Made by a program: the position numbers and the translations under genes. Source: Alicyclobacillus sp. (GTDB lineage Bacteria > Bacillota > Bacilli > Alicyclobacillales > Alicyclobacillaceae). Taken from it: 64,000 nt of DNA. The DNA is taken from the NCBI GenBank assembly GCA_023511295.1, contig JAIMBT010000013.1, positions 1 through 64,000 on the forward strand. Direction: 5' to 3'. A model generated the notes under the pieces. It ran no database searches, was not told where the DNA came from, and saw only the letters and a list, made by a program, of their open reading frames with translations. Each line of letters opens with the position of its first letter. Within the stretch, counting starts at the first letter, position 1. Positions 1-64,000 of the stretch are shown piece by piece.

Positions 1-780
<780 letters not shown>

Positions 781-903
781 ACTGCTCTATCCTGACCTGT
801 GGTCACAATGACTCACGGGCTTGGTGGTCTCGTGTGTTTAGTTTTCAAGGAGCGATTCCCGCGCCACCGCGCGGTTTTCGTGCCGCCTCGCGGCAGCTCG
901 ACC

Positions 904-933
904 AGCATAACACGCATTGGACTGCGATGTCAA
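904..933 (-). promoter_or_regulatory. rrn promoter, proximal
   Basis: On the minus strand TTGACA (933-928) and TATGCT (909-904) are separated by 18 bp, about 120 bp upstream of the 16S 5' end. This is a good SigA promoter in the usual place for an rrn operon. It lies downstream of a second promoter of the same form. Confidence 0.75.
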
Positions 934-1008
934 GTCGGTCGTTCAACTTCTACTCGGTGTCGCGGTCGCGTTCAGGCATTCGGCCGTTCCGCAGGCGCGA
1001 CGTTGCGT

Positions 1009-1038
1009 AGGATATCACCCTTGCCACATCCATGTCAA
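1009..1038 (-). promoter_or_regulatory. rrn promoter, distal
   Basis: On the minus strand TTGACA (1038-1033) and TATCCT (1014-1009) are separated by 18 bp. It lies about 105 bp upstream of the proximal rrn promoter and has the same spacing. Tandem promoters are usual for Bacillus-type rrn operons. Confidence 0.7.
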
Positions 1039-1431
1039 GCCCCCGAAAATCCCGGCATGGTCATGGACACAAGCGCTATTCACGCCGGACCACCACTGAG
1101 GTGTACAGAGCAAATCACAAACCTGGGGTCCGTGAAGCCAATTTTGAAAACGATTTTCCTTCGGCGACTGAGTCGGAGGTTACAATATGACGGTCTTTTT
1201 CACTTCCAACCGAGGCGGCGCACTCTTGAGGTCCGCTCATAAGGTATACTTGCATCCAAATAAGGGATGCGTTCCAGAGGCAGACCGTCTCTTCTTTTAT
1301 TGGTGTTGTGCCATGTTTACGGATGAAGCGCATCAACTGACAGGAGCTCGGTGACAGGAGCCCGGCTCCATCCTTTTGGCAAAGCAGACGATTTCGGCTC
1401 GCGGGAACTTGACACAGCTTCTGATTTTCAC
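1039..1431. other. intergenic region between divergent rrn and tRNA operons
   Basis: About 390 bp of noticeably lower GC than its surroundings. A minus-strand open frame (1115-1438) has no recognisable domain or convincing start and I do not call it. TTGACA at 1409-1414 has no partner -10 at proper spacing. I see no RNA gene or repeat here. Confidence 0.5.
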
Positions 1432-1460
1432 TTGACAAGGCCCTGCCTCCATGCTAAAGT
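1432..1460 (+). promoter_or_regulatory. promoter of the tRNA cluster
   Basis: TTGACA (1432-1437) and TAAAGT (1455-1460) are separated by 17 bp, 33 bp upstream of tRNA-Lys. This single strong SigA promoter probably drives all nine tRNAs up to the terminator at 2448-2477. Confidence 0.8.
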
Positions 1461-1493
1461 ACCGAATGCCCAGCGTTGAACGAAACGGGCTAG

Positions 1494-1569
1494 GAGCCAT
1501 TAGCTCAGTTGGCAGAGCACCTGACTTTTAATCAGGGTGTCGCTGGTTCGAATCCAGCATGGCTCACCA
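1494..1569 (+). tRNA. tRNA-Lys (UUU)
   Basis: 76-nt cloverleaf. Acceptor GAGCCAT pairs with ATGGCTC, the anticodon loop CTTTTAA gives UUU, the T-loop is TTCGAAT, and CCA is encoded. First of nine tRNAs. Confidence 0.97.
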
Positions 1570-1572
1570 CGC

Positions 1573-1647
1573 GCCACCTTGGCTCAGGGGTAGAGCAGCT
1601 CACTCGTAATGAGCAGGTCGTCGGTTCGAATCCGACAGGTGGCTCCA
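1573..1647 (+). tRNA. tRNA-Thr (CGU)
   Basis: 75-nt cloverleaf starting 3 nt after tRNA-Lys. Acceptor GCCACCT pairs with AGGTGGC, the anticodon loop CTCGTAA gives CGU, and CCA is encoded. One of two Thr tRNAs in the cluster. Confidence 0.96.
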
Positions 1648-1718
1648 CACGGGCAACTTCTCCGTTGCCCGATATCCCGCTGGACTTGGTTGGACAGCGG
1701 ACCCACATCACCATACGC

Positions 1719-1795
1719 GCGCCCGTAGCTCAGTCGGATAGAGCGTTTGACTACGAATCAAAAGGTCGGGAGTTCGAATCTCTCCGGGCGCGCCA
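1719..1795 (+). tRNA. tRNA-Arg (ACG)
   Basis: 77-nt cloverleaf. Acceptor GCGCCCG pairs with CGGGCGC, the anticodon loop CTACGAA gives ACG (presumably modified to ICG), and CCA is encoded. Confidence 0.97.
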
Positions 1796-1802
1796 TTTCA
1801 TC

Positions 1803-1879
1803 CGGAGCATAGCGCAGCTTGGTAGCGCGCCTGCCTTGGGAGCAGGAGGTCGTGGGTTCAAATCCCGCTGCTCCGACCA
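1803..1879 (+). tRNA. tRNA-Pro (UGG)
   Basis: 77-nt cloverleaf. Acceptor CGGAGCA pairs with TGCTCCG, the anticodon loop CTTGGGA gives UGG, the D-arm is the usual AGCGCAGC form of tRNA-Pro, and CCA is encoded. Confidence 0.97.
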
Positions 1880-1957
1880 GGTCCAGCCGGACGAAAGCTC
1901 GAGACCGTTGTCAGCGGTTCGCCCGTGCGACATCCGAGCTTGGTGCACCGGGTTCCT

Positions 1958-2033
1958 GGGGGTATAGCTCAGTTGGGAGAGCACCTGCCTTGCAAGCAGG
2001 GGGTCATCGGTTCGAATCCGTTTACCTCCACCA
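1958..2033 (+). tRNA. tRNA-Ala (UGC)
   Basis: 76-nt cloverleaf. Acceptor GGGGGTA pairs with TACCTCC, including the G3:U70 wobble that identifies tRNA-Ala. The anticodon loop CTTGCAA gives UGC. CCA is encoded. Confidence 0.97.
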
Positions 2034-2064
2034 CCGCCTTGGAGCCTGTCCTCCAAGGTCGCGT

Positions 2065-2139
2065 TCCTCGATAGCTCAGCGGTAGAGCATCCGGCTGTTA
2101 ACCGGAGGGTCGTAGGTTCGAATCCTACTCGGGGAGCCA
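2065..2139 (+). tRNA. tRNA-Asn (GUU)
   Basis: 75-nt cloverleaf. Acceptor TCCTCGA pairs with TCGGGGA (with one wobble), the anticodon loop CTGTTAA gives GUU, and CCA is encoded. Confidence 0.97.
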
Positions 2140-2140
2140 C

Positions 2141-2216
2141 GCTCCCATAGCTCAGTCGGCAGAGCGCATCCATGGTAAGGATGAGGTCATCGGTTCAAAT
2201 CCGATTGGGAGCTCCA
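2141..2216 (+). tRNA. tRNA-Thr (GGU)
   Basis: 76-nt cloverleaf starting 1 nt after tRNA-Asn. Acceptor GCTCCCA pairs with TGGGAGC, the anticodon loop ATGGTAA gives GGU, and CCA is encoded. Confidence 0.96.
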
Positions 2217-2240
2217 CAGGCCGGTCTGTTGGACAGGTTC

Positions 2241-2316
2241 GGGCGATTAGCTCAGCTGGGAGAGCACCTGCCTTACAAGCAGGGGGTCGGCGGTTCGAAC
2301 CCGTCATCGCCCACCA
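2241..2316 (+). tRNA. tRNA-Val (UAC)
   Basis: 76-nt cloverleaf. Acceptor GGGCGAT pairs with ATCGCCC, the anticodon loop CTTACAA gives UAC, and CCA is encoded. Confidence 0.97.
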
Positions 2317-2323
2317 ACTTCAT

Positions 2324-2417
2324 GGAGTGATGGCCGAGTAGGTCGAAGGCGCTCGCCTGCTAAGCGAGTATACGGGCAAAACCCGTATCGAGGGTTCGAA
2401 TCCCTCTCACTCCGCCA
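2324..2417 (+). tRNA. tRNA-Ser (GCU)
   Basis: 94-nt tRNA with the long variable arm of class II tRNAs (stem ACGGG/CCCGT). Acceptor GGAGTGA pairs with TCACTCC, the anticodon loop gives GCU, and CCA is encoded. Last gene of the cluster. Confidence 0.96.
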
Positions 2418-2447
2418 ATCGGTGGGTGGTGTCAAACCCACAGCATC

Positions 2448-2477
2448 AAAAAAGCACCTCGTGCGAGGTGCTTTTTT
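2448..2477 (+). terminator. terminator of the tRNA cluster
   Basis: GCACCTC (2454-2460), loop GTGC, GAGGTGC (2465-2471), then six T (2472-2477) and preceded by six A. A textbook intrinsic terminator, also usable on the minus strand. Confidence 0.95.
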
Positions 2478-2521
2478 CGTTATGGGGTCGAAGGCAACGT
2501 GCACACGACGGCAACGTGAGC

Positions 2522-2552
2522 GTATGTGCGGTTGTCGCTTCGGGGAATAGTA
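2522..2552 (+). promoter_or_regulatory. possible SigG-type promoter of spoVAF
   Basis: GTATG (2522-2526) and AATAGTA (2546-2552) resemble the forespore SigG elements (G-ATR and CATNNTA, first base of the -10 off) with a slightly long 19-bp spacer. The position, about 35 bp before the start codon, and the forespore role of the gene fit. No good SigA promoter is visible here. Confidence 0.35.
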
Positions 2553-2586
2553 TGCGAGACAGACCATCCGAGGGAGGAGTGGAATC

Positions 2587-4119
2587 GTGGCCCAACCCGC
2601 ACAAAGCCCCCCCGAGATGCCCCCGATTCGACGCGAGTTACAGCAGAATGTCGACTATCTGAACAAACTCCTCGGCATTGGACAAGGCCCCGGGCACAGC
2701 TGGGATATCATGGCCAAACCGTTCAGCTATGGCGGTTTCCAAATGATGTCCTACGTGTTGAACGGGTACTTTCTCACGATGAACGTCGTGCTGTTGATTG
2801 AAAACCTCCAGGCGGAGGTGAAAAACTTTCTCGATACGCACAGCGACGGCAACTACACCTTGCAGGAGCTCATCTCCTTTCTGAACACGCGCATCGCGTT
2901 CGTCCAGGTACAGTCTGTGACGAAGATGAGCGACGTGGTCCGCTTCATTTTGTCGGGCCCCATGGTGACGTTCATTGACGGGCTGGATGAGGCCCTCCTG
3001 ATTGATACCCGCATCTACCCCATGCGCTCCATCCAGGAATCGGAAGTGGAACGGGTGATTCGCGGTCCGCGCGACGGGTTCACGGAGACCATGTTGATGA
3101 ACACGGCACTGATTCGCCGTCGCTTGCGGGACCCGAGCTTGCGGGCTGAACTGATGCAGGTGGGTACGCGGTCCAAGACGGACGTCACGCTGATGTACAT
3201 CGAAGAGGTGACCAACCCGGCGGTTGTCAGCGACATCCGCAATCGGCTGCAGTCGATTGACGTCGATGGCGTCATCATGGCCGAACAGTCGGTGACCGAC
3301 CTGATTGGCCGCGTGAAATGGAACCCGTATCCACTTGTCCGCTACACGGAACGGCCGGACGTGGCTGCAACGGCGTTGGTCGAAGGGCACGTGGTCATTG
3401 TCGTGGACACGAGTCCAGAGGTGATCATCGCGCCGGTGACCTTGTTTCAGTTGCTGCAACACCCGGAAGAATACCACTCGTATCCGCTCGTCGGGACCGC
3501 GATGCGGTGGGTCATCCTGTTCTCGGCCCTGGTCAGTGTCCTGCTGCCCGGTTTGTTCTTGATGATGAACATCCACCCAGCGCACATGCCGAAGTGGATG
3601 GCGTTCTTTCACGCTCACCCGGGTACGATGCCGCTGTGGGTCGAACTCCTGATTGCCGAAGTGCTGCTGAACATCCTGCGCCTGGCGGTGATGAACGCGC
3701 CGACGATGATTGGGTCCATGGTCAGTATCGTCGCTGCCGTCATCTTCGGCCAGTTCGCTTCAAAGATTCAACTGCTGGAACCCGAGGTCCTCGTCTACAT
3801 GGCGCTCGTGATGGCCTGCCAGTTCGCGCTACCCTCTTTCGAACTGGCTTCGGCCAACCAGTTGGCGCGATGGTTCATCATCGTCGTCACCGAGATTGGC
3901 CGCGCGGTGGGCTACCCGTTCACGGCGTTTGTCATCTCCATCATCGTATGGGTGATCTTCCTCAGTTGCACCCGGTCGTTTGGCGTGCCGTACTTCTGGC
4001 CCCTCATTCCGTTTCAGTGGCGCAATGGGATGACCGAAGTGTTGTTGCGGCGTCCCACCTCGTCCATCCGTGGTCGTCCCTCCGTGCTGCACCCGCGGAT
4101 TCGCGCCCGCAAGGGGTAA
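2587..4119 (+). CDS. spoVAF: spore germination protein, GerA/SpoVAF family
   Basis: 510 residues, GTG start at 2587 after a strong SD (gagggaggag). The N-terminal half (about 1-290) is the soluble GerA domain with an intact RGPRDGF signature near 160. The C-terminal half has four to five hydrophobic segments between about 305 and 470. Length, the C-terminal RRP motif and overall sequence match SpoVAF better than the germinant-receptor A subunits. Such proteins sit in the inner spore membrane and act in germination together with the SpoVA channel. In Bacillus spoVAF ends the spoVA operon; here it stands alone between the tRNA cluster and spoVK, with a hairpin after its stop. Confidence 0.9.
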   Translation: MAQPAQSPPEMPPIRRELQQNVDYLNKLLGIGQGPGHSWDIMAKPFSYGGFQMMSYVLNGYFLTMNVVLLIENLQAEVKNFLDTHSDGNYTLQELISFLNTRIAFVQVQSVTKMSDVVRFILSGPMVTFIDGLDEALLIDTRIYPMRSIQESEVERVIRGPRDGFTETMLMNTALIRRRLRDPSLRAELMQVGTRSKTDVTLMYIEEVTNPAVVSDIRNRLQSIDVDGVIMAEQSVTDLIGRVKWNPYPLVRYTERPDVAATALVEGHVVIVVDTSPEVIIAPVTLFQLLQHPEEYHSYPLVGTAMRWVILFSALVSVLLPGLFLMMNIHPAHMPKWMAFFHAHPGTMPLWVELLIAEVLLNILRLAVMNAPTMIGSMVSIVAAVIFGQFASKIQLLEPEVLVYMALVMACQFALPSFELASANQLARWFIIVVTEIGRAVGYPFTAFVISIIVWVIFLSCTRSFGVPYFWPLIPFQWRNGMTEVLLRRPTSSIRGRPSVLHPRIRARKG

Positions 4120-4155
4120 CCGTCCATCCCCGGTTCTCGTTGGCACCCTGCGTGG

Positions 4156-4194
4156 AACGACAGCGATCCCGGTAAACCAGGGTCGCTGTTCGTT
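4156..4194 (+). terminator. probable terminator of spoVAF
   Basis: ACAGCGA (4160-4166) pairs with TCGCTGT (4183-4189), extended inside by CCC/GGG around a 9-nt loop and outside by AACG/CGTT with a bulge. It ends in a short T-rich stretch (gttcgttt). Confidence 0.65.
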
Positions 4195-4287
4195 TGACCT
4201 GTGGCATTGCGACTAGGCATTCACCCAGATTTGGCCTCGCGCATAGGTTATCGCACGAGCCGGATCATGCAGGTGAGGTGGTTGCTG

Positions 4288-5262
4288 ATGCCGACAGCTC
4301 CAAAGACCCCGGTTTCCAAATCCGACGTCCAGCGCGTCATCTCCCGCTATCGCGACGGGGAGTTGGCGCTGTCTGAAGCGCTCAAGTCACTCTCCGGTGC
4401 ACCGCTCCCCGAAGCGCCTGCGACGGCCCCAGCGATGAACAAGGAGCGGTTGCTGTCGATTTACGCGGAACTCGACCAACTGGTCGGGTTGGAAGAAGTA
4501 AAAGCCGTGGTGCGCGAGATCTTCGCACTCCTGTATATGCAGGACCGTCGCCAGGCCCTGCACCTTCGTGCGGAGCCCGTGGTTCTGCACATGGTCTTCA
4601 AGGGCAACCCAGGCACAGGGAAGACGACGGTCGCGAGGTTACTGGCCCAGATGTTCCACGAGTGTGGTTTGTTGGAAAAGGGCCATTTGGTGGAGGTGGA
4701 ACGGGCCGACTTGGTCGGCGAGTATATCGGCCACACCGCCCAGAAGACACGCGAGATGGTCAAGAAGGCGCTGGGCGGCGTCCTGTTCATTGACGAAGCG
4801 TACTCGCTCGCCCGCGGTGGCGAGCGTGATTTTGGCCGCGAAAGCATCGACGCGCTGGTCAAAGCGATGGAGGACTACCGGAATCAGTTCATCGCCATCA
4901 TTGCAGGGTACGCGCGGGAGATGGATTGGTTCCTCAGCACCAACCCGGGGCTGCCGAGTCGGTTTCCCATCCACCTTCAGTTTCCCGACTACAGTGTGGC
5001 GGACCTGTTGCGGATTGCCCGCAAAACCGCGGAGGACCGGCAATACACACTGAGCCCCGCGGCGGAGGCCAAGTTACGCCGGATTTTGGAGGCAGAGACC
5101 GAGCGACGGGCCACACCGGCGAACGCCCGCCTGGTCCGCAACTTGGTCGAGCACGCCATCCGGCTGCAGGCCGTCCGACTGTTCGACGCTCAGACGCTGA
5201 CGCGGCAGGCGGCTGTGACCCTGCAAGCAGAGGACTTTCGGTTGGAGGGGGATGCGCGGTGA
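4288..5262 (+). CDS. spoVK: stage V sporulation protein K, AAA+ ATPase
   Basis: 324 residues from ATG 4288, which has gaggtgg just upstream; an in-frame ATG at 4201 lacks an SD. CbxX/CfxQ-type AAA+ protein: Walker A GNPGTGKT near residue 110, Walker B VLFIDEA near 170, and an arginine-finger region (PGLPSRFP) near 230. SpoVK is needed in the mother cell for spore maturation in Bacillus. The order spoVK-hflX-ynbB-glnR-glnA is the Bacillus one, with three extra small genes inserted before hflX. The stop overlaps the GTPase start (GTGA). Confidence 0.93.
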   Translation: MPTAPKTPVSKSDVQRVISRYRDGELALSEALKSLSGAPLPEAPATAPAMNKERLLSIYAELDQLVGLEEVKAVVREIFALLYMQDRRQALHLRAEPVVLHMVFKGNPGTGKTTVARLLAQMFHECGLLEKGHLVEVERADLVGEYIGHTAQKTREMVKKALGGVLFIDEAYSLARGGERDFGRESIDALVKAMEDYRNQFIAIIAGYAREMDWFLSTNPGLPSRFPIHLQFPDYSVADLLRIARKTAEDRQYTLSPAAEAKLRRILEAETERRATPANARLVRNLVEHAIRLQAVRLFDAQTLTRQAAVTLQAEDFRLEGDAR

Positions 5263-5897
5263 GGCGGAGTCTCGTCATCGGCAGCGCGAATGTCGGCAAG
5301 ACCTTGTTCTGCATCCACTTTGCTCGATATCTGGGCCTGCGGCAACTTCGCTGGTTTGTCGAACAGGCAGACGGCACCACGGAACAGCGGCAACTGGCCG
5401 TGGAGGAAGCGGTGCGGCTTCTGTCCGGGCCGGCCGCGCACCGAACGCGGCAACTGCAGACCGTGTCGCTCGATGTGCCGCGCGGGAAGGTCAACCGGCA
5501 GGTGTTGCTGACGGACACCACCGGGTTGGCGGAGGGCATCCACACTGATCCTCTGTTGCGCGAGGCGATGGCGCAAACGCTTCAGGCGCTCGCGGAAGCG
5601 CAGGTGATCTTGCACATCGTGGATGCCGCTCGCATCGGTACATCCGCCGACAAGGCGGGAGACGTGGGCAGGGCGGCCCGGGCCGTGGGCTGGTCGCCGG
5701 TCGATGAGCAACTGGCAGACTATGGTCAGGCGGTTGGCGGCTACCTCATCCTCGCCAATAAGATGGATTTGCCCGGCGCCAAGCAGGGCTATCAATTTCT
5801 TCGCAAACGCTACTCGAAGCAGCGGGTGGTTCCCATCTCTGCCCTCACCGGAAGCGGGTTCCGGGAGGTGAGGCAGCATGTTTGGCGCTATGCCTGA
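5259..5897 (+). CDS. small GTP-binding protein
   Basis: 212 residues, GTG start overlapping the spoVK stop, SD ggaggggg at 5244-5251. All GTPase motifs are present: G1 GSANVGKT at residues 6-13, G3 DTTG, G4 ANKMD, G5 SAL. It belongs to the Era/Obg-like (TRAFAC) class with no extra C-terminal RNA-binding domain. It has no counterpart in the B. subtilis spoVK locus. Translational coupling with spoVK and the following membrane protein suggests a role connected to sporulation, but the function is unknown. Confidence 0.85.
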   Translation: MRRSLVIGSANVGKTLFCIHFARYLGLRQLRWFVEQADGTTEQRQLAVEEAVRLLSGPAAHRTRQLQTVSLDVPRGKVNRQVLLTDTTGLAEGIHTDPLLREAMAQTLQALAEAQVILHIVDAARIGTSADKAGDVGRAARAVGWSPVDEQLADYGQAVGGYLILANKMDLPGAKQGYQFLRKRYSKQRVVPISALTGSGFREVRQHVWRYA

Positions 5898-6507
5898 GTG
5901 GCTGATTCAGTTGCTCTCGATGACGTGTATCGGCCTCGTGATTCAGTGGGTCGACGACCACTTGGACCGCGCCTTTGACCTCTGCCGGGGCGAGCGGACC
6001 TTAGCGGTAAAGATGGGGAGGTCCTGTTTCGTCTACGGGGCGCTCCTCGCGGTCGTGGCCGTCTGTCTCGACGCCCCCATCGCCACGGCCCTGTTTCTGG
6101 GCAGCTACGCTGTCGGGATGATGTCGAACTGGACCGAGCGGATGCCGACGCGGCTTCCGGCCGGAATGGAGACCGTCCTCGCGGCTTTCCTCTCCGTCCT
6201 GCTGGCGGGTTGGCACACGACGGCATGGGCGTTGTGCTTCGCGGCCTGGGTCGACTGGCTGGATGACATCATCGACTACCGCAAGGACGGACCCGGAAAC
6301 ACTCGGAACTTGGCGCGGCGGATTGGCATCGTCGAAACGAGCGTCCTCGTGCTGCTGGCTCTGCTCGGCTGCGTGTGGCTCAACCCGGAGTGGACCTTGC
6401 TCGGGTTCGTGGCGTTTGCGGTGGTGACCGTCATCTCCGAGCTGACCACGGCGCGGCTGTGGACGGTGGACGAAGAAGGGGGAGAGGACGAAGATGGACC
6501 TCGGTAA
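5878..6507 (+). CDS. UbiA-like integral membrane protein
   Basis: 209 residues, about six membrane segments. The start (ATG 5878, or 5890) overlaps the GTPase gene. Two aspartate-rich motifs are conspicuous: DDHLDRAFD near residue 26, followed by ERT and KMG, and DDIIDYRKD near 127, followed by NTRNLARRIG. Their form and surroundings recall the two Mg-diphosphate-binding loops of UbiA prenyltransferases (NDxxDxxxD, and DxxGD followed by T-L-x-x-x-x-G). The protein is shorter than a typical UbiA enzyme (about 290), so it may be a reduced or diverged member. Possible substrate unknown. The stop overlaps the next gene. Confidence 0.75.
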   Translation: MFGAMPEWLIQLLSMTCIGLVIQWVDDHLDRAFDLCRGERTLAVKMGRSCFVYGALLAVVAVCLDAPIATALFLGSYAVGMMSNWTERMPTRLPAGMETVLAAFLSVLLAGWHTTAWALCFAAWVDWLDDIIDYRKDGPGNTRNLARRIGIVETSVLVLLALLGCVWLNPEWTLLGFVAFAVVTVISELTTARLWTVDEEGGEDEDGPR

Positions 6508-6703
6508 CGCCTGGCTGTGGTGGGCACTGGTGGGGCTCGGCGCACTCCTCTTCGGGTACGCGCTCGGCCGCCGCGTCGGATTTCGCCAAGGGTGCCGGCG
6601 CGGGACGGCCGAGGCGCCGCTGCGGCTCCGGCACCAGGCTCTGCGCTCGGGGCGTTGTCCCATCTGCGACCGCGCGCCGAACGCGTGGTACAATGGCCGT
6701 TAG
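6494..6703 (+). CDS. small membrane protein with C-terminal CxxC
   Basis: 69 residues, ATG 6494 with SD gggggagagga, overlapping the upstream gene by 14 bp. One N-terminal membrane helix (about 7-26), then a basic stretch and a C-terminal CPIC that could bind a metal. The family was not recognised. Operon position and SD argue that it is real. Confidence 0.6.
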   Translation: MDLGNAWLWWALVGLGALLFGYALGRRVGFRQGCRRGTAEAPLRLRHQALRSGRCPICDRAPNAWYNGR

Positions 6704-6752
6704 ACGCGCGGGCGGTGGGACGACTACCGGCGCACGGTGGGAGGCGGTTGGA

Positions 6753-8084
6753 TTGGAACAAAGCCTGCAGGGCATCGTGGCCGTGCTGCGGCGGACCCCG
6801 GACGAGGGGGACGACGCGTTTACGGAACGGACCGCCGAGTTGATTGGTTTGTGCGAGGCGGCCGGCGCCGCAGTCCAGCGGGTGGTGACGCAGACGCGGG
6901 CGACAGCGGATCGGACGTTCTACGTGGGGTCTGGCAAGGTCGCAGAGATTGGGCAGGCGGTGGAGGCCACGGGGGCGGACGTGGCGGTATTTGATACCGA
7001 ACTGAGCCCTGGCCAGATACGCAACTTGGAGCGCGAACTGCCCTGTCGCGTGCTGGACCGGACGCAACTCATCCTCGACATCTTCGCACAGCGGGCGCGG
7101 TCGCGGGAAGGCATGCTGCAGGTGGAGATTGCCCAGCTACAGTACCTCCTGCCGCGCCTCACCGGAAAGGGCGTCGAGCTCTCCCGGCTCGGCGGCGGCA
7201 TCGGCACGCGCGGACCCGGCGAGACGAAATTGGAGATGGACCGGCGACGGATTCGCGAGCGCATCGGCCATCTACGGGCGCAGCTCGCCGAACTCGAGCG
7301 GCGTCGAGCGGTCCAGCGGGGACGGCGTCGCCGGACCACGCCGACGGTCGCGCTGGTCGGTTACACCAACGCCGGCAAGACGACGTTGCTTCAGCGCTGG
7401 ACAGACGACCGCGGTGTGCGTGGGACCGTGGAGGCGGGGCGAGATCGGCTGTTTGACACGCTCGATCCGTTGGCGCGTCGGGTCAAATCCGGCGCGACGG
7501 GGGAACTGGTGGTGCTTGATACCGTCGGCTTTGTGCAAAACTTGCCGCACCTCTTGGTGGACGCCTTTCGAGCCACGCTCGAGGAAGCCGCGTCGGTTGA
7601 TCTGATTGTGCATGTGGTGGACGCGTCGCACGTCACCAAGGAGCGGATGGAGACGACTTATCAGGTGCTCGGCGAAATTGGTGCGTTGGACCGGCCGGTA
7701 CTCACCTTTTACAACAAGGCGGACCTGGTCGATGCGGCGGCGCTGCCCGCGCCAGACGTTCAGGCGGCGGCGTCGCTGTACGGTTCGGCCCAGACCGGGA
7801 CGGGCATGGATGCTCTGTACCAGGCCGTGGACGAGCGGCTGGGGATGGACCGCGTCTCGCTGTGGCTCAGCACACGGCACGCCCTTGACGCCGAGGTCTG
7901 GTCGCAACTTGCGAAGTTCGGGCAAGTGGCCTCGGCGACGTCCAGCGAGGACGGCGCGACGCAGATTGAACTGCGGTTGGAGCGGCGCATTGTCGAACGG
8001 GTTCGGGCATGGCTCGGCGCGCAGTTTCCCGACGTTCGCGTGGAGGCGGACGAGCTCCCGGCAATGGACGCGAAGACGCGATAG
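6753..8084 (+). CDS. hflX: ribosome-associated GTPase HflX
   Basis: 443 residues from TTG 6753, chosen because GGGAGGCGG sits 5 nt upstream; an ATG at 6693 has no SD. N-terminal HflX domain with FYVGSGK, then the glycine-rich GGGIGTRGPGETK linker and a GTPase domain with GYTNAGKT (G1), DTVGF (G3) and NKAD (G4). HflX splits stalled ribosomes after stress. The position matches B. subtilis ynbA (hflX), directly upstream of ynbB. Confidence 0.95.
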   Translation: MEQSLQGIVAVLRRTPDEGDDAFTERTAELIGLCEAAGAAVQRVVTQTRATADRTFYVGSGKVAEIGQAVEATGADVAVFDTELSPGQIRNLERELPCRVLDRTQLILDIFAQRARSREGMLQVEIAQLQYLLPRLTGKGVELSRLGGGIGTRGPGETKLEMDRRRIRERIGHLRAQLAELERRRAVQRGRRRRTTPTVALVGYTNAGKTTLLQRWTDDRGVRGTVEAGRDRLFDTLDPLARRVKSGATGELVVLDTVGFVQNLPHLLVDAFRATLEEAASVDLIVHVVDASHVTKERMETTYQVLGEIGALDRPVLTFYNKADLVDAAALPAPDVQAAASLYGSAQTGTGMDALYQAVDERLGMDRVSLWLSTRHALDAEVWSQLAKFGQVASATSSEDGATQIELRLERRIVERVRAWLGAQFPDVRVEADELPAMDAKTR

Positions 8085-8122
8085 TCTCCACGGAAACGAC
8101 CATGAAGACGGAGGAAGCCCAT

Positions 8123-9373
8123 TTGAACGGTGCGGTCGACAAACAGATTGAGAAGTGGCTGACGGAAGCGGAGTTGGCCCTGGCGGACACGTATGCCGCC
8201 ATTGAGCGGGTGGCGAAACTCAACCAACGGCGGGTCCTCGACGCCTTCCACGAGCAGCGCGTGAGTTCGGTTGATCTACAGGGAACGACGGGATACGGAC
8301 TCGACGACGCGGGCCGGGACAAGCTGGAGTCGGTCTACGCCCAGGTGTTTGGCGCGGAAGCGGCTCTGGTGCGGCCTCAGATCATCTCCGGCACGCACGC
8401 GTTACGGCTCGGCTTATTCGGCGTCCTGCGGCCCGGACAAAACGTCGTGTTTGCGACGGGGAAGCCGTACGACACCCTGGAAGGTGTGGTCGGGATTCGC
8501 AGGGCGGCAGGGAGCCTCGCGGAGTGGGGGGTGGACTACCGGATTGTGCCGCTGCGCCAGGACGGCACGGTCAATCTCGAGGGCGTGCTCGACGCGATGG
8601 ATCCCGCCACGCGCATGGTGTTCTTTCAGCGCTCACGCGGATACGCATCGCGACCCGCGCTTTCCGTCGCGCAACTTGGTTCATATTTCGAGGCCATCCG
8701 CAGGCACCGGGCCGACATCGTGATCGCCGTTGACAACTGTTACGGAGAGTTCGTGGAAACCTGTGAGCCGAGTGCAGTCGGCGCGGACCTGGTGATGGGG
8801 TCCCTCATCAAGAATCCTGGAGCTGGTTGGATGACGACGGGCGGATACGTTGTCGGACGGCGGGCATTGGTTGAAGGCGCAGCCGCGGCCTGGACGGCGC
8901 CGGGGGTCGGAGGGGAGTACGGGCCGACGCACGACTTTCTGCGCCCGCTGTTTCAGTCCTTGTTCCTGGCGCCGCACACGGTGAGCCAGGCGCTGCGCGG
9001 GTCCGTGCTGGCCGCGTACGTCCTGGAACGGTTGGGGTGTACGGTTTCGCCGCGCTGGACGGAACCGCGCGCGGACCTCATTCTGTCCGTGCGCTTCGGC
9101 ACACCGGAGAGCCTCCTCGCGTTTTGCCGGGCGGTGCAGTCGGCGGCTCCGGTCGACGCGTTCGTCCGCCCAGAAGCGGACGCCATGGCCGGGTACGAGG
9201 ACCCTGTCGTGATGGCTGCGGGGACGTTTGTGCAGGGCGGGTCGCTGGAGCTGTCGGCGGATGCTCCGATGCGTCCGCCATATATCGGTTACCTCCAGGG
9301 TGGTCTCACCTATGAGCACGTGTACTGGGCGGTCGAACAGATCTGCCGCGCGCTTTGGCCCGACCAACGGTGA
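8123..9373 (+). CDS. ynbB: PLP-dependent methionine gamma-lyase/aluminium resistance family protein (YnbB)
   Basis: About 416 residues. TTG 8123 is preferred because GGAGGA lies 7 nt upstream; ATG 8102 is the alternative. Fold type I PLP enzyme: SGTHAL near residue 90, DNCYGEF near 203, and the PLP-lysine in GSLIKNPG near 226. Called YnbB in Bacillus and annotated as an aluminium resistance protein or methionine gamma-lyase homologue; the true reaction is uncertain. Same place between hflX and glnR as in Bacillus. Confidence 0.88.
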   Translation: MNGAVDKQIEKWLTEAELALADTYAAIERVAKLNQRRVLDAFHEQRVSSVDLQGTTGYGLDDAGRDKLESVYAQVFGAEAALVRPQIISGTHALRLGLFGVLRPGQNVVFATGKPYDTLEGVVGIRRAAGSLAEWGVDYRIVPLRQDGTVNLEGVLDAMDPATRMVFFQRSRGYASRPALSVAQLGSYFEAIRRHRADIVIAVDNCYGEFVETCEPSAVGADLVMGSLIKNPGAGWMTTGGYVVGRRALVEGAAAAWTAPGVGGEYGPTHDFLRPLFQSLFLAPHTVSQALRGSVLAAYVLERLGCTVSPRWTEPRADLILSVRFGTPESLLAFCRAVQSAAPVDAFVRPEADAMAGYEDPVVMAAGTFVQGGSLELSADAPMRPPYIGYLQGGLTYEHVYWAVEQICRALWPDQR

Positions 9374-9414
9374 CGCGCGAGGACAGGGTCCTCCAGCGTG
9401 CGCCTCGACAAGAT

Positions 9415-9443
9415 TTGCAGGCCATGTCAGGTTTCCTTACATA
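9415..9443 (+). promoter_or_regulatory. glnRA promoter with GlnR/TnrA operator
   Basis: TTGCAG (9415-9420) and TACATA (9438-9443) are 17 bp apart. The sequence 9425-9441, TGTCAGGTTTCCTTACA, fits the GlnR/TnrA consensus TGTNA-N7-TNACA at every fixed position and covers the spacer and part of the -10. Binding there would block RNA polymerase, as in autoregulation of Bacillus glnRA. Confidence 0.9.
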
Positions 9444-9509
9444 AGCCCTTGCCGCGGGCGACGGTGGCGTGATACCATCGCGTCAGGATGGAGGATGAGG
9501 TGAGCACCG

Positions 9510-9893
9510 ATGGATGTGGACGCACGCAAGCGGCTGCCCCTGTTTCCCATCGGTATCGTGCAGCGGCTGACGGGGTTGAGTGCGCGGCAGATTCGCTACT
9601 ACGAGCAGCACGAGCTGGTCCACCCAGCTCGTTCGGAGGGCAATCAGCGTCTGTTCTCGTTTGTCGACGTGGAGCGGCTGCTCGAAGTTCGCACGCTGCT
9701 CGACGAGGGACTGAACATGGCCGGCGTGAAAGCCCGGTTGGCGAAGCGCCAGAACCGCCGGAGGAGCGATTCGGCCGAATTGACCGATGAGCAGGTGTAC
9801 CAGCATATCCGCCAAGGCTTGCTGGAGCCGCGGACGCCGAGCGGCGTATCGGAATTCCAGGGCGACTTGTTCCGGTTCTATCGCAAACACTGA
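9510..9893 (+). CDS. glnR: nitrogen regulator GlnR (MerR family)
   Basis: 127 residues. The MerR-type winged helix covers about 10-80, with the signature [12 protein letters not shown]. The C-terminal tail is short and would sense feedback-inhibited glutamine synthetase. It lies directly upstream of glnA and behind a perfect GlnR box. TnrA is a relative, but the location identifies GlnR. Confidence 0.95.
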
Positions 9894-9940
9894 GTCCATC
9901 CGGTGAAAGACATCACCCATCCAGTGGGGAGGAATCGAGT

Positions 9941-11278
9941 GTGCGGAAAATGTACAGCAAGGAAGAGATCTTGCGCATGGCGGAGGACAGCAACGTCCGC
10001 TACGTGCGGTTGCAGTTCACGGACCTGATGGGGGTCATCAAGAACGTCGAGATTCCGGTGGATCAGCTCGGTAAGGCGCTCGAGAATAAGATCATGTTCG
10101 ACGGTTCGTCCATTGAAGGGTTTGTCCGCATTGAAGAGTCCGACATGTACCTGATTCCGGACAGATCCACCTGGTTGGTGTTCCCGTGGGGCTCGGAGCA
10201 GGGGCGCGTCGCGCGGCTCATCTGTGAAATTAACCTGCCGGACGGCCAGCCCTTCCCGGGTGACCCCCGCGGTGTCCTCCGGCGGGTGCTCGAGCGGGCG
10301 CGTGCGATGGGGTTCGACGCGTTCAACGTCGGGCCGGAGCCGGAATTCTTCCTGTTCAAACTGGATGAACACGGAAACCCGACGCAACAGGTGAACGACG
10401 AAGGCGGGTACTTCGATTGGGCGCCACTCGACCTCGGCGAGAACTGCCGCCGCGAAATCACGCTTGCCCTGGAGTCGATGGGCTTTGAAATCGAGGCTTC
10501 TCACCACGAGGTCGCACCAGGGCAGCACGAGATTGACTTCCAGTACGCGGACGCCATTGAGACGGCGGACAACATCGGCACCTTCCGCCTCGTTGTGAAG
10601 ACCATTGCCCGGCAACACGGCCTGCACGCGACGTTCATGCCGAAGCCGGTGTACGGCATCAACGGCTCCGGGATGCACTGTCACATGTCATTGTTCCGGG
10701 ACGGCGAGAACGCATTTTATGATCCCGCTGACGAAATGGGTCTCAGCCAGACGGCTCGCCACTTTCTCGCCGGCATCCTGACGCACGCTCCGGCCTTCAC
10801 AGCGGTGTGTAACCCGCTCGTGAACTCCTACAAGCGGCTGGTGCCGGGATTCGAGGCGCCGTGCTACGTGGCCTGGTCGCTCAAGAACCGCTCGCCCCTG
10901 GTGCGCATTCCGGCCTCCCGTGGCCTCGGCACTCGCATCGAAGTGCGCAGTCCAGACCCGTCGTGCAACCCGTACCTGGCCATCGCCGCCATGCTCGCTG
11001 CCGGTCTGGACGGAATCGAGCGGGAACTGGCCCTGCCGGACCCCGTCAACCGCAACATCTACGTGATGACGCGGGAGGAGATGGAAGAGGTCGGCATCTC
11101 CAGCCTGCCAGAGAACCTCGGAGCGGCCATCGCCGTCTTTGAGCAGGATGAGGTCGTCACGTCTGCGCTTGGGGACCACGTCGTCCAGCACTTCGTGGAG
11201 GCGAAGCGGATGGAGTGGGACATCTACCGGACTCAGATCTCGGACTGGGAGCGTCAACAGTACCTGTCCGTGTATTGA
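9941..11278 (+). CDS. glnA: glutamine synthetase, type I
   Basis: 445 residues, GTG start with GGGGAGG 8 nt upstream. Motifs of GSI-alpha: DGSSIEGF near 54, EPEFF near 130, [10 protein letters not shown] near 240, the glutamate-flap region and [16 protein letters not shown] near 330. The length and the lack of the 25-residue GSI-beta insertion fit the Gram-positive feedback-inhibited type. It makes glutamine from glutamate and ammonia, and with GlnR forms a regulatory loop. A hairpin follows at 11339-11373. Confidence 0.98.
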
Positions 11279-11338
11279 TGGACGTCTCTGTTTAACCGGC
11301 TGAGTCACGCCAGACGGATGTTCAAGACCGCTGAAGAC

Positions 11339-11373
11339 TGGGCCCGCGCCGCATCGGAAGCGACGCGGGCCCA
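11339..11373. terminator. hairpin between glnA and lexA (convergent genes)
   Basis: TGGGCCCGCG (11339-11348) pairs with CGCGGGCCCA (11364-11373). Very stable, but no T-run follows on either side. Probably stops both glnA and lexA transcripts. Confidence 0.55.
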
Positions 11374-11416
11374 GGTGCGTTCAGCAGGTGGGTACGGCTG
11401 AACGTTCTGCGGCGCG

Positions 11417-12079
11417 CTACGACAGGTTCCGAAACACGCCAATCACCTTGCCGAGGATGCGGACGTGCCGCAGGCGAATCGGTTCCATTGCCGCATTTTC
11501 CGGCTGCAGGCGGACGTGGTCCGCTTCCTTGAAAAACCGCTTGACCGTCGCTTCGTCGTCTTCGGTGAGCGCGACGACAATCTCTCCATTGACCGCCGTG
11601 TCCTGCTTGCGCACAATGACGAAATCTCCGTCCAGAATACCGGCTTCTATCATGCTATCTCCTTGAACCCGCAGCAGGAACGCGTCGTCCCCGCGCGTCA
11701 GCGAGGCGGGCAATGGAAAGTAGGATTCGGTGTGCTCGACCGCGGTGATGGGCAGACCGGCCGTCACCTTTCCAACGACGGGCGCCAGAACGTAAGGTTC
11801 CGGCTGTGGCCAGTTTTCCTCGTCACGCGTATGTCGGGTCGACGACGTCTGGACCCGTGGCGTACTGTCTTCCAAGAGTTCGATAGCCCGGGGCTTCGTG
11901 GGGTCCCGCCGCAAGTATCCCTTGGCCTCCAAACGCGCGAGGTGCCCGTGCACCGTCGACGAGGACGCGAGTCCAACGGCTTCACCAATCTCCCGTACAG
12001 AGGGCGGATATCCTCGCTCGCGCACGCGTTTCCGAATGAACGATAGAATCTGTTCCTGTCGCCGTGATAACCGGTCCAT
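11417..12079 (-). CDS. lexA: LexA repressor
   Basis: 220 residues from ATG 12079. N-terminal winged helix with YPPSVREIG at 24-32. C-terminal S24 protease domain: cleavage bond Ala107-Gly108 (TAG), catalytic Ser142 (GDSM) and Lys180. Represses SOS genes until RecA-stimulated self-cleavage. Divergent from yneA; three LexA boxes lie between them. The first box overlaps the -35 of lexA itself, so it is autoregulated. Confidence 0.97.
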
Positions 12080-12111
12080 CCTCAGGCCCCCGTCCCAGTT
12101 CTTTGCGATCC

Positions 12112-12140
12112 ACTGTACCATGATTCGCCAGCCGATGCAA
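12112..12140 (-). promoter_or_regulatory. lexA promoter
   Basis: On the minus strand TTGCAT (12140-12135) and TACAGT (12117-12112) with a 17-bp spacer, about 30 bp upstream of the lexA start. The -35 overlaps the LexA box at 12138-12151. Confidence 0.65.
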
Positions 12141-12151
12141 ACATGTGTTCG
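12138..12151 (-). promoter_or_regulatory. LexA box 1
   Basis: Minus strand CGAACACATGTTTG fits the Gram-positive LexA consensus CGAACRNRYGTTYG at every position. Confidence 0.88.
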
Positions 12152-12160
12152 TATCGGTAC

Positions 12161-12189
12161 TTGACAGAACAAGCGTTCGGGTATAGGAT
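12161..12189 (+). promoter_or_regulatory. yneA promoter
   Basis: TTGACA (12161-12166), 17-bp spacer, TAGGAT (12184-12189), about 38 bp before the yneA start. LexA box 2 fills most of the spacer. Confidence 0.75.
12166..12179 (+). promoter_or_regulatory. LexA box 2
   Basis: AGAACAAGCGTTCG differs from CGAACRNRYGTTYG only at the first base. Lies within the yneA promoter. Confidence 0.8.
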
Positions 12190-12197
12190 TCCGATAT

Positions 12198-12211
12198 CGA
12201 ACAAATGTTCG
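12198..12211 (+). promoter_or_regulatory. LexA box 3
   Basis: CGAACAAATGTTCG has perfect CGAAC/GTTCG arms. Its centre breaks the RNRY pattern at no position. It lies just downstream of the yneA -10, between promoter and SD. Confidence 0.88.
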
Positions 12212-12226
12212 CCGTTTGGGGGCGAG

Positions 12227-12658
12227 ATGGGAATGCGAGATGCGGTTGCGGTGCACGGCGCTCGATTTGCAGGGACCTGTCTCGGCGCGTATTCGGGACA
12301 GGTCTGCGTGAAGCGGAGCGCATCGGGGCGGACGGCGGAAGGGCGACACAGAGGACGCAGCGCCTGGCATTCTGGGGTCAAGGCGGCCAGTTTGGGGGCC
12401 ATGTTGGCGTTAGCGGCGATTTCGCTCAGCGTACACCAGTGGCTGAGCGCGCGGCATCTCGCCGAAACGCCTACATCAGCGGTTCGGTACGTGGTCCAAC
12501 CAGGAGACACGCTGTGGGAGATTGCGGAGCGGGTGGGCGGGGCGCACGTCGGGACACCGGAGGAGGTGTCCGCCATCATGCGCGAAAACCATCTGACGCA
12601 GGCCAACATCTGGCCGGGAGAGGTGCTGTGGGTCCCACAAGTACACGGAGCTGTCTGA
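12227..12658 (+). CDS. yneA: SOS-induced cell division suppressor YneA-like, LysM domain
   Basis: 143 residues from ATG 12227 (ggggg upstream). Basic cytoplasmic N-terminus (1-50), one membrane helix (about 52-70), then a LysM domain (87-137, starting [13 protein letters not shown]) placed outside the cell. The layout and the position divergent from lexA identify it as YneA, which delays septation during the SOS response in Bacillus. The N-terminal tail is longer than in B. subtilis YneA (about 105 residues in total). Confidence 0.88.
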
Positions 12659-13105
12659 ACGCAGGTCTGCATGTTCATACTGCCTTCCCTCATCATCTGA
12701 AGGGGGGCCGAACCTACCAAGAAACCTTGATGAAGGCGTTTGCGACATGGCCGCAGCTCTGGAGTGCATGGATGCCGAAGAGCTAGCTCTGCAGAGAGTT
12801 GTTGCAAGATGTAGCTGATCGATTGGGTGTGCCCGTACATTGGGACAAGTTTCCGAGCAACTGGACCACGCTGTAATCCCAGCTTCCTGTCTTCCATCGC
12901 CCGCCGTGTGGGCGTGGTGCGGATTTCGACCAAGTGGCGACTGCATTTCCGCGGGAATGAGAATTTTCCGCACGATATGCGCGGTTCTGACAAGTTGTCG
13001 ACACGGCTCGACCGGATGCGGCCGGTGCGCCCGCTTCGAACAGCGGGTGCGCCGGTCGTCTCCCTGCATCCGTCGCGGTGGCGGCAACGGTCCTCCGTTG
13101 GGTCA
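12659..13105. other. 447-bp region without a recognisable gene
   Basis: Lies between yneA and the convergent HAD gene. Frames on both strands lack known motifs, SDs and GC3 bias typical of neighbours. Several short frames, such as one starting with ATG 12730, have no SD. No clear terminator hairpin. It could be decayed coding sequence. Confidence 0.4.
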
Positions 13106-13903
13106 TTACAACAAGCCGAGCTGTTCCAGCGCTTGGAACACGCCGTGTTCCTCCACACGCGTTGTGACGCGGTCCGCATGCCGCTTGACCTCGTCGCTCG
13201 CGTTGCCCATGGCAATGCCGCATCCGACCATGCGGAACATCCCGACGTCGTTTCCGCCATCGCCCACGTGTACCGCGCATTCCGGCGGGATGCCCCAGTA
13301 GCGCAACAGGGCCAATGCACCGAGGGATTTGTCGCAATCGCTCCGCTGTAAGTCGACGGCTTCCTGGTCCCAGCGGTAGATGAGACACTCTGGGAGCTCG
13401 CGGAGGAAACGCTCGTCTTCTTGGGGTGGCATGAACACGTTGATTTGGTAGACAGGTACTCCCTGGTGCAAGAAGTCCGCTTGCGGCACCACCGCAACCG
13501 GCGGGAAGTCGAAGGCCGCGAGCAGACCGCGAAATCTCGGTGGCATGTCGGCGAATGCGAAAGTATCGCGCTCCGTGTGGAGGATGGTCGGCAGGTTGCA
13601 CTCGGCTGCGAGGTGAAGCGCTCGGCATACGGTGTGAGGGGTGAGCGGCGTGGCGTGCACAGTGTGCGCATCTGCGAGGGCGAGCGCGCCGTTGAAGTAG
13701 ACCATGTGACGCACGCCAAGCGCCCGTTGGACGGAGTGGCCGTGCACATAGGCGCGGCCGGTGCAGAGCGCGACCTGGACGCCCCGCGCCTGTAAGCGTT
13801 CCACCACCGTCCTCGCAGATGACACCAGTTGTCCGTCTTTGGCCAGGGTACCGTCGATATCGAGAAATACAGCTTTGTACGGAAGAATCGATGGGTCGTG
13901 CAT
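13106..13903 (-). CDS. Cof-type HAD-superfamily phosphatase
   Basis: 265 residues from ATG 13903 (SD ggaaagggg). Motif [11 protein letters not shown] at about 15-24, motif II region CTGRAY near 58, motif III Lys in CDKSLG near 205, motif [12 protein letters not shown] near 228, all as in the Cof/YidA group with a C2 cap. Acts on small phosphorylated metabolites; the substrate cannot be read. Divergent from glyQS. Confidence 0.9.
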
Positions 13904-14038
13904 CGGATGTGCCCCTTTCCTCGAGCCGCGTCGCCCGCCGCGCCAATCGCCCTGTCGGGTCATCTTTGCGCCGGAAATATGGTACCATTGTGCAATACCA
14001 AGTTGAAACCATGCGTGTATCGACGGAGGAGACAGCGG

Positions 14039-15418
14039 ATGGCCGTAAGTATGGAGCAACTCGTTGCGTTGGCGAAACACCGAGGATTTGTCTTCCCAGG
14101 CTCGGATATCTACGGAGGGCTTGCGAATACCTGGGATTACGGCCCATTGGGCGTTGAACTGAAGAACAACCTGAAGCGGGCCTGGTGGCAGCGCTTCATC
14201 CAGGAATCGCCGACCAACGTCGGACTGGATGCCGCCATCTTGATGAATCGAGAGGTCTGGGTGGCGTCCGGACACGTGGGGAACTTCAACGACCCGATGG
14301 TCGACTGTCGCGCGTGCAAGGCGCGCCATCGGGCGGATAAGCTGATTGAACAGGCGTTGGAACGGCAGGGCATCGAGATGGCGGTGGACGGTCTGCCGTT
14401 CGACGAGATGGACCGGCTCATTCAGACCCACCACATCACCTGTCCCGACTGTGGGGCGTTCGACTTCACTCCGGTGCGGCAGTTCAACATGATGTTCCGG
14501 ACGCACCAGGGCGTGACGGACGACGCTGCGAACGAGATCTACCTGCGTCCGGAGACAGCTCAGGGCATCTTCGTGAACTTCAAACACGTGATGCGCACCA
14601 TGCGCCGGAAGATCCCTTTTGGCATTGGCCAGGTTGGGAAAAGCTTTCGAAACGAGATCACCCCGGGGAACTTCATCTTCCGCACGCGCGAATTCGAACA
14701 GATGGAGATGGAGTTCTTCTGCGAGCCCGGTACCGACGAGGAGTGGTTCCACTACTGGCGCCAGTTTTGCTACCAGTGGCTGCGGGACCTCGGCGTGAAG
14801 GCTGAGAACCTGCGCTTCCGTGACCACGAGCCGGCGCAGTTGTCGCATTACAGCAAGGCCACCACGGACATCGAATACCAGTTCCCATTCGGTTGGGGGG
14901 AACTCCTCGGCGTCGCGAATCGGACCGATTTTGACCTGTCGCGGCACGGAGCACACGCGCACAAAGACTTTCGCGTCGAAGAAGAAGGGAAAGAGCCGTA
15001 CATCCCCTACGTGATTGAACCGGCGATGGGCGTGGACCGACTCCTGCTCGCTGTGTATGCGGACGCATACGAAGAACAGGATCTCGGTGATGGGGACGTT
15101 CGCACGGTGCTGCACTTCCACCCAGCGTTGGCGCCGTTCAAAGCGGCGGTGTTCCCGCTCTCGAAAAAGCTCAGCGAATCGGCGCAGGCCCTCTACCAGC
15201 GCTTGACGCGCGAATTTCGGGTGGACTACGACGATTCCGGGTCCATCGGGAAACGGTACCGTCGCCACGATGAAATCGGCACGCCGTTCTGCATTACTTA
15301 CGACTTCCAGTCGGAGGAAGATGGCTGTGTGACCGTCCGAGACCGGGACTCGATGGAGCAGGAGCGGATTGCCATCGCGGACCTGCCGGCCTATCTGCGC
15401 GAACGCGTCCGCCTCTAA
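14039..15418 (+). CDS. glyQS: glycine--tRNA ligase, dimeric type
   Basis: 459 residues, ATG 14039 with GGAGGA 8 nt upstream. Class II synthetase motifs: motif 2 FRNEI near 201, motif 3 region GVDRLLLA near 330, and the C-terminal anticodon-binding domain (about 350-459). Zn-type cysteines CRAC and CPDC near 90-140. This is the single-chain form; the separate alpha/beta enzyme is not seen here. No T-box leader is evident. Confidence 0.96.
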
Positions 15419-15498
15419 GCCCAAGCTCGACGGACGCGGGTGCCAGCGTTTCTCATAAACGGACGCGTTTGGGACACGCTAGGACGGGGGTGGAGGCG

Positions 15499-15687
15499 AT
15501 GTCGAACCAGCACACGGACAACCACAACGACCAGTTTACGCTCTACGGAGCCTTGAAGGGCAACGACGCGTACGAAGCCGTGGTGGACCATCGGAACTTG
15601 GAGTTTGAACACTCCAAGGGTTATCCCATTCCGTGGCGTCAGATTCATCGCGCGAATGTGCCCCATCTGGCTCGCCATTCGCGGTAA
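15499..15687 (+). CDS. small hypothetical protein
   Basis: 62 residues from ATG 15499 with ggagg at 15490-15494. Charged and His/Asn-rich, no membrane segment or signal peptide. I do not recognise it. A pair of hairpins follows, which fits a short separately transcribed gene. Confidence 0.55.
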   Translation: MSNQHTDNHNDQFTLYGALKGNDAYEAVVDHRNLEFEHSKGYPIPWRQIHRANVPHLARHSR

Positions 15688-15718
15688 TCTGTGGACGACG
15701 ACAGCACAATCCCCGCTT

Positions 15719-15746
15719 CGAAGGACCGCCAACCGGCGGTCCTTCG
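15719..15746 (+). terminator. hairpin after the 62-residue ORF
   Basis: Perfect 12-bp stem CGAAGGACCGCC / GGCGGTCCTTCG with loop AACC. Followed at once by a second hairpin at 15747. Confidence 0.8.
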
Positions 15747-15768
15747 GTCTGTCTATCGGACAGACTTT
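15747..15768 (+). terminator. second hairpin with short T-tail
   Basis: GTCTGTC (15747-15753) pairs with GACAGAC (15759-15765), then TTT. Its 3' end touches the -35 of the SDR promoter. Confidence 0.5.
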
Positions 15769-15795
15769 GAATATCTCAGACCAGCCCGGTATATT
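15767..15795 (+). promoter_or_regulatory. promoter of the SDR gene
   Basis: TTGAAT (15767-15772), 17-bp spacer, TATATT (15790-15795), about 73 bp upstream of the TTG start. Confidence 0.7.
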
Positions 15796-15868
15796 GAAGA
15801 TAGTGGTGCCAGCCTTGTCCGGGGGGGAGAACGGACGGGAAATTGGGTTACCGGGGAGGAGGCGTGCA

Positions 15869-16660
15869 TTGGATCTCGGACTTACAGGGAAGGTCGCACT
15901 CGTCGCCGCATCGAGCGGCGGACTTGGATTCGCCACCGCACAGCAATTCGCGCGGGAAGGTGCGACCGTGGTGTTGACCAGCCGCAGTGCAGACCGACTG
16001 GAGGATGCACGGCGGAGAGTTGTGGAAGAGACGGGGAATGCTTCCGTCTACGCGTTTGCGGCGGACGTCTCGAAGGGGGCTGACATCGACCGTCTGTTTG
16101 CCTCCATCGAGGCGCACGTCGGAGGAGTCGACGTGCTCGTGACGAATGCCGGTGGGCCGCCGCCCGGGAGTTTTGCGACGGTCACCGAGCCGCAGTGGGA
16201 GGCCGCGTTTCAACTGTCGCTGATGAGTGTGGTCCGGCTGATTCGCGGTGTTCTGCCGAACATGCAGGCCAAGCGTTGGGGGCGGATTGTCAACTTCACG
16301 AGCTCGTCCATCAAGCAGCCGATTGACAACCTCATTCTCTCGAACACCTTCCGTACGGCGGTGGCTGGACTCGCGAAGAGTCTGGCGCTGGAGCTCGCGC
16401 CGGACGGGATCTTGGTAAACACGATGGGTCCGGGGCGGATTGCGACAGATCGGGTCGCCTCCCTGGACGCTGGCAACGCGGAGCGGGCCGGCGTGCCGCT
16501 CGACGAGTGGATCGCGCGCTCACAGGCATCCATTCCGCTCGGGCGGTATGGTCGGCCGGAGGAGTTTGCGTCGCTTGCCGTATACCTCGGGTCGCCGGCG
16601 AACGGGTACATCACGGGCCAATCGATCCTCGTGGACGGCGGGATGGTCCGCGCACTCTAA
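15869..16660 (+). CDS. short-chain dehydrogenase/reductase lacking the YxxxK motif
   Basis: 263 residues, TTG start with ggggaggagg 6 nt upstream. Rossmann nucleotide motif AASSGGLG near 14, NAGG near 90, and the SSS of the active site near 142. Where the catalytic Tyr-x-x-x-Lys should be, the sequence reads SNTFR, so Tyr is Ser and Lys is Arg. The same change occurs in a known subgroup similar to B. subtilis YtkK. It has its own promoter and is followed by the M20 peptidase gene. Probably binds NAD(P)H, but ordinary SDR chemistry is doubtful. Confidence 0.88.
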   Translation: MDLGLTGKVALVAASSGGLGFATAQQFAREGATVVLTSRSADRLEDARRRVVEETGNASVYAFAADVSKGADIDRLFASIEAHVGGVDVLVTNAGGPPPGSFATVTEPQWEAAFQLSLMSVVRLIRGVLPNMQAKRWGRIVNFTSSSIKQPIDNLILSNTFRTAVAGLAKSLALELAPDGILVNTMGPGRIATDRVASLDAGNAERAGVPLDEWIARSQASIPLGRYGRPEEFASLAVYLGSPANGYITGQSILVDGGMVRAL

Positions 16661-16786
16661 ATCGTGACGTCAACCGGAGGGCGTGGACGGCCGTACGCCG
16701 CCCACGCCAAATACCCCCGGCATCGCGCTTCGCAGAGGCATTGCGCTTCACAGAATGGAACCCTCGTGGAGGAGGCATGTACCGTT

Positions 16787-18178
16787 ATGACCGCACCCTG
16801 GGAAGCCTATCTATCGGAGCATGAGACCGACTATTTGGAACAGTTCCTTGAATTCCTGCGTATCCCCAGCGTTTCGACGGACCCGGCCCAAGCTGGCGAG
16901 GTTCGGCGCGCGGGCGAGTGGCTCGCCGCCCGCCTGCGGCAGGCGGGCATGGATCGCGTCGAGATCCTCGAGACGGGTGGCCACCCCGTCGTCTATGCGG
17001 AACGTCTGCGCGTCCCGGGCAAACCGACGGTGCTCGTGTACGGCCACTTCGACGTGCAACCCGCAGACCCACTCGAACTGTGGACATCGCCGCCGTTTGA
17101 ACCAGCGGTTCGCGACGGCCGGGTGTACGCGCGCGGCGCATCCGACATGAAGGGGAGCGACCTGTTGCCCATCTTCGCTTGTGAGGCCCTGCTGTCGACG
17201 GGCGCGGAGCTGCCCGTCAATGTGAAGTTCATGTACGAAGGGGAGGAGGAGATAGGCAGCCCGTCGCTACCGCGGTTCATCGCGGAGCACAAGGACCTCC
17301 TCGCATGCGACCTCGTCCTCTGCGCGGACGGCGGCGTCGGGCCGAAAGATGCTCCCGCTGTGAATGTGGGCCGGCGGGGGTTGTGCGGCCTGGAGATTCA
17401 GGTGACGAGTGCGGGGACCGACCTGCACTCGGGCGGTGCCGGCGGCATGGCCCCGAACGCCATCCACGCCTTGGTGCACATCCTCGATGCGATGCGCGAC
17501 GAGGTTGGCCGGATTCTGGTACCCGGGTTCTACGACGAGGTGCGGCCGCTGACTGAACAGGATAAGGCGGAGATTGCCGCCGTCCCCTTCCATCCCGATG
17601 CCTACAAGCGCAGCATCGGCATCAAGGACTTCTTCGGTGAACCCGAGTTCACGCCGCAGGAGCGCAACGTGGCGCGGCCGACGCTGGAAGTCAACGGCAT
17701 CTGGGGCGGGTACCAAGGCGCGGGCGTCAAGACCGTCATCCCGCGCGAAGCGCACGCGAAGATCACCTGTCGGCTGGTGCCCGACCAGCGGCCAGAGGTG
17801 ATCCGCGAGCGGTTGATTCAGTTCATTCACCAGGTGGCGCCGGGTTCCGTGGAGGTGCGCGTCACGCCGCTTCCGGGCGAAGCGGACCCTTACCTGCTCC
17901 CGCTTGACCACCCCGGTTTACTGGCGCTCGAAAAGGCCGTCACGGCGGTCTCCGAACGCCCGCCGGTGCGTGTGCGCGGCGGTGGGACGGTCCCCGTCAC
18001 GGGCATCTTTCAGCGGGAGCTCGGCGCCGAAACGGTGACCCTCGGTGCATCGGCCGGCCAGGAGGGTGCGCACGCGCCGAATGAGTTCGTCCGGCTCGAG
18101 AATTTTTACCGCATCCAACGCGCGTTCTGCATCCTGTTCGAGACCCTCGGCGAAACGCCGCTTTGCGGGAGGGCCTAA
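16787..18178 (+). CDS. M20 family dipeptidase (zinc metallopeptidase)
   Basis: 463 residues from ATG 16787 (SD ggaggagg about 10 nt upstream; a GTG at 16766 overlaps the SD). Metal ligands: YGHFDVQPADP (His/Asp) near 80, GASDMKG near 115, EGEEEIGS near 150, and the DLHSG dimerisation-domain motif near 215. Family members (CNDP/PepV-like) cleave dipeptides in the cytoplasm. The stop overlaps the 3' end of the opposite-strand transglycosylase gene by 4 bp. Confidence 0.92.
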   Translation: MTAPWEAYLSEHETDYLEQFLEFLRIPSVSTDPAQAGEVRRAGEWLAARLRQAGMDRVEILETGGHPVVYAERLRVPGKPTVLVYGHFDVQPADPLELWTSPPFEPAVRDGRVYARGASDMKGSDLLPIFACEALLSTGAELPVNVKFMYEGEEEIGSPSLPRFIAEHKDLLACDLVLCADGGVGPKDAPAVNVGRRGLCGLEIQVTSAGTDLHSGGAGGMAPNAIHALVHILDAMRDEVGRILVPGFYDEVRPLTEQDKAEIAAVPFHPDAYKRSIGIKDFFGEPEFTPQERNVARPTLEVNGIWGGYQGAGVKTVIPREAHAKITCRLVPDQRPEVIRERLIQFIHQVAPGSVEVRVTPLPGEADPYLLPLDHPGLLALEKAVTAVSERPPVRVRGGGTVPVTGIFQRELGAETVTLGASAGQEGAHAPNEFVRLENFYRIQRAFCILFETLGETPLCGRA

Positions 18179-19086
18179 TACCCTCCACGCAAGCTCCGCG
18201 CCAGCGCCACATTCGGGTCGCCGTAGCGCGCTTCGATGTACCGAATCGCCGCAACCATGTTGTCCACCGGATTCTCGATATCCGCGTGGCCTGGGAGTGC
18301 ATACGCAGCAAAGGTCGTCGGTTCCGTCTGCATCAGGCCGACTGCGTGCTCGCCGTCCCCCGTCTCCTCGGGGTTCACGGCGGCCACGTGGCCGGCCGAC
18401 TCGTGTTCTGCGATGGCCACGAGCGGCGTGACCCAGGACGCGGGCACCCCGGCCAACTGTGCCGCCTGCGCGGTCACGGCCTGTAGTTGCGCGCGATTCA
18501 AGACGCCCGTGGACGTGGCGGTCGACAGGGCGCCGGTGGTCCATCCGCCGGCATTCCCATCCGTCGCGGTTCCGACTGCGTCCGCGCCGTCCGAGTTGAC
18601 ATCGGAGACGGGCAGCGCGACTGACCCAGACAGCGGTGCGGCGGAACCGCCACTCGCTCCGGACGGACCGAAGGACGCGAGGAAGGTCTGGACAAACCAG
18701 GTCATGAGCGCCTGCAAGAGCGCGTCCGGTACGTCCATCTGCGTGCCCATCGCGGGGGATGTGGCGAAGGCAGGCGGCAGGGACGTTTGCGGCACCACGG
18801 CCGGAGCCGGCGCTTGCGGCAGCGCCGCTCCGGACGACCTCCGCGGTGCGCGGTCGGTCCTCGTCTGCTGTGCATCCGCCAAGACAGCGGCGAACGTCTG
18901 GCCTTTGCTCCGCGATGGGTTGGTTCCAACCGGGCCGGAGGGCAGCGTCCGGTGCTCCATCGGGGTCTGTTGGCGGGCTGTCGACGCCCTCACGTGGTCC
19001 ACGGACCAGCTCACTCCTTCGCGGGTCGGATACGTGCGATTCCTGCTTGACTCTACTATACCATCTCGACCCAACGGCGAGGGCAT
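18175..19086 (-). CDS. lytic transglycosylase-like protein (SLT domain)
   Basis: 303 residues from ATG 19086, which has AAGGAG at good spacing; a GTG near 19006 is an alternative. Residues 1-190 are Pro/Ala/Ser-rich and unstructured. The C-terminal part (about 205-303) is an SLT domain with the catalytic Glu in AIAEHESAG, GLMQTEP, and the NP-NM-AAIRYI motif. No signal peptide or membrane helix is visible, so export is unclear; some Bacillus SLT proteins (YjbJ/CwlQ type) are similar. Confidence 0.8.
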   Translation of the reverse strand: MPSPLGRDGIVESSRNRTYPTREGVSWSVDHVRASTARQQTPMEHRTLPSGPVGTNPSRSKGQTFAAVLADAQQTRTDRAPRRSSGAALPQAPAPAVVPQTSLPPAFATSPAMGTQMDVPDALLQALMTWFVQTFLASFGPSGASGGSAAPLSGSVALPVSDVNSDGADAVGTATDGNAGGWTTGALSTATSTGVLNRAQLQAVTAQAAQLAGVPASWVTPLVAIAEHESAGHVAAVNPEETGDGEHAVGLMQTEPTTFAAYALPGHADIENPVDNMVAAIRYIEARYGDPNVALARSLRGGY

Positions 19087-19097
19087 CTGTGCGCTCC

Positions 19098-19126
19098 TTG
19101 CGTCTCTTTCAGAGATCCGCTAGAAT
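19098..19126 (+). promoter_or_regulatory. promoter of the pheB-hom-thrCB operon
   Basis: TTGCGT (19098-19103), 17-bp spacer, TAGAAT (19121-19126). It predicts transcript start near 19133, so the ATG at 19125 cannot be the start of pheB. Confidence 0.65.
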
Positions 19127-19166
19127 GTCCTTTGGAGACAGACATTTGTATCTAGTGGGTGAACAG

Positions 19167-19685
19167 ATGGACGACCCGTACTACCTGATTCCACGCTCGC
19201 ACCTCCCGGAAGCCATTCGAAGGGTGACGGAGGTCGCCGAACTGCTCGAGCGGAATCCCCGCCTGCGCGTGACGGAGGCTGTCCAACGCGTGGGCATCTC
19301 GCGCAGTGTGTACTACAAGTACAAGGACGTGGTACGGCCGTTTCAATCTGCGGTCCGCAACCGCGTGGTGACGCTGTCCCTGACGCTCTTTCACGTCCCT
19401 GGTGCCCTGGCGTCCGTGCTCGAAGCCTTCGCACAGGCCCGGGCGAACCTGCTCACCGTCCACCAGTCCATCCCGCTGCAAGGCCTGGCGACGGTGGTCA
19501 TCACGACAGAGACGCGAGGGATGAGCCGGTCTGTCGCCGAACTGCTGCAGGCGCTTCAGAACCTGGATGGCGTGCGGGACGCGTTCATCGTCGGCGAGGA
19601 GTTTGCGGGCGGAGCCGGGGACATCGGGATCGAGCAGACCATCTCTGGACCAGACCGTCCAAATGAAGCGGAGGGCGAGCGATGA
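19167..19685 (+). CDS. pheB: ACT domain protein, PheB family
   Basis: 172 residues from ATG 19167; TTG 19146 with GGAG upstream is possible. The start was chosen because YYLIPRSHLPEA aligns with the beginning of B. subtilis PheB. Helical N-terminal part (1-60, with ISRSVYYKYKD) resembling a DNA-binding helix-turn-helix, then an ACT domain (about 70-145). UPF0735/PheB proteins adjoin amino-acid genes and may sense an amino acid. Overlaps hom (ATGA), so it belongs to the threonine operon. Confidence 0.85.
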   Translation: MDDPYYLIPRSHLPEAIRRVTEVAELLERNPRLRVTEAVQRVGISRSVYYKYKDVVRPFQSAVRNRVVTLSLTLFHVPGALASVLEAFAQARANLLTVHQSIPLQGLATVVITTETRGMSRSVAELLQALQNLDGVRDAFIVGEEFAGGAGDIGIEQTISGPDRPNEAEGER

Positions 19686-20962
19686 ACGCGTATGTCGGCG
19701 TGCTGGGCTGTGGTACGGTGGGTACGGGTGTGCTCGACCTCATCTCTCGTCGCATGGGGAAGTTCGCGGATGCCATCGGCCGTCGGCCGCTGGTCAAGCG
19801 GGTGCTCGTTCGGGACCTGGCACGCCCGCGAAGCCCGGTGGTCGATGTGTCCTTGCTGACCGACGACGCGCAGGCGATTCTGGCGGACCCCGACATTCAG
19901 GTGGTCATCGAAGTGATGGGGGGCATCGAACCGGCGCGTACGTACCTGTTGACAGCCCTTCGTTCAGGCAAGCACGTGGTCACGGCGAACAAGGACCTCC
20001 TGGCGGTTCACGGAGATGAACTGCGCGCTGCGGCAGCGGACGCGAACGTCTCCCTGCTTTACGAAGCCGCGGTGGCCGGGGCTATCCCCGTGCTGCGGCC
20101 GCTGCAGGAGTGCCTGATGTCGAACGACATCACGTCACTCGTGGGAATCGTCAACGGCACGTGCAACTACATCCTGAGCCAGATGGCCGAGTCCGGAGCG
20201 GACTTCACCTCTGCGCTCGCGGACGCACAGGCGCGCGGGTTTGCCGAGGCGGACCCGTCGAGCGACGTCGACGGCTGGGACGCCGCTCGCAAGCTCGTCA
20301 TCTTGGCCACGCTCGCGTTTCAGGTGGGCGTACAGTTGGAAGATGTGTTCATACAGGGAATCCGGTCGATTGCCGCGGCCGACATCGCCTACGCTCGCGA
20401 GCTCGGACATGCGGTCAAGCTGTTGGTGGAAGGCGTCCGCGAGGAAGACGGGGTTCACCTGCAGGTGCGCCCGACGCTGGTTCCGCTCCACCACCCCCTG
20501 GCCCACGTCAGCGGGGCGAACAACGCGCTGTACGTGCATGGAGATGCCTCGGGCGAACTGATGTTCTACGGCACGGGTGCCGGGTCGCTGCCGACTGCGA
20601 GCGCCGTCGTGGGAGATCTGTATCAGGTTCTCTCCGACCTGGATCGATCCGGTGTCCGGCCGCAACAGCGCTGGCCCCGCGCCAGTCACCCGGCACCCCG
20701 CGTGTCTCAGCGCTTGGCGCCGTACTTCGTCCGCTTGCGTGCAGCGGACGTCCCGGGCGCCTTTGCGCAGATTGCCACGGTGTTCGCAGAGCGCGACGTG
20801 AGCATGGAGACCGTCTTGCAACGGCGGACGGACGGCGCTCGGGCGGACGTGGTGATTGTTACACACCCATGTTCTCTGGACCAGATGCAAGCCGTCCGCC
20901 GAAGCCTCCTGGACCGGTCACCGCTACTGCATATCTGCAACGTCCTGCCGATGTTGGTGTAG
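19682..20962 (+). CDS. hom: homoserine dehydrogenase
   Basis: 426 residues. NAD(P)-binding GCGTVGTG at 9-16, TANKDLL near 102, catalytic-domain motif GIVNGTCNYIL near 155 and GWDAARK near 200. The C-terminal ACT domain (about 345-420) is as in the Bacillus enzyme and allows feedback by threonine. Reduces aspartate semialdehyde to homoserine. Second gene of pheB-hom-thrC-thrB. Confidence 0.96.
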   Translation: MNAYVGVLGCGTVGTGVLDLISRRMGKFADAIGRRPLVKRVLVRDLARPRSPVVDVSLLTDDAQAILADPDIQVVIEVMGGIEPARTYLLTALRSGKHVVTANKDLLAVHGDELRAAAADANVSLLYEAAVAGAIPVLRPLQECLMSNDITSLVGIVNGTCNYILSQMAESGADFTSALADAQARGFAEADPSSDVDGWDAARKLVILATLAFQVGVQLEDVFIQGIRSIAAADIAYARELGHAVKLLVEGVREEDGVHLQVRPTLVPLHHPLAHVSGANNALYVHGDASGELMFYGTGAGSLPTASAVVGDLYQVLSDLDRSGVRPQQRWPRASHPAPRVSQRLAPYFVRLRAADVPGAFAQIATVFAERDVSMETVLQRRTDGARADVVIVTHPCSLDQMQAVRRSLLDRSPLLHICNVLPMLV

Positions 20963-20983
20963 GACGGACCATCTTGAGGAGGA

Positions 20984-22072
20984 ATGGCATTGACGCCGAA
21001 ACAGACGCCGAAAGTACGGCGATGGCCGGGCGTCCTCGCGGCGTACCGCGAGTGGCTCCCAGTGAACGAAGACACGCCGCCGCTCAGCCTGGGTGAAGGG
21101 CATACCCCGTTGATTCGGTCCGATCGACTGAGCGATGCGACCGGGGCCGAGGTATATCTGAAGCTGGAGGGGGCCAACCCGACGGGGTCGTTCAAGGACC
21201 GGGGCATGGTGCTGGCTGTCGCGAAGGCAGCGGAGGCCGGCTCGCGAGCCGTCGTCTGCGCTTCGACGGGGAACACTTCGGCATCTGCCGCAGCGTACGC
21301 CGCGCGCGCCGGGCTGCGTTGCGTGATTGTCCTGCCGCACGGGTACGTCGCCGCGGGAAAGTTGGCGCAAGCGCGCATCCACGGCGCGGAGATGGTGGCG
21401 CTCGAGGGCAACTTCGACGACGCCTTGCGGCTGGTGCGACGGTTGGCACAGGAGCTGCCCGTCACCCTCGTCAACTCCGTCAACCCGTTGCGGCTGCAGG
21501 GGCAGCAGACAGCCGCGTTCGAGGTCTGCGACGCGCTCGGCAGAGCGCCGGACAAGCTGTGCATTCCGGTCGGCAACGCGGGGAATATCAGCGCGTACTG
21601 GATGGGGTTTTCCGCCTACGCCGAAGCCGGCATCGTCCCGAACCGGCCGCAGATGTACGGCTTCGAGGCAGCCGGCGCTGCCGCCCTGGTCGCAGGACAC
21701 CCGATTGACCACCCAGAGACCTTCGCGACCGCCATCCGCATCGGCCATCCGGCGTCTGGGCATCTGGCATTGGCGGCGGCGCAGGCGTCCGGCGGGGGGA
21801 TTCGCGCCGTGACGGACGAAGAGATTGCCGCGGCATACCGCTTGTTGGCGGGGGAGGGCGTGTTCGCGGAACCGGGCTCCGCAGCGTCCGTCGCCGGACT
21901 GCTGCAGCTGCATCGGCAGGGGCGAGTGGCGAGCGGGGAGACGGTGGTGTGCGTGCTCACCGGCAACGGATTGAAGGACCCGGATAGCGCGATGCGCCTC
22001 GCCTCTGGAGAGATGACCGTGTTACCGGCGGTGGAACGAGACCTCCAGCGCTGGTTGGAGGGCGTCTTGTGA
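20984..22072 (+). CDS. thrC: threonine synthase
   Basis: 362 residues, SD gaggagg before the start. PLP fold type II: lysine in NPTGSFKDRG near 70, glycine loop GNAGN near 190, STGNTS near 90. Makes threonine from phosphohomoserine. Short form as in Bacillus. The stop overlaps thrB (GTGA). Confidence 0.96.
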   Translation: MALTPKQTPKVRRWPGVLAAYREWLPVNEDTPPLSLGEGHTPLIRSDRLSDATGAEVYLKLEGANPTGSFKDRGMVLAVAKAAEAGSRAVVCASTGNTSASAAAYAARAGLRCVIVLPHGYVAAGKLAQARIHGAEMVALEGNFDDALRLVRRLAQELPVTLVNSVNPLRLQGQQTAAFEVCDALGRAPDKLCIPVGNAGNISAYWMGFSAYAEAGIVPNRPQMYGFEAAGAAALVAGHPIDHPETFATAIRIGHPASGHLALAAAQASGGGIRAVTDEEIAAAYRLLAGEGVFAEPGSAASVAGLLQLHRQGRVASGETVVCVLTGNGLKDPDSAMRLASGEMTVLPAVERDLQRWLEGVL

Positions 22073-23037
22073 CCCGGCCCGGGAGACGAGACGAGAACGG
22101 TCGGCGGCTCCGGCTCACGGTCGACGTGCCGGCGACGACGGCCAACCTGGGGCCCGGATTCGACTGTATGGGGATGGCGCTGTCGTGGTTCAACACCTTT
22201 ACCGTCGAACTCGGCCATCCGTTCCGAGTCACGGTGACGGGCGAATCCGCGAATCTGTTGCCGAAGGGACGGGACAACGCCATCGTCCGCGCCATCGCGC
22301 GCGTGTTCGACCTGGCGGGAGAGCCACTGCCGCGCAACTGGCGGCTCGTCGCTGTCAACCGCATCCCGGTCGCGTCTGGGTTGGGGTCAAGCGCCGCAGC
22401 GGTCGTCGGCGGCACATTGCTCGGCTGCGCACTCTTGCAGGAGACGCGTCCAGGTCAGGGATTGACAGACAGCCAGGTGCTGCGTCTGTGCGTGGATGCC
22501 GAAGGCCATCCGGACAACGCCGTCCCGGCCTTGTTGGGGGGCGGGTGGATTTGCCTCGACGCCCACGGCTCGGTCCACCTAACACCGCTGCAAATCCCGT
22601 CGACGCTCGTGTTTGTCGTCGGTTTTCCGAACTTCCCGCTGGCAACGGAGGCAGCGCGGCGCGCGGTGCCGTCCACGGTGGCCCGCGCCGATGCCGTGTA
22701 CAACGTGGCGCAGGCGGCGCGCCTGACGGCGGCGCTGGCCTCGGGGGATTTGGACCTGCTCAAGGTCAACTTCGGAGACCGGCTGCATGAACCGTACCGG
22801 CAGGCGTTGATTCCCGGGTTCGACGACGTGCGGCGAGCTGCGAAGCGGGCCGGCGCGAAGACCGTGACGCTGAGCGGGGCGGGGCCGACTCTGCTCGCCT
22901 GGTGCGACGACGAAGGCGTGGCCGGAGACGTCGCAGACCAGATGACCTTGGCGTGGCGGGAACACAACGTCCAGTGTTCGGCGCGAGTCGTTCGTCCGCA
23001 CGTCGGAGCGGCGCGGGTCCGTCGGGAATATCCATAA
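22069..23037 (+). CDS. thrB: homoserine kinase
   Basis: 322 residues, GTG start overlapping thrC. GHMP kinase: substrate motif PATTANLGPGFDC near 20, ATP loop PVASGLGSSAA near 102, and C-terminal TLSGAGPTLLAW near 265. Phosphorylates homoserine for ThrC. Last gene of the operon; no clear terminator after it. Confidence 0.97.
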   Translation: MTRPGRRDENGRRLRLTVDVPATTANLGPGFDCMGMALSWFNTFTVELGHPFRVTVTGESANLLPKGRDNAIVRAIARVFDLAGEPLPRNWRLVAVNRIPVASGLGSSAAAVVGGTLLGCALLQETRPGQGLTDSQVLRLCVDAEGHPDNAVPALLGGGWICLDAHGSVHLTPLQIPSTLVFVVGFPNFPLATEAARRAVPSTVARADAVYNVAQAARLTAALASGDLDLLKVNFGDRLHEPYRQALIPGFDDVRRAAKRAGAKTVTLSGAGPTLLAWCDDEGVAGDVADQMTLAWREHNVQCSARVVRPHVGAARVRREYP

Positions 23038-23221
23038 GATCAGCGAATGTGTCCGAGGGAACAGGAAATTGGCGAGTTGCGTCGAATTCCACTGTCGAAC
23101 ATCAGCGCTCTCGCGTCGAAGCGCGTCGCTCGCTCGTGTCCGAGCGGCCGACCCGCTGTCGCGAGGGGCGGGCTGTGCGGCCGAGCGGTGACACCGGCCG
23201 CGTGTAAGGGAGTGGGATCGA

Positions 23222-24382
23222 TTGCGGACGTTCCGCCTGATTGCGGCTGCCTGTGCAGTCGGTTGCTTGTGCACGTCCGGCGTCGCGTACGGCGCTTCGC
23301 TGTCGTCGGAGAAGGCGCTGCTCGGAAAGTTGCAGTCTGAGGCAAGCCAGACGTATCAGCAGATCTCGCAGGACAAGTCGAAGGCGACCGCCCTGCAAAA
23401 CGCGATTCAACAAGACGAGTCGTCGCTTGCGAACATTCGGGCGGCGATTCGGGCCAACGAACAACAGTCGGCCCAGGTGGCCGCGGCGCTGACGAGACTC
23501 GACGAGAAACTCCAACAGAACCAGAAAATGTTGACGGCGGACAAACAGGACCTGGAAGCCCAGGTGCGCGCGATGTACGAGGATGGGCACGTGTCGTACC
23601 TCAGTGTCCTGCTGAACGCGACGAGTTTCAGCGATTTGTTGTCCCGCATCTACCTGCTCGAACAGATTGCGAAGAAGCAGCAGGACATGATTCACGAGGT
23701 GGCAGCACTTCGCCAGACCATCGCGCAACAACAGGGACAACAGAAGACCCTGTACGCCAGCCTGCAACAGAAACACCGCCAGTTGCAGACCTACGAGCAA
23801 GCGCAGACCATCCTCGAGCAGCACCAGCGGGAGGCGCTCGCGTCGGTGCGAGCTGACCTCACAGACCAGACCCGAAAGCGGACCACCCTCGAGAGTCAAA
23901 TCCAACTGACGCAGAGTCAAATCCAGCAGATTGAATTGGAGACGCAGCAAGCGGAGCAGCTCATGCAGAACCAACAATACGTGCAGACCACCCTCGAGAG
24001 TCTACCGCAGGTTGACGCGGAGCAGATCATCCAGTACGGAGAGCAGTTCATGGGTACCCCGTACGTTTGGGGTGGCACAACGCCGAACCCGGGGTTTGAC
24101 TGCTCCGGGTTCGTGCAGTACGTTTTCGCACACTTCGGCGTCTCCCTGTACCGGACCTCGGAAGAGCAGTTTGCGGAAGGTGTGCCGGTGTCCGAGAGCG
24201 ACTTGCAGCCCGGGGACCTCGTGTTTTTCAGCACCTATGCGCCCGGCGCGACACACGTCGGCATCTACATCGGCAACGGCATGATGCTCGATTCAGAGGA
24301 CATGGGGCTGACCATCGACAACATCCACAACTCGTATTGGGGCCCGAAGTACCTCGGCGCTCGCCGGGTCATTAAGTCATAA
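23222..24382 (+). CDS. secreted NlpC/P60 peptidoglycan endopeptidase with coiled coil
   Basis: 386 residues, TTG start after AAGGGAG. Signal peptide 1-24 (cut near AYGAS). Long coiled coil with many Gln (about 30-245), as in CwlO. Catalytic NlpC/P60 domain from about 270: Cys294 (DCSGF) and His345 (THVGIY). Cuts D-Glu to meso-DAP peptide bonds in the wall. The coiled coil is where FtsEX-type partners bind in CwlO. Own transcription unit between thrB and the G1 peptidase. The 184-bp gap before it shows no clear promoter. Confidence 0.92.
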   Translation: MRTFRLIAAACAVGCLCTSGVAYGASLSSEKALLGKLQSEASQTYQQISQDKSKATALQNAIQQDESSLANIRAAIRANEQQSAQVAAALTRLDEKLQQNQKMLTADKQDLEAQVRAMYEDGHVSYLSVLLNATSFSDLLSRIYLLEQIAKKQQDMIHEVAALRQTIAQQQGQQKTLYASLQQKHRQLQTYEQAQTILEQHQREALASVRADLTDQTRKRTTLESQIQLTQSQIQQIELETQQAEQLMQNQQYVQTTLESLPQVDAEQIIQYGEQFMGTPYVWGGTTPNPGFDCSGFVQYVFAHFGVSLYRTSEEQFAEGVPVSESDLQPGDLVFFSTYAPGATHVGIYIGNGMMLDSEDMGLTIDNIHNSYWGPKYLGARRVIKS

Positions 24383-24554
24383 ACAACGCGGGTCCACGTT
24401 TCGTTCACGTGTCCTCCACATTTCTCGACTACAATCTTTGTCGATAGAAGGGAAAGTTTGTCCAGTGCCGCCATACCCGAGTCGTTCCACGGCGACAACC
24501 GGGCGGCGAGGCGGTACTGGGCCAGCGTTCTAACTGGTGGGGAGGAGATATGGG

Positions 24555-25757
24555 ATGACCAGACGTCGCGTGTGGGCGGTTGCCTCGTTGTCGGTCTTGG
24601 CCGGATTCGGCGCGTGGAGCGCCTTTGGGCAGACAGGTGCCGCGGCGACGCCGTCCGGCTCGCTCAGCCTGGCCCAAGACCGCGCACCGGTCGCTTCGTC
24701 GTCGCTGTGGCCCAGTTGGCCGCAGTGGCCGAATGCGGATTCGTTCATCGATGTGCAGGCATGGGAACAGCAGCTCGCCCAACTGCAGAGTCAGCTCGTC
24801 CGCCAGATACAGACGGAGGTCGAGATCCTCGAACAACAGGCCGGCGTGACGGTGCCACTCCCGTCCTGGGTCACGCAGCCGGTGTCGAGCCTCGCGACAA
24901 CGATTCCGGACGCTCTGGGGATTGGAACCCCCTCGACCAGCGCCACCGGTTCAGCGCCAGGCTCCGGTATCGATAGCGTGCTGCCAAGCGGCACACAACC
25001 GTCGCAGAACTGGGCCGGCTACATCGACACCCCAGCCCCTGGAGCGACGCCGTACCGGAGCGTGTCGGCGACGTGGACCGTGCCAAAAACCACGGGCCGG
25101 TCAGGCAGTGTCGCGGCACAGTGGATTGGTCTTGGCGGAGTGACCAGTGAAGACCTGCTGCAGACCGGGACGATGGAGCAAATCTCGAACGGACAGGCCA
25201 CGGCGGAGGTGTTCTGGGAGGAATTGCCGAATACGGCCCAACCGCTGTTGACGGTCCCCATCGGTTCAACGGTGACGGCGTCCATCGAACAGGGTTCCGG
25301 CGCGACGTGGACCATCGACGTCACCGTCCGCACGCCGTCGGGACAGACGCTGACGAAGAACGTTCCCGTCACACTCGGCAAGGCGTACGCGGAGGGTATC
25401 GGGACCTCCGCGGAGTGGGTCAGCGAGGACCCGTCAAATGCGGACGAACGGCTGTACCCGCTGGCAGACGCCGGGACGGTCGTGTTCACCCGCGCGGATG
25501 TGAACGGACAAGCGCTCAGCGCTCCGGACAACCGCATCACGCCGGTCGCCATGGTCGATGGACTCGGGCACGTCGTCATCGCACCTTCCGCTCTCGGGAC
25601 GGACGGCGCGTCGTTTACGACCCAGACCGAGTCGACCTCGATGGAGTCTACCGGGAACGGTCGATGGGTTCCGGGTGAAGGTCGGAACGCGCCAGGCGAT
25701 TGGCGCCATGCCCTCCACACGCAGAGCTGGGGTGTTGTCTGGATCGGGCGGTGGTAG
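24555..25757 (+). CDS. secreted glutamic peptidase, G1 (eqolisin) family
   Basis: 400 residues from ATG 24555, SD ggaggag 7 nt upstream. Signal peptide (1-30), a propeptide with a Gln-rich helix (about 60-145), and a mature beta-sandwich domain from about 150: NWAGY at 152, ATWTVP at 172, AAQWIGLGG at 188. The family's catalytic Gln and Glu correspond to Gln203 (LLQTG) and Glu287 (SAEWVSEDP), both present. G1 peptidases are mostly fungal acid proteases; bacterial ones are few, and an enzyme from Alicyclobacillus has been studied. Likely a secreted acid-active protease. A strong terminator follows. Confidence 0.9.
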   Translation: MTRRRVWAVASLSVLAGFGAWSAFGQTGAAATPSGSLSLAQDRAPVASSSLWPSWPQWPNADSFIDVQAWEQQLAQLQSQLVRQIQTEVEILEQQAGVTVPLPSWVTQPVSSLATTIPDALGIGTPSTSATGSAPGSGIDSVLPSGTQPSQNWAGYIDTPAPGATPYRSVSATWTVPKTTGRSGSVAAQWIGLGGVTSEDLLQTGTMEQISNGQATAEVFWEELPNTAQPLLTVPIGSTVTASIEQGSGATWTIDVTVRTPSGQTLTKNVPVTLGKAYAEGIGTSAEWVSEDPSNADERLYPLADAGTVVFTRADVNGQALSAPDNRITPVAMVDGLGHVVIAPSALGTDGASFTTQTESTSMESTGNGRWVPGEGRNAPGDWRHALHTQSWGVVWIGRW

Positions 25758-25779
25758 GGTCGGACAGCTCGGGGTGACG

Positions 25780-25821
25780 GGCAAGGGAACCGGCGAAATT
25801 GCGCCGGTTCCCTTGCCTTTT
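25780..25821 (+). terminator. terminator of the G1 peptidase gene
   Basis: 15-bp perfect stem GGCAAGGGAACCGGC (25780-25794) / GCCGGTTCCCTTGCC (25803-25817), then TTTT. It lies between convergent genes. Confidence 0.93.
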
Positions 25822-25840
25822 CTGTGAGGCCCCGTCCGCC

Positions 25841-26560
25841 TCAAGCGGGGTTGGTGGTCCAGATGCCGGCTTGGTTGACGAACACACGTTGAGGGAGATT
25901 CAAGATGGACCAAACGAGGTCGGCCACGTCTTCCGGCTGCAACATGCGGTCCTGCGGTCCAATCTTCAGTCCGAGCGTGGTCGCCATCTCGGTGTTCACC
26001 GTGCTCGGCGTGAGCGTGGTCACGCGGATGTTGTGCTTGCGCACCTCCTGCATCAGCGATTCGGAGAATCCAATCACGCCAAACTTGGCCGCCGAGTAGG
26101 CGGAGGTCGTGGCTGCACCGCGCTGGCCAGCGGTGGAACTTACGTTGACGATGCTACCGGTGTTGCGACGGACCATGTCGGGGAGAACGGCGCGTGTGAC
26201 GTAGTAGGTCCCGAGCACGTTCACTCGAAGAATCTGCTCCCAATCCGCCGGGTCCATGTCGAGTACGGTGCCAAACTTCGCCGCACCTGCGTTGTTGATG
26301 AGGATGTCAATCGGGCCGAGCGCTTCCGTCGTCTGTTGGACCGCCTGTTCGACTTCGCGGCGGTTGGAGATGTCCGCCGCAACGGTGTGTGTCCGGACGC
26401 CGTACGCTTCCTTCAGTTGGGCGGCCACCGCGTTCAGATCTGCGGCGGTCCGTGCGACCAGCCCCACGTTCACGCCTTCCGATGCGAGTTTCATCGCAAT
26501 GGCCTTGCCAATCCCTCTTCCTGCTCCCGTCACCAATGCCACCTGTCCGTGCAATGTCAC
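25841..26560 (-). CDS. 3-oxoacyl-ACP reductase-like SDR
   Basis: About 239 residues. GTG 26560 is preferred because GAGGTGAT is then well spaced; ATG 26566 directly abuts the SD. Complete SDR active site: TGAGRGIG near 12, NNAG near 88, Ser in NVSS, Tyr and Lys in YSAAK near 153-157. FabG-like; related proteins are often annotated 3-ketoacyl-(ACP) reductase. Divergent from the acyl-CoA synthetase operon, which suggests a shared link to fatty acid metabolism. Confidence 0.9.
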   Translation of the reverse strand: MTLHGQVALVTGAGRGIGKAIAMKLASEGVNVGLVARTAADLNAVAAQLKEAYGVRTHTVAADISNRREVEQAVQQTTEALGPIDILINNAGAAKFGTVLDMDPADWEQILRVNVLGTYYVTRAVLPDMVRRNTGSIVNVSSTAGQRGAATTSAYSAAKFGVIGFSESLMQEVRKHNIRVTTLTPSTVNTEMATTLGLKIGPQDRMLQPEDVADLVWSILNLPQRVFVNQAGIWTTNPA

Positions 26561-26566
26561 ACCCAT

Positions 26567-26782
26567 CACCTCTGTTTTCGTCTGGTACCTGCGGCGTGGC
26601 CGCTGGTTCGGCGAAACCGACCGCGTGGTAGCATTCCCCAATCGAGCCGGCTGATGCCGTCCGGTGTACCTCTGCCTCCAACCGTCGGCACGTTCGCACC
26701 TCGACGGCACGCGACCCCCAGAGAACATTTGGACAATTCGAATCCTGTGGGCAGTTATCGATTGGCAAAGGTGGGACGGCAC
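26567..26782. other. intergenic region between divergent fabG-like and acyl-CoA synthetase genes
   Basis: About 216 bp that must hold promoters for both directions. The plus-strand frame stays open through it but has no SD-supported start before 26783. TTGGAC near 26730 is a weak -35 candidate for the operon. No operator palindrome recognised. Confidence 0.4.
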
Positions 26783-29200
26783 TTGAATGTGGTGCAACTG
26801 TTTCTCGCCTCCGTTGTCCGCGACCCGCGTCGGGCATGCCTGCAGTTCAAGGAAGCGAGTACGTACCAGACACTGAGCTACGCAGAGGTCTGGGAGACCG
26901 TCCAGCGACTGGCGTACGCGCTGCATGCACGCGGCGTCGGTAGGGACAGCAAGGTTGCCATCCTCGCAGCGTCGTCGCCGCGATGGCTGATGGCGGACTT
27001 GGCGGTTCAAGCCCTCGGTGCCATCGTCGTTCCCATTTATCCATCGGCGTCCACCGCAGACGCGGCCTTCATTCTCAGAAACGCGGAGGTATCGTGGCTG
27101 CTCACGGATGACGTGAACCACATGGAACGCTTGCGAGACGAGTGGCCGACAACCCTCCAGGGGACGGTGCTGCTGCACCAGGAGGCGAAGGAGCCAGCTG
27201 AAGGCCCGGTGTTCGGAACGCAGGTTGAGACGTGGGACCGGCTGCTGCAGTCGGCCGCCAAGGCTGCTCCGGTCGCAGTCCGGGCCGCCGTGCATCCGGA
27301 TGACGTCCCGGCTACCGCCGTGGCGACCATCGTCCACACATCGGGGACCTCGGGTCGCCCGAAGGGCGTGGTTCTGACCCATGCCAATCTGGTCGCCAAC
27401 ATTCAGGCTGCGCTCTCGACGCTCTCCGTCTCGCCGGACGATGTAGCGCTCTCCTACCTGCCGTTGTCCCACATCCTCGAACGAACCGTGGGGCACTACT
27501 GCATGCTGACCGCTGGTGCCTCCATCGCCTACGCGGAGGGCATCGACGCCATTGCGAACAACCTGACGGAGGTACGCCCCACGTTGCTGGTCACGGTTCC
27601 CCGCCTGCTCGAGAAGGTGTACGACGGCATCTGCGAGCGGTTGCGCTCGCGTCCGGGTCCGATTCGCCGATTGGTGGAGGCGGGCATACAGGCGGACCGC
27701 GGTGTGTTGCGTGGACTGGCAGACAGAGCCGTATATGCCAAGGTCCGCGCCGGGCTCGGCGGACGGATGCGAGCCGTCGTGTCCGGAGGGGCGAGCCTCT
27801 CGCCCGAAGTCGGGCGATTCTTTACGCGGGCAGGCATCCCCGTCCTCGAAGGCTACGGGATGACCGAGACCGCCCCGGTCATCGCGGTCAACCGGATGGA
27901 CCAGGTTCGGTTTGGCACAGTCGGGTTGCCACTGCCCGGGGTTGAGGTTCGCGTGGCCGAAGACGGAGAACTGCTGGTGCGCGGTCCCAACGTGATGCAG
28001 GGGTACTATCGAGATGAGGCGGCGACGGCAGAAGTTCTCGATCCCGACGGCTGGCTGCACACGGGAGACGTCGCCGAGATCGATGAGGATGGATACCTTC
28101 GCATCGTCGACCGCAAGAAACACCTCCTGGTCCTGGCAACCGGAAAGAACGTCGCACCGGCACCCATTGAAAGCGCCATCACGCGGTGCCCCTCCATCGC
28201 GGACGCCGTGGTGGTGGGGGACGGCTACAAGTTTGTCGGGTGCCTGTTGGTCCCGGATTTCGCTGCACTGGCCCAACCGGCCAGTCGGCTGGGGCTCCCT
28301 CCGAACCAGCCGGCCGCATGGCTGGCGCATCCCGTCATCCGCCGTCGACTGCAAGCCGAGTTGCAGGCGGCGTTGGAGTCCTTCGCGCCGTTCGAGCGCC
28401 CGAAACGCGCCGTGTTGCTCCCATCGCCGTTCACCATCGAGTCTGGAGAGTTGACGCCGACTTTGAAGGTCAAGGCAAAGGCGGTCACGGCCCGGTATCG
28501 GGACGAGATCGAAGCGATGTACGCGGGGCACAACTGCCTGGAGATCTACGGGGATCTTTCGGAGGCAGAGATGGACCCGGCGGATGCATCCCTTACAGAG
28601 GCGACATCGGCGGACATGGCTGATGATGAGGTGGCATCCGAGGCGCCGGCAAAACGCGCGCTTTCGAGCCGACGCAAGTGGACGCTCGGCATCGCAGCGG
28701 CCGTGTGCGTGTTGGGCGCTGCAGGGGGGGCCGCTGCAGCGACTGGGGTGCGACTTCCAAAGGGGCTGAACCTACCGGGCACCATTCGCCAGATTGGTCA
28801 GACCAACGTGGACATCAACCGCAAGAACCAGCAGGTGGTCGCCGGCCTGAGCCAAGCCGAGCACCTGTCGGCGCTGACGCCGCGCATGAGCGGGCAGCTG
28901 CAAGAACTGAACCAAGGTCTGGCCGGGCAGAACCAGGTTCTGCTGCAGTTGCGAAACCTCAGCCAGCAGGAAGTCGGCTTGTCCCACCAATTTGGCAGCG
29001 TCGCGAGCCGATTGCAGTCCGAACTGGCGACGATTCAGTCGAACAGCCAGGCGGAGGCCGACGCGATGGCGCAGATGGCGCAGGTGACAGGAGACCTCGG
29101 TCAACAGGCGGCCCAGTTGCAACAGACGAACGCGCAGCTGGCCTCGCGGCTGTCTGAGGCCCGCGACCGTACACAAACGGTTGCTGCGGAGGTGCCGTAG
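26783..29200 (+). CDS. long-chain acyl-CoA synthetase fused to a membrane helix and coiled coil
   Basis: 805 residues, TTG start with AAAGGTGGGA about 8 nt upstream. Residues 1-585 form a complete AMP-binding acyl-CoA synthetase: P-loop TSGTSGRPKG (186-195), YGMTET (358-363), HTGD (426-429), DRKK (443-446), and catalytic Lys562 in the C-terminal subdomain. Then an acidic linker (590-622), a basic patch (ALSSRRK), a membrane helix (633-653) and a Gln/Leu-rich coiled coil to the end. The positive-inside rule puts the enzyme in the cytoplasm and the coiled coil outside. Ordinary enzymes of this class stop near 560-600. First gene of a five-gene operon of helix-plus-coil proteins. Confidence 0.9.
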   Translation: MNVVQLFLASVVRDPRRACLQFKEASTYQTLSYAEVWETVQRLAYALHARGVGRDSKVAILAASSPRWLMADLAVQALGAIVVPIYPSASTADAAFILRNAEVSWLLTDDVNHMERLRDEWPTTLQGTVLLHQEAKEPAEGPVFGTQVETWDRLLQSAAKAAPVAVRAAVHPDDVPATAVATIVHTSGTSGRPKGVVLTHANLVANIQAALSTLSVSPDDVALSYLPLSHILERTVGHYCMLTAGASIAYAEGIDAIANNLTEVRPTLLVTVPRLLEKVYDGICERLRSRPGPIRRLVEAGIQADRGVLRGLADRAVYAKVRAGLGGRMRAVVSGGASLSPEVGRFFTRAGIPVLEGYGMTETAPVIAVNRMDQVRFGTVGLPLPGVEVRVAEDGELLVRGPNVMQGYYRDEAATAEVLDPDGWLHTGDVAEIDEDGYLRIVDRKKHLLVLATGKNVAPAPIESAITRCPSIADAVVVGDGYKFVGCLLVPDFAALAQPASRLGLPPNQPAAWLAHPVIRRRLQAELQAALESFAPFERPKRAVLLPSPFTIESGELTPTLKVKAKAVTARYRDEIEAMYAGHNCLEIYGDLSEAEMDPADASLTEATSADMADDEVASEAPAKRALSSRRKWTLGIAAAVCVLGAAGGAAAATGVRLPKGLNLPGTIRQIGQTNVDINRKNQQVVAGLSQAEHLSALTPRMSGQLQELNQGLAGQNQVLLQLRNLSQQEVGLSHQFGSVASRLQSELATIQSNSQAEADAMAQMAQVTGDLGQQAAQLQQTNAQLASRLSEARDRTQTVAAEVP

Positions 29201-29246
29201 GGAGACGTCGGAAGAACCGCTCAGAGATGCGAGGGAGGGGACGCAA

Positions 29247-29765
29247 ATGGCCGTCATGTGGAAGAACGGACTGGCGGTCGGCGGGATGGTCGTGGTGGCC
29301 GGCCTGCTCGCGGTAACCGTACCGACGACCGTGTCGCTCGCGCGGATTGACCGCGGACTGCAGTCGAGCCTCCAGACGACGCAGGAACTGGCCCGCGTGC
29401 AGTCGGGCGTGATTGAGAACAACCGCAGTTTGGGCCCACTCCTGCGGGCGGCGCAGCAGATGCAGCGAAACCTGGTCCAGACGCAGCAAGTGACAGAAGA
29501 TCTGAACCGAAACATCGCCACCATTGACCAGTTGAACGCGGCGACCCTGCGCATCAATCAAGCCATCGCCGGCGGGGCCCACGGCAGTGCCAACAACCTG
29601 CAGGCGATTGCCTCGAACCTGAAGTCGCTGGACGCCGCAACCGCCTCCCTCGCCAAGACCCTGCGGTCACTGGACCAGCTCGTCGCGGAGGACGAAACGG
29701 GACTCGCCGCGATGCGGGCGGCAGCGGACGAAATGAACGCGAAGGTGCCGGGGGTGACGGGATGA
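29247..29765 (+). CDS. membrane-anchored coiled-coil protein A
   Basis: 172 residues, ATG 29247 with GGGAGGGG upstream. Short basic N-terminus, one membrane helix (about 9-31), then an almost fully helical Gln/Asn/Leu-rich coiled coil, predicted outside. Not recognised as a known family. Same design as the tail of the acyl-CoA synthetase 46 bp upstream. The stop overlaps the next ATG. Confidence 0.75.
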   Translation: MAVMWKNGLAVGGMVVVAGLLAVTVPTTVSLARIDRGLQSSLQTTQELARVQSGVIENNRSLGPLLRAAQQMQRNLVQTQQVTEDLNRNIATIDQLNAATLRINQAIAGGAHGSANNLQAIASNLKSLDAATASLAKTLRSLDQLVAEDETGLAAMRAAADEMNAKVPGVTG

Positions 29766-30277
29766 AGTGGGGCGTGACGGGGATCGCGAAATGGGTGATC
29801 CCGCTCGGACTGGCACTCGTCTGCGCGAACGCGTGGGTCGAGGTGCATTTACAGCGTGACATGGCGGCGAAATCCGTCCAGTTGGCGCAGCATGTGCAGC
29901 ACGCGCGGCAGTTAGCGAGCGAAATCCCGACGGGGCTCGTCGGACTGACGACGTTGTCGCACGTGACCGCGGATATGGCCCAGCGGCTGGCAGCCATCCA
30001 GCAGTCCGTGACGTCGATGGATGCCGGCCTCGCTTCGCTGGCAGAAACGGTGCAAGGCTTGGACGGATCGATCCGCTCCATCCACGGCGGCGTTGCGGAC
30101 TCGGCGGGAAGTTTGGCGGACATCCGAACGAGCGAAGAACACATCTCGGCAACGATGCAACAACTGAATTCGACGAACGGATCACTGGTCCGCAGCCTCC
30201 AGCAGATGGAGCAGAGTGCGGCGCAGATCGATGACGACGTGGCACAGATGAACCAGAAGACGGCGGTCTTGCCCTGA
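29762..30277 (+). CDS. membrane-anchored coiled-coil protein B
   Basis: 171 residues, ATGA overlap with protein A. Membrane helix about 8-26, then a coiled coil rich in Gln, Ser, Ala and Leu with repeated SL/SI-D-G-like heptads. No enzymatic motif. The translational coupling suggests A and B are made in similar amounts, perhaps as a complex. Confidence 0.75.
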   Translation: MKWGVTGIAKWVIPLGLALVCANAWVEVHLQRDMAAKSVQLAQHVQHARQLASEIPTGLVGLTTLSHVTADMAQRLAAIQQSVTSMDAGLASLAETVQGLDGSIRSIHGGVADSAGSLADIRTSEEHISATMQQLNSTNGSLVRSLQQMEQSAAQIDDDVAQMNQKTAVLP

Positions 30278-30322
30278 GCGGGTTGCAGCCGCGCCCCCGC
30301 GTGTGGCGAAGAGGGAGGGCGA

Positions 30323-31177
30323 ATGAGTATGTCGATGGCACCCGAACCACAGCGTCCGCGTTCCGCTGCCCCCAAGTGGCTGCTGCCGGGCGGCGTCGCG
30401 GCGTGCTGTTCACTTGCCGCGGTGGCTGTGTGGACCCTGGCACACGGTGTGACCCTGCCGCGAAACAACCTGTTTGCACTGGTCAGGCAGCTCCACGGTA
30501 CAACCCATGGGATGCTCGCGAACACGAGGCAGCTCTCCGCCCAGGTGGACCGGGTGGATGCGCAGTTGCAGTCGTTGCAACAGCAGGAGCAGCTTCTGCA
30601 GCAGCAGCAGCAGACGGGTCAGGCGTTGTCGGCGCAGCTGAATCGACAGGTGCAGTTGACGCAGCACAACGTGGACCTGATGCAGCAAATTCTGTCGGCG
30701 GAAGAGGGGGCGGCGACGGCGACCGTCGGGGTCGCGCAACAGGCGGCGGGGCTTACAGCGACCGTGCAGCAGAACGTGCGCGTGTTGCAGTCGCTGGATG
30801 GCAGTTTGGCCGATATGAATGCGTCGAGCGTGCAACTCGACGGTGAGATGACGCGTCTGCTGCAAGCGCTGTCCGATGCGGAGCAGGAGTTCCGCCTGTT
30901 TGGTCAGGTGAACCAGTTGCTGGGGTCCGGGGGCGGCCTGTTGTCGTCCGTGGGTCAGACGGTGACGTCGCTCAGCAAGGGGTTGGCCTCCGGCGGATCG
31001 CTGCCAGCCGCAGGGAGTCTGACGCAATCCGTGGGTGGGGCAGCAGGGGCCGCAGGAAACGCTGTGAAACAGGGTCTCAGTGCCGTGACCGGCACTGGAA
31101 CAGGGACCACCGGAGGGACGAGCGGATCAGGCCTGACGGGGTTGCTGCCGCTCGGAGGCCTGCTGTCGCCAAATTGA
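30323..31177 (+). CDS. membrane-anchored coiled-coil protein C with Gly/Ser-rich tail
   Basis: 284 residues, SD gagggaggg. Basic Pro-rich N-terminus, membrane helix about 19-41, a strongly Gln-rich coiled coil (about 55-195, including runs of Gln near 85-100), and a low-complexity Gly/Ser/Thr/Leu tail (200-284). Largest of the four small proteins. No known family recognised. Confidence 0.75.
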   Translation: MSMSMAPEPQRPRSAAPKWLLPGGVAACCSLAAVAVWTLAHGVTLPRNNLFALVRQLHGTTHGMLANTRQLSAQVDRVDAQLQSLQQQEQLLQQQQQTGQALSAQLNRQVQLTQHNVDLMQQILSAEEGAATATVGVAQQAAGLTATVQQNVRVLQSLDGSLADMNASSVQLDGEMTRLLQALSDAEQEFRLFGQVNQLLGSGGGLLSSVGQTVTSLSKGLASGGSLPAAGSLTQSVGGAAGAAGNAVKQGLSAVTGTGTGTTGGTSGSGLTGLLPLGGLLSPN

Positions 31178-31232
31178 GGGACGAAACGGTGACCGTAGAT
31201 GGCAAGGAATGAAATGGGGAGGGGGTGAAGCC

Positions 31233-31778
31233 ATGGCGTTGGAAACGGGAACTGTCCGCCGGATGTTGACCGTCGTCTCGACGTGCGTGTCGCTGGCTGG
31301 CTTGGGCGGGTTTTCCTACAGCATGGCCGAGCAGACGCACATTCAGGCGGACATGGACCAAACGATGGCCGGATTGAACCGGGATGTGGCACAGACAACA
31401 CCCTTGGTGGCACAGACGGCGGCTGCCCTGCGCCCGTTGCAGTCGGCGACCACCTCGCTCGTGCAGATTGAACAGGCCGAAACGGAAACGGTGTCACACC
31501 TGCGGTCGATGAACGACCACCTCGCACAAATCGGCCTGCGTGAGGAGAACATCCTCTCCGACATGCAAGCGCTACAACAGGGCACGGTAGGTTTGGCGGG
31601 AGATCTGCGCACCGCCTCCGGGCTGGAGCAGGGCATCTTGCAAGGCTCCGAGACGGCCGCCGCCTTGGCAGGGCAAGCGGCCGCCGCGTTGGGCCAGTTG
31701 CAGCATTCCACCACAGACATCTCCGAGCAGTTGAGCGCAGTCAACAGCCGCCTCAGCGCGCTGCGGCTCCTCCCGTGA
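31233..31778 (+). CDS. membrane-anchored coiled-coil protein D
   Basis: 181 residues, ATG 31233 with GGGAGGGGGTGA upstream. Membrane helix about 11-30, then a coiled coil with many Gln, Thr, Leu and Ala to the C-terminus. Last gene of the operon; an intrinsic terminator follows at 31819. Similar in layout, but not visibly close in sequence, to A-C. Confidence 0.75.
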   Translation: MALETGTVRRMLTVVSTCVSLAGLGGFSYSMAEQTHIQADMDQTMAGLNRDVAQTTPLVAQTAAALRPLQSATTSLVQIEQAETETVSHLRSMNDHLAQIGLREENILSDMQALQQGTVGLAGDLRTASGLEQGILQGSETAAALAGQAAAALGQLQHSTTDISEQLSAVNSRLSALRLLP

Positions 31779-31818
31779 GCGCGGGAAGGCCGGTCCTCCA
31801 CTTCCTCGATTTGTAGAC

Positions 31819-31852
31819 GCGAACCGCAGGGGCGCCTGCGATTCGCTTTTTT
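31819..31852 (+). terminator. terminator of the acyl-CoA synthetase/coiled-coil operon
   Basis: GCGAA-C-CGCAGG (31819-31830) pairs with CCTGCG-A-TTCGC (31835-31846), one mismatch, 4-nt loop, then six T. Confidence 0.92.
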
Positions 31853-31939
31853 GTGCCATTACCGGCGTGCGTCCGCCTTTCCGGTCGGCCGGTGAAGGTT
31901 CATATGCTAGGGCATCCCAGGAGACGAGGAGGGATATGG

Positions 31940-32065
31940 GTGTACGGAGCGTTTGGGGGATACACACGTTGGGCGGTTGTGTTTCTGATCATCTTCGTGC
32001 TGTTCATCCTGCTGGTGCCGTATTACGGTGCGGGAGCCGCAGGGGCCGGCGCCGGCGTCTACTGA
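31940..32065 (+). CDS. YjcZ-type small sporulation membrane peptide, copy 1
   Basis: 41 residues, GTG 31940 with gaggagggat upstream. Composition typical of the YjcZ/SscA family: Gly/Tyr-rich start (MYGAFGGYTRW), one hydrophobic helix (VVFLIIFVLFILLVP), and a Gly/Ala end. Such peptides are usually spore- or coat-associated. A near-identical copy follows at 32119. Confidence 0.75.
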   Translation: MYGAFGGYTRWAVVFLIIFVLFILLVPYYGAGAAGAGAGVY

Positions 32066-32118
32066 TGAGCCTCGCGTGACTTCTTTGTCGTTTGGCCAGC
32101 GAAAGGAGGGTATCGGAC

Positions 32119-32256
32119 ATGTACGATGGCGGTGCATTTGGTGGATACACCCGCTGGGCGGTTGTGTTTCTAATCATCTTTGTCTTGTTCTTCTTGCTCG
32201 TCCCGTATTGGGGCGGCGGCATGGGGGCCGGCGCGGGCGCGGGCGTCGGGTACTGA
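32119..32256 (+). CDS. YjcZ-type small sporulation membrane peptide, copy 2
   Basis: 45 residues, ATG 32119 with AAAGGAGGG 9 nt upstream. Begins MYDGGAFGGYTRW, has the same helix as copy 1 with one Ile to Phe change, and ends Gly/Ala-rich. Clear tandem duplicate of the gene 54 bp upstream. Confidence 0.75.
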   Translation: MYDGGAFGGYTRWAVVFLIIFVLFFLLVPYWGGGMGAGAGAGVGY

Positions 32257-32290
32257 CGGGTACTGGTAGGAGTCGCCCTATCGGAAGTGG

Positions 32291-32325
32291 GGGCGGGGGC
32301 CCGACGTCGGCCGGTGTCCCCGCCC
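32291..32325. terminator. hairpin between convergent yjcZ-like and L,D-transpeptidase genes
   Basis: GGGCGGGG (32291-32298) pairs with CCCCGCCC (32318-32325). No T-run, probably a bidirectional stop. Confidence 0.5.
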
Positions 32326-32350
32326 GCTGCTCACTCGTACATAGCGACCG

Positions 32351-33184
32351 CTACGGCAGGACGTCACCCAGGGATAAGTCGTAGGCGGTTTGGATGGCGA
32401 CTGCGGTCTGAGGCCCCACAACGCCGTCGACCGCGAGCTCATGATCTCGTTGGAAGGCCACGACGGCCTGAACGGTCTCGGGGCCATACACACCGTCGAC
32501 CGGCCCAGGAGAGTACCCAACCTGCTGCAACATCCGCTGCACCGCGGCGATGTCCAGACCCGGCGTCACATGGAGGTACAGCAGTCGCGTGGTGACCACC
32601 TGCCCGGTGATGGTGACCGGCGTTCCGAGGGGAATCAGGTTGTAGACCTTCACGACGTCCGCGTTGCGCATCCGTACACAGCCGTGGCTGACGGACTGGC
32701 CAATCGAGGACGGGTCATCGTTCCCGTGTATGCCGTAACCGCCGTTCGGCACGGACAGCCGCATCCAGTCGGCTCCGAACGGACCGCCCGGATTCGGGAC
32801 CTTCTCGATGATCACCCAGTCGCCGACGGGCGTCGGTGTACTCGGTTTTCCCGTCGCGACCGGATACGTCGCTCGCAAGCGCCCATTGTCGTAGAGCGCC
32901 AGGATGTTGCGGACGGTGTCGACGGTGATGTGGAAACGGCCGCCGCCCCAGGTGACGTTGCCTATGCCGAGCGCGGTCCACGTGAGCGGCCCGACGATGC
33001 CGTCGGATGTAAGGCCGTTCAGCTGTTGAAAACGCTGGACAGCGGCCGCAGTTTCGGGTCCGTAGATGCCGTTGAACGGACGGGTGAGCAGCCCAAGCAC
33101 AATCAGGCGTCGCTGCACCGCCATGACGTCCGGCCCTTGCATGTACGGTTCGGTCAAGCGCAGGAAACGGCTGGCCAGGACCAA
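32351..33184 (-). CDS. L,D-transpeptidase (YkuD) flanked by two peptidoglycan-binding domains
   Basis: 277 residues from TTG 33184, which has agaaggga 7 nt upstream; a GTG at 33268 has no SD. Domains: PG_binding_1 (about 15-70), YkuD (82-195) with His153 (GIHG) and the catalytic motif SHGCVR at 166-171 (Cys169), and a second PG_binding_1 (208-265). Forms 3-3 cross-links in peptidoglycan or attaches proteins; in Bacillus YkuD acts in sporulation. No signal peptide is visible. The two-sided arrangement is unusual. Confidence 0.88.
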   Translation of the reverse strand: MVLASRFLRLTEPYMQGPDVMAVQRRLIVLGLLTRPFNGIYGPETAAAVQRFQQLNGLTSDGIVGPLTWTALGIGNVTWGGGRFHITVDTVRNILALYDNGRLRATYPVATGKPSTPTPVGDWVIIEKVPNPGGPFGADWMRLSVPNGGYGIHGNDDPSSIGQSVSHGCVRMRNADVVKVYNLIPLGTPVTITGQVVTTRLLYLHVTPGLDIAAVQRMLQQVGYSPGPVDGVYGPETVQAVVAFQRDHELAVDGVVGPQTAVAIQTAYDLSLGDVLP

Positions 33185-33410
33185 CGGGACATCCCTTCTT
33201 TCCGGTCGTCGACCGAGCGACGGTCTTTCGGTCTGGCGACAGGGGAGCGGTGAATGGGTTTCTGTCACATCATGTGCACGTCGGTCCCGTGATGTGCCAT
33301 CCTACAATGGTCGATGTTGCAGCGGTCGGAAGAGGACGTTCATCGCTCCGTCCGCAGCGGCGGGCGGTCCGTCGGCCATCACGGTCGATAGGCCGTTCAC
33401 GCAATGTCCG

Positions 33411-33430
33411 ATAATATATATTATGTTAAC
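33411..33430. repeat. AT-rich palindrome
   Basis: ATAATATATATTAT (33411-33424) is a perfect 14-bp palindrome followed directly by the palindrome GTTAAC. It stands out sharply from the GC-rich surroundings, in the 290-bp gap upstream of the L,D-transpeptidase. Could be an operator or promoter; no matching -35 found. Confidence 0.45.
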
Positions 33431-33474
33431 TAAAGCGACAGAGGAACGACAGAGGGACGTACATCGGACGGACG

Positions 33475-34059
33475 TCACACGACCGGAAGCGGCCGCCACG
33501 GCGCCTCTGGCATCGCAACCCGAATGGTATCGCCGGCTCGAACCTGTCCGCCCTGCAGTACGACGCTCATGATGCCGCTTTTGCGGATGACGTTTCCGTC
33601 GGCGTCGGTACAAAGAACCGCCTTCATGAGTCCCGGTTGGAAATCGTCGATGAGCGAGCACGGGTTGCGAAGCCCGGTCACCTCGAGCACCGCGTCCGCA
33701 CCGATGTGCAGACGGGTGCCTGCGGGCAGATTGAGCAGGGCAATGCCGCGCGTCGTGATGTTCTCGCCAAGGCCTCCGGGTCTCACGTGAAAGCCGGCAT
33801 CTCGCAACTCTTCCAAGAGTTCCATATGTATCAGGTGAACCTGGCGCAGATTCGGCTCGGCTGGGTGTTTCTTCATTCGGGCCCGGTGCTGTACTGTTCT
33901 CCCGAGGTGCGCGTCTCCCGCAACACCCAGTCCGGGGAGCAACTCAATCGTTTCAACGGTGGTCTTGCTGAAGCTGTGCGTCGCGCTCTTGTGGACGGCA
34001 GCCACCGCAGCAGATGGCCACGAAGCGACGGCTGCGTCTCCTTGCAATCGGTCGGACAT
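33475..34059 (-). CDS. MOSC domain protein
   Basis: 194 residues from ATG 34059 (SD ggggaggggag). MOSC domain with GLGENITT near 95 and the conserved cysteine in GLRNPC near 135, the likely molybdenum or sulphur ligand. YiiM/YuaD-like members act on N-hydroxylated compounds or carry sulphur for molybdenum cofactor. No Moco genes nearby, so the role is open. Confidence 0.88.
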   Translation of the reverse strand: MSDRLQGDAAVASWPSAAVAAVHKSATHSFSKTTVETIELLPGLGVAGDAHLGRTVQHRARMKKHPAEPNLRQVHLIHMELLEELRDAGFHVRPGGLGENITTRGIALLNLPAGTRLHIGADAVLEVTGLRNPCSLIDDFQPGLMKAVLCTDADGNVIRKSGIMSVVLQGGQVRAGDTIRVAMPEAPWRPLPVV

Positions 34060-34158
34060 CCCGACTCCCCTCCCCACTCCCTGTCACCGACATTGTACCG
34101 TATCGCCACTGGGGTGCTGTCGCATGAAATCGGGTTCGCGACGCCTGCAGGCCAGAGC

Positions 34159-35127
34159 TCAGACGGCGAAGGAGTCGACCTGTGGCGGTTTGCGCCCATG
34201 GCTGTCCGTGCGGTCGGCGGGCAGACGCGACAACTGTAGGACCGCGAGCCAGATGACGGCGAAGCCCACCCACTGTCCGAAGCGGATGGTCTGGTGCAGG
34301 ACGAGCCAGTTCAACAACAGCCCCGTCGCAGGAAACGCCAACTCGGCGATGGTCGCGTACGACGCCCGAACGCCGTCGAGGCCCCAGTAGTATACGAGCA
34401 GACTGATGAGACTCGGCACGAGCGTCTGAAACAACAGGTTGAGCCACACCGGCAGAAGGATGAACGCGCGTCCCATGCCGGACCAATCCGGATGCTCCAC
34501 GAGGACAATCATCAACAACAGTGGCAGTGCGCACGCGAACCGCAGGGCGGTCATCGTCGGAAAGGAGACCTTGCTTACGACCCGCTTACCCATGACGGTC
34601 GATCCGCCCCAGAGCGCAGCCGCGGAGAGGGCGAACAGGGCACCGACGAAGGCACCGTGTCGGCTCTGCGAGAACGGAGTGTGAAACCCGAACGTGAGCA
34701 GGTACGCCCCGACCAGCGCCGCCGGCAACAGAATCCAGTATCCGCGCGGCACACGCTCCTTCAACAGCCAGGCCGCCAGCAGCACCGCGAACAGCGGTTG
34801 CATCTTCTGCATCACCAGGACCACGTTGGCGTTCCCATACGTGAAACCGGCGGTGAAGAGGATAGACGCCAAGGCAGAGCCACCCCACGCCACGAATAAG
34901 ACGGCCAACCAGTCGCCGACATTCAGGCGCCTCAGTTCGCGCCACTTCCACAGCAGTGTGGGTGCCGCAAAGAAGAACAACAAGGCGTGTTCGAGGAAGA
35001 CAATCTGCGACGATGTAAAGTGATGAAGCAGGGCAACGATGAATACCCCGTCCAGGCCCCACATCGCGGCCCCGAGGGCAATCCACCACACGCGCCCGCG
35101 CCCTGTGCGTTGCTCTGTGTTTGTCAA
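34159..35127 (-). CDS. EamA (DMT) family transporter, probable flavin transporter
   Basis: 322 residues from TTG 35127 (GGGAGG 8 nt upstream). About ten membrane helices in two EamA repeats (about 15-145 and 165-300). The gene lies behind an FMN riboswitch (35321-35462) and its terminator (35248-35275). DMT transporters under FMN riboswitches (ImpX) and the related RibN are taken to import riboflavin or FMN. That role here is inference from the riboswitch; the sequence itself only shows the transporter family. Confidence 0.88.
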   Translation of the reverse strand: MTNTEQRTGRGRVWWIALGAAMWGLDGVFIVALLHHFTSSQIVFLEHALLFFFAAPTLLWKWRELRRLNVGDWLAVLFVAWGGSALASILFTAGFTYGNANVVLVMQKMQPLFAVLLAAWLLKERVPRGYWILLPAALVGAYLLTFGFHTPFSQSRHGAFVGALFALSAAALWGGSTVMGKRVVSKVSFPTMTALRFACALPLLLMIVLVEHPDWSGMGRAFILLPVWLNLLFQTLVPSLISLLVYYWGLDGVRASYATIAELAFPATGLLLNWLVLHQTIRFGQWVGFAVIWLAVLQLSRLPADRTDSHGRKPPQVDSFAV

Positions 35128-35247
35128 TTCATCAACCTCCCGGTCTGTCTGTCTTCGCGGCACCGGTTCTGGCGTTCACGGCCTCCGCGAGAGGTTGATA
35201 TGAACCTGGTTGTGAGAGGTGCGCGTGAAAGGCGTCGCAGCGCGAAC

Positions 35248-35275
35248 AAAAAACCCGAGGAGCAGACTCCTCGGG
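35248..35275 (-). terminator. attenuator terminator of the FMN riboswitch
   Basis: Minus strand CCCGAGGAG (35275-35267), loop TCTG, CTCCTCGGG (35262-35254), then six T (35253-35248). About 45 nt after the aptamer, so FMN binding can end transcription before the EamA gene. Confidence 0.93.
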
Positions 35276-35320
35276 GCGCACGCGTAGAACGGAGCACGGC
35301 AAACCGCCATGCCCTACCTC

Positions 35321-35462
35321 ACCTTCTCTCATCCGGACTATACCGTCGGCCTTGGAATTGCACCAAGTCAGTCGACTGCGCGAAGCGCTCGTCGAGTCGC
35401 GGGCTGCATTGCGTCGCAATGGTCACCGCCGGTCGGGAATTTCACCCTGCCCCGAAGGTTCA
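35321..35462 (-). promoter_or_regulatory. FMN riboswitch (RFN element)
   Basis: The minus strand shows the conserved FMN aptamer blocks in order: GGCAGGGTGAAATTCCC, ACCGGCGGT, a variable stem arm (about 35352-35415), and near the 3' end GCCGACGG, AGTCCGGATGAGAGAAGG. Followed by an intrinsic terminator and a transporter gene instead of rib biosynthesis genes. Confidence 0.96.
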
Positions 35463-35477
35463 TATTCACTTACTTTT

Positions 35478-35483
35478 AGTATA
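35478..35483 (-). promoter_or_regulatory. -10 element of the riboswitch-transporter transcript
   Basis: Minus strand TATACT preceded by TGA gives an extended -10 (TGNTATACT), 16 bp upstream of the aptamer. No good -35 is seen. Confidence 0.55.
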
Positions 35484-35503
35484 TCACAGGGGCCAATCCA
35501 GTG

Positions 35504-35965
35504 CTACGCCCGGCATCCCGTGCCATACCGCGGCTCTATGGGCGCCTCGCGCGTAAGTATCCGGATGACCTGAACATCCTTGACATTCAGGCACGCGTCG
35601 GCGGGCACGGTCACCTGCATCCGCACCCGCGGCTGGTCGCTGTCGGCTGCCTCGCCGCCTTGGGTCGGCACCCGGAGAGCTGCCGTGGGCACCCGTAGCT
35701 CGCAATGCGCGGCGAACGACCACGGCAACTCGGCGTAGAAGCCATCGCCAGCTGTCACCAAGAACCCCGCAGGCGTCGGGTCCCCGTCCGTCACGCTGGC
35801 GAACAAAGCGTCCAGCCGGTACCGGACCCACGCACTCTCGCTTGCGTCCTCCTCCGGTGGTACCTGAACGTTGAACGGGCCGCCGTGCATCCCAGCACTC
35901 TGTGCTGTTAGGTGGATGTCACCGACCCAGCGCCCGTCGTCAAACTCCACACGGACCACGGTCAC
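35504..35965 (-). CDS. hypothetical protein coupled to the P1 peptidase
   Basis: 153 residues, GTG 35965 overlapping the stop of the peptidase gene (GTGA) with GGGAGGGGG upstream. Mixed alpha/beta composition, no membrane segment, no motif that I recognise. Overlap with the peptidase gene suggests a shared role. Confidence 0.7.
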   Translation of the reverse strand: MTVVRVEFDDGRWVGDIHLTAQSAGMHGGPFNVQVPPEEDASESAWVRYRLDALFASVTDGDPTPAGFLVTAGDGFYAELPWSFAAHCELRVPTAALRVPTQGGEAADSDQPRVRMQVTVPADACLNVKDVQVIRILTREAPIEPRYGTGCRA

Positions 35966-37152
35966 GCTTCTTCCCCCTCCCATGTCGTGCGTTGCAACAG
36001 ATGTTGGACCTTGTCCATGGGCAAGGCCGTTGCCACTCGTCCCTCCCGCCCGACCGTTGTCACCGCCGCGCAGAGGGAGTTGAAGACGGCCTCTTCCGTC
36101 GCTTCCACCACGGCGCGAAAGCAGCGCGAGAGCATCTCCCCTTCGCGGAGCGCGTAGAGCAGGCGGTCGGAGCGGCCCACCATAGGCCGTCTCGCGGTGG
36201 TGCTAAACGCGATGACCACGTCGCCGCTGCCGTGGTGCGCGATGGACCCAGTCCGAGCCAACCCGAACGCCACCCGCTTGCACAGGCGCTGCAGTTGGTC
36301 CACCGTGAACGGAAGGTCCGTCGCCAGCACGACCATCACCGAGCCGTCCGGCTGCTCCGATGGCTTGGGCTGTACCGGCGGTCGGAGCGCTTTCCCAACG
36401 GGTCGGCCGAGGATGGTCAGGTCTTCCGGAACCCCGAAATTCGTCAGCACCAACACGCCAATGGTCCCCTTCATCGGACCCGTGGCGGACCGGCGCGCTC
36501 CAGCCGTTTCCCCCCCATCCGTCCGCCCGGGACGGTGGTCGGCTGAGACCGCCGCCTCGTCGGGGAGGTCGAACGTCACCACGCGGGAGGCAGACCCAAT
36601 CCCACCTTTCCAGCCGAAACACCGCATCCCGGCGCCTGCACCCACGCACCCTTCCGCCAGAGACGGGGCGGAAAGGGCCGCCTGAATGGCAGCCGACGCG
36701 TGCTCCGGCCGGACGTGCAGACCGCGCATGTCATTCAGGTAGCTGTCGTTACATTCGCCCACAACGACGTTCAGGGACCCGGCCCCGTTGCCGATGTCGG
36801 CGTTTCGCCCCAGCATGTAGCGGATGGCCCCTTCGGTCACTGCAGGAACCGAAAAGGTGTTTGTGAGCAGGATGGGCGATTCCAATTCCCCTAACTCCAT
36901 CACCTGAACCAAGCCGGTGGTCTTTCCGAAGCCATTGATGACGTGTGCCGTGGCGCAAACCTTCTCTGTAAACCAGTTGCCAGGGTGGGGCAGCACAGCG
37001 GTGACGCCGGTGTGGATACTCGGGGGGAAACCGGCGCTCGGGTCCAGGGTGACGTGGCCGACGCGAACACCTGGCACGTCCGAGATGTGGTTGTGCGCAC
37101 CCGTTGGCAGGGTCCCGACCGTCCCCGCCCATGTCCGAAAGCGTCTGGACAC
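35962..37152 (-). CDS. P1 family (DmpA/BapA-like) aminopeptidase
   Basis: 396 residues from GTG 37152 (AAGGAGGTGA; TTG 37155 is also possible). S58/P1 Ntn-type fold: N-terminal NHISDVPGVRVGH, GKTTGLVQV near 77, and the self-cleavage Gly-Ser bond near residues 270-271 (DGSVMVVLATDLP), whose Ser becomes the nucleophile. Relatives release N-terminal D- or beta-amino acids. The Pro/Gly-rich insertion around 205-225 is typical of variable loops. Cytoplasmic. Confidence 0.9.
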   Translation of the reverse strand: MSRRFRTWAGTVGTLPTGAHNHISDVPGVRVGHVTLDPSAGFPPSIHTGVTAVLPHPGNWFTEKVCATAHVINGFGKTTGLVQVMELGELESPILLTNTFSVPAVTEGAIRYMLGRNADIGNGAGSLNVVVGECNDSYLNDMRGLHVRPEHASAAIQAALSAPSLAEGCVGAGAGMRCFGWKGGIGSASRVVTFDLPDEAAVSADHRPGRTDGGETAGARRSATGPMKGTIGVLVLTNFGVPEDLTILGRPVGKALRPPVQPKPSEQPDGSVMVVLATDLPFTVDQLQRLCKRVAFGLARTGSIAHHGSGDVVIAFSTTARRPMVGRSDRLLYALREGEMLSRCFRAVVEATEEAVFNSLCAAVTTVGREGRVATALPMDKVQHLLQRTTWEGEEA

Positions 37153-37322
37153 CAAGCGTCACCTCCTTGGCGCTCATCTCGGCTTCGTGCCGTTCCACTT
37201 TCATCATAGCATGAATCAACAGGGCCGCCCGTTGTCGTTTGGCCTGCAGCCTGACGGCTATCGATGGCCACGTGCGACCCGGCAGCTGGACGATGCCGCA
37301 GGATAGGAGGAAGGACCTACCC

Positions 37323-38126
37323 ATGAGTCATCTGGCGTTGCTCGTTTCCATCGTGGTCAGTCTCTGTGCGGCGGGCGCCATCATCGCCGGTGCGTCCCTC
37401 ACCCTGGGCGCGGCGACCGGTGCATTGTCCGCTGCGTCCACTTCCCCTTCGCCGAGGTTGGTCAACGTCTTCTCGTTCGCAACGGGTGCCTTCGTCGCAG
37501 CTGTTGTCCTCGACTTCCTCCCCGACGCTTGGTCGGCTCGCGGCGCCGGAACCGGCCTGTGGATGTTCGTCGGCGCTGTCGTCATGATGTTGGCCACACA
37601 CGCTGCAGACGGCCTGTTCGTCCACGTCCAAGGGCCGTTTCGAGACGGAGAAGGCTGGCAGCACCTGACGCCTGCGAGCGGTCTCGTCTTGGTGTCTGCC
37701 CTGTCCTTTCACACGTTCTTGGAGGGTTCTGCTGTGGCGGTGGCCGGGATGGAATGGTCCTGGCAGAGCGTGGGCTTTGACCTAGCGGTGATTCTGCACA
37801 AGGTTCCCGAGGGTGTGCTGTGGGGGCTGGCGCTGTGCAGCGTCTTTCCGGCAGACCGACCGCAGCTTCGCCGCCTGCTCTTCATTCCGGCGGTCAGTAC
37901 CCTCGTCGGCATGGGGGTGGGTGCCGCCGTCGCCGCACACGTGAACCAGACGGCGATGCACGGCGTGACTGGCGTCGTTGCCGGCGCGATGTTGGTGATT
38001 GCCTTCTCGGAGCTGGTCCCCGCTTTGCGGGAACTGCCGTCGACCTGGCGGAGTCGCGCATGGTTGCTGGCAGGCTTACTGCTGATGGGCGTGGTGACGT
38101 ACGGCGGCTCCCTGCTCGGCAGCTGA
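37323..38126 (+). CDS. ZIP family metal transporter
   Basis: 267 residues, ATG 37323 with aggaagg upstream. Seven to eight membrane helices. Metal-path motifs SFHTFLEGSAVA near 125 and LHKVPEGVLWG near 160 carry the His/Glu ligands of ZIP proteins. Likely imports zinc or another divalent cation. Divergent from the P1 peptidase; no Zur-like operator seen. Confidence 0.9.
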   Translation: MSHLALLVSIVVSLCAAGAIIAGASLTLGAATGALSAASTSPSPRLVNVFSFATGAFVAAVVLDFLPDAWSARGAGTGLWMFVGAVVMMLATHAADGLFVHVQGPFRDGEGWQHLTPASGLVLVSALSFHTFLEGSAVAVAGMEWSWQSVGFDLAVILHKVPEGVLWGLALCSVFPADRPQLRRLLFIPAVSTLVGMGVGAAVAAHVNQTAMHGVTGVVAGAMLVIAFSELVPALRELPSTWRSRAWLLAGLLLMGVVTYGGSLLGS

Positions 38127-38127
38127 C

Positions 38128-38147
38128 CCGCCCGCCTTGACGGGCGG
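38128..38147. terminator. hairpin after the ZIP gene
   Basis: CCGCCCG (38128-38134) and CGGGCGG (38141-38147), 6-nt loop, just after the stop codon. No T-run. May also serve the 58-residue ORF on the other strand. Confidence 0.5.
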
Positions 38148-38227
38148 CCTTCGGGCAGGGATTCCCGCGTCGAAAAGGCGTCCACGTTCATCCCTGCTCC
38201 GAATGGAGGTCCGGGCGGTACCCTGCG

Positions 38228-38404
38228 TCAGCGAAGGATGGGGCCGCCGTACGGCGGTCTCGGCATCGGTGCGCCGGGACGAGGGCGAAGCACAGGTGGG
38301 CGGAGAATCCCGTGCGGCAAGCCGCAAAACGCGAGGGTCACATCCGCGAGCGATTCGTCGTTCGGCCAGTTTGCCGCGTTGTTCATTCGGAGCGGTTGCA
38401 ACAT
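38228..38404 (-). CDS. small Pro/Arg-rich protein (58 residues)
   Basis: ATG 38404 preceded by GGGAGGTG (38416-38409), a near-ideal SD. Sequence begins MLQPLRMNNAANWPND and ends in a Pro/Arg/Gly-rich tail (RPRPGAPMPRPPYGGPILR). Composition recalls small spore coat peptides, but I do not recognise the family. It fills most of the otherwise empty stretch between the ZIP gene and dnaD. Confidence 0.6.
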   Translation of the reverse strand: MLQPLRMNNAANWPNDESLADVTLAFCGLPHGILRPPVLRPRPGAPMPRPPYGGPILR

Positions 38405-38571
38405 CGTACACCTCCCAGCCGCTGTTCAAGCCGGATGCCCGACTCCATCCGGTTTGGACGGCTTCCGTATACGATGCTGCATCGCCGGTCCCTGTGTAGT
38501 GCATCCGTGCTGAAGTTCACGTCACAGGGATGTACACGGGTGCGCGGCACAGGGAGTGCCGGCCAACCCTC

Positions 38572-39327
38572 TCAGGCGTCCGGGAACAACTCGTAGAAGG
38601 CGTTGTATCGCTCGTCTCGCCGGGCGGCCTTGGCATCGGGTACAGCGGCTTTTCCGCCCGGTCGGCCGCTGCGCGCCGCGGCCGCTTCCGCGCGCGCCTT
38701 GACTTGTTCGCGGTAGCTCTCGCGGTAGGCCTCCAGTTCCTGTTTCGTTCGGATGTGGTGTCGCTGCCACTCGAATAAAATCCGGTCGATGTACTTGAAG
38801 CTGTACTTGTTGGCCAGCACCGCTTCCCGCAGGGCTTCGTTCACCAGCCACTCAGGATGCTTGTCCCGCTCGAGCCACTCGCGGATTTGCTCGCATTCGA
38901 GCCCGGAGAGCGGACGGCCGAACTCCTCCTCGAACAACACCACCGGGTTCTTGGTCCACTGGTTCACCGGCGACTGGAGCGGATCTCGTCCACGCAGCCT
39001 CGTCCACAAGGGTTTCAGGTCGTAATAGGTGCTGATGACCCCTTGCCCATCGAGGCGCTCGCCGACCGCCAAGAATCCGCGGGTCACGAGGTTCGACAGA
39101 ACGTCCGTCGTCTGTGGTGCGTCGATTCCGAGCCGCTCCGCCAATTCTCCGGGCGTCAGGAACTCCCGCTGCTCCACCTGGACGCAGGCGAGTATCTGCA
39201 CCAACGTGAGGATTTCGGCTGGCGACAATCCAAGCGTTCCGCCCCGCAGCAGCAGCGGGTACGGAATGACCGCAAACGGCCCACTGAGAAAGTCGGCATT
39301 GGCGGTCTCACGTTCAGGCGGTTTCAT
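38572..39327 (-). CDS. dnaD: DNA replication initiation protein DnaD
   Basis: 251 residues from ATG 39327 (gggaggat upstream). N-terminal winged helix (about 15-110) and C-terminal DnaD/DnaB-II domain (about 125-205) with the motif YIDRILFEW near 196. Needed for primosome loading at oriC in Firmicutes. Directly downstream of asnS, as in B. subtilis. The usual next gene, nth, is not here. Confidence 0.93.
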   Translation of the reverse strand: MKPPERETANADFLSGPFAVIPYPLLLRGGTLGLSPAEILTLVQILACVQVEQREFLTPGELAERLGIDAPQTTDVLSNLVTRGFLAVGERLDGQGVISTYYDLKPLWTRLRGRDPLQSPVNQWTKNPVVLFEEEFGRPLSGLECEQIREWLERDKHPEWLVNEALREAVLANKYSFKYIDRILFEWQRHHIRTKQELEAYRESYREQVKARAEAAAARSGRPGGKAAVPDAKAARRDERYNAFYELFPDA

Positions 39328-39367
39328 GTACAGATCCTCCCTTTGCCCATCGGGATGGTTTGCGCTG

Positions 39368-40663
39368 TTACGGGTAGAGGCGGTACAAGGTCCGCGGGAA
39401 CGGGTTGGCTTCGCGCACGTGTTCCAACCCGCAGATCCACGCCACCGTGCGCTCGAGGCCGATTCCGAACCCAGAATGCGGCACCGACCCCCACTTGCGC
39501 AACTCGAGGTACCACTGGTAGGCCGCTTCCGGCAAGTGGTGTTGTGCAAAGCGCTCCTCCATCAGGTGGAAGTCGTGGATGCGCTGACTGCCGCCGATGA
39601 TCTCACCGTACCCCTCCGGGGCCAACAGGTCCGCGCACAGCACCACTTCTGGCCGCTCCGGGTCAGGTTGCATGTAAAACGCCTTGATGGCGGTCGGATA
39701 CCGTTCGATGAACACCGGGCGGTCGAACTGACCAGCGAGCTCCGTCTCGTGTGGGGCCCCGAAGTCGTCCCCCCACTGAATGTCATGGCCGCGCTTCTGC
39801 AGCCACGCAATGGCTTCGTCGTACGACATCCTCGGGAACGGCGCCGTCACATGCTGCAACTTGGAGACATCCCGACCGATGGTTGCCAGTTCCGCTTCGC
39901 AGTGGTTCAGGACGTGCTCGACGACGCTCGATACGAACCGCTCCTGCAGAGCGAGGTTGTCGTCGTGCGTGTAATACGCCATCTCCGGCTCAATCATCCA
40001 GAATTCAATCAGGTGCCGCCGTGTCTTCGACCGCTCCGCTCGAAATGTCGGGCCCATGGAGTACACCTTGCCGAGCGCCATGGCTGCCGCTTCCATGTAC
40101 ATCTGTCCGCTCTGCGTCAGGTACGCGTCTTCGTCGAAGTACTTGATGTGGAACAGCTCCGTCGTGCCTTCCGCCGAAGACGGTGTGAGCACGGGCGGGT
40201 CGACCCGAGTGAACCCGTCTCCGTCGAGGAAGGCCTGCATCGCGCGCTCCACCTCCGCCCGGACCTTCAGGATGGCGCGTTGGCGCGGCGTGCGAATCCA
40301 CAGATGTCGGTGGTCCATCAAAAAGTCCACACCGTGCTCCTTGAGCGTGATGGGATAGTCCACGGACTCGCCCACCAGTTGGATGTCCGTGAGCTGCACC
40401 TCGTACCCGATGGGCGCCCGCGCATCTGCTCGCACCACACCTTCGACAATGACGGACGCCTCTTGCGTGAGTTCACTGCAGCGGGCGAAAACGTCCTCGC
40501 CGACCTCGTTGCGCACGGCGACGCACTGGATGACCCCGGTCCCATCTCGCACCTGTAAAAACTGGATTTTTCCGCTTGAACGCTTGTTGTACAGCCACCC
40601 GCGCAGGATGACCGCTTGTCCCTCGTATGTACCAATCTGTGCAACCGTCGTTTGTGTCGCCAA
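39368..40663 (-). CDS. asnS: asparagine--tRNA ligase
   Basis: 431 residues, TTG 40663 with ggaggg upstream. OB-fold anticodon domain (1-105), then the class II core: motif 2 [12 protein letters not shown] near 208, and motif 3 GFGIGLERT near 400. The sequence pattern is AsnRS rather than AspRS (no long insertion). 40 bp upstream of dnaD. No T-box leader visible. Confidence 0.94.
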
Positions 40664-40811
40664 CGCGCTCCCTCCAGCCTCTTCGTCCGCGTGTCGATCC
40701 GGTCGTGAGCCGTAGCGGGATCGACATCGATCGAGGAAATTATAGCACATCTGACAGAGGCCCCCGGTGGTTCCGCCGGCGCCGCCCACGCTGGCCGACG
40801 GCACAGAGACC

Positions 40812-40850
40812 AGGCGCCCGCCCCTTCGCGGTGAGAAGGTGCGGGCGCCT
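40812..40850. terminator. hairpin after the FtsH-like gene
   Basis: AGGCGCCCGC (40812-40821) pairs with GCGGGCGCCT (40841-40850); the loop contains a second CCTT/AAGG pairing. No T-run. Lies between the FtsH-like gene and asnS on the minus strand. Confidence 0.55.
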
Positions 40851-40896
40851 TGCGATGTCATCCGCGCGTGCGATGCCGGGTGAACGAACGCCGCTT

Positions 40897-42441
40897 TCAG
40901 GACATGCCAGGTACAGCGTCCGAGCCCATGGCGACGACCCCGCTCATCTGGCGCGGGTCAAACGCGCCCTGCTTGTGCTGAATGCCAGCGAGCCAGTCGC
41001 GGAACTGCTTGCCGTCCACGCTCTCCTCGGCGACCACGCGCTCGGCGAACGCTGCGATGTCGCTGCGGTACGGTTCGAGCAGCTCGCGCGTCACCTGGTC
41101 TTGTTCCGAGAGGATGTGCCGAACTTCCGCGTCGAGGACGGACTCCGGAAGGTTCTCCTCGTCCACGATGCCAATCCGAGACAGTCCGCACTTCACCATG
41201 GTTCGCGCCAGCGACGAGGCTTGCATAAAGTCGTTCTGCGCGCCCGTGCTGCGGTTGCCGTAGTGCAGTTCCTCGGCGAGACTCCCCGCCAGTGCGACGT
41301 TGATCTGCTGCTTCAGGTGGTCCAGCGTGTACAGGTATCGATCCGTTTCTGGAATTTGCCGGACAAATCCCAGCGCGTTACCGCGCGGCGCGATGGTGAT
41401 GTGCGATACGGTCCCAGGCCGCATCAGTTCGCTCACGATGGCGTGGCCCAGCTCGTGGATGGCGACACGCTCGAGGTCGTCCTCCGTCGGCTTGCGCCCC
41501 GTCTTCTCCCCCATCAGCACTTTGTCGACGGCGTCGCGGAACATCTCCTGCGATATCTCTTCTTTGCCCTCGCGCAGCGCGATGATGGCGGCCTCGTTCA
41601 CGAGAGCCTCCAACTGGGCGCCGGAGAACCCATAGGTTTCCCGGGCGATGTGCTCGAGGTCGACATCCGCAGCCAGCGGCTTGTCCTTGGTCTGAATTCG
41701 CAGGATGTGCAGGCGGCCGTCCTTGTCCGCCAGATCCACCTTGATTTGTCGGTCGAACCGCCCCGGCCGGAGCAGCGCTGGGTCCAGGATGTCCGGCCGG
41801 TTGGTCGCCGCCATCACCAACACGAGCGGCGACTGCGTCGTCGACATCCCGTCCATTTCGGTCAGCAGCTGGTTCAATGTCTGGTCGTACTCCTGATGGC
41901 TCAGGTTCCCGCGCCGTCCACCGAGCACGTCAATCTCGTCGATGAAGATGATGGCGCTGTCCTTGTTCTCTTTCTTGGCCGTCTGGCGGGCGCGTCGGAA
42001 CAACTCCCGCACGCGTTGCGCGCCGACACCGACGTACATCTCGACAAACTCACTACCACTCGCTGATAAAAAGACAGAGTCGGTATACGTCGCTGCTGCC
42101 TTTGCCAGCAAGGTCTTGCCGGTTCCCGGCGGGCCGGTCAGTAAGATCCCCTTCAGCGGGCGAATCCCCAGTGTTTTGATGCGGTCGCGAAAGCGCAGAA
42201 AGTCGAGCGCCTCCTGCAACTCCCGCTTCGCGTGTTCCTGCCCGCCAATCATGTCGAACGTCACGTGGTGCCGAACCGGCGCCTCTCGGTTCCCGAGTTG
42301 GATGCCCGAGCGACGGTCCAGCATTACGTACAACAGCACGCCGAGGCCAATCAGGAACAGCAACGGCAGGATGTTCACGTGCAGAACGGCGAGGAAGATG
42401 AGCACCGCAATCCCTGCGCCGAGAACCCACTCTTTGATCAA
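40897..42441 (-). CDS. FtsH-like AAA+ zinc metalloprotease
   Basis: 514 residues, TTG 42441 with GGGAGGTG upstream. Two adjacent N-terminal membrane helices (about 5-40) with almost no extracellular loop, unlike FtsH. AAA+ domain: Walker A GPPGTGKT near 102, Walker B IIFIDEID near 165, second region of homology with PGRFDRQ near 228. Protease domain with HELGH near 350 (HEAGH in FtsH). Shorter than FtsH (about 600) and lacking the periplasmic-type domain. The start overlaps the stop of the preceding membrane protein gene (TTGA). Confidence 0.9.
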
Positions 42442-42959
42442 GAAGCAGCACCTCCCTGGTTCAAGCTGTACGGTTCGACGGTGTACAGGTAATGGCTTCC
42501 CTTGGAGAGCTGTACGTACACGTTGCGGGTGTCCATGGTCACGGCGGCGCGAATCCCTTCTTTGGCCGCCTTTGTATCAAACGCGGAGATCATCTCCGTG
42601 TAATTTCCTTTGCGTAGGCCTTCGTAGAGGATGGGACTGAGCGATTCCCAAGCAGCGGTCAACGTGCTGTCGCGGTTGTCCACGAGGGTAATGGCCCCCG
42701 TCCCGCCCAGTTGTCCGTCGACCTTCGTCAAAATGGAGTCATAGGTGGTTTGCAGGTCCTTCACGGGCCCCAGTTTCACCTGAATCGTGCTCGGGTTACC
42801 GACGTCAACGACGACGTTCTTCACGCCCGCGACGGCTTCCAACTGCGCTTTGAGCGGCTGTACCATGTTGAAACGCTTGTATGCCTGCCAACCGCTAATG
42901 AGGATGCCGAGGCACACCAGCGCGATGAAAATCATCGGAATGAGGCGAATACGAGACAT
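42438..42959 (-). CDS. membrane-anchored hypothetical protein, partner of the FtsH-like protease
   Basis: 173 residues from ATG 42959 (gaggaggcg). Membrane helix about 7-25 and an extracytoplasmic-looking alpha/beta domain. No motif recognised. It is translationally coupled to the FtsH-like gene, so it may supply the missing extracytoplasmic domain or regulate the protease (inference). Confidence 0.75.
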   Translation of the reverse strand: MSRIRLIPMIFIALVCLGILISGWQAYKRFNMVQPLKAQLEAVAGVKNVVVDVGNPSTIQVKLGPVKDLQTTYDSILTKVDGQLGGTGAITLVDNRDSTLTAAWESLSPILYEGLRKGNYTEMISAFDTKAAKEGIRAAVTMDTRNVYVQLSKGSHYLYTVEPYSLNQGGAAS

Positions 42960-43100
42960 CGACGCACGCCTCCTCGACCGAGCGTGTCGGTGTTGCTTGT
43001 TGATTCCGGCCGCATTTTGGAGAAACGCCTGCGACTCACAGTATACCACGTTCGGTCGCAGGCCGCGGCAGTACTATTTTCCACGCCCGCCTCGCGGGCA

Positions 43101-43610
43101 TCAGTACGACTGCACTTCTTTGCCCGTTCGGGCGTCGAAATACACGTATTGCGTTTGGTTCGGCCCTGTTTGGCCGTATACCTCCCAGACCACGTCCGTC
43201 TGAACCCCGAGGCGCTGCTGTGCGGCGGCGTCGAGGAACCCGAGGTGTGCGGCCCCAACCTTCAGCCCGCGAGCCTTGGCGAGTTCCAGCACACGTTGTT
43301 TGGTCAGCAGGCCCTGCGCCGGCACGGAATGGACCGTGAACGGCGTCCCGTAGACGAAGCTCACCCAAGGCCGCCCGAACGGATCCGTCCCGTAGAAAAC
43401 CTCTTGTGCGTCCGCTCCTGTGAAGACGTCGTGACCTGTAATTTTTGAAATCGGGCTGTTGTCGAGTGCATACTGGGCAGCAGCCGCTTCCACCTGCCAC
43501 TCGCTGTCGAGGTTGTTCCACAGCGCGAGGCCCGTGGCCGCCGCGGCCAATACGACGACGAGGGCACCAACCACCAACCATGGCTTCCAAGATCTCGAAT
43601 TCACGGCCAT
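43101..43610 (-). CDS. ypmB: YpmB-like membrane-anchored PepSY-type protein
   Basis: 169 residues, ATG 43610 overlapping the ypmA stop by one base (TGATG). Membrane helix about 10-31; the rest outside, with two PepSY-like halves (EVFYGTDPFGRPWVSFVYG and VWEVYGQ-YVYFDARTGKEV). Matches the DUF5590/YpmB family by layout and position in the dinG-ypmA-ypmB neighbourhood. aspB, which follows in B. subtilis, is replaced by two other genes. Confidence 0.8.
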   Translation of the reverse strand: MAVNSRSWKPWLVVGALVVVLAAAATGLALWNNLDSEWQVEAAAAQYALDNSPISKITGHDVFTGADAQEVFYGTDPFGRPWVSFVYGTPFTVHSVPAQGLLTKQRVLELAKARGLKVGAAHLGFLDAAAQQRLGVQTDVVWEVYGQTGPNQTQYVYFDARTGKEVQSY

Positions 43611-43783
43611 CACGCCCGGTACAGTGTCAACAGCATCTTACCCTCATCTTCCGTCGACTTCGAGAGCCCGAAGATGACATCCTTGTCCTTCAGGTTCCGG
43701 TTCAGAAAGTCGACCAACTGGTACAGGTCATCCGTGGCGGTGCACACGTGGGTTGCGATGACCTGGTGCTGTCTGTCATTCAT
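43610..43783 (-). CDS. ypmA: YpmA-like small protein (DUF4264)
   Basis: 57 residues, ATG 43783, SD ggagcggag, overlapping the end of surE by 8 bp. The sequence shows the YpmA pattern: DLYQLVDFLNRNLKDKDVIF, GLSKS, and a C-terminal LTLYRA. Short soluble alpha/beta protein of unknown function, next to ypmB as in B. subtilis. Confidence 0.85.
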   Translation of the reverse strand: MNDRQHQVIATHVCTATDDLYQLVDFLNRNLKDKDVIFGLSKSTEDEGKMLLTLYRA

Positions 43784-44564
43784 TTTGCTCCGCTCCTGTC
43801 TCTCGAACTCGCGCGCCGGCCAACCAGCCGCGCAGCGTGGATTGCAGGGACTCGTTCGTGAATCGGTAGCAGAGCGGGGTCACGCTCACGCAACCCGCTG
43901 CCAGCGCCCGCGTATCCGTCTCCCCTTGCTCGGGTTCAGAAGTTTCCTCTCCGGCGTACAGGTACGACGTGACGCCGTGCGCGTCCACCTTCCGCTCGAA
44001 TCGGTCCCGGAACGTCCGCGCACCGAGAATGGTCGCGCGAAACGGACCCAGCGGCTGTTTGGCCGGGATGTTCACGTTGAGGAAGTTGTCGGGGCCCAAC
44101 TCCGACCATCGCACACGTTCTAGCAGTTCACACGCGCGCTTGGCAGCTTGCTCGAACGGCCAGGGCGGACCGCTCAACGACAGCGCGGCTGCCGGGATGC
44201 CTTGCAGGGCCGCCTCTCCTGCCGCCGCGACGGTCCCGGAGTACAGCACGTCGGTCGCCAGGTTGGCCCCTTCGTTGATGCCGGAAAACATCACGTCAAA
44301 ACCGCGCTCCCCAGCGCACTCGCACACCGCCCATTTCACGCAGTCGGCAGGCGTTCCAGTCAGGGCGTACGCGGTGACGTTCGCGAGGCCAAAGTCGTGC
44401 GCTTGCGGCGTCAGTGGACGAAACAGGGAGATACCGTGGCTGGTCGCGCTCCGCTGTCGATCCGGTGCCACGACCACAACCTCTCCGACGCGCGCGACGG
44501 CCCGGACCAAGGCATCGAGTCCCGGGGCGCCAATGCCGTCGTCGTTGCTGATCAGTATGCGCAT
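43776..44564 (-). CDS. surE: 5'-nucleotidase SurE
   Basis: 262 residues. N-terminal metal site ILISNDDGIGAPG (Asp8, Asp9), Ser in RSATSHG near 39, GTPADCV near 70, and SGINEGANL near 92. Hydrolyses nucleoside monophosphates and polyphosphate in stationary phase. Starts a minus-strand run surE-ypmA-ypmB. Confidence 0.95.
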   Translation of the reverse strand: MRILISNDDGIGAPGLDALVRAVARVGEVVVVAPDRQRSATSHGISLFRPLTPQAHDFGLANVTAYALTGTPADCVKWAVCECAGERGFDVMFSGINEGANLATDVLYSGTVAAAGEAALQGIPAAALSLSGPPWPFEQAAKRACELLERVRWSELGPDNFLNVNIPAKQPLGPFRATILGARTFRDRFERKVDAHGVTSYLYAGEETSEPEQGETDTRALAAGCVSVTPLCYRFTNESLQSTLRGWLAGARVRETGAEQNE

Positions 44565-44593
44565 GTGTTGTCTCCTCTCCTGCCATCAAACGC

Positions 44594-44624
44594 TTGACAT
44601 ACGCGCACCAGCCGCGCCCATACT
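44594..44624 (+). promoter_or_regulatory. possible promoter of the 48-residue ORF
   Basis: TTGACA (44594-44599) with CATACT (44619-44624) after a long 19-bp spacer. Perfect -35, moderate -10. Confidence 0.4.
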
Positions 44625-44654
44625 ACGAGTATTACGCGGGGAGGTGCACGTCAT

Positions 44655-44801
44655 ATGCCAGACGCGGAACACTCGTCCCGTACCCCCGTAACACGCACTC
44701 GTCAAGCGCAAGACCTGTGGTTGTCGGCGCTCAAGTCCACCTTGCGAAGCGCGACTTGGCGCGACCTCCCGCCGTTTCGAAACACCCTCTTGCGCGGTTA
44801 A
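44655..44801 (+). CDS. small basic protein (48 residues)
   Basis: ATG 44655 with GGGGAGGTG about 8 nt upstream. Basic, Arg/Thr-rich, with a helical middle part (DLWLSALKSTL). A TTGACA box lies upstream and a strong hairpin directly downstream, so it has all parts of a small gene. Convergent with mtaD. No family recognised. Confidence 0.55.
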   Translation: MPDAEHSSRTPVTRTRQAQDLWLSALKSTLRSATWRDLPPFRNTLLRG

Positions 44802-44808
44802 GGCAGCC

Positions 44809-44848
44809 ATCGCCCGCGCGTTTACCCACGTTGGAACGCGCGGGCGAT
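44809..44848. terminator. hairpin shared by the 48-residue ORF and mtaD
   Basis: Perfect 14-bp stem ATCGCCCGCGCGTT (44809-44822) / AACGCGCGGGCGAT (44835-44848). One arm codes for the last residues of mtaD. No T-run. Confidence 0.65.
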
Positions 44849-46138
44849 GCGCGCGACTTCAAAGGAGATGCGCTCGGTGTCCAAGGTCGTGGGTTGCCGG
44901 TTCTCCACCACGAACTGCTCCCCGATGAACACATCACAGACGTCCGCGGCAGACGCGGCGTACACCACGTTCGAGAGCAAGTCGTACTGCGGTTGAAAGC
45001 GCGGGCTGTCAGCGTCGAGAAAGACCAGGTCCGCGCTCGCACCAGGCCGCAGTGTGCCATCCAGCGGTGGTCGGAACACCGCGCGGGCGCCTCGCTCGGT
45101 GGCCATCGCAAACGCGTCTTTTGCCGGCACCGCCGTTGCGTCCTCCAGCCGCCCCTTATGCAGAGTAGCGGCGAGGCGCAGTTCCTCGAACAGATCCAGA
45201 TTGTTGTTGCTCGCCGCCCCGTCGGTACCCAGTGCCACCGTCACGCCTGCCGCCAGCAGTTCGACCAAGGGCGCAATCCCGGAGCCCAACTTGAGGTTGC
45301 TCTGGGGATTGTGCGCGACGCGCACGTCGCGCTGTTGCAAGACCTGGATGTCTGTTGCCGTCACGTGCACGCAATGGGCCGCCAGTACCGGCCGCTCAAA
45401 CAGGCCGACATCCACCATCTGCTCAATCGGTGTGCGCCCGTGAGCAGCGACACTGTCTGTGACTTCTGCCCGCGTCTCGGACAGGTGAATCTGAATCCCC
45501 AAGCCGAGCTCAGCCGACAAATCGGCTACCCGGTGCAGAAACGGAGGTGGACACGTGTACGGAGCGTGCGGCCCCAACAGGACCTGGATGCGTCCGCCCG
45601 CAGCACCGTGCCAATCCCGCGCAAACCGACGGCTCTCCGCCAGCCCCTCCGCCTGCATCTCCTCCGTAAAGCCGAGCAAGCCAGGCGACAGCGCAGCCCT
45701 CAGCCCGCTCTCCGCGACGGCGCGGGCGCTTTGCTCCATGAAGAAGTACATGTCGGTGAAGCACGTCGTGCCGGAGGTCACCATTTCCCAGCAGGCAAGC
45801 AAGGTTCCCCAGTACACGGCGTCCGCGGTCAGTTGCTGTTCCAGCGGAAAGATCTTCTGCTGCAGCCAGGTTTGAAGCGGCACGTCGTCCCCGGCGCCGC
45901 GAAACAGCGTCATCGCCGCGTGCCCGTGAGCGTTGATGAGGCCCGGTATCGCGATGCGCCGTGGCATGCGGTGGACCGTCGCACCGTCGCGGTGGTCTAG
46001 GGATTCGGTCCAGGCGCCCGGACCGACCGCTTGCACCCGGCCGTTGGCAACCGCCAAATAGGCCGGGCCTGGTATCACCGTGTCCGCGTCGACGACCAGC
46101 CCCCCGACCTCAAAGACCTGGATGGGTCGTTCGTTCAC
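44822..46138 (-). CDS. mtaD: 5-methylthioadenosine/S-adenosylhomocysteine deaminase
   Basis: 438 residues, GTG 46138 with GGAGGTGA, overlapping the mtnA stop. Amidohydrolase metal motifs: HGH in NAHGHAAM near 70, HLSET near 220, HCVH near 255, and GTDGAASNN near 302. Deaminates MTA or SAH to the inosine form. With MtnP and MtnA in one operon it forms an MTA disposal route. Confidence 0.92.
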   Translation of the reverse strand: MNERPIQVFEVGGLVVDADTVIPGPAYLAVANGRVQAVGPGAWTESLDHRDGATVHRMPRRIAIPGLINAHGHAAMTLFRGAGDDVPLQTWLQQKIFPLEQQLTADAVYWGTLLACWEMVTSGTTCFTDMYFFMEQSARAVAESGLRAALSPGLLGFTEEMQAEGLAESRRFARDWHGAAGGRIQVLLGPHAPYTCPPPFLHRVADLSAELGLGIQIHLSETRAEVTDSVAAHGRTPIEQMVDVGLFERPVLAAHCVHVTATDIQVLQQRDVRVAHNPQSNLKLGSGIAPLVELLAAGVTVALGTDGAASNNNLDLFEELRLAATLHKGRLEDATAVPAKDAFAMATERGARAVFRPPLDGTLRPGASADLVFLDADSPRFQPQYDLLSNVVYAASAADVCDVFIGEQFVVENRQPTTLDTERISFEVARIARAFQRG

Positions 46139-47196
46139 CGGCTCACCTCCGCTTCGTGCCAGTGCTGCCAGCTGGCCGCAATGTTCTCCTCGGACGGATC
46201 CCGTATGACTCCGTACTCCGTGATGATTCCGCCAATGAGGCTGTGCGGCGTGACGTCGAACGCCGGATGTGCCGCGTCCGTCCCCTCCGGGGCAATCCGC
46301 TGCCCCAACACTTCCAGAACTTCGCGCGGGTGACGCTGTTCAATCGGGATGTCCGCGCCGCTCGCGGTCGCTCGGTCGAACGTGCTGCAAGGCGCCGCCA
46401 CGTAGAACGGCACCCCGTGATACTGGCACAACACCGCCAGCGTGTAGGTGCCAATCTTGTTGGCTGTGTCGCCGTTTTTCGCAATCCGGTCTGCTCCCAC
46501 CACCACGGCGTCGACCTGACCTTGCTGCATGAAGTACCCTGCCATGCTGTCGGTGATCAGCGTGTGCGGAATGCCCTCCGCTAGGAGCTCGTACGCTGTC
46601 AGCCGCGCACCTTGCAAGTAAGGTCGCGTTTCATCCACGAAGACGCCGAGCAACTGGCCGCGCGCGTGCAACTCGCGGATGACGCCGAGGGCCGTGCCGA
46701 ACTCGACCGTCGCCAAACTGCCTGTGTTGCAGTGGGTGAGGATGCGCACCGGTCCGCGGAAGAGATCTGCGCCGTGTCGCCCAATGGCGCGGTTCGTCGC
46801 AACGTCGAGATGCGCGATGCGCAGCGCCTCCCCAGAGAGCGCCTCCGCTGCAGCCCTCGGGTCCGGCGGGGCGGAAGCCAAGACCGCGTCCATCCGCCGC
46901 AGGGCCCAAGCCAGGTTGACCGCCGTCGGACGCGTGGCCTCCAGGAGGCGGAGCGACGACTGTACGCGCTCGACGAAGTCCGGCCACGGGACCCCGTCCG
47001 CCGCCGCCGCTTGTGCGGTCAGCACGACGCCGAAGGCGGCGGCCGCCGCGATAGCGGGCGCGCCCCGCACCTGCATGCCGCGGATGCACTGCGCCACCGC
47101 CTCTGCCGATGTGCAGGTGATCCAGACCGCATCGCGCGGCAATCGGGTTTGGTCGAGTACGCAAAGGGCGGTCCCCGTCCACTCCAGCGATTTCAC
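46135..47196 (-). CDS. mtnA: methylthioribose-1-phosphate isomerase
   Basis: 353 residues, GTG 47196 overlapping mtnP. eIF2B-like fold; RGAPAIAAAAAFG near 45, the catalytic Cys in THCNTGSLAT near 157, and Asp in VGADRIAKNGDTANKIGT near 235. Converts MTR-1-P to methylthioribulose-1-P in methionine salvage. The later salvage genes (mtnB, mtnW/X, mtnD) are not in this window. Confidence 0.95.
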   Translation of the reverse strand: MKSLEWTGTALCVLDQTRLPRDAVWITCTSAEAVAQCIRGMQVRGAPAIAAAAAFGVVLTAQAAAADGVPWPDFVERVQSSLRLLEATRPTAVNLAWALRRMDAVLASAPPDPRAAAEALSGEALRIAHLDVATNRAIGRHGADLFRGPVRILTHCNTGSLATVEFGTALGVIRELHARGQLLGVFVDETRPYLQGARLTAYELLAEGIPHTLITDSMAGYFMQQGQVDAVVVGADRIAKNGDTANKIGTYTLAVLCQYHGVPFYVAAPCSTFDRATASGADIPIEQRHPREVLEVLGQRIAPEGTDAAHPAFDVTPHSLIGGIITEYGVIRDPSEENIAASWQHWHEAEVSR

Positions 47197-48011
47197 GCCT
47201 GGCCAGCCTCCTGTCCGCTGCCGACGAGCGGCTGTTGTCCCCCCACCGCGTGCGGGCACCGGCAGTCGCGCTCCCCATCCGCGTGCGCGATGGTGTGGAA
47301 GAACAGCGACCGAATCCGGTGCACGTTGTCCGCCATGGTCGACACCACCTCCTCGTGTGTGAGCGGCTCCTTGCTGATACCCGCGCCGTAGTTTGTCACC
47401 ATGCAGACAGTGGCGTAACACAGTTCCGCCTCTTTCGCCAGCACCACCTCCGGCACCGTGGTCATCCCGACCACCGCGGCCCCAAGGGATTGGTAGAAGC
47501 GGATTTCCGCTGGCGTCTCGAACCGCGGACCCTCCGCACACACGTATGTACCCCCGTCAAACAACGCTACACCCAACTCGGCTGCGGACTGGCGAACCGC
47601 GGACCGCAAGCGCCCGCAGTAGGGGTCGGTCATGTCGACGTGGACCACGTTCCCCTGTTCGAAAAACGTCGTGGGACGCGATTTGGTGAAGTCCAGAAAG
47701 GAGTCGATGAGCACCAGGCTCCCCGGCTCGTACACGCGCTGCAGCGACCCGACGGCAGCTGTCGCCAGGACCTGCCGGACACCCAGTTGTTTCAGCGCCC
47801 AGATGTTCGCCCGGTAATTGACGAGGTGGGGCGGAATCTGGTGCGACGCGCCGTGGCGCGGCATGAATGCCACGCGCTTGCCGCCGTATGTACCGATGGT
47901 GGCCTTGGCCGTCCCGTACGGCGTGTCGACGAGCGTCTCCTCGGCACCTTCGAGGAGCCCGGGGTCGTAAACACCGGTACCGCCGATGACCGCGAATTCT
48001 GCGTGTGTCAC
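47193..48011 (-). CDS. mtnP: S-methyl-5'-thioadenosine phosphorylase
   Basis: 272 residues, GTG 48011 with ggaaggtgatt. PNP/MTAP family: GGTGVYDP near 9, PRHGASHQIPPH near 50, CAEGPRFET near 158. Splits MTA to adenine and MTR-1-P. Most B. subtilis-type bacilli use MtnN plus MtnK; phosphorylase use is different. First gene of the operon mtnP-mtnA-mtaD. Confidence 0.94.
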   Translation of the reverse strand: MTHAEFAVIGGTGVYDPGLLEGAEETLVDTPYGTAKATIGTYGGKRVAFMPRHGASHQIPPHLVNYRANIWALKQLGVRQVLATAAVGSLQRVYEPGSLVLIDSFLDFTKSRPTTFFEQGNVVHVDMTDPYCGRLRSAVRQSAAELGVALFDGGTYVCAEGPRFETPAEIRFYQSLGAAVVGMTTVPEVVLAKEAELCYATVCMVTNYGAGISKEPLTHEEVVSTMADNVHRIRSLFFHTIAHADGERDCRCPHAVGGQQPLVGSGQEAGQA

Positions 48012-48033
48012 ACAATCACCTTCCTTGCCAGTG

Positions 48034-48039
48034 ATTATA
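48034..48039 (-). promoter_or_regulatory. -10 of the mtnP-mtnA-mtaD promoter
   Basis: Minus strand TATAAT preceded by TGC gives a perfect extended -10, 23 bp upstream of the mtnP start. No clear -35. Confidence 0.65.
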
Positions 48040-48097
48040 GCAGGGTGTGTCCGAAAAGGGACCATCGCCCGTGTCGAAAAGCGTCCGATGGAGGCGC

Positions 48098-49000
48098 TCA
48101 CCGGAATCCGCCGTGTCTGGCCAAAAAAGTCGTGAACGGACGCAGGTCAATCGGTTCCAGCTGCGCCAGCAGGTCACCCATCCGCGCCACGCGGGTCGGG
48201 ACGGTCTGCAGGGTGAACGACTCCGGGCGGGCCACCCCACCCAGTTCGTCCGCGGTCATCGGTGTAGATACGGTGGCGAGCGCTGTGGCGCGCGGGCTGT
48301 ACGGAGCAATCATCGTCCGGCCCGGGCCGTGCTGGAGGTAATCCACGTAGACCTTGTCCCCACGGTTCTTCGTCAGCCGCTCCACCGTGGCAACCGCCGG
48401 TAGTTTGGCCACCGCGTAGGCAGCCACCGCCTGTGTGAAGACGCGGGTTTCCTCGTAACGGATGGATGGGCGAACAGGAATCCAAATCTGCAAACCGGTC
48501 GCCCCGGATGTTTTGGCGATGTGCGGAATACAAAGGTGTTCAAGCAAGCGGTGGATCTCCATCGCGACGGTGCGCACAGGTTCGAATCCAGGGACCGTCG
48601 GGTCCAGATCGATGGCCACCCAGTCGGGCTGGCCCGGATGGTCGATGGGGTCAAACCCCGTGTGAAACTCCAGACAGCCCAGGTTCCCGAGCCACAGCAA
48701 CGTCGACACCGAGTCTACCATCACCATGTCGAGCACCTTGTTTCGCTCCTGGGACGGAACCGACCGCGTGAGGACCCATTCCGGCGTTGGCCGCGGGGCG
48801 TCCTTCTGATAAAACCGGTGACCAGCGACGCCATCCGGACAGCGAATGGTGGTCAAGGGGCGGCCCGCGAGATGCCGCAACAGGTGCGGACTCAGGTCGA
48901 CCAAGTATTGGAGAAGGTCGGCCTTCGTGACGCCAACCTCCGGCCACAGGACCTTTTCCGGATGGGTGATCTGCACGGTGTGTTCGGCGATCAGTTGCAA
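48098..49000 (-). CDS. ligD: LigD-type NHEJ polymerase domain protein
   Basis: 300 residues, TTG 49000 with GGGGAGGTG 6 nt upstream (GTG 49009 would overlap the SD). Archaeo-eukaryotic primase fold of LigD-Pol: THPEKVLWPE near 12, catalytic DLDP near 132, KTSGATGLQIWIP near 163, and the third Asp in VYVDYLQH near 215. Fills gaps during end joining. Stand-alone here, whereas B. subtilis LigD fuses ligase and polymerase. Divergent from the ligase gene. Confidence 0.93.
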   Translation of the reverse strand: MQLIAEHTVQITHPEKVLWPEVGVTKADLLQYLVDLSPHLLRHLAGRPLTTIRCPDGVAGHRFYQKDAPRPTPEWVLTRSVPSQERNKVLDMVMVDSVSTLLWLGNLGCLEFHTGFDPIDHPGQPDWVAIDLDPTVPGFEPVRTVAMEIHRLLEHLCIPHIAKTSGATGLQIWIPVRPSIRYEETRVFTQAVAAYAVAKLPAVATVERLTKNRGDKVYVDYLQHGPGRTMIAPYSPRATALATVSTPMTADELGGVARPESFTLQTVPTRVARMGDLLAQLEPIDLRPFTTFLARHGGFR

Positions 49001-49122
49001 TCGACGCACCTCCCCAGGTATCCGTGTAGGCGGCCCATCGCCCGCAATTCATAGGGTTCACAGCCGGGGTTTCGGGCATGCTGGGGGGTGAGTGGCAACG
49101 GGACGGCAGGTGAGGGTGAACG

Positions 49123-50016
49123 ATGTCCAGCGCACAGCATTTGCAGGAACCCTTTCGTCCGATGGAACCGGTCATGGTTCATTCGTTCGTCGATGTGGAC
49201 GCGTATCTCTACCAGGTGAAGTGGGACGGGGTGCGGATGCTTTGCCACATCGCAGGGTCGGTGCAACTGTGGAACCGAAAACAGCGGCCGCGCACGAGCC
49301 TGTACCCCGACCTCTGCTCAACCCTGGCAAGTCTCCGGTTGCCTCAAGACACGGTCCTCGACGGCGAGGTCGTGAGCCTGGGCGAAGACGGTCGACCGAA
49401 CTTTCACCGCGTCTTGAAGCGGGATCTCGCCGCGAGACCACACATCGACATCCCGGTCTGGTACATGGTGTTCGACTGCCTGCAGGCCGGTGGGCGCGAC
49501 TTGACCGGTCTGCCGTTGGAGACCCGCCTGAACTGGCTCGACCAATATCTGCCGGCTACGGGCGTGGTGCAGCGGATCGACCGCTTCACCGATGGGCCCG
49601 GGTTGTTGGCTCGAATGGCCGATCTCGGCATGGAAGGCGTGGTCGCGAAGCGCCGCGGCAGCGTGTACAGGCTGGGTCAGAAGCACCCGGATTGGCAGAA
49701 ACACAAGTGCTGGCGAACGATGTGGGTACCGTCCGTGGGCGTGCAGATGCGGCCGGATGGGACGCCGGCGTCCCTGTGGCTGGCCAACCCCGACCAACGG
49801 GGCTCCGTGATTGGACGCGCCGCTTCGGGTATGAACCGGGCGCGGTGGCGCGCGGTGATGGCCCACTGCGACCGCACGGGTCGGCTCGCCCCAGACGTGG
49901 AGGTTTGGGCGGAGGTGCGGTTTCTGGAATGGACGGACAGCGGGCAACTGCGGGCCCCCACCGTGGAGCGCTTGGAGGTGAGGGCGGGCGGGTCGAACCG
50001 CGGAGAAAGGCACTAG
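49123..50016 (+). CDS. ATP-dependent DNA ligase (NHEJ type)
   Basis: 297 residues, ATG 49123. Nucleotidyltransferase motif I with Lys in YQVKWDGVR near 33, motif III region VLDGEVVSL near 80, motif IV GMEGVVAKRRGS near 170, motif V QKHPDWQKHKC near 190, then an OB-fold to the end. Seals DNA ends, presumably with the polymerase and Ku beside it. Separate gene, not fused to the polymerase. Confidence 0.92.
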   Translation: MSSAQHLQEPFRPMEPVMVHSFVDVDAYLYQVKWDGVRMLCHIAGSVQLWNRKQRPRTSLYPDLCSTLASLRLPQDTVLDGEVVSLGEDGRPNFHRVLKRDLAARPHIDIPVWYMVFDCLQAGGRDLTGLPLETRLNWLDQYLPATGVVQRIDRFTDGPGLLARMADLGMEGVVAKRRGSVYRLGQKHPDWQKHKCWRTMWVPSVGVQMRPDGTPASLWLANPDQRGSVIGRAASGMNRARWRAVMAHCDRTGRLAPDVEVWAEVRFLEWTDSGQLRAPTVERLEVRAGGSNRGERH

Positions 50017-50047
50017 CAGAGTGCAGTCGACCCGCGGCCGACTGGGG

Positions 50048-50884
50048 TCAGGATGTCTTTTTGGCGGCGCGTTTTGCAGGGCGCGGTTTCGACTTCGCGG
50101 TCGACGGGTCCGGCTGGGTCCGGCGGATACTCTCCTGCAGTGCGGCCATGAGATCGACGATGTTCGCCTTGGCGGCAGCCGGTTCGGCGGGCGTCGAGAT
50201 CTGGTTCTCCTCGACCTTCTGGCGAATGCGGGCAAGCGTCTCTTCGCGGCCTGTGTCGACGTACGCGGCGGGATCGAAATGCGTCGCCAACTGGTTGATG
50301 AGCGTCACCGCCATCGACAGCTCCTTCTCCTCGGCCGAGACGGTCGCGTCGATGTTCGGTAGCTCCCTCGTCTGGCGGACCTCATCCGGCCAGAACAGCG
50401 TCTCGAGCACCAGCACGCCCTGTCCGACACGGACGCAAGCGAGCGTTTCTCGGCTCCGAATGACGGTGCGGGCGACGGCAATCTTGCCCGATTCCGTCAT
50501 CGCCGCCTGCAGCAGCTGGTAGGCCTTCTTCCCCGAGGTCTCCGGCGCCAGGTAGTACGTCTTATCGAAGTAGATGGGGTCTATCTCGGACAACTCCACG
50601 AACGACTCGATGTCGATGGTCTGCGCTCGCGACCGGCTGAGGGCCTTGTATTCCTCGTCCGTGAAGACGACGAACCGGTTCGGTTCGTACTCGTAGCCGC
50701 GGACAATCTCATCCCAGTCCACCGCCTTGTCGCAGGTCGGACAGGTGCGGGTGTACTGGATGGGCGTCTGACACACTTGGTGCAGGTAACGGAACGACAC
50801 GTCGTGCGATTCGGTCGCCGCGAACATCCGCACAGGCACGTTCACGAGGCCGAAGCTCAAAGCGCCCTTCCACATCGTGTGCAC
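50048..50884 (-). CDS. ku: Ku DNA end-binding protein
   Basis: 278 residues, GTG 50884 (gggagg upstream). Bacterial Ku core (MWKGALSFGLVNVPVR at the start; VCQTPIQYTRTCPTCD with a CPTC; EYKAL; YYLAP). The Lys/Pro/Arg-rich C-tail (after about 255) is usual for Ku and binds DNA. Convergent with the ligase, 30 bp away. Completes the NHEJ set. Confidence 0.96.
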   Translation of the reverse strand: MHTMWKGALSFGLVNVPVRMFAATESHDVSFRYLHQVCQTPIQYTRTCPTCDKAVDWDEIVRGYEYEPNRFVVFTDEEYKALSRSRAQTIDIESFVELSEIDPIYFDKTYYLAPETSGKKAYQLLQAAMTESGKIAVARTVIRSRETLACVRVGQGVLVLETLFWPDEVRQTRELPNIDATVSAEEKELSMAVTLINQLATHFDPAAYVDTGREETLARIRQKVEENQISTPAEPAAAKANIVDLMAALQESIRRTQPDPSTAKSKPRPAKRAAKKTS

Positions 50885-50913
50885 GGCCGGGACCTCCCTT
50901 CTCGGGTACGTCC

Positions 50914-53718
50914 CTAGTCTCCCGCCCCACCCGGTGCGTATGCTGGAATGTCCCGGGGTGATTCCGCAAGGAAATCGCGGACCCGCCGGAGCATGTCTCG
51001 CTCAGGCCCGCGGAACGATTGCACACCGGGGATGGACTGAAAGAACCGCTGCCCGTAGCGCGCCGTGACGATGCGTCGGTCGAACACCACGACCACGCCG
51101 CGGTCGTGGACCGTCCGCACGAGGCGGCCAAACCCTTGCCGGAATCGGACCACAGCGTCTGGCAAGCTCTGTTGCCAAAACGGACTCTGACCGGCCGCCT
51201 CCAGTCGTTCGCTGCGCGCCTCGGTGACGGGGTGGTTGGGTGGTTGAAAAGGCAGGCGGACGATGACCAGGGTCGTGAGCTGGTCACCGGGCAGGTCAAT
51301 CCCCTCCCAAAACGACTGTGCACCGAGCAAGGCCGCCCGCGGGTTGGCTTGGAACGCCCGCAACACTTGGGTGCGGTTGCCGTCCAGTCCTTGAGCCAGG
51401 ACGGCGATGCCGCGGCGCGCGAGCGGATCACGGAGATAGTCGGCGGTCGCGCGGAGCATGGCGTGGCTCGTAAACAGGGCCAGCAGTCGACCTTGGGACA
51501 ACCGCGCCAACTGGAAGATGGAGTCGGCCAGCCAGACCGCCGCCTCCTCCGCGGGCATCTTGGACAGGTCCGGTACGTCCGTCGGCACGCACAGCAAGGC
51601 CTGTCGCGATAGGTCAAACGGCGACGGAACGGTCAGTGTCTCGACCGAGAACCCGCCCTCCTCGGTCTCTCCGGGCGCACGATGGCTGCCCCCGGGCGCC
51701 GGAAGCAGCCCCAGGCGCCGTCCGATGAACTGGAAGTCCCCTGCGACGGACAACGTGGCCGAGGTCAGGACGACCGCGTCTTTGGCCTCGAACAACCGTT
51801 CGCGCAGGATGGCCGATACGTCGATGGGCGCGCGCCGAATCCCGACTTGGCGACGCTCGGGTGGGCCGCTGCACTCAATCCACTCCACCCAGTCGTCGTC
51901 TGCCTGCCCGACGTCGGCCAGGAGGCGCAGCCGGGCCACCAGCTCGTTCAGGAAGCCGGTGGCGTCCAGCATACGGCCGGACGTCTCCTCGTCCGACTCT
52001 TGCTCCGCAATCGATGCAACCTCTGCGGCCCACCGTTCCAGCAGGTCGAGCGTCGGTTGAAGTTCGTCTGCAACTTGCCGCGCGGCAAGAAAGGCCGGGT
52101 GGTCTGTGACCGGCGGTCGCAGGCGCAGGTCGGATTGCCCGGGCGGCACCAGTCCTGCCAGCATCGCGAACAGAGCCTCAGTCTGCTGCCGCAGCGGCCC
52201 AAGGGACTCGTCGATTTTCTGCAAGGGCTGGATGGCCCGTGCCGCGATGGAGAGCGTCGACCCGAGGCGAGCCAGCACATCGGGTATGGCGCCGTGCCGC
52301 CCGCCGTCCCGGGAGAGCCTGCCGAGCAGTCCCAGGGTCTGCGAACGAAACACTTCTTCGCCCAAGTGTTGTGTCGCTTCCTGCTCCAAATGGTGCGCTT
52401 CGTCGACCACCAGTCGGCTGTATCTGGGTAACACGTGATGGTTGGTCTTCAAGTCCGACAACACGAGGGAGTGGTTCGCCACCACCACGTCGGCTCCGTA
52501 CGCGCGCGCGCGTGCGCGGAAGTAGTAACACGGCTTGAAAAACGGGCACCGCTTATGGATACACGTCTCGGTCTCACTTTGGATGCGCGGCCATACCGCC
52601 GGGAGCGCGTCCACTTCTGCGAGTTCCTCCCGGCTGCCCTCTTCCGTCTGCACCAGCCAGACCAGAAGGCGCATCAAAGTGAGTGCCTCGGCCGGATCTG
52701 TCAAGAGGTTGACGCCTTCGACCTCCTGCCGCAACTTGCGCAGGCACAAGTAATGGGTTCGCCCTTTCATAACGGCGAGCGAGACGTCCTCCCCGAGCGC
52801 GGATTGCAGCAACGGGAAATCCCGGTGTTCGAGTTGATCTTGCAGGGCGATGGTGTGGGTGGATACGACCACTCGGTCGCCTGTTCGTCGGGCGTACTGG
52901 ACGGCCGGAATGAGGTACGCCAGAGACTTCCCGGTACCCGTCCCCGCTTCGACGAGCAGGTGATGCCCTTCCTCAAGGGCACGGGCGACCGACTCAACCA
53001 TCTGCAGCTGGCCCGGTCGCACCTGAAAGCCGTTCAGGCGCTGCTGCAGCGGACTGGTTTCGCCCAGCAGCGCTGCGGCCTCTGTTGCGGCGCGCACATC
53101 CGGTTCCGCGGTGCCCGGCGTCGCACCGCGCGCCTCGCTGAGTCCACTCTCTGGTGCAGGCCGAAACACCAGTTGTTGCACGACCTGCAGCCCGTCTCCC
53201 ACCGCATCTCCGCGGGCCTGCAGACAGACCTCAGCCGCCTCCGTGAACCACGCGACCAACGCGGGTGAAACGGCGCTGGCCAGCTGTGCGAGGCGTTGCA
53301 GTGTCCCGTACGGAAGGTGGGTGGTTCGCGAGAACACGCGCACGCAGGTCGCCCCAATGTCCGCCTCCGGCGTCTCGGCTTCTGCCGCCGACGGGTCCGC
53401 TTCCCCATCTGTGCCCAGCACCCGCGACACATCCGCCCAGGCGAGCGTGCGACGGTCCACCGGCAGGGCCTCTCCGACCCGTGCCAATCCATCCAGTACG
53501 AGTTGAGTCCCGGCCGAAACGGGCTCCGAAACCAGCCAGCAGCCGTCTGCCAACGACAGCAGGGGCGTCCAGTCGCCACACGCCAAATGGCCGTCGCGCC
53601 AGACGGCTGTCAGGTGGCATGTGGCCACCGTCTGCCCGCGGGACACGCGGGCCGCCCAGATGTCAGCGAGTTCGGGGGCATGGTGTTTGGGTTCCGCGCG
53701 TAAGACGAGAAAGGCCAC
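50914..53718 (-). CDS. dinG: DinG family ATP-dependent helicase
   Basis: 934 residues from GTG 53718 (GGAGG 9 nt upstream; ATG 53724 is only 3 nt from it). Helicase motifs: Walker A EAGTGTGKS near 258-266, the iron-sulphur cysteine cluster region (CIHKRCPFFKPCYYF) near 395, DEAH in VVDEAHHLEQ near 445, and TSATLS in the second RecA domain. Residues 1-170 sit where Bacillus DinG has a DnaQ-like exonuclease, but the DxE motif reads LRAEP and the other Asp motifs are not seen, so this domain looks inactive. Confidence 0.92.
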   Translation of the reverse strand: MAFLVLRAEPKHHAPELADIWAARVSRGQTVATCHLTAVWRDGHLACGDWTPLLSLADGCWLVSEPVSAGTQLVLDGLARVGEALPVDRRTLAWADVSRVLGTDGEADPSAAEAETPEADIGATCVRVFSRTTHLPYGTLQRLAQLASAVSPALVAWFTEAAEVCLQARGDAVGDGLQVVQQLVFRPAPESGLSEARGATPGTAEPDVRAATEAAALLGETSPLQQRLNGFQVRPGQLQMVESVARALEEGHHLLVEAGTGTGKSLAYLIPAVQYARRTGDRVVVSTHTIALQDQLEHRDFPLLQSALGEDVSLAVMKGRTHYLCLRKLRQEVEGVNLLTDPAEALTLMRLLVWLVQTEEGSREELAEVDALPAVWPRIQSETETCIHKRCPFFKPCYYFRARARAYGADVVVANHSLVLSDLKTNHHVLPRYSRLVVDEAHHLEQEATQHLGEEVFRSQTLGLLGRLSRDGGRHGAIPDVLARLGSTLSIAARAIQPLQKIDESLGPLRQQTEALFAMLAGLVPPGQSDLRLRPPVTDHPAFLAARQVADELQPTLDLLERWAAEVASIAEQESDEETSGRMLDATGFLNELVARLRLLADVGQADDDWVEWIECSGPPERRQVGIRRAPIDVSAILRERLFEAKDAVVLTSATLSVAGDFQFIGRRLGLLPAPGGSHRAPGETEEGGFSVETLTVPSPFDLSRQALLCVPTDVPDLSKMPAEEAAVWLADSIFQLARLSQGRLLALFTSHAMLRATADYLRDPLARRGIAVLAQGLDGNRTQVLRAFQANPRAALLGAQSFWEGIDLPGDQLTTLVIVRLPFQPPNHPVTEARSERLEAAGQSPFWQQSLPDAVVRFRQGFGRLVRTVHDRGVVVVFDRRIVTARYGQRFFQSIPGVQSFRGPERDMLRRVRDFLAESPRDIPAYAPGGAGD

Positions 53719-53746
53719 CGGCATGAGCCTCCTTGAGGGTTCGGTC

Positions 53747-55360
53747 TCATTCTAGCAGAACGCGCGGCGGATGGCTCAGCGGCTCGCCTTCACCGTCATT
53801 CACCCCCGCCTCGGTTGGCGGACGGTCCTCGCGTGCGCCGGAATCTTGCAGATGACGGGCCTGTGCCCGGCGGCGGACGGCTTCTTCCGGTCGGCCCAGG
53901 TGTTCGGCGCAGTCGGCCAAGGCTTCGAGGATGCCTGCATCGGGGGGGCCGAGCAGGTGTGCCGCGCGCAAGAGGGACTCGGCCTCGGCCATCCGCGACA
54001 GTTCGAGCAGAGCGCGAGCCGATTGGTACAGCGCCAGTCGGCGGACAGCCCTGCGCGGGTCACGGGATGCTCGGCGGCTCGAGCGAAGCGCGGCAGACGC
54101 ATCCCTGCGCGCCAAGTGCAGTGCAGACAGGGCGAGCCAGGCCAGCGCTGTGTCCGTGTGGACGCGCACGCAGACGCGGAGGATGCGTTCCGCTGCCTCC
54201 AGCTCTCCGGCCAACAAGTGCGTCACGCCGAGCTCCATCAAGGCGAGCGGATGGTTGCGGGACACCGAGAGCAGCCGTTTGAGCAGCGCCGTCGCTTCTG
54301 CGTGCGAGCGGCGTGCGAGCAGGAGCCACGCACACCAGGTGACCGCCGCCGCATCGAACGGGTACTGATCCGCCAGGGCCCGGGCGATTTGTTCGCTTTG
54401 CTCGACCGCTCCCGCGGCATGCGCCAATTTGGATTTCCACAAGAGCAGGTCTGGGTCTGCCGGGAATCGGTTGAGGCCCGCCTCGCATACCGCCAAGGCC
54501 TGTTCCATGGCCCCCTGCCGCACGTACACCTGGGTGAACAACACCCACCCCTCGCGGTCAGCGGGCTGTCGCCGCAACAGCGCCGACAGGGCGGCCGCCG
54601 CGTCGTCCAAGCGCCCCGTGAGAATCCGCGCGAGCGCGAGGTTGAACCACGCGTCCGCGTGATCTGGCAGGTGCGACGTGATGGCCGCGAACCGCTCAGC
54701 GGCTTCACGGTACCGCTCCTCTTGCAGGAAGACCTGGGCCTCAATCTCCCACACGGCAGCCGTTATCGTCGGGTCTGTCTCCCCCACCCGCACAAACCGC
54801 AAGTGCTTCCGAGCCTCGTCCCCTTCGCCCCGCGCAGCCAAAACGGCGGCTAAGAACAGCCGAATGATGAGCGCGTCGCTGTGCTCCAGTGCCGCTGTCA
54901 GCGCTTGTTTCGCCTCGTCCAACATCAGCAGGTCGAAATACGCCAGGCCACGCCGAAACTGGGCGGCCGTCTGGTCCGGCCAGTCGAAGACCGCCTGCAT
55001 CAGCCCACTGCTGACCCACGCGTCCGGCGGGTTCGCAAAATCCGGGGACGGCTCCAGGTGAGACGATGGGGCGCTGGCTTGGGTGGGGTACGGGGCTCGA
55101 GTTTGGGGCGGATCGAAAACCAGTTGCGAGACGGCGGGACTGGAGTCGGACGAAAGTGCGGCGCCGAGGTCATACGTTTCGAACAGGTCCTGGATGTGCT
55201 CGTCCAACGTCATCCACTGGTCAATCACCTGTTCTCCGAACGCTTGCAGGCAAAGCAGTTCCTGTGCGAGGTACGGCCTCAGGCCGTCGTCTGCGGTTTG
55301 CAGCTGCAGGCGGACCCGCTCGACCGCGCGAAACAGCTGGGCAAAGGACGCCTCGAACAT
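53747..55360 (-). CDS. TPR-repeat protein
   Basis: 537 residues from ATG 55360. N-terminal helical part (1-110), then about ten TPR-like helix pairs from about 130 to 505 (for instance PDHADAWFNLALARILTGRLDDA). No signal peptide or membrane segment. A scaffold for protein contacts; partner unknown. It stands between dinG and birA, where B. subtilis has panBCD. Confidence 0.82.
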   Translation of the reverse strand: MFEASFAQLFRAVERVRLQLQTADDGLRPYLAQELLCLQAFGEQVIDQWMTLDEHIQDLFETYDLGAALSSDSSPAVSQLVFDPPQTRAPYPTQASAPSSHLEPSPDFANPPDAWVSSGLMQAVFDWPDQTAAQFRRGLAYFDLLMLDEAKQALTAALEHSDALIIRLFLAAVLAARGEGDEARKHLRFVRVGETDPTITAAVWEIEAQVFLQEERYREAAERFAAITSHLPDHADAWFNLALARILTGRLDDAAAALSALLRRQPADREGWVLFTQVYVRQGAMEQALAVCEAGLNRFPADPDLLLWKSKLAHAAGAVEQSEQIARALADQYPFDAAAVTWCAWLLLARRSHAEATALLKRLLSVSRNHPLALMELGVTHLLAGELEAAERILRVCVRVHTDTALAWLALSALHLARRDASAALRSSRRASRDPRRAVRRLALYQSARALLELSRMAEAESLLRAAHLLGPPDAGILEALADCAEHLGRPEEAVRRRAQARHLQDSGAREDRPPTEAGVNDGEGEPLSHPPRVLLE

Positions 55361-55439
55361 GAAGAATCCCCCGTTCCTCCGCCACCGGTGCCGAAACGGG
55401 CGACCACGGGCCGGCGGTTACTCGGTACACGCGTAGCAT

Positions 55440-55468
55440 GGGCGGAACGAGGGTGCGATATTCCGCCC
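55440..55468. terminator. hairpin between birA and the TPR gene
   Basis: GGGCGGAA (55440-55447) pairs with TTCCGCCC (55461-55468). Lies 30 bp after the birA stop on the minus strand. No T-run. Confidence 0.5.
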
Positions 55469-55496
55469 CTCCGGGGGTTCCCGACCGGTCTGCAGG

Positions 55497-56516
55497 TCAG
55501 CCAATCGGGTCATCAAACAGGACGTCCCCGCTCATCACCTCCGTTTCCGATCCCGACGGCATCCGCAACACGAGCGCACCGGACGGGTCCAACCGCACGG
55601 CGGTGCCCGCCAAAACCTGTCCCCCAACCTGGACGCGGACCGACCGGCCGAGCGTGTGGCTGTGTGTGGTCCACTCTTCGTGGAGGCGAGCGAATGCGGC
55701 TTCGCCTCGGACCAACGCGTCGTAGTACGGCTGAAACCCCGAGAGGAACCGCGAGACGAGTTCAATCCGGTCGACCTTACGCCCTGTCTCCGCGAACACA
55801 GACGTCGCGACGTCGCGGAGTGCTTCCGGGAAGTCCGCGGCTGGCGTATTGCAGTTGACACCGATGCCGAGCACGGCCCGCTGCACCTGTTCTCCGTCCG
55901 CTCGGATTTCCGCCAGAATCCCGGAGATCTTGCGTCCGCCAAGCAACAAGTCGTTCGGCCATTTGATGGCCACCGCGCCAGCACCGAGTCCGACGAGGGC
56001 TCGCCGCAGGACCACGCTCGCAATCAAGGTCAGCTCGGCGGCGCGTCGCAGTGGCATGGGGTGTTGCAGCACCACGCTGAACCAGGCGCCGTCGGGCGGC
56101 GAAAACCACGGTCGGCCCCGTCGGCCCCGTCCGCCCGTCTGGCGCAGCGCCGTGACGACCGTTCCGTGCGGGGCGCCCCGCTCGGCAGCATCCATCGCCA
56201 CCCGGTTGGTGGAATCCACCTCGGGTGCAAACGTGACCACTCGGCCGAGGTCCGTGTCGACGGGAAGGGCGCGGCGGAGGAGCGGCTCCATCAACACATC
56301 CGGTACGGCCAACAACCGGTACCCGACGCGCGGCGACGAATCAAACTGAAATCCCATCGTTTGCAGGGATTGGATGTGCTTCCACACCGCGGTGCGGGAG
56401 ATGCCCAACTGTTCGCTCGCTTCGCTGCCGGTCAGCCCGCCCGCTGACAAGAACAGGTCCACCAGGTCGTCTCGAATACACTCCGTTTGCGACTTCGTCC
56501 ACGGCTGCTCGTTCAT
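55497..56516 (-). CDS. birA: biotin--protein ligase / biotin operon repressor BirA
   Basis: 339 residues. N-terminal winged helix (about 15-65, GISRTAVWKHIQSLQ) for DNA binding, central ligase with DSTN near 100, GRGRRGRPW near 129 and KWPNDLL near 185, and the C-terminal SH3-like domain. Attaches biotin to its acceptor proteins and represses biotin genes. The start overlaps cca (ATGA), as in the Bacillus cca-birA pair. Confidence 0.95.
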   Translation of the reverse strand: MNEQPWTKSQTECIRDDLVDLFLSAGGLTGSEASEQLGISRTAVWKHIQSLQTMGFQFDSSPRVGYRLLAVPDVLMEPLLRRALPVDTDLGRVVTFAPEVDSTNRVAMDAAERGAPHGTVVTALRQTGGRGRRGRPWFSPPDGAWFSVVLQHPMPLRRAAELTLIASVVLRRALVGLGAGAVAIKWPNDLLLGGRKISGILAEIRADGEQVQRAVLGIGVNCNTPAADFPEALRDVATSVFAETGRKVDRIELVSRFLSGFQPYYDALVRGEAAFARLHEEWTTHSHTLGRSVRVQVGGQVLAGTAVRLDPSGALVLRMPSGSETEVMSGDVLFDDPIG

Positions 56517-57907
56517 TCGCTTGTCCGCTCCTCTCTCCCGCTGTCTGCGCCAACGTCCCCGCCGCTGGCTGTGCCCTCGGCGATGGCCCGCGCCAGCGCG
56601 AGCAACGCCGCCGGCTCGTTGGGGACCCGGCCGGACAGGACCGCGCGCAAGAGCAACTGCAGCGTGTGCCCGATGGCCGGGCCTTGAAGCCCTTGCCCCA
56701 ACAGGTCTCGGCCCGAGACGGCGAGGTCCCCGCGTCGGCGGAGCGGCAGGGTGTCTACGGTTGTCCGGAACCGATCCGCCCGCGGTCCGACGGCTCCCTC
56801 AGACCGGATGTCCTCCGCACCACAGGCGAGCCACAGCGGCAGCCCGCCGCCCTGCACGAGTTCCTCTGCCCACCGCTCCGTCGGCCAGGCGTCAAACGAG
56901 GCGTCGCGCAGCCGAAGCGCTTCCACCACCGGCTGCACCACTGCCTTTGGCCAGGCGAACCGGCGCAGAATCCGAGCTGCTGTCCCCGCTTCGCAACGTC
57001 CGAGGTACAGCCAGAGACACGCGCTGGCCAGCCAGCGCCAGGTTTCGGCGTCCCGCGCTTGTGGCGCGTCGATGTCCGGAGGCGGCAGGAGCGGCGGTAT
57101 CCCCGCATGGTGGGCGGCGCGGTGCTCCACGGCGACCAGTACCGCGTACGCCTGCTGGAGGACGGGCCGGAGCAGCGGGATGGGGTGCAGGGTGTGCAAC
57201 AGCCAGGGCCCGTTCGCCAATTCCCGGAGCGCTCGGCGCCAATCTGCTCCGGCGATATGGCGCAACTCTTGTCCAATGCGCTCCGCCGAAACACGAGAGA
57301 GCCGCATTGCGCACGCGGTCATGGCGCCGTAGGTCGCACTGTCCAACGCGAAGCCGAGTTGCGCTGCGAGGCGCAACCCGCGCAGAATGCGCAGGCCGTC
57401 CTCGCGGAACCGGGCGTTTGGGTCACCGACCGCCCGAAGCACCCCACGCTTCAGATCAGAGAGCCCATCGAGCGGGTCCTGCAGCTGTCCACGGGCATCG
57501 AGTGCCATCGCGTTCACCGTGAAGTCCCGCCGCGCCAGGTCCGCTTGGAGCGTGTCTGCAAATTGGACCGCATCCGGGCGGCGACCGTCGCTGTAACCGA
57601 GGTCGATCCGGTAGGTGGTCACCTCCACCGCCCCAGCTTCTGTTTGAACCGTCACGGTACCGTGCGCCACGCCGGTCGGAAGCGTTCGCGAGAACAGGCG
57701 ACGAACCTCCTCGGGGCGCGCATTCGTCGTCACGTCGAAGTCGTGCACAGGGCGTCCCAGCAATAGGTCGCGGACACTTCCGCCGACCAAGTACGCTTCG
57801 AACCCGGCCGTTTCGAGTGTGGTCAGAAGAGCCCGGACGTGTTCCGGAATTCGGGTCGAGAGGTGCGCCCAGTGGCCCGTCCAACCGCTGCTCGACCCCT
57901 GCGTCAT
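56513..57907 (-). CDS. cca: CCA-adding tRNA nucleotidyltransferase
   Basis: 464 residues. Class II nucleotidyltransferase head: GGSVRDLLLGRPVHDFDV near 42-59 (catalytic Asp pair), RRDFTVNAMA near 126, EDGLRILRGLR near 168. Repairs 3'-CCA. The local tRNAs already encode CCA, so it mainly repairs. Overlaps bshA (ATGA). Confidence 0.95.
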   Translation of the reverse strand: MTQGSSSGWTGHWAHLSTRIPEHVRALLTTLETAGFEAYLVGGSVRDLLLGRPVHDFDVTTNARPEEVRRLFSRTLPTGVAHGTVTVQTEAGAVEVTTYRIDLGYSDGRRPDAVQFADTLQADLARRDFTVNAMALDARGQLQDPLDGLSDLKRGVLRAVGDPNARFREDGLRILRGLRLAAQLGFALDSATYGAMTACAMRLSRVSAERIGQELRHIAGADWRRALRELANGPWLLHTLHPIPLLRPVLQQAYAVLVAVEHRAAHHAGIPPLLPPPDIDAPQARDAETWRWLASACLWLYLGRCEAGTAARILRRFAWPKAVVQPVVEALRLRDASFDAWPTERWAEELVQGGGLPLWLACGAEDIRSEGAVGPRADRFRTTVDTLPLRRRGDLAVSGRDLLGQGLQGPAIGHTLQLLLRAVLSGRVPNEPAALLALARAIAEGTASGGDVGADSGREERTSE

Positions 57908-59061
57908 GGCTTCCCTGCCTCGTCCGGAGCTGCTCCGCCGCGCAGACGTGCGTACAGCGCTTCGTACCGGGCGACCTGCCGGTTCACCGCAAACTGCGTT
58001 TCCGCCCGCGCCCGTGCGGCGGCTGAGAACCGCGCGTACAGATGGTCGTCCTGCAGCAAGTGCAGCGCGTATTCCGCCATGTCCCCCACCGCTCCGACTG
58101 GCGCGAGGAATCCGGTCTCGCCGTGCGCGACCACCTCCGGGATGCCGCCGGCGTCGGACGCAATCACCGGGACGCCGGTGGCCATCGCTTCCAGGGCCAC
58201 GAGGCCAAAACTCTCCTTCGCGGACGGCAACAAAAACAAGTCCGCTGCCGCAAACAGCTCGGCGACGTCGTCCTGCTTGCCGAGAAACTCGACGTAGGCC
58301 TCGAGTCCGAGGCTCCTCACGCGTTCGCGGGCCACGCCGAGTTCCGGTCCCTCTCCCACCAGCAGCAGGCGGCTCGGCATCGCTTCGTGGACCCGTGCAA
58401 ACACCTCCACGACGTCGCCGATGCGCTTCACCGCCCGGAAGTTCGATGTATGCAGGAGAATCTTCTCGTCCGGGTCTGCGAGCGAGCCGCGCACTTTCGC
58501 CCGAAGACTGGGGTGGAACACGTCCGGATCGACAAAGTTATGGATGACTTCAATCGGCCGCTCGATATGAAACAGGCCGTGGGTCTGTTCCGCCAAACTG
58601 GCACTGACGGCTGTGACGGCGTCGCTCTTCTCGATACCCAGTCGAATCACATCCATCAGCGTGTCGTCTTGGGCGAGCACCGTGATGTCCGTTCCGTGCA
58701 AGGTGAGCACGGTCTGTACGGGGCTCGAGCCGAGCATCTCCTTTGCGAGGAATGCACAGACAGCGAACGGCAGCGCGTAGTGGACGTGCAGGACGTCCAG
58801 CCGGTGTTCGCGGACGGTCCGCGCCATCAGTGCCGCGAGCGAGAAGTCATAGGGTGGCGTGCGCAACACCGGGTACGTCATGGTATCCAACTCGTGCACG
58901 AAGATGTTGGGGTGAAACGTCCCGAGCCGGAACGGGACGTCCGTCACGATGAAGTGGACCTCGTGGCCGCGCCGCGCCAGCGCCTTCCCCAGTTCCGTCG
59001 CCACCGCGCCCGAGCCGCCGACGGTCGGGTAGCAGCTGATGCCGATTCGCAACGGCTTCAC
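57904..59061 (-). CDS. bshA: N-acetyl-alpha-D-glucosaminyl L-malate synthase (bacillithiol)
   Basis: 385 residues, GTG 59061 overlapping the mgsA stop. GT4 glycosyltransferase: N-terminal [27 protein letters not shown] near 93, and the sugar-nucleotide motif near 282 ([17 protein letters not shown]). Joins GlcNAc to malate, first step of bacillithiol synthesis. The deacetylase gene bshB1, between mgsA and bshA in Bacillus, is missing here. Confidence 0.95.
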
Positions 59062-59519
59062 GGGGTGTTCCCCGTCCCCGCATCGGCGGTGTTCAACCCG
59101 CCCACGGTGCGCTGTGGCGCGGGCGGATGGACGACGTGGCGCCAGTTGAGGTCTCCGTGCTCCATCGCGCGGATGACCGCTTCCGCCGTTGCCAGGTTGG
59201 TGGCGACCGGCACGTTGTGGACGTCGCACAGCCGCAACAGGGCCGTGACGTCGGGCTCATGGGGCTGGGCGGTCAGCGGATCGCGCAAGAAGATCACGAG
59301 GTCCATGCGGTCCTCCGCAACCATGGCGCCAATTTGTTGGTCTCCTCCGAGTGGGCCGGATTGCACGCGCGTGACCGGGAGTCCCGTCGCCTCGATGATG
59401 CGGGCACCCGTGGTGCCGGTGGCGTACAGGCTGTGCTCGCGAAAGATCTGCTGGTACGCGACCGTGAAGTTGACCAGAAGGTCCTTTTGGTTGTCGTGCG
59501 CAATCAGGGCGATGTTCAC
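59058..59519 (-). CDS. mgsA: methylglyoxal synthase
   Basis: 153 residues, GTG 59519 after ggggaaagggg. Typical HDNQK near 8, GTTG near 36, [12 protein letters not shown] near 53 and the catalytic Asp in [14 protein letters not shown] near 77. Turns dihydroxyacetone phosphate into methylglyoxal. Placement beside bacillithiol synthesis fits, as bacillithiol helps detoxify methylglyoxal. Confidence 0.96.
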
Positions 59520-59562
59520 GCGTTGGTCCCCTTTCCCCGTTCGCAGATGTGGTCTCCCGGTC

Positions 59563-60372
59563 TTACCAGAGGACGTGTTCGAGCCCATACACCATGCCCG
59601 TCAGCTCGAACACGCGGGCGCAGGCAATCCGCACGCCCTCCATGAAGCTCTCGCGCGACAGAGAGTCGTGACGAATCGTCAACGTTTCGCCGACGCCTCC
59701 GAAGATCACCTCTTGGTGTGCCACCAGTCCCGGCAGGCGGACGCTGTGGACGTGAATGCCCTCGTGGACGGCGCCGCGCGCGGGGCTGTTCAGGGCGTCT
59801 GTCTCGGTCCGCGGGACCTGCCCGGCGCGGGCCAGGTCCGCCGCCACCTGCCCCGGTCCCTGGTTCGCCATGGCGATGGCCGTTCGAACCGCCGTACCGG
59901 ACGGAGCGTCCCGCTTACCGTCGTGGTGTAGTTCGATGATCTCGGCGTTCGGAAAGAACCGTGCGGCCTCTGCCGCGAAGCGGATCATCAGGAGCGCACC
60001 GACGGCGAAATTCGGCGCCGCGATACCGCCTGTCCCTTGCGACAGGCAGGCGTTGTTCCACCGTTCGACGTCTTCGACCGTGTACCCCGTCGCGCCGACG
60101 ACGGGTCGAACCCCGCGTTCGATGGCTAAGTCGACGTGCTCGACGACGCTTCGCGCGTCGGTGAAGTCGAGCCAGATGTCCGGGCGCACGCCGCGGAGGG
60201 CGTCGTCCGGGTCTGTGAAGAGGGGAAACGTGTCCACCGGTAAGGACGGCGAAGCATGCCGGACCAGTCCACCCACCACCTCAAACCGCTCGTCCTGTGC
60301 CAGGCTGGCGGCTGCGGCTCGGCCCATCTTCCCGCCGACCCCTGCAATCAGAATTCGAATGGGTGCTTGCAA
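59563..60372 (-). CDS. dapB: 4-hydroxy-tetrahydrodipicolinate reductase
   Basis: 269 residues, TTG 60372 with GGAGGAGGG. NAD(P)-binding [11 protein letters not shown] near 10, [11 protein letters not shown] near 77, catalytic [15 protein letters not shown] near 155. Lysine, diaminopimelate and spore dipicolinate pathway. Overlaps the mazG-like gene by 25 bp. Confidence 0.95.
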
Positions 60373-60737
60373 GCAGTTCCCTCCTCCGTCGTTACCTGCT
60401 CTGTCACGGGTTCCGCGGCGGTCTGAATCCGCGTCCAACGGTCCGCGTCCCGGGTTTCAAACTTCTCCATCACGGCCTGAAACGCCGCGGTGAGGTCGAT
60501 GTCAAGGCGGTTGGCGAGGCATGCGATGACAAACAATAGGTCACCCAGCTCGAGGGCGATGCTGCCTTCGGCTTCGGTCGCTTTCTTTGGCTTCTCGCCA
60601 AAGTGGTGATTCACTTCGCGGGCCAGCTCGCCAAGTTCTTCGGAGAGCCGGACGACCAGCGTCATCGGCGTGAAATACCCCTCCTGGAACTGGCTGATGT
60701 ACGCGTGTACCCGCTGCTGTACTTCCTCCAACGTCAT
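60348..60737 (-). CDS. MazG-like nucleotide pyrophosphohydrolase (YpjD type)
   Basis: 129 residues from ATG 60737 (gggag upstream). Single MazG domain: metal motif EELGELAREVNHHFG near 36 and ELGDLLFVIACLAN near 65 with the Glu/Asp ligands. Matches B. subtilis YpjD in position (ypjD-dapB-mgsA). Hydrolyses NTPs or non-canonical nucleotides. First gene of the cluster. Confidence 0.9.
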   Translation of the reverse strand: MTLEEVQQRVHAYISQFQEGYFTPMTLVVRLSEELGELAREVNHHFGEKPKKATEAEGSIALELGDLLFVIACLANRLDIDLTAAFQAVMEKFETRDADRWTRIQTAAEPVTEQVTTEEGTACKHPFEF

Positions 60738-60827
60738 GTCTCGAGCTCCCTCTCGTCCATCCGCCGAGCCGCTCGCCTGTAGACAGTGGCAACGGCGCGC
60801 GGCTCGGCAGCTTGTCCACTCAGTTCT

Positions 60828-60856
60828 AAGGTAGCGCATGGTTGAAACGGTTGCAA
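60828..60856 (-). promoter_or_regulatory. promoter of the mazG-dapB-mgsA-bshA-cca-birA operon
   Basis: Minus strand TTGCAA (60856-60851), 17-bp spacer, TACCTT (60833-60828), about 90 bp upstream of the mazG start. The six genes after it overlap or are very close, so they may share this transcript. Confidence 0.55.
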
Positions 60857-61102
60857 ACGGCGGCGTGCCCATTCCGCATGGACTGCGGTCCCCATGGGCC
60901 GTCCGCCGCCGCTCGGACATGGGGCGACGGCTCTGTGGCATGCGCTCGGACACGTGGACATAGGATGTACGGACGGGTTCGGGACAACTCCGTCCAGGCC
61001 GTCTGCCGCCGGCATGGACGCTCCGCGATGTGACCCAGACGGAACACCGGAAACAGCGGGGTCACGCTGCACCCAGTTGCGCACAGAGGGGATGAAGTTG
61101 GG

Positions 61103-62392
61103 TTGACGCCAAAGCGAAAGGGCCATTTGTCCACATTTGTCCTGGGATTGATGGTGGTCGTGTTTACCGTCGCACTGGTCATCTATCCGAAGCAGGGTTT
61201 TGAAGCTGGGATTGAGGGCCTGAAGGTGTTTTGGGACATCGTGTTCCCCTCCCTGCTGCCGTTTTTCATTCTCGCCGAATTGATGCTCGGGCTCGGCGTC
61301 GTTCGTGGACTCGGGGTCCTCCTGGAACCCTTGATGCGGCCGCTGTTCAGCGTCCCAGGCATCGGCGCGTTCGCCTTGTCGATGGGCTTAGCGGCCGGCT
61401 ACCCGATGGACGCGGTCATCACGGCGCGGTTCCGGGACCAGGGCCTGTGCACGCGGATTGAGGGTGAGCGCCTGTTGGCCTTCACGAACACGGCTGACCC
61501 GCTGTTCATGATTGGCGCCGTCGCCGTCGGCATGTTTCACTCGCCCGCGGTCGGCGGACTGATTGCCGTGGCGCACTACATCGCCGCCTTCCTGGTCGGC
61601 GTGTCGTTCAAGCTGTGGGGGCGCGGTAAAGCAGCGGAGGAGCGCGCAGAGTTGGAGGCGCGCACGACCCCTCGGGAGCGGCCGCGCGGGAATATCTTCG
61701 TACGCGCTCTGCGGGAGATTGTCCGCGCGCGCGCCGAGGACGGACGCCCGTTTGGCAAACTCCTGCGCGAAGCCGTCACGGAATCCATCATGACCCTCCT
61801 CATGATTTGCGGGTTTATCGTCTTTTTCGCGGTGATGATTGAGATTCTGCGTCTCTCCGGCATCATGGCGTTGGCCGGGATGCCCATCTTGGCCGTGTAC
61901 CATCTCTTTGGTATCCATACGGGTCTGGTCAACCCGACCCTCGCAGGACTGCTGGAGATCGACATCGGGACCGCCCAAACCGCAGCAGTACAGGCAGCCC
62001 CGATGCTGCAGAGATTGGCGCTGGTTAGCGGGATCATCGCGTGGAGCGGCTTGGCCGTTCACGCCCAGGTGGCAAGTGTCATCACGAACACGGATATTCG
62101 GATGTCGCCCTACTTCCTCGCCCGCTTCCTTCACGCTGCCTTGGCGGCGGTCATCACCGTCATCCTCTGGTTCTTGGGGTTTGGGCGCGTGGCGGCCAAG
62201 GCGGCGTCTGCCATTCCCGCCTTTGCCGCCTTCCACCAGGCCGCCTCTGGGGCGCCGTGGTGGCACGTGATGTGGACCGGCCTCACGACGTGGGTGTGGT
62301 TGATGTTGGCGCTGCTCGTGCTCGCGGCTGGGTGGTACACCGCGCGCCGCGTGCGCGTGATCTACTGGCGCGCGAAGCTCCCGCGGGCGTAA
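61103..62392 (+). CDS. ylbJ: sporulation integral membrane protein YlbJ
   Basis: 429 residues, TTG start with gaggggatga upstream. About nine membrane helices with two nucleoside-recognition (Gate) domains: the N-terminal one around 40-150 (PSLLPFFILAELM) and another from about 235. YlbJ is SigE-dependent in Bacillus and needed for heat-resistant spores. The 270 bp before the start show no gene on this strand. Confidence 0.9.
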   Translation: MTPKRKGHLSTFVLGLMVVVFTVALVIYPKQGFEAGIEGLKVFWDIVFPSLLPFFILAELMLGLGVVRGLGVLLEPLMRPLFSVPGIGAFALSMGLAAGYPMDAVITARFRDQGLCTRIEGERLLAFTNTADPLFMIGAVAVGMFHSPAVGGLIAVAHYIAAFLVGVSFKLWGRGKAAEERAELEARTTPRERPRGNIFVRALREIVRARAEDGRPFGKLLREAVTESIMTLLMICGFIVFFAVMIEILRLSGIMALAGMPILAVYHLFGIHTGLVNPTLAGLLEIDIGTAQTAAVQAAPMLQRLALVSGIIAWSGLAVHAQVASVITNTDIRMSPYFLARFLHAALAAVITVILWFLGFGRVAAKAASAIPAFAAFHQAASGAPWWHVMWTGLTTWVWLMLALLVLAAGWYTARRVRVIYWRAKLPRA

Positions 62393-62542
62393 CATAGGTC
62401 GCGTGTCACGCACCGAGCGGCCGACCGGCAAGGTCGGTCGCTCTGCCATGCGCACATTTGGCTGGATCTGTCTCTACCGGCACGGTGGCCTTGGTCTTCC
62501 ACCGCCACCGGAGCCCCACGGCCACCCTGCTCATACACGCCG

Positions 62543-62581
62543 CCAGGCCTGCATCTGCTCCCGAGGGAGATGCAGGCCTGG
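62543..62581. terminator. hairpin between ylbJ and uppP (convergent)
   Basis: Perfect 14-bp stem CCAGGCCTGCATCT (62543-62556) / AGATGCAGGCCTGG (62568-62581). Few T after it. Serves both strands. Confidence 0.7.
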
Positions 62582-62630
62582 TCTGCCGTGACGGTGTCCA
62601 GACGGTGAGGGCGGCGGTGGCGTCATGCCC

Positions 62631-63434
62631 TCACCACAGGGGAGGAAACCAGTGATGCCAGAACAGCTGGTCCGCGAACACAAATGCCGCGAGCGCCCAG
62701 ACGTACACGGCGAACACGCGCATCCGGGAACGTTTCAGAACCCACAGTGTGCCTTTCGCCGAGAGGTACCCTGCGAGGGCGGCGGCAACGACACCAGCCG
62801 CGGCGGGACCGAGTGCGAGCCCCGTCGCGTGTGACGGTGCCTCCAGCCACTCCTCGAGCTCCACCAGCGTGGCGCCGAGGATGGCCGGGATGGAGAGCAG
62901 GAAGGAGAAGCGGCCCGCCGCTTCTTTGTCCAACCCGCGCCACAGGCCCGCCGCAATCGTCAGGCCGGACCTCGACAAGGCTGGGAAGATAGCCACGCCC
63001 TGGAGGACGCCAATCCAAAAGGCGTCGCTCGCCGTCATGTCGGCCTCCAGCTTGTCGCCGTTCGCCACGGTATCCATCCACCACAGGACCACGCCGGTGA
63101 TGACGAACTCGAACCCCAGCGTCACGGGCGACTGGAAGAGGCCGTCGAAGAACTCCTCGAAAACGGCGCCCATCACGAAGGTCGGAAGCAGCGCCACGAG
63201 GACCATGCGCCCCATCCACCCCAGCGGGTTTCGAGCCAAGGCGGCCAGTTCTCGGCGCATCACAAAGCACACAGCAACCAGCGTCCCAACGTGCAGCAGC
63301 GTGACGAACAACAGGCCGTCCGACCGGATGTGCCACAGCGACTGCAGCAACACCAGGTGGCCGGAACTGCTGATGGGCAGAAACTCGGTGATTCCTTGCA
63401 CCGCGCCCAAGACGACTGCCTGTAACGTGTTCAT
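62631..63434 (-). CDS. uppP: undecaprenyl-diphosphatase
   Basis: 267 residues, ATG 63434 (gggggg upstream). BacA/UppP family: ITEFLPISSSGHLVL at 15-29 and the second motif ALSRSGLTI near 152. Eight membrane helices. Recycles the lipid carrier of cell wall synthesis; overproduction gives bacitracin resistance. Confidence 0.96.
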   Translation of the reverse strand: MNTLQAVVLGAVQGITEFLPISSSGHLVLLQSLWHIRSDGLLFVTLLHVGTLVAVCFVMRRELAALARNPLGWMGRMVLVALLPTFVMGAVFEEFFDGLFQSPVTLGFEFVITGVVLWWMDTVANGDKLEADMTASDAFWIGVLQGVAIFPALSRSGLTIAAGLWRGLDKEAAGRFSFLLSIPAILGATLVELEEWLEAPSHATGLALGPAAAGVVAAALAGYLSAKGTLWVLKRSRMRVFAVYVWALAAFVFADQLFWHHWFPPLW

Positions 63435-63665
63435 CGCATCCCCCCTTCAGACGGCCGCATCGACCACGGCCGGGCCGGCGCCTGCCCGCGGGTTCTGTCA
63501 ACGCCCGGACATGCTCCTGGTAGACATCCTATGCGGTGTCCGTGTGGGAACATGTCCGGAGCTGACGGCAGGACGTGACGGATTCATGATTTCGGCGACT
63601 CGACCATATAGGTGTGAAGGGGGACGAGACGTCCTGCGGCAGTGCAGCCGGCCGAACCAGGGGGG

Positions 63666-64000
63666 ATGAGCGTGGGGACAAAGCGGCGTGCGTGGACCGT
63701 CTTTCAGGTGGCGTGTACCTACGTGGGCACCGTGGTCGGCGCCGGCTTTGCCTCGGGCCAGGAGGTGTTCCAGTTCTTTGCCCGTTTCGGCAACGTCGGC
63801 TACTGGGCCATCGGGGCAACGACCCTCCTGTTTGGGTGGTTGGGGTACTGCATGATGGACGTCGGCGCTCGCCTTCGAGCCCGGAGCTACCGGGAGATGA
63901 ATCGGTATCTGTTCGGACGGCGCTTCGGCGGCGTGATGAACGGGTTCATGCTGGTCATGCTGTTTGGCGTCACGGTCGCGATGGTCGCCGGCGCTGGCGC
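63666..64000 (+). CDS. YkvI-like membrane protein (partial, runs off the window)
   Basis: First 111 residues. ATG 63666 is very close to the GGGGGG stretch, so GTG 63672 may be the true start. Starts with GTVVGAGFASGQEVFQFFARFG, typical of the YkvI family (related to Na+-coupled APC-type transporters). Three membrane segments are visible. Function unknown. Confidence 0.75.
   Translation, partial: MSVGTKRRAWTVFQVACTYVGTVVGAGFASGQEVFQFFARFGNVGYWAIGATTLLFGWLGYCMMDVGARLRARSYREMNRYLFGRRFGGVMNGFMLVMLFGVTVAMVAGAG

Follow-up and report, generated by a model that had tools for sequence, protein, structure and literature searches.

Three small genes directly downstream of spoVK were identified in the window, the 64,000-nucleotide stretch of Alicyclobacillus sp. 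DNA analysed here. They encode an Era-like GTPase, a membrane protein remotely related to UbiA prenyltransferases and a CxxC mini-protein. As shown by comparison across sampled genomes, the three genes are kept together and are confined to genomes that carry a spore-former marker. With spoVK they very probably form a functional module, and we give the joint reading, such a module plus a polyprenyl (di)phosphate as ligand, a probability of about 50%. Among the sampled spore formers, roughly one genome in four (92 of 335 with spoIVA) has the trio beside spoVK. The set has no dedicated family in Pfam or NCBIfam and seems to have gone unnoticed, probably because B. subtilis does not have it.

All genes of the locus lie on the forward strand. 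The spoVK gene, coding for an AAA+ ATPase, spans 4201..5262 as its longest frame, with an ATG near 4288 as the probable true start. Its product matched the NCBIfam model TIGR02881 at 1.6e-118 and 394.5 bits, under the model cut-off of 422.95, and its AAA and AAA_lid_6 domains both exceeded theirs. The GTPase gene (5259..5897; 212 aa, GTG start) overlaps spoVK by 4 nt, the UbiA-like gene (5878..6507; 209 aa) overlaps the GTPase gene by 20 nt, and the CxxC gene (6494..6703; 69 aa) overlaps the UbiA-like gene by 14 nt. Next comes hflX (6753..8084; TIGR03156 at 1.1e-123, over the cut-off), part of the neighbourhood and outside the module. The original prediction of three tightly overlapping genes between spoVK and hflX held in coordinates and frames. 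The 20-nt overlap was kept in the loci of 30/30 relatives, the window's own included.

A phylum-wide sample of 398 genomes contained strong relatives of the membrane protein in 92, across 35 family codes. In all 91 carriers other than the source genome, the GTPase and CxxC genes were found alongside (90/90 scored loci, plus L217). Of the 90 scored loci, 85 had spoVK upstream in the same orientation, 79 of these within 900 bp, and a strong spoVK match was present in 90 of the 91 carriers, the exception being G249. The membrane protein was found in 92 of the 335 spoIVA-positive genomes and in 0/63 of those lacking a spoIVA match (Fisher 1.2e-8, genomes being counted without kinship correction). 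The link to sporulation, proposed earlier from the gene neighbourhood, is well supported by this co-occurrence. The opposite case, trio genes in relatives that neither sporulate nor carry spoVK, was looked for, and the membrane protein was in none of these 63 genomes. In a pattern-limited scan of genome contigs, 39/39 named loci had Bacillota-type titles.

The trio had also been described as absent from the B. subtilis locus. This fits the sample, in which 15/15 Bacilli other than the source were without the membrane protein; in one of them (L220), spoVK was followed directly by hflX. The accompanying picture of genes "inserted" at the locus was wrong. An insertion peculiar to the window locus was ruled out by the spread of the trio across 35 family codes; for the short locus, loss seems the better account. 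The loss patterns were nested, leaving spoVK alone, spoVK plus the GTPase gene, or all four genes. From the trio, only the GTPase was kept in 9 of 16 spoVK loci from sister families, and nothing in the other 7; of 20 spoVK loci whose genomes lack the membrane protein, 2 kept the GTPase. In one relative (G011) the trio is, as read from its sequence, jointly decayed beside an intact spoVK, having lost the GTPase motifs G3 and G4, both Asp motifs and the CxxC gene. Tumebacillus flagellatus had spoVK and the GTPase gene on one contig and the UbiA-like and CxxC genes on another. In a GTPase tree with 48 randomly drawn phylum rows, the GTPase-only rows sat on long branches with unsure placement, and therefore no direction of gain or loss was drawn from it.

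The membrane protein has 209 residues and carries both Asp-rich motifs originally described, DDHLDRAFD (residues 26-34; 5953..5979) and DDIIDYRKD (residues 129-137; 6262..6288). D26, D30, D129, D133 and E98 were invariant in 128/128 aligned rows, some genomes entering this alignment twice. Less strict were D27 (125/128) and D34 (97/128) in the first motif, and D130 (120/128) and D137 (102/128) in the second; D34 and the GxxTLA stretch were missing in several distant rows. The halves of the protein form a repeat (hhalign probability 97.9, E 5.3e-13), much more similar to each other than the halves of canonical UbiA (~1e-5). Unit 1 covers residues 14-87 (5917..6138), in the order helix, Asp motif, helix, helix, and unit 2 covers residues 117-191 (6226..6450). 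The half-half score was 67.5, against 14.6 for the reversed control and a permuted maximum of 13.8. With motif 1 masked it dropped to 24.4, still above both controls, so that the motif itself supplies much of the repeat signal. A chance resemblance of two motifs was ruled out by the Asp invariance together with these controls, and a canonical UbiA truncated by a frameshift by the same length class and start in relatives.

Kinship with UbiA is supported by sequence profiles. The window protein matched Pfam UbiA (PF01040) with an E of 2.2e-7 and 30.9 bits, under the cut-off of 34.2; other members of the set reached 1.4e-10, and 33 of 38 matched at E<=0.01. A profile-profile comparison with canonical UbiA was collinear over 153 columns, with both Asp motifs in register (probability 94.9, E 4.7e-8; score 58.0, reversed control 20.2). 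The canonical set had 26 rows (L120 and L124 excluded by choice; L116, L117 and L122 without a frame passing the filter), and against a 10-row subset of it the probability was only 35.8. The UbiA-like identity proposed earlier thus stood at the level of profiles; a UbiA fold is only partly supported by the structure search. AF2 predicted seven long helices (pLDDT 90.0, pTM 0.85), with no counterparts of UbiA TM1 and TM9. UbiA structures were top-ranked by Foldseek at a probability of 0.95, but with E 0.12, TM 0.39-0.41 and rmsd 9.5. VIA-align gave Z 6.7 over 78 residues for UbiA, and its listing of isoprenoid synthases and UbiA stayed at Z <=7.1, in the range of common helical arrangements. 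A search for solved relatives with the sequence profile gave none that was significant (best 6m31, E 4.8).

We file the protein, with seven predicted helices instead of nine, as a distant variant and remote relative of UbiA rather than a canonical member. Like the UbiA superfamily (PF01040; AfUbiA 4TQ3-4TQ6), it has two Asp-rich motifs, each after a helix. Canonical members have nine helices, arranged as two four-helix bundles plus TM9, whereas the UbiA-like proteins have about 190-220 residues, carry a first motif that precedes GxxTLA and is best matched by the second half of the UbiA profile, and are accompanied by GTPase and CxxC genes. Trans-isoprenyl diphosphate synthases (FPPS, GGPPS) filled many Foldseek and VIA rows and likewise have a helical bundle and two DDxxD-type motifs, but they are soluble and larger, with no sequence relationship shown.

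A ligand of the polyprenyl (di)phosphate type is somewhat favoured. The protein could instead be a true prenyltransferase, or a UbiA-type terpene-forming enzyme, that makes an isoprenoid specific to spores, be it quinone-like, heme-like or a terpene, and has nothing to do with wall precursors. Its catalytic-type Asp are invariant, and the best named NCBIfam relatives were MenA-type for 26/38 and archaeal-lipid UbiA for 14/38 members (E<=0.01). We consider this unlikely, because TM1 and TM9 counterparts are absent and the genes that regularly adjoin it code for an AAA+ chaperone, a GTPase and a CxxC anchor, with no biosynthetic genes co-travelling. One carrier genome (G076) was without any canonical UbiA match, which shows that a quinone pathway is no precondition for the UbiA-like protein. 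An equally improbable reading takes the protein as a pseudo-enzyme that no longer binds a ligand and instead recruits the GTPase and SpoVK, acting as membrane anchor or scaffold. Its reduced size, the loss of D34 or the GxxTLA stretch in some distant rows and the strict partnership with the GTPase are consistent with this. A mere scaffold would not need the five residues that never varied in the alignment, and loss of the Asp motifs coincided exactly with decay of the GTPase motifs and CxxC gene.

The first gene of the trio encodes a TRAFAC (Era-like) GTPase by its G1/G3/G4 motifs and G-domain fold; 16/16 of the proteins compared with Pfam MMR_HSR1 matched it. The window's GTPase did so over the cut-off and carries G1 GSANVGKT, G3 DTTG, G4 NKMD and G5 SA. 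The model had a pLDDT of 87.3, with Era (3iev) as top Foldseek match (E 3.3e-10). G3 and G4 were present in 91/91 loci and G1 in the best piece of 85/91; five of the remaining six showed G1 in another piece. The protein resembles Era/HflX/Obg-type GTPases in G motifs and fold, but it is a single G domain of about 200 aa without a KH, Obg or HflX domain, and is tied to a membrane protein. A housekeeping or ribosome-linked role of the trio, as a mere chance neighbour of spoVK, is very improbable: its best solved GTPase relatives are ribosome-associated (Era, HflX, Obg), and in L204, L218 and L219 the trio still adjoins hflX with spoVK 6-9 kb away, but the membrane protein was in 0/63 genomes without a spoIVA match and the GTPase stays with spoVK after loss of the other two genes and when the operon is split.

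The CxxC mini-protein has one hydrophobic helix, a GRRxGxxxGxxxG stretch and a CPxC motif. Its cysteine pair, CPIC in the window (residues 55-58; 6656..6667), was conserved in aligned relatives; G25, G29, G33, C55 and C58 were invariant in 16/16, and a CxxC motif was present in 90/91 loci. A Pfam search bearing on a zinc or redox role of the CPxC gave no significant match.

In B. subtilis, SpoVK is an AAA+ chaperone of MurG and reportedly activates this enzyme for cortex lipid II (PMC10659427), and spoVK is described as having sigma-E and sigma-K promoters (PMC517825). The same gene is the direct operon partner of the trio in the window and in most carriers, whereas B. subtilis-type loci have spoVK without the trio. 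B. subtilis uses SpoVK without it, so MurG activation in itself does not require the trio; the text consulted of the MurG study, its operon figure 3A aside, does not mention these genes. A sigma-E consensus was scanned for upstream of spoVK and found in 1/88 loci (shuffle mean 0.37).

We propose that spoVK and the trio would act as a mother-cell sporulation module, and the trio probably aids the building of the spore's protective wall. The UbiA-like protein may reside in the outer forespore membrane, its two Asp motifs facing the mother cell; in AfUbiA these motifs are reported as cytoplasmic, within a pseudo-twofold architecture, and removal of TM9 would open the cavity to the bilayer (PMC4106721). 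It would hold a polyprenyl (di)phosphate via Mg2+, in a cavity predicted to be open to lipid, since helices corresponding to TM1 and TM9 are absent. As SpoVK is reported to activate MurG, which makes cortex lipid II, the likeliest ligand would be the C55 carrier itself or a wall precursor attached to it (lipid I/II). The GTPase could gate ligand handling together with SpoVK, and the CxxC protein may be an obligate small partner of the UbiA-like subunit, perhaps via a shared metal site. Action in the cortex precursor pathway is put forward tentatively, at a little under even odds. The most specific version, a GTPase-gated handler of carrier lipid with a near-symmetric two-repeat UbiA core, which at the forespore membrane feeds or controls lipid II synthesis by SpoVK-activated MurG and adds to cortex biogenesis a layer lost in B. 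subtilis, is a rather doubtful proposal.

The trio offers an entry point to cortex-precursor handling at the forespore membrane in species other than the model. A seven-helix, two-repeat relative also bears directly on a published proposal in which the UbiA fold originated by duplication of a smaller unit; a near-symmetric core would be the kind of protein for which this proposal, as worded by the AfUbiA authors, calls. In L204, as a single case among the loci searched, a gene of an undecaprenyl-phosphate translocase family came right after spoVK. One UbiA gene is listed in the C. difficile sporulation regulon, where it appears without spoVK context (PMC3789822).

Nine tRNA genes are clustered at 1494-2417 of the window, ahead of a gerA-type germination gene (2587-4119) that precedes spoVK. 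Downstream of spoVK follow a trio of genes, encoding a GTPase (5259-5897), a UbiA-like membrane protein of 209 residues (5878-6507) and a CxxC protein of 69 residues (6494-6703), and then hflX and a methionine gamma-lyase-like gene. From spoVK to the CxxC gene, consecutive genes overlap by 4, 20 and 14 nt. The GTPase is a single Era-like G domain, with no further domain. The CxxC protein has one hydrophobic helix, then GRRxGxxxGxxxG and CPxC, and gave nothing significant in a Pfam search. Three canonical UbiA genes are found elsewhere in the whole genome, so the cell has UbiA relatives besides this membrane protein.

Searches with the membrane protein as query gave matches in 35 of 61 genomes, including the window's own: 35/37 in the window's family, 0/18 in the sister family and 0/6 in others. 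In the two family genomes without a match the contig ends there, with spoVK and the GTPase start. All 30 family loci that were compared had spoVK, the GTPase and the membrane protein, 29 had the CxxC gene (BLAST), and the 20-nt overlap between the GTPase and membrane protein genes was retained in 30/30. In the GTDB genome collection, scanning turned up 39 loci of named relatives; these belong to species of Alicyclobacillus and Tumebacillus and to MAGs of Bacillota, including one Sporomusaceae MAG. At these loci, profile searches recognized the GTPase in 38/39, the CxxC protein in 39/39 and spoVK in 37/39. In Tumebacillus flagellatus (locus L060) the UbiA-like and CxxC genes are together, preceded by unrelated genes, and spoVK and the GTPase gene are together on a different contig. 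The genome with locus L070 (L218 of the phylum set) does have spoVK, ~7 kb upstream of the locus.

The family profile matched 98 of 398 phylum genomes at E<=0.001. Six were set aside because their sole match scored <32 bits and the matching frame had >=310 residues (canonical UbiA size), which left 92 carriers, including the window's own, under 35 family codes. Neighbourhoods were read for the 91 other carriers, 90 of them with a separately scored UbiA-like frame; in L217, the GTPase and the UbiA-like protein share one open frame. The GTPase and the CxxC protein were each present in 90/90 scored loci and also in L217, and the CxxC motif itself in 90/91. Upstream on the same strand, spoVK was found in 85/90 scored loci (79 within 900 bp, six at 3-9 kb); of the other five, three had <1.8 kb of upstream sequence before the contig end and two had spoVK elsewhere. 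In three loci (L097, L098, L208) the GTPase is in two overlapping frames, with the same break site in the two of one genus, which may be sequencing error, decay or a programmed frameshift. In three loci of one family code (L214, L215, L216), 2.6-2.9 kb separates the GTPase and UbiA-like genes, and in L214 and L215 an apparent response regulator and histidine kinase were recognized there by eye.

The spore-former marker spoIVA had a match in 335/398 phylum genomes. It was present in 92/92 carriers, and the membrane protein was found in 0/63 genomes without a spoIVA match (Fisher 1.2e-8, not an independent-sample test because the genomes are related). A strong spoVK match was found in 90/91 carriers, the exception being a genome in 110 contigs (G249). 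The trio was missing from many genomes with spoVK, and the membrane protein from all other Bacilli of the phylum sample (15/15). Upstream of spoVK, 87/88 loci had no sigma-E consensus, which we counted against the proposed module. For B. subtilis spoVK, sigma-E and sigma-K promoters are reported (PMC517825).

Pfam UbiA matched the window protein at 2.2e-7, below the Pfam cut-off, and 33/38 members at E<=0.01. There was no dedicated NCBIfam or Pfam family, and the NCBIfam matches of members were mostly MenA-type and archaeal UbiA enzymes. The membrane-protein profile (128 rows: 38 member rows and 90 phylum loci, some genomes twice) aligned in collinear order to a canonical UbiA set of 26 proteins (prob 94.9, E 4.7e-8, 153 columns; 58.0 vs 20.2 for the reversed control), and matched a smaller canonical subset of 10 weakly (prob 35.8). 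Invariant in 128/128 rows were D26, D30, D129, D133, Y53, G80, M81 and E98, followed by D27 (125) and D130 (120) and the less strict D137 (102) and D34 (97). The two halves of the protein can be recognized as a repeat, matching each other with a score of 67.5 (prob 97.9, E 5.3e-13, 74 columns), the controls giving 14.6 (reversed), <=13.8 (40 column permutations) and 24.4 (motif 1 masked), and canonical UbiA halves <=37.4. The AF2 model (pLDDT 90.0, pTM 0.85) had seven long helices (7-29, 49-64, 66-84, 95-110, 112-132, 151-168, 170-190), predicted as 3 + 1 + 3 in the order of UbiA TM2-TM8. AfUbiA is described as two pseudo-symmetric four-helix bundles, with a proposed duplication origin and, without TM9, a cavity open to the bilayer (PMC4106721). 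Foldseek placed UbiA entries on top, but weakly (E 0.12, TM ~0.4), and VIA-align gave Z <=7.1 with isoprenoid synthases and UbiA, values common for helical bundles. The fold search thus backs the predicted UbiA-type fold only in part.

From 16 spoVK loci in the sister family, nine read spoVK-GTPase-hflX, without a UbiA-like or CxxC gene, six spoVK-hflX, and one had spoVK alone visible. The GTPase was kept in two of 20 spoVK loci, both of one family code, picked from the top of the spoVK match list in genomes without the membrane protein. The losses are thus nested, the states being spoVK, spoVK plus GTPase, and all four genes. GTPase-only rows formed long branches in the GTPase tree, their position being unsure. 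In one genome (G011), G3 and G4 were gone from the GTPase and both Asp motifs from the membrane protein, spoVK was intact, and no CxxC gene was seen. This joint loss argues for a common function of the Asp motifs, the GTPase activity and the CxxC protein.

The substrate of MurG is lipid I, and Rv3806c is a UbiA superfamily member. In one divergent locus (L204), an undecaprenyl-phosphate translocase family gene (PF04018, 1701-2564) was immediately 3' of spoVK, with the trio several kb beyond; no other was found after spoVK among the loci searched. SpoVK of B. subtilis is a reported activator of MurG at the forespore surface, in cortex synthesis (PMC10659427), and Rv3806c is a membrane phosphoribosyltransferase using decaprenyl phosphate (PMC10994848). 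From the SpoVK-MurG link, Rv3806c and the L204 neighbour, we infer that the membrane protein could be a carrier-lipid-handling subunit, with putative ligand and direction of effect, which the GTPase would gate and which would be coupled to SpoVK. Against this stand the weak fold match and the fact that B. subtilis dispenses with the trio. Rival explanations are a spore isoprenoid enzyme, a scaffold, or a ribosome-linked set. We found no description of the trio in the literature searched; an earlier sighting is possible in Figure 3A of PMC10659427, which depicts selected operons.

In 8 of the 39 named loci (L036, L037, L049, L051, L052, L054, L055, L071), spoVK was interrupted, always at the same site (profile position ~154). 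The interruption looks like a skin-type element, which the mother cell would excise. Other sporulation genes are known to carry elements of this type (PMC5595907, PMC4191935), and in the literature searched none was found in spoVK. A large serine recombinase gene was immediately 5' of the spoVK 3' half in seven of the eight loci, and in L049 both spoVK halves were present, with ~3 kb between them.

Follow-up and report, generated by a model that had tools for sequence, protein, structure and literature searches.

Five genes follow one another on the forward strand of the analyzed window, a stretch of 64,000 nucleotides from an Alicyclobacillus sp. contig. Gene A (26783-29200, +) opens with a TTG start and encodes 805 residues comprising a long-chain-type acyl-CoA synthetase (ACS), one membrane helix at about residues 630-655, and a 143-residue coiled coil ending in EVP. 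Each of the genes B to E encodes one N-terminal hydrophobic membrane helix followed by a coil: gene B (29247-29765, +; 172 residues) with a coil of 141 residues and the consensus end MNxKxPGV, gene C (29762-30277, +; 171 residues) with one of 148 residues and a 4-bp overlap with the end of B, gene D (30323-31177, +; 284 residues) with one of ~150 residues continued by a variable Gly/Ser/Thr-rich C-terminal tail, and gene E (31233-31778, +; 181 residues) with one of 149 residues and the consensus end LxALxLLP. An in-frame ATG is also located upstream of the called start of E, at 31209. The intergenic spacings A-B, B-C, C-D, and D-E amount to 46, -4, 45, and 55 bp, and 29 out of 38 other loci have the same 4-bp overlap between B and C. 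A preceding sequence-only reading of this DNA had described the in-frame run of the 805-residue ACS into a linker, one membrane helix, and a coil, as well as the four membrane-anchored coil genes downstream with exactly these spacings; Pfam and sequence bear out the former, and the latter stands as described. It had also closed the unit with one intrinsic terminator. A terminator-like stem (31825-31840) with a T run behind it, reaching to 31846 (+), fits in position as the operon end; since such stems are no more numerous in the region than expected by chance, the call derives from position alone.

Residues 10-409 of gene A match the Pfam AMP-binding domain at 3.6e-81 (PF00501, 273 bits against a cut-off of 29.9) and residues 448-582 match AMP-binding_C_3 at 6.6e-12 (PF23562, 46 bits against a cut-off of 20.8). 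The orthologue alignment revealed the segments TSGTSGxPKG, EGYGMTE, GWLxTGD, and LTPTLKV to be conserved, and the complete synthetase with all motifs postulated before is found in these domains and segments. Gene A belongs to the AMP-forming acyl-CoA synthetase superfamily (PF00501), and membership in this family makes long-chain fatty acids its probable substrate. Its best NCBIfam match is FadD11 (NF038343), at 341 bits and under the cut-off of 950. FadD11-like long-chain acyl-CoA synthetases share the AMP-binding and AMP-binding_C_3 domains with gene A, whereas the ACS of this operon differs by a C-terminal helix plus coil when fused and by a C-terminal helix when unfused. The AlphaFold model of gene A is confident in the ACS domain, contains a modelled helix at 630-650, and shows low confidence for the coil.

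Gene A, searched against 61 related genomes, returned orthologues at 43-55% identity, many of them full-length, with B, C, D, and E located downstream in unchanged order. B was present in 16 of the 61 genomes, all 16 of which encode a coil-bearing ACS (in G013 as pieces at contig ends). In G027, an assembly of 72% completeness, the contig carrying the ACS measures 3.8 kb and the open frame of the ACS comprises 855 codons; B and C were not found. Three loci of a single genus (L042, L043, and L045) encode ACS orthologues of 603-627 residues in which the coil is absent, and the genome-wide search of these three genomes, covering B and C, found neither of them.

The five coils recur with unchanged order in another 39 loci, which together with the window represent at least 10 families of Bacilli, with L032 lacking most of B; the identities of the parts are roughly 30-50% inside the family and about 20-30% outside. 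The check for co-occurrence of the five genes in relatives, suggested by the earlier reading, thus has a positive result, and a restriction of the set to Alicyclobacillaceae is rejected by its presence in other families of Bacilli. Named carriers include Alicyclobacillus mengziensis, A. ferrooxydans, A. tolerans, A. montanus, and A. fastidiosus. A narrow profile of E detected seven Alicyclobacillus loci in genome contigs. The C profile matched 20 out of 59 genomes on order level at E<=1e-5, the match in G028 being weak and partial, and 36 out of 399 genomes on class level at E<=1e-8, or 34 after removal of the weak partial matches in G028 and G069. Outside the class, neither the narrow E nor the wide C profile matched any of 398 genomes across the phylum at E<=1e-8 except the window's own; both searches probably drew on one shared genome sample.

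Among the 40 coil loci including the window, the ACS is fused in 19, a separate neighbor in 11, and without an adjacent copy in 10, so that in 30 of the 40 it is either fused to the first coil or encoded just upstream. The coil part of gene A (28769..29197, +) was recognized by alignment with 21 separate coil genes as the counterpart of the separate first-coil gene in other families. The fusion seen in the window is found in 19 loci; other families carry separate genes, and the ACS is not obligatory. Neither of the refuting conditions named by the earlier reading applies: the coil is present in 18 ACS orthologues, and B to E lie adjacent with their order kept instead of being unconserved or scattered. 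A probable long-chain ACS and the five-coil set are genetically tied. In the 11 loci with a separate ACS gene the enzyme comprises 618-718 residues and carries its own C-terminal membrane helix. Eight of the 10 genomes with ACS-free coil loci encode an ACS relative elsewhere (E<=1e-60), and the distant, non-operon ACSs are free of a membrane tail in all six inspected. The remaining two, G140 and G225, gave no genome-wide ACS match to the query at E<=1e-60, and consequently the coil set must serve some use without this enzyme.

Three loci deviate individually. L048 begins inside A at a contig end. In L032 (6617-10998), A ends early (766 residues) and B is reduced to its C-terminal part, as if a single deletion had spanned the end of the A coil and the start of B. 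L097 (6265-8685, family f14), excluded from the 40-locus count, looks like a decayed operon with a fragment of the ACS and a remnant of C, suggesting joint loss.

The ACS tree groups the operon ACSs of families f1, f2, and f14 with lone ACSs (100/100), apart from the Alicyclobacillaceae paralogues, and places those of f18, f31, f32, and f40 in a second group (100/100). The deep split of the coil tree is identical. Within this topology, the separate ACSs of f14 are nested among fused ones, indicating repeated fusion or a fission; judged from the coil tree, a single origin of the ACS-coil fusion may be compatible with these sequences.

Extension of the comparison toward curated families yielded no Pfam or NCBIfam match of the coils reaching its cut-off, and DUF948, DUF1664, EzrA, and other coil families were all sub-threshold for the window proteins. 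Pfam recorded one weak match over 22 first-coil rows; in NCBIfam, the matches of 33 E rows were all generic coil matches, with at most three in any one family. The PADLOC anti-phage defence models gave no convincing match, only weak coil matches with a best value of 2.3e-4. Known coil or defence families were accordingly rejected as the identity of the coils, as nothing exceeded the cut-off in Pfam, NCBIfam, or PADLOC. Compared with PDB sequences, the C profile retrieved generic coil matches, namely chemoreceptor cytoplasmic bundles at 1e-7 as well as designed coils and viral fusion proteins, and a fold search of the C monomer model against the PDB returned none at E<=0.001. The searched literature, which held few subscription papers, contained no description of the five-coil set, in agreement with the earlier statement that no described system of this composition was known.

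The coils of the five proteins span 141-152 residues, corresponding to about 21-22 nm as a single helix at 1.5 Å per residue. Relative to the window, gaps were found in one out of 38 orthologues for coil A (L032, in which A ends early), one out of 38 for coil B (L095, a reading frame of 138 residues), one out of 39 for coil C (L101, a short ORF of 155 residues), and none out of 39 for coil E; the length of coil D is changed in 2-4 out of 39, depending on the alignment setting. This count considered every available locus under two alignment settings with the window as reference and coil boundaries set by eye. It supersedes an earlier count on hand-assembled alignments without loci of odd start or short frame, and with 16 close relatives for D, which had given zero gaps for A, B, C, and E. 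The length exceptions in L095 and L101 may be real or may reflect sequencing or start-call effects. Gap openings per 100 residues amount to 0.00-0.13 in the coils at 31-36% mean identity compared with about 1.0 in the ACS domain at 53%, where gaps occur in 31 out of 31 rows at a breadth as for the coils. Since aligners may mask compensating indels at such identity, the safe claim is a nearly invariant net length.

All five coils share a hydrophobic period of 3.48-3.49, far above shuffled sequences. Local phase profiles placed the best offset within 9 residues of equal membrane distance in nine out of 10 pairs, where about two are expected at random; the best value of A-B lies at the range edge and the one of B-E is second-ranked. 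Because the phase profiles are autocorrelated and the pairs non-independent, this register match is taken as support and not as proof. A total profile score by offset, which is biased to long overlap, and coarse heptad phases were not relied on. With the reservation that the composition of coils inflates their similarity in profile comparisons, C and E align from the membrane helix to the C-terminus over 168 residues, making E a profile-level paralogue of C, and A and D have a common juxtamembrane segment. In a heptad assignment using weights of our own choice, large apolar residues occupy 58-87% of the core positions a/d and e/g are mostly polar, a pattern that is not specific to a pentamer. 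Coil length, period, and phase agree with each other, yet are compatible with different numbers of chains. In its AlphaFold monomer model (pTM 0.52), C is broken up into three helices, leaving room for a folded-back bundle.

In respect to topology, the net charge before the helix is higher than after it in all five families. The ACS of gene A must be inside and only one helix follows, so that its coil would be placed outside. The N-inside orientation formerly assigned to all five proteins agrees with the net charge and with the ACS fusion; K+R alone is not higher before the helix in B and C.

The gene neighborhoods differ among families. In the window, a divergent 3-ketoacyl-ACP reductase gene (25844-26566; PRK07666 equivalog, 370.6 bits against a cut-off of 286) lies upstream of the operon, and inspection by eye of 23222-25757 indicated a secreted NlpC/P60-like protein with a coil region, followed by a protein resembling eqolisin-type acid peptidases. 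Acyl-CoA dehydrogenase, ACS, and SDR genes are found near L101. Genes of SLH-domain (S-layer type) proteins adjoin the coil set in L083, L088, and L099. Nine Alicyclobacillaceae loci (L032, L035, L039, L040, and L042-L046), lone-ACS loci included, have a recurring CoA_binding_2 protein gene. In nine others (L086, L087, L089-L091, L093, L095, L098, and L106) the set lies between two nearby genes, one of the DUF2614 (YgzB-type) and one of the FUR-family (PerR-like) kind. A TetR-family-like regulator gene is located directly upstream in the f18 loci L092, L096, and L101, with Pfam run on L096 and L101.

As an overall explanation, we propose at about even chances that the products of the five genes assemble into a single envelope complex with the ACS inside and a role in trapping fatty acids. 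The parts of this proposal differ in strength: that the five proteins form one complex is likely, while a role in fatty-acid uptake is a tentative assignment that may well prove wrong. In such a complex, the five membrane helices would lie side by side with their N-termini inside, and the coils, parallel and in register, would build a rod that spans about 21 nm of the wall zone. The ACS would sit on the cytoplasmic base of the rod, held via the fused coil or its own C-terminal helix, and would focus the activation of fatty acids on the places at which these, in free form, pass into or out of the membrane, trapping them as acyl-CoA. For enzymes of the FadD type, vectorial acylation of this kind is an established concept. 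Import of fatty acids, placement of the enzyme, and organization of membrane domains, all suggested at the outset, are candidate functions. The idea that the five coils come together outside the membrane, also suggested at the outset, we infer from indirect evidence, i.e., co-occurrence, near-invariant length, common period, residual paralogy, and the existence of fused and separate forms. The proposal is further supported by the absence of B and C from the three genomes with a coil-less ACS orthologue, by the deep split shared by the ACS and coil trees, and by the lipid genes in the window and near L101. Against it stand the 10 coil sets without an adjacent ACS and the three-helix monomer model of C. 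The invariant coil length could also result from separate homo-oligomers.

Several observations would also suit other explanations. The 10 of 40 loci without an adjacent ACS, the SLH-domain genes beside three coil sets, and the long Gly/Ser-rich tail of D would fit a coil set serving mainly as structural spacer or anchor between membrane, wall, and S-layer, with the ACS being a lineage-specific partner that borrows a membrane anchor. The tie to the ACS, however, recurs in both deep coil clades and in fused as well as separate tail-anchored forms, exceeding the expectation for an incidental partner, and we regard this explanation as unlikely, even though the ACS-free quarter of the loci and the SLH neighbors keep a purely structural role alive. 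Lipid turnover instead of import, in which a membrane-held ACS salvages fatty acids freed from the lipids of the membrane, with the rod doing no more than positioning the enzyme, would be in line with the divergent reductase gene in the window and, as a weak stress hint, with the FUR-family gene beside the operon in nine loci; given that the neighbors differ from family to family, we consider it rather improbable.

The match of the C profile to chemoreceptor bundles could be read as a receptor-like sensor, in which the coil bundle reads the state of the envelope and relays it by way of the helices, with the ACS or a different partner as the receiver. Heptad bundles are expected to match each other, though, as the designed coils and viral fusion proteins did, and a signalling domain is absent; such a sensor is thus very improbable. 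Chance read-through of the ACS into a coil next to unrelated coil genes is refuted by the conservation in 39 further loci, nothing speaking in its favor after testing.

A more specific form of the proposed envelope complex is a hetero-pentameric tube, the apolar axial channel of which would lead fatty acids across the Gram-positive wall, over a distance of about 21 nm, to the ligase at its base; this form is speculative and appears quite unlikely. Among the closest known systems is the mycobacterial fatty-acid transporter Mce1 (Mce1ABCDEF, YrbE1AB, and MceG), which is linked with the ligase FadD5 and likewise combines several paralogous proteins that are anchored in the membrane and have long helical parts outside it. 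With a hydrophobic tunnel, Mce1 extends about 225 Å into the periplasm, forming a helical needle that carries fatty acids (PMC9882608). In contrast to the six proteins of Mce1 there are five here, and the ligase can be coil-fused; among the Pfam matches listed at E<=1 (for C, the best 25 of 35) there was no MCE/MlaD domain in the coil proteins. Protein C gave a sub-threshold, coil-only match to TIGR00996 (E 0.0055), and the pair of YrbE permease and MceG ATPase was not seen among the genes recurring around the loci. The resemblance to Mce1 is taken here as an analogy. A five-helix fatty-acid channel is physically possible, as illustrated by COMP, a parallel five-helix coiled coil binding fatty acids in its axial channel (PMC3487892). 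COMP, likewise taken as an analogue, is a short homopentamer of an animal matrix protein, whereas a pentamer is only hypothetical for the five-coil set. If true, the tube would correspond to the Mce needle but be built of coiled coils, lacking both MCE domains and an ATPase.

A coil set without a curated family model, its order kept in at least 10 families and its tie to a ligase repeated, points to an undescribed envelope complex. The envelope complex proposed here provides a specific candidate, amenable to deletion, for how long-chain fatty acids may reach the ACS at a thick-walled envelope; thereby, the fused, the separate tail-anchored, and the ACS-free forms represent a natural experiment on the attachment of the enzyme and on the use of the rod without it.

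What the first reader, a model, noticed from the sequence alone, without database searches (positions are those of the whole stretch)
34159..35483. FMN riboswitch with attenuator controlling an EamA transporter
Seen: a complete FMN aptamer, a terminator with six T, then only an EamA/DMT transporter gene. Known: FMN riboswitches control flavin synthesis or uptake genes, and DMT transporters ImpX and RibN are linked to riboflavin. Inference: this is a flavin importer or exporter, and its substrate can be tested directly.
Basis: partly seen in the sequence, partly recalled or inferred. Interest (0 to 1): 0.6.

Follow-up and report, generated by a model that had tools for sequence, protein, structure and literature searches.

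The report
FMN-switched ImpX riboflavin importer gene
This stretch is an FMN-sensing RNA switch in front of a vitamin B2 (riboflavin) importer of the known ImpX family, in a bacterium that also makes its own B2; it is essentially ordinary, with a mildly unusual extra base-pairing element between the RNA's terminator and the gene.

Summary
A full FMN aptamer (35317-35463, minus strand, 114 bits), a hairpin terminator with six T and an EamA/DMT gene (34159-35127) are present. The interpretation also holds and can be sharpened to importer. The protein is the reciprocal best hit of the FMN-switched EamA protein of Fusobacterium vincentii, whose gene carries a published impX primer site just behind its stop codon. 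Both sit in one clade (100/100) that excludes RhtA, YddG, EamA, YijE and all other EamA proteins placed from this genome. F. nucleatum ImpX was shown elsewhere to take up riboflavin. In 41 genomes holding an ortholog, 38 have the riboswitch directly upstream. Antiterminator and terminator share a strand, so FMN should turn the gene OFF, which fits import, not export. The genome's only other FMN riboswitch precedes a complete ribD-E-BA-H set. One feature is less usual: between terminator and gene lies an element complementary both to the aptamer's 5' arm (26/29 leaders p<=0.05, against 5/25 other FMN leaders) and to the ribosome-binding/start region. This suggests a second, translational layer, but folding models support it only weakly, and not in the window itself. 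RibN could not be placed. Known kind, new member; low interest.

The parts
35478..35486 (-). probable extended -10 promoter TGATATACT; transcript starts just before the aptamer
   Evidence: sequence; TGnTAnACT-like motif at the same place in most ortholog leaders; no -35 box recognised by the scan
35317..35463 (-). FMN riboswitch aptamer (RF00050), complete
   Evidence: cmscan 114.2 bits, model 1-138
35449..35457 (-). antiterminator strand CUUCGGGGC (aptamer 5' side), pairs with the 5' strand of the terminator
   Evidence: duplex -18.5 kcal/mol in the window, an equivalent duplex in the other 28 leaders
35456..35465 (-). aptamer 5' arm AUAUGAACCU, perfectly complementary to the element downstream of the terminator
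   Evidence: E -14.9, z -4.5
35248..35275 (-). intrinsic terminator hairpin (35275-35254) and six T (35253-35248)
35198..35207 (-). post-terminator element AGGUUCAUAU (orthologs GAAGGUUCAAUUCA), complement of the aptamer 5' arm
35191..35199 (-). anti-SD strand AUCAACCUC, pairs with GAGGUUGAU over the Shine-Dalgarno
   Evidence: sequence; minimum free energy fold
35131..35139 (-). SD-side strand GAGGUUGAU (inside GGGAGGTTGATGAA)
34159..35127 (-). impX-type EamA/DMT transporter gene, 322 aa, TTG start
   Evidence: PF00892; clade with Fusobacterium ImpX; QK.QP / YY.GL / AT..EL..P signature; DMT fold, mean pLDDT 81

Best explanation
The locus is an FMN-repressed riboflavin uptake gene of the ImpX type in a riboflavin-prototrophic member of the Alicyclobacillaceae. 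When FMN is plentiful the aptamer forms its closing stem P1, the terminator is free to form, and transcription stops. When FMN is low, the aptamer's 5' arm (CUUCGGGGC) pairs with the 5' half of the terminator, so RNA polymerase reads into impX, and the 10-helix EamA/DMT carrier brings in external riboflavin. Shown here: aptamer, terminator, competing antiterminator pairing, orthology to Fusobacterium ImpX, deep conservation of the pairing of riboswitch and gene. Inferred: FMN binding, direction of transport, substrate. Further inferred and weaker: after read-through, an element between terminator and gene pairs with the same 5' arm, and when not so paired it covers the SD/start region, which would add a translational layer.
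For: Full aptamer match. Own genome has two FMN riboswitches, this one and one before ribD, with ribD, ribE, ribBA and ribH in a row. The riboswitch is directly upstream in 16 of 17 genomes with an ortholog among the relatives, 17 of 18 Desulfitobacteriaceae and 5 of 5 further genomes of family f5. Reciprocal best hit with the FMN-switched EamA gene of F. vincentii: 115-122 bits, against 32 bits or less for all other Fusobacterium EamA proteins and 27 or less for the other EamA proteins of this genome. The published impX reverse primer lies 17 nt behind the stop codon of that gene with 3 mismatches, 0 expected. Clade support 100/100 without E. coli RhtA, YddG, EamA, YijE. Clade motif QK.QP in 24 of 24 members and 0 of 23 others. 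F. nucleatum ImpX rescues an E. coli riboflavin auxotroph at low riboflavin (PMC4418817). The antiterminator competes with both P1 and the terminator in all 29 leaders, an OFF switch.
Against: No transport or binding was measured. Identity to Fusobacterium ImpX is only 31%, below the 38% first-pass cut-off of the 2015 survey, though that survey adjusted its cut-off case by case using regulation and synteny. The forward impX primer was not found. One 44% relative in Thermomicrobium sits in an F420 gene cluster without a riboswitch, so the clade may hold more than one substrate.
Confidence: 0.88

Rival explanations
1. Flavin exporter: the carrier secretes riboflavin, FMN or FAD, for example for extracellular electron transfer.
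For: EamA/DMT carriers include exporters (RhtA, YddG, EamA, YijE), and members occur in the genus Desulfosporosinus.
Against: An exporter would be expected to be switched ON by FMN; the antiterminator anatomy is that of an OFF switch in all 29 leaders. The closest tested relative takes riboflavin up. The named amino acid exporters fall outside the clade.
Confidence: 0.06
2. Carrier of a flavin-like or other precursor (for example a deazaflavin or lumazine), merely regulated with the flavin genes.
For: A 44% identical clade member in Thermomicrobium roseum lies between cofC and a nitroreductase gene in an F420 cluster.
Against: That member lacks the FMN riboswitch; the FMN-switched Fusobacterium member belongs to the tested riboflavin transporter family. 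No F420 genes were looked for in this genome.
Confidence: 0.05
3. The aptamer match is a decayed or chance element and the gene is an ordinary amino acid or drug exporter.
For: Two orthologs, in G003 and Desulfosporosinus lacus, have lost the riboswitch.
Against: 114 bits, all conserved cores intact, conserved terminator and antiterminator, 38 of 41 genomes keep it.
Confidence: 0.01

Closest known systems
ImpX (Fusobacterium nucleatum, Desulfitobacterium hafniense), FMN-riboswitch-regulated riboflavin transporter
   Same: EamA/DMT carrier directly behind an FMN riboswitch, in a genome with riboflavin synthesis genes; reciprocal best hit, one clade, same QK.QP / YY.GL / AT..EL..P signature
   Different: 31% identity to the Fusobacterium protein; the leader carries an additional post-terminator element
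RibN (rhizobia, Vibrio), riboflavin transporter
   Same: FMN riboswitch in alphaproteobacteria (PMC4418817); EamA/DMT superfamily (from memory)
   Different: no RibN sequence could be reached, so the relation was not tested
FMN riboswitch with transcription attenuation (B. subtilis ribD type)
   Same: aptamer, antiterminator made from the aptamer 5' side, intrinsic terminator
   Different: second complementary element between terminator and start codon
Dual transcription and translation attenuation as defined by Barrick and Breaker 2007 (PMC2258182)
   Same: idea of controlling both steps in one leader
   Different: [quoted passage not shown] here a separate element downstream of the terminator would do it

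Membership tests
ImpX | EamA/DMT protein (two EamA repeats, about ten helices) | tested here: met
   PF00892 in two stretches; AlphaFold model with DMT fold, best TM-score to choline importer LicB, further matches to 5i20 and nucleotide-sugar transporters
ImpX | FMN riboswitch directly upstream | tested here: met
   38 of 41 genomes with an ortholog
ImpX | bidirectional best hit and common clade with the Fusobacterium prototype | tested here: met
   prototype identified through FMN riboswitch and primer site in F. vincentii, not ATCC 23726 itself
ImpX | first-pass cut-off of the 2015 survey: more than 38% identity over 80% of the prototype (adjustable by regulation and synteny) | tested here: not met
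   30.7% over 96% of ImpX; the paper states that the cut-off was adjusted for some families, so this is an operational filter and not a defining property
ImpX | commonly monocistronic | tested here: inconclusive
   MOSC gene about 80 nt downstream on the same strand, no terminator found between; not conserved near orthologs
ImpX | occurs in genomes with riboflavin biosynthesis | tested here: met
   ribD, ribE, ribBA, ribH behind the second FMN riboswitch
ImpX | riboflavin uptake activity | not testable with these tools
   needs complementation or uptake assay
RibN | clade with rhizobial RibN | not testable with these tools
   no RibN sequence reachable; the Sinorhizobium FMN riboswitch found leads to a ribH-like gene
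FMN riboswitch (RF00050) | six-helix aptamer with conserved core | tested here: met
   alignment end to end
dual transcription/translation attenuation | terminator plus FMN-controlled SD or start codon occlusion | tested here: inconclusive
   arm-element complementarity strong; blocking the element frees the start codon on average (0.16 against 0.07, p 0.006) but not the SD (p 0.95), and in the window frees neither much

The most novel reading that the evidence does not exclude
The impX leaders of Alicyclobacillaceae and Desulfosporosinus carry a tandem expression platform: one aptamer strand (the 5' arm) competes for three partners, P1, the terminator and a separate downstream element that otherwise covers the SD or start codon, so that FMN switches off transcription and, for transcripts that escape, translation.
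Probability: 0.4. Interest if true: 0.4.

Novelty: new member of a known kind. Interest (0 to 1): 0.22.

Why it matters
It places a well-supported ImpX-type transporter in Alicyclobacillaceae, Desulfosporosinus and family f5, and shows that ImpX can be recognised by its riboswitch and a short motif signature even at about 30% identity. The shared leader offers a test case for whether a riboswitch can act at two steps with separate hairpins, and the F420-linked relative suggests that the clade may handle other flavin-like molecules.

Tried and rejected
Exporter reading: rejected on switch polarity and on the tree. RibN placement: attempted through plasmid-borne relatives of a second FMN-switched DMT family and a 3.5 Mb Sinorhizobium record; only a ribH-type target was found. 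SD release model for the post-terminator element: blocking the element does not raise SD accessibility; only start-codon accessibility rises beyond control blocks. The first tree contained a wrong-looking row (own C4) with a branch length of 10, which joined the clade; the tree was rebuilt without it and two further long rows. In the first tree L158 was wrongly labelled as riboswitch-linked; one search shows no riboswitch there. Forward impX primer: no match. Phage collection: no relative. A decayed riboswitch upstream of the two exceptions G003 and D. lacus: not found even at relaxed threshold.

Full report
What is there. On the minus strand, reading from 35486 to 34159: an extended -10 promoter, a complete FMN aptamer (35463-35317), an intrinsic terminator (35275-35254 plus six T), a further 120-nt leader, and a 322-residue EamA/DMT gene with a TTG start at 35127 behind GGGAGG. 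The aptamer scores 114.2 bits against a gathering score of 66.2 and covers the whole model. Chance is not a reasonable explanation.

Genome context. The genome (3.43 Mb, 42 contigs; relatives in the same family include contigs identical in length to those of Alicyclobacillus ferrooxydans and A. suci) has two FMN riboswitches. The other precedes ribD, followed by ribE, ribBA and ribH. The organism should therefore make riboflavin and also has this separately switched carrier, the pattern reported for facilitator-type riboflavin transporters (PMC6593275; PMC4418817).

Conservation. Of 61 related genomes 17 hold an ortholog, 16 of them directly behind the riboswitch; in Desulfitobacteriaceae 17 of 18; five further genomes of family f5 all have it, G476 does not. 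In all, 38 of 41. The three exceptions are G003, Desulfosporosinus lacus and G476. In the first two the post-terminator part of the leader remains while the aptamer is gone. Neighbouring genes of the window are not found near the orthologs, apart from a weak hit to the peptidoglycan-binding gene in two loci, so riboswitch and gene travel as a unit; the 66-69% identity between the window protein and Desulfosporosinus proteins across classes, with alignable leaders, suggests lateral transfer (inference).

Identity. A plasmid-collection record of 2.1 Mb labelled Fusobacterium vincentii holds one EamA gene with an FMN riboswitch in front. The reverse primer that PMC4418817 used to clone F. nucleatum impX matches 17 nt downstream of its stop codon with 3 mismatches, none expected by chance; the forward primer does not match. 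This gene is taken as ImpX. It and the window protein are reciprocal best hits by a wide margin. In a maximum-likelihood tree they share a clade of 24 rows with 100/100 support that excludes E. coli RhtA, YddG, EamA and YijE, the other EamA proteins of this genome that were placed, and the other Fusobacterium EamA proteins that were placed. Three motifs (QK.QP, YY.GL, AT..EL..P) mark 23-24 of 24 clade members and none of 23 others; these were picked from the same data, so they describe and do not independently test the clade. The AlphaFold model has the DMT fold.

Mechanism. In all 29 leaders examined the aptamer 5' side (C)CUUCGGGGC can pair with the 5' half of the terminator (-9 to -21 kcal/mol). 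P1 and the antiterminator share a strand, and the antiterminator and terminator share a strand; hence FMN favours termination. This OFF polarity fits uptake. F. nucleatum ImpX restored growth of E. [quoted passage not shown] The direction and substrate here remain inferred.

Extra element. Between terminator and start codon most leaders have GAAGGUUCAAUUCAAA, complementary to the aptamer 5' arm UGAAUAUGAACCUUC (14 bp with one bulge) and to UUUGAAUUG, which includes the TTG start. In the window the element is AGGUUCAUAU (10 bp to the arm) and the adjoining AUCAACCUC pairs with the SD. The arm complementarity reaches p<=0.05 in 26 of 29 impX leaders (median z -3.0, window z -4.5) but in 5 of 25 other FMN leaders (median z -0.5), three of which are standalone ribB leaders. 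Two positions show double changes that keep the pair (C-G to U-A in L122; U-A to G-C in the GTG-start clade), and pairing exceeds 1000 row shuffles, although related sequences inflate that control. Blocking the element raises start-codon accessibility more than control blocks (0.16 against 0.07, p 0.006) but does not free the SD, and does little in the window. A tandem transcription-and-translation platform is thus plausible but not shown. Barrick and Breaker (PMC2258182) already list dual attenuation, including for FMN riboswitches, with the RBS inside the terminator; a separate element would be a variant.

Limits. 

Noticed in passing
L131, L132, L133, L140, L141 (G018, G020 twice, G042, G046): A second EamA/DMT family (motif HAxWNLFAKQS) sits directly behind FMN riboswitches in relatives of this organism; it is not in the ImpX clade and could be RibN-like or a further riboflavin transporter family.
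   Followed up: partly
L164:5998-6954 (Thermomicrobium roseum NC_011961.1): An ImpX-clade carrier (44% identity) lies in a cofD-cofC-DMT-nitroreductase cluster without FMN riboswitch, suggesting deazaflavin transport.
   Followed up: partly
L046 (G003) and L004 (Desulfosporosinus lacus): Orthologs without riboswitch that keep the post-terminator element; in G003 it forms a perfect 13-bp hairpin with the SD/start region, and in D. lacus the leader is replaced upstream of the 3' half of the terminator.
   Followed up: partly
L089, L094, L120 and similar (Desulfitobacteriaceae): Standalone ribB genes behind their own FMN riboswitch, with leaders that also show complementarity between aptamer arm and the region before the start codon.
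   Followed up: no
L138/L148 (G013:C1:41321): FMN riboswitch (78 bits) followed by an apparently truncated or frameshifted impX.
   Followed up: no
L055/L142 (G053): Ortholog whose riboswitch has no terminator; the SD (AAGGAG) lies inside the P1 3' strand, a direct translational switch.
   Followed up: no
NZ_CP084075.1 and NZ_CP104127.1: Plasmid records of 2.1 and 3.5 Mb that look like mislabelled whole chromosomes.
   Followed up: no
window 33475-34077 (-): MOSC-domain gene about 80 nt behind impX, possibly read through.
   Followed up: partly
window 1-780 (-) and 1494-2414 (+): 5' part of a 16S rRNA gene cut by the window edge and a divergent cluster of nine tRNA genes.
   Followed up: no
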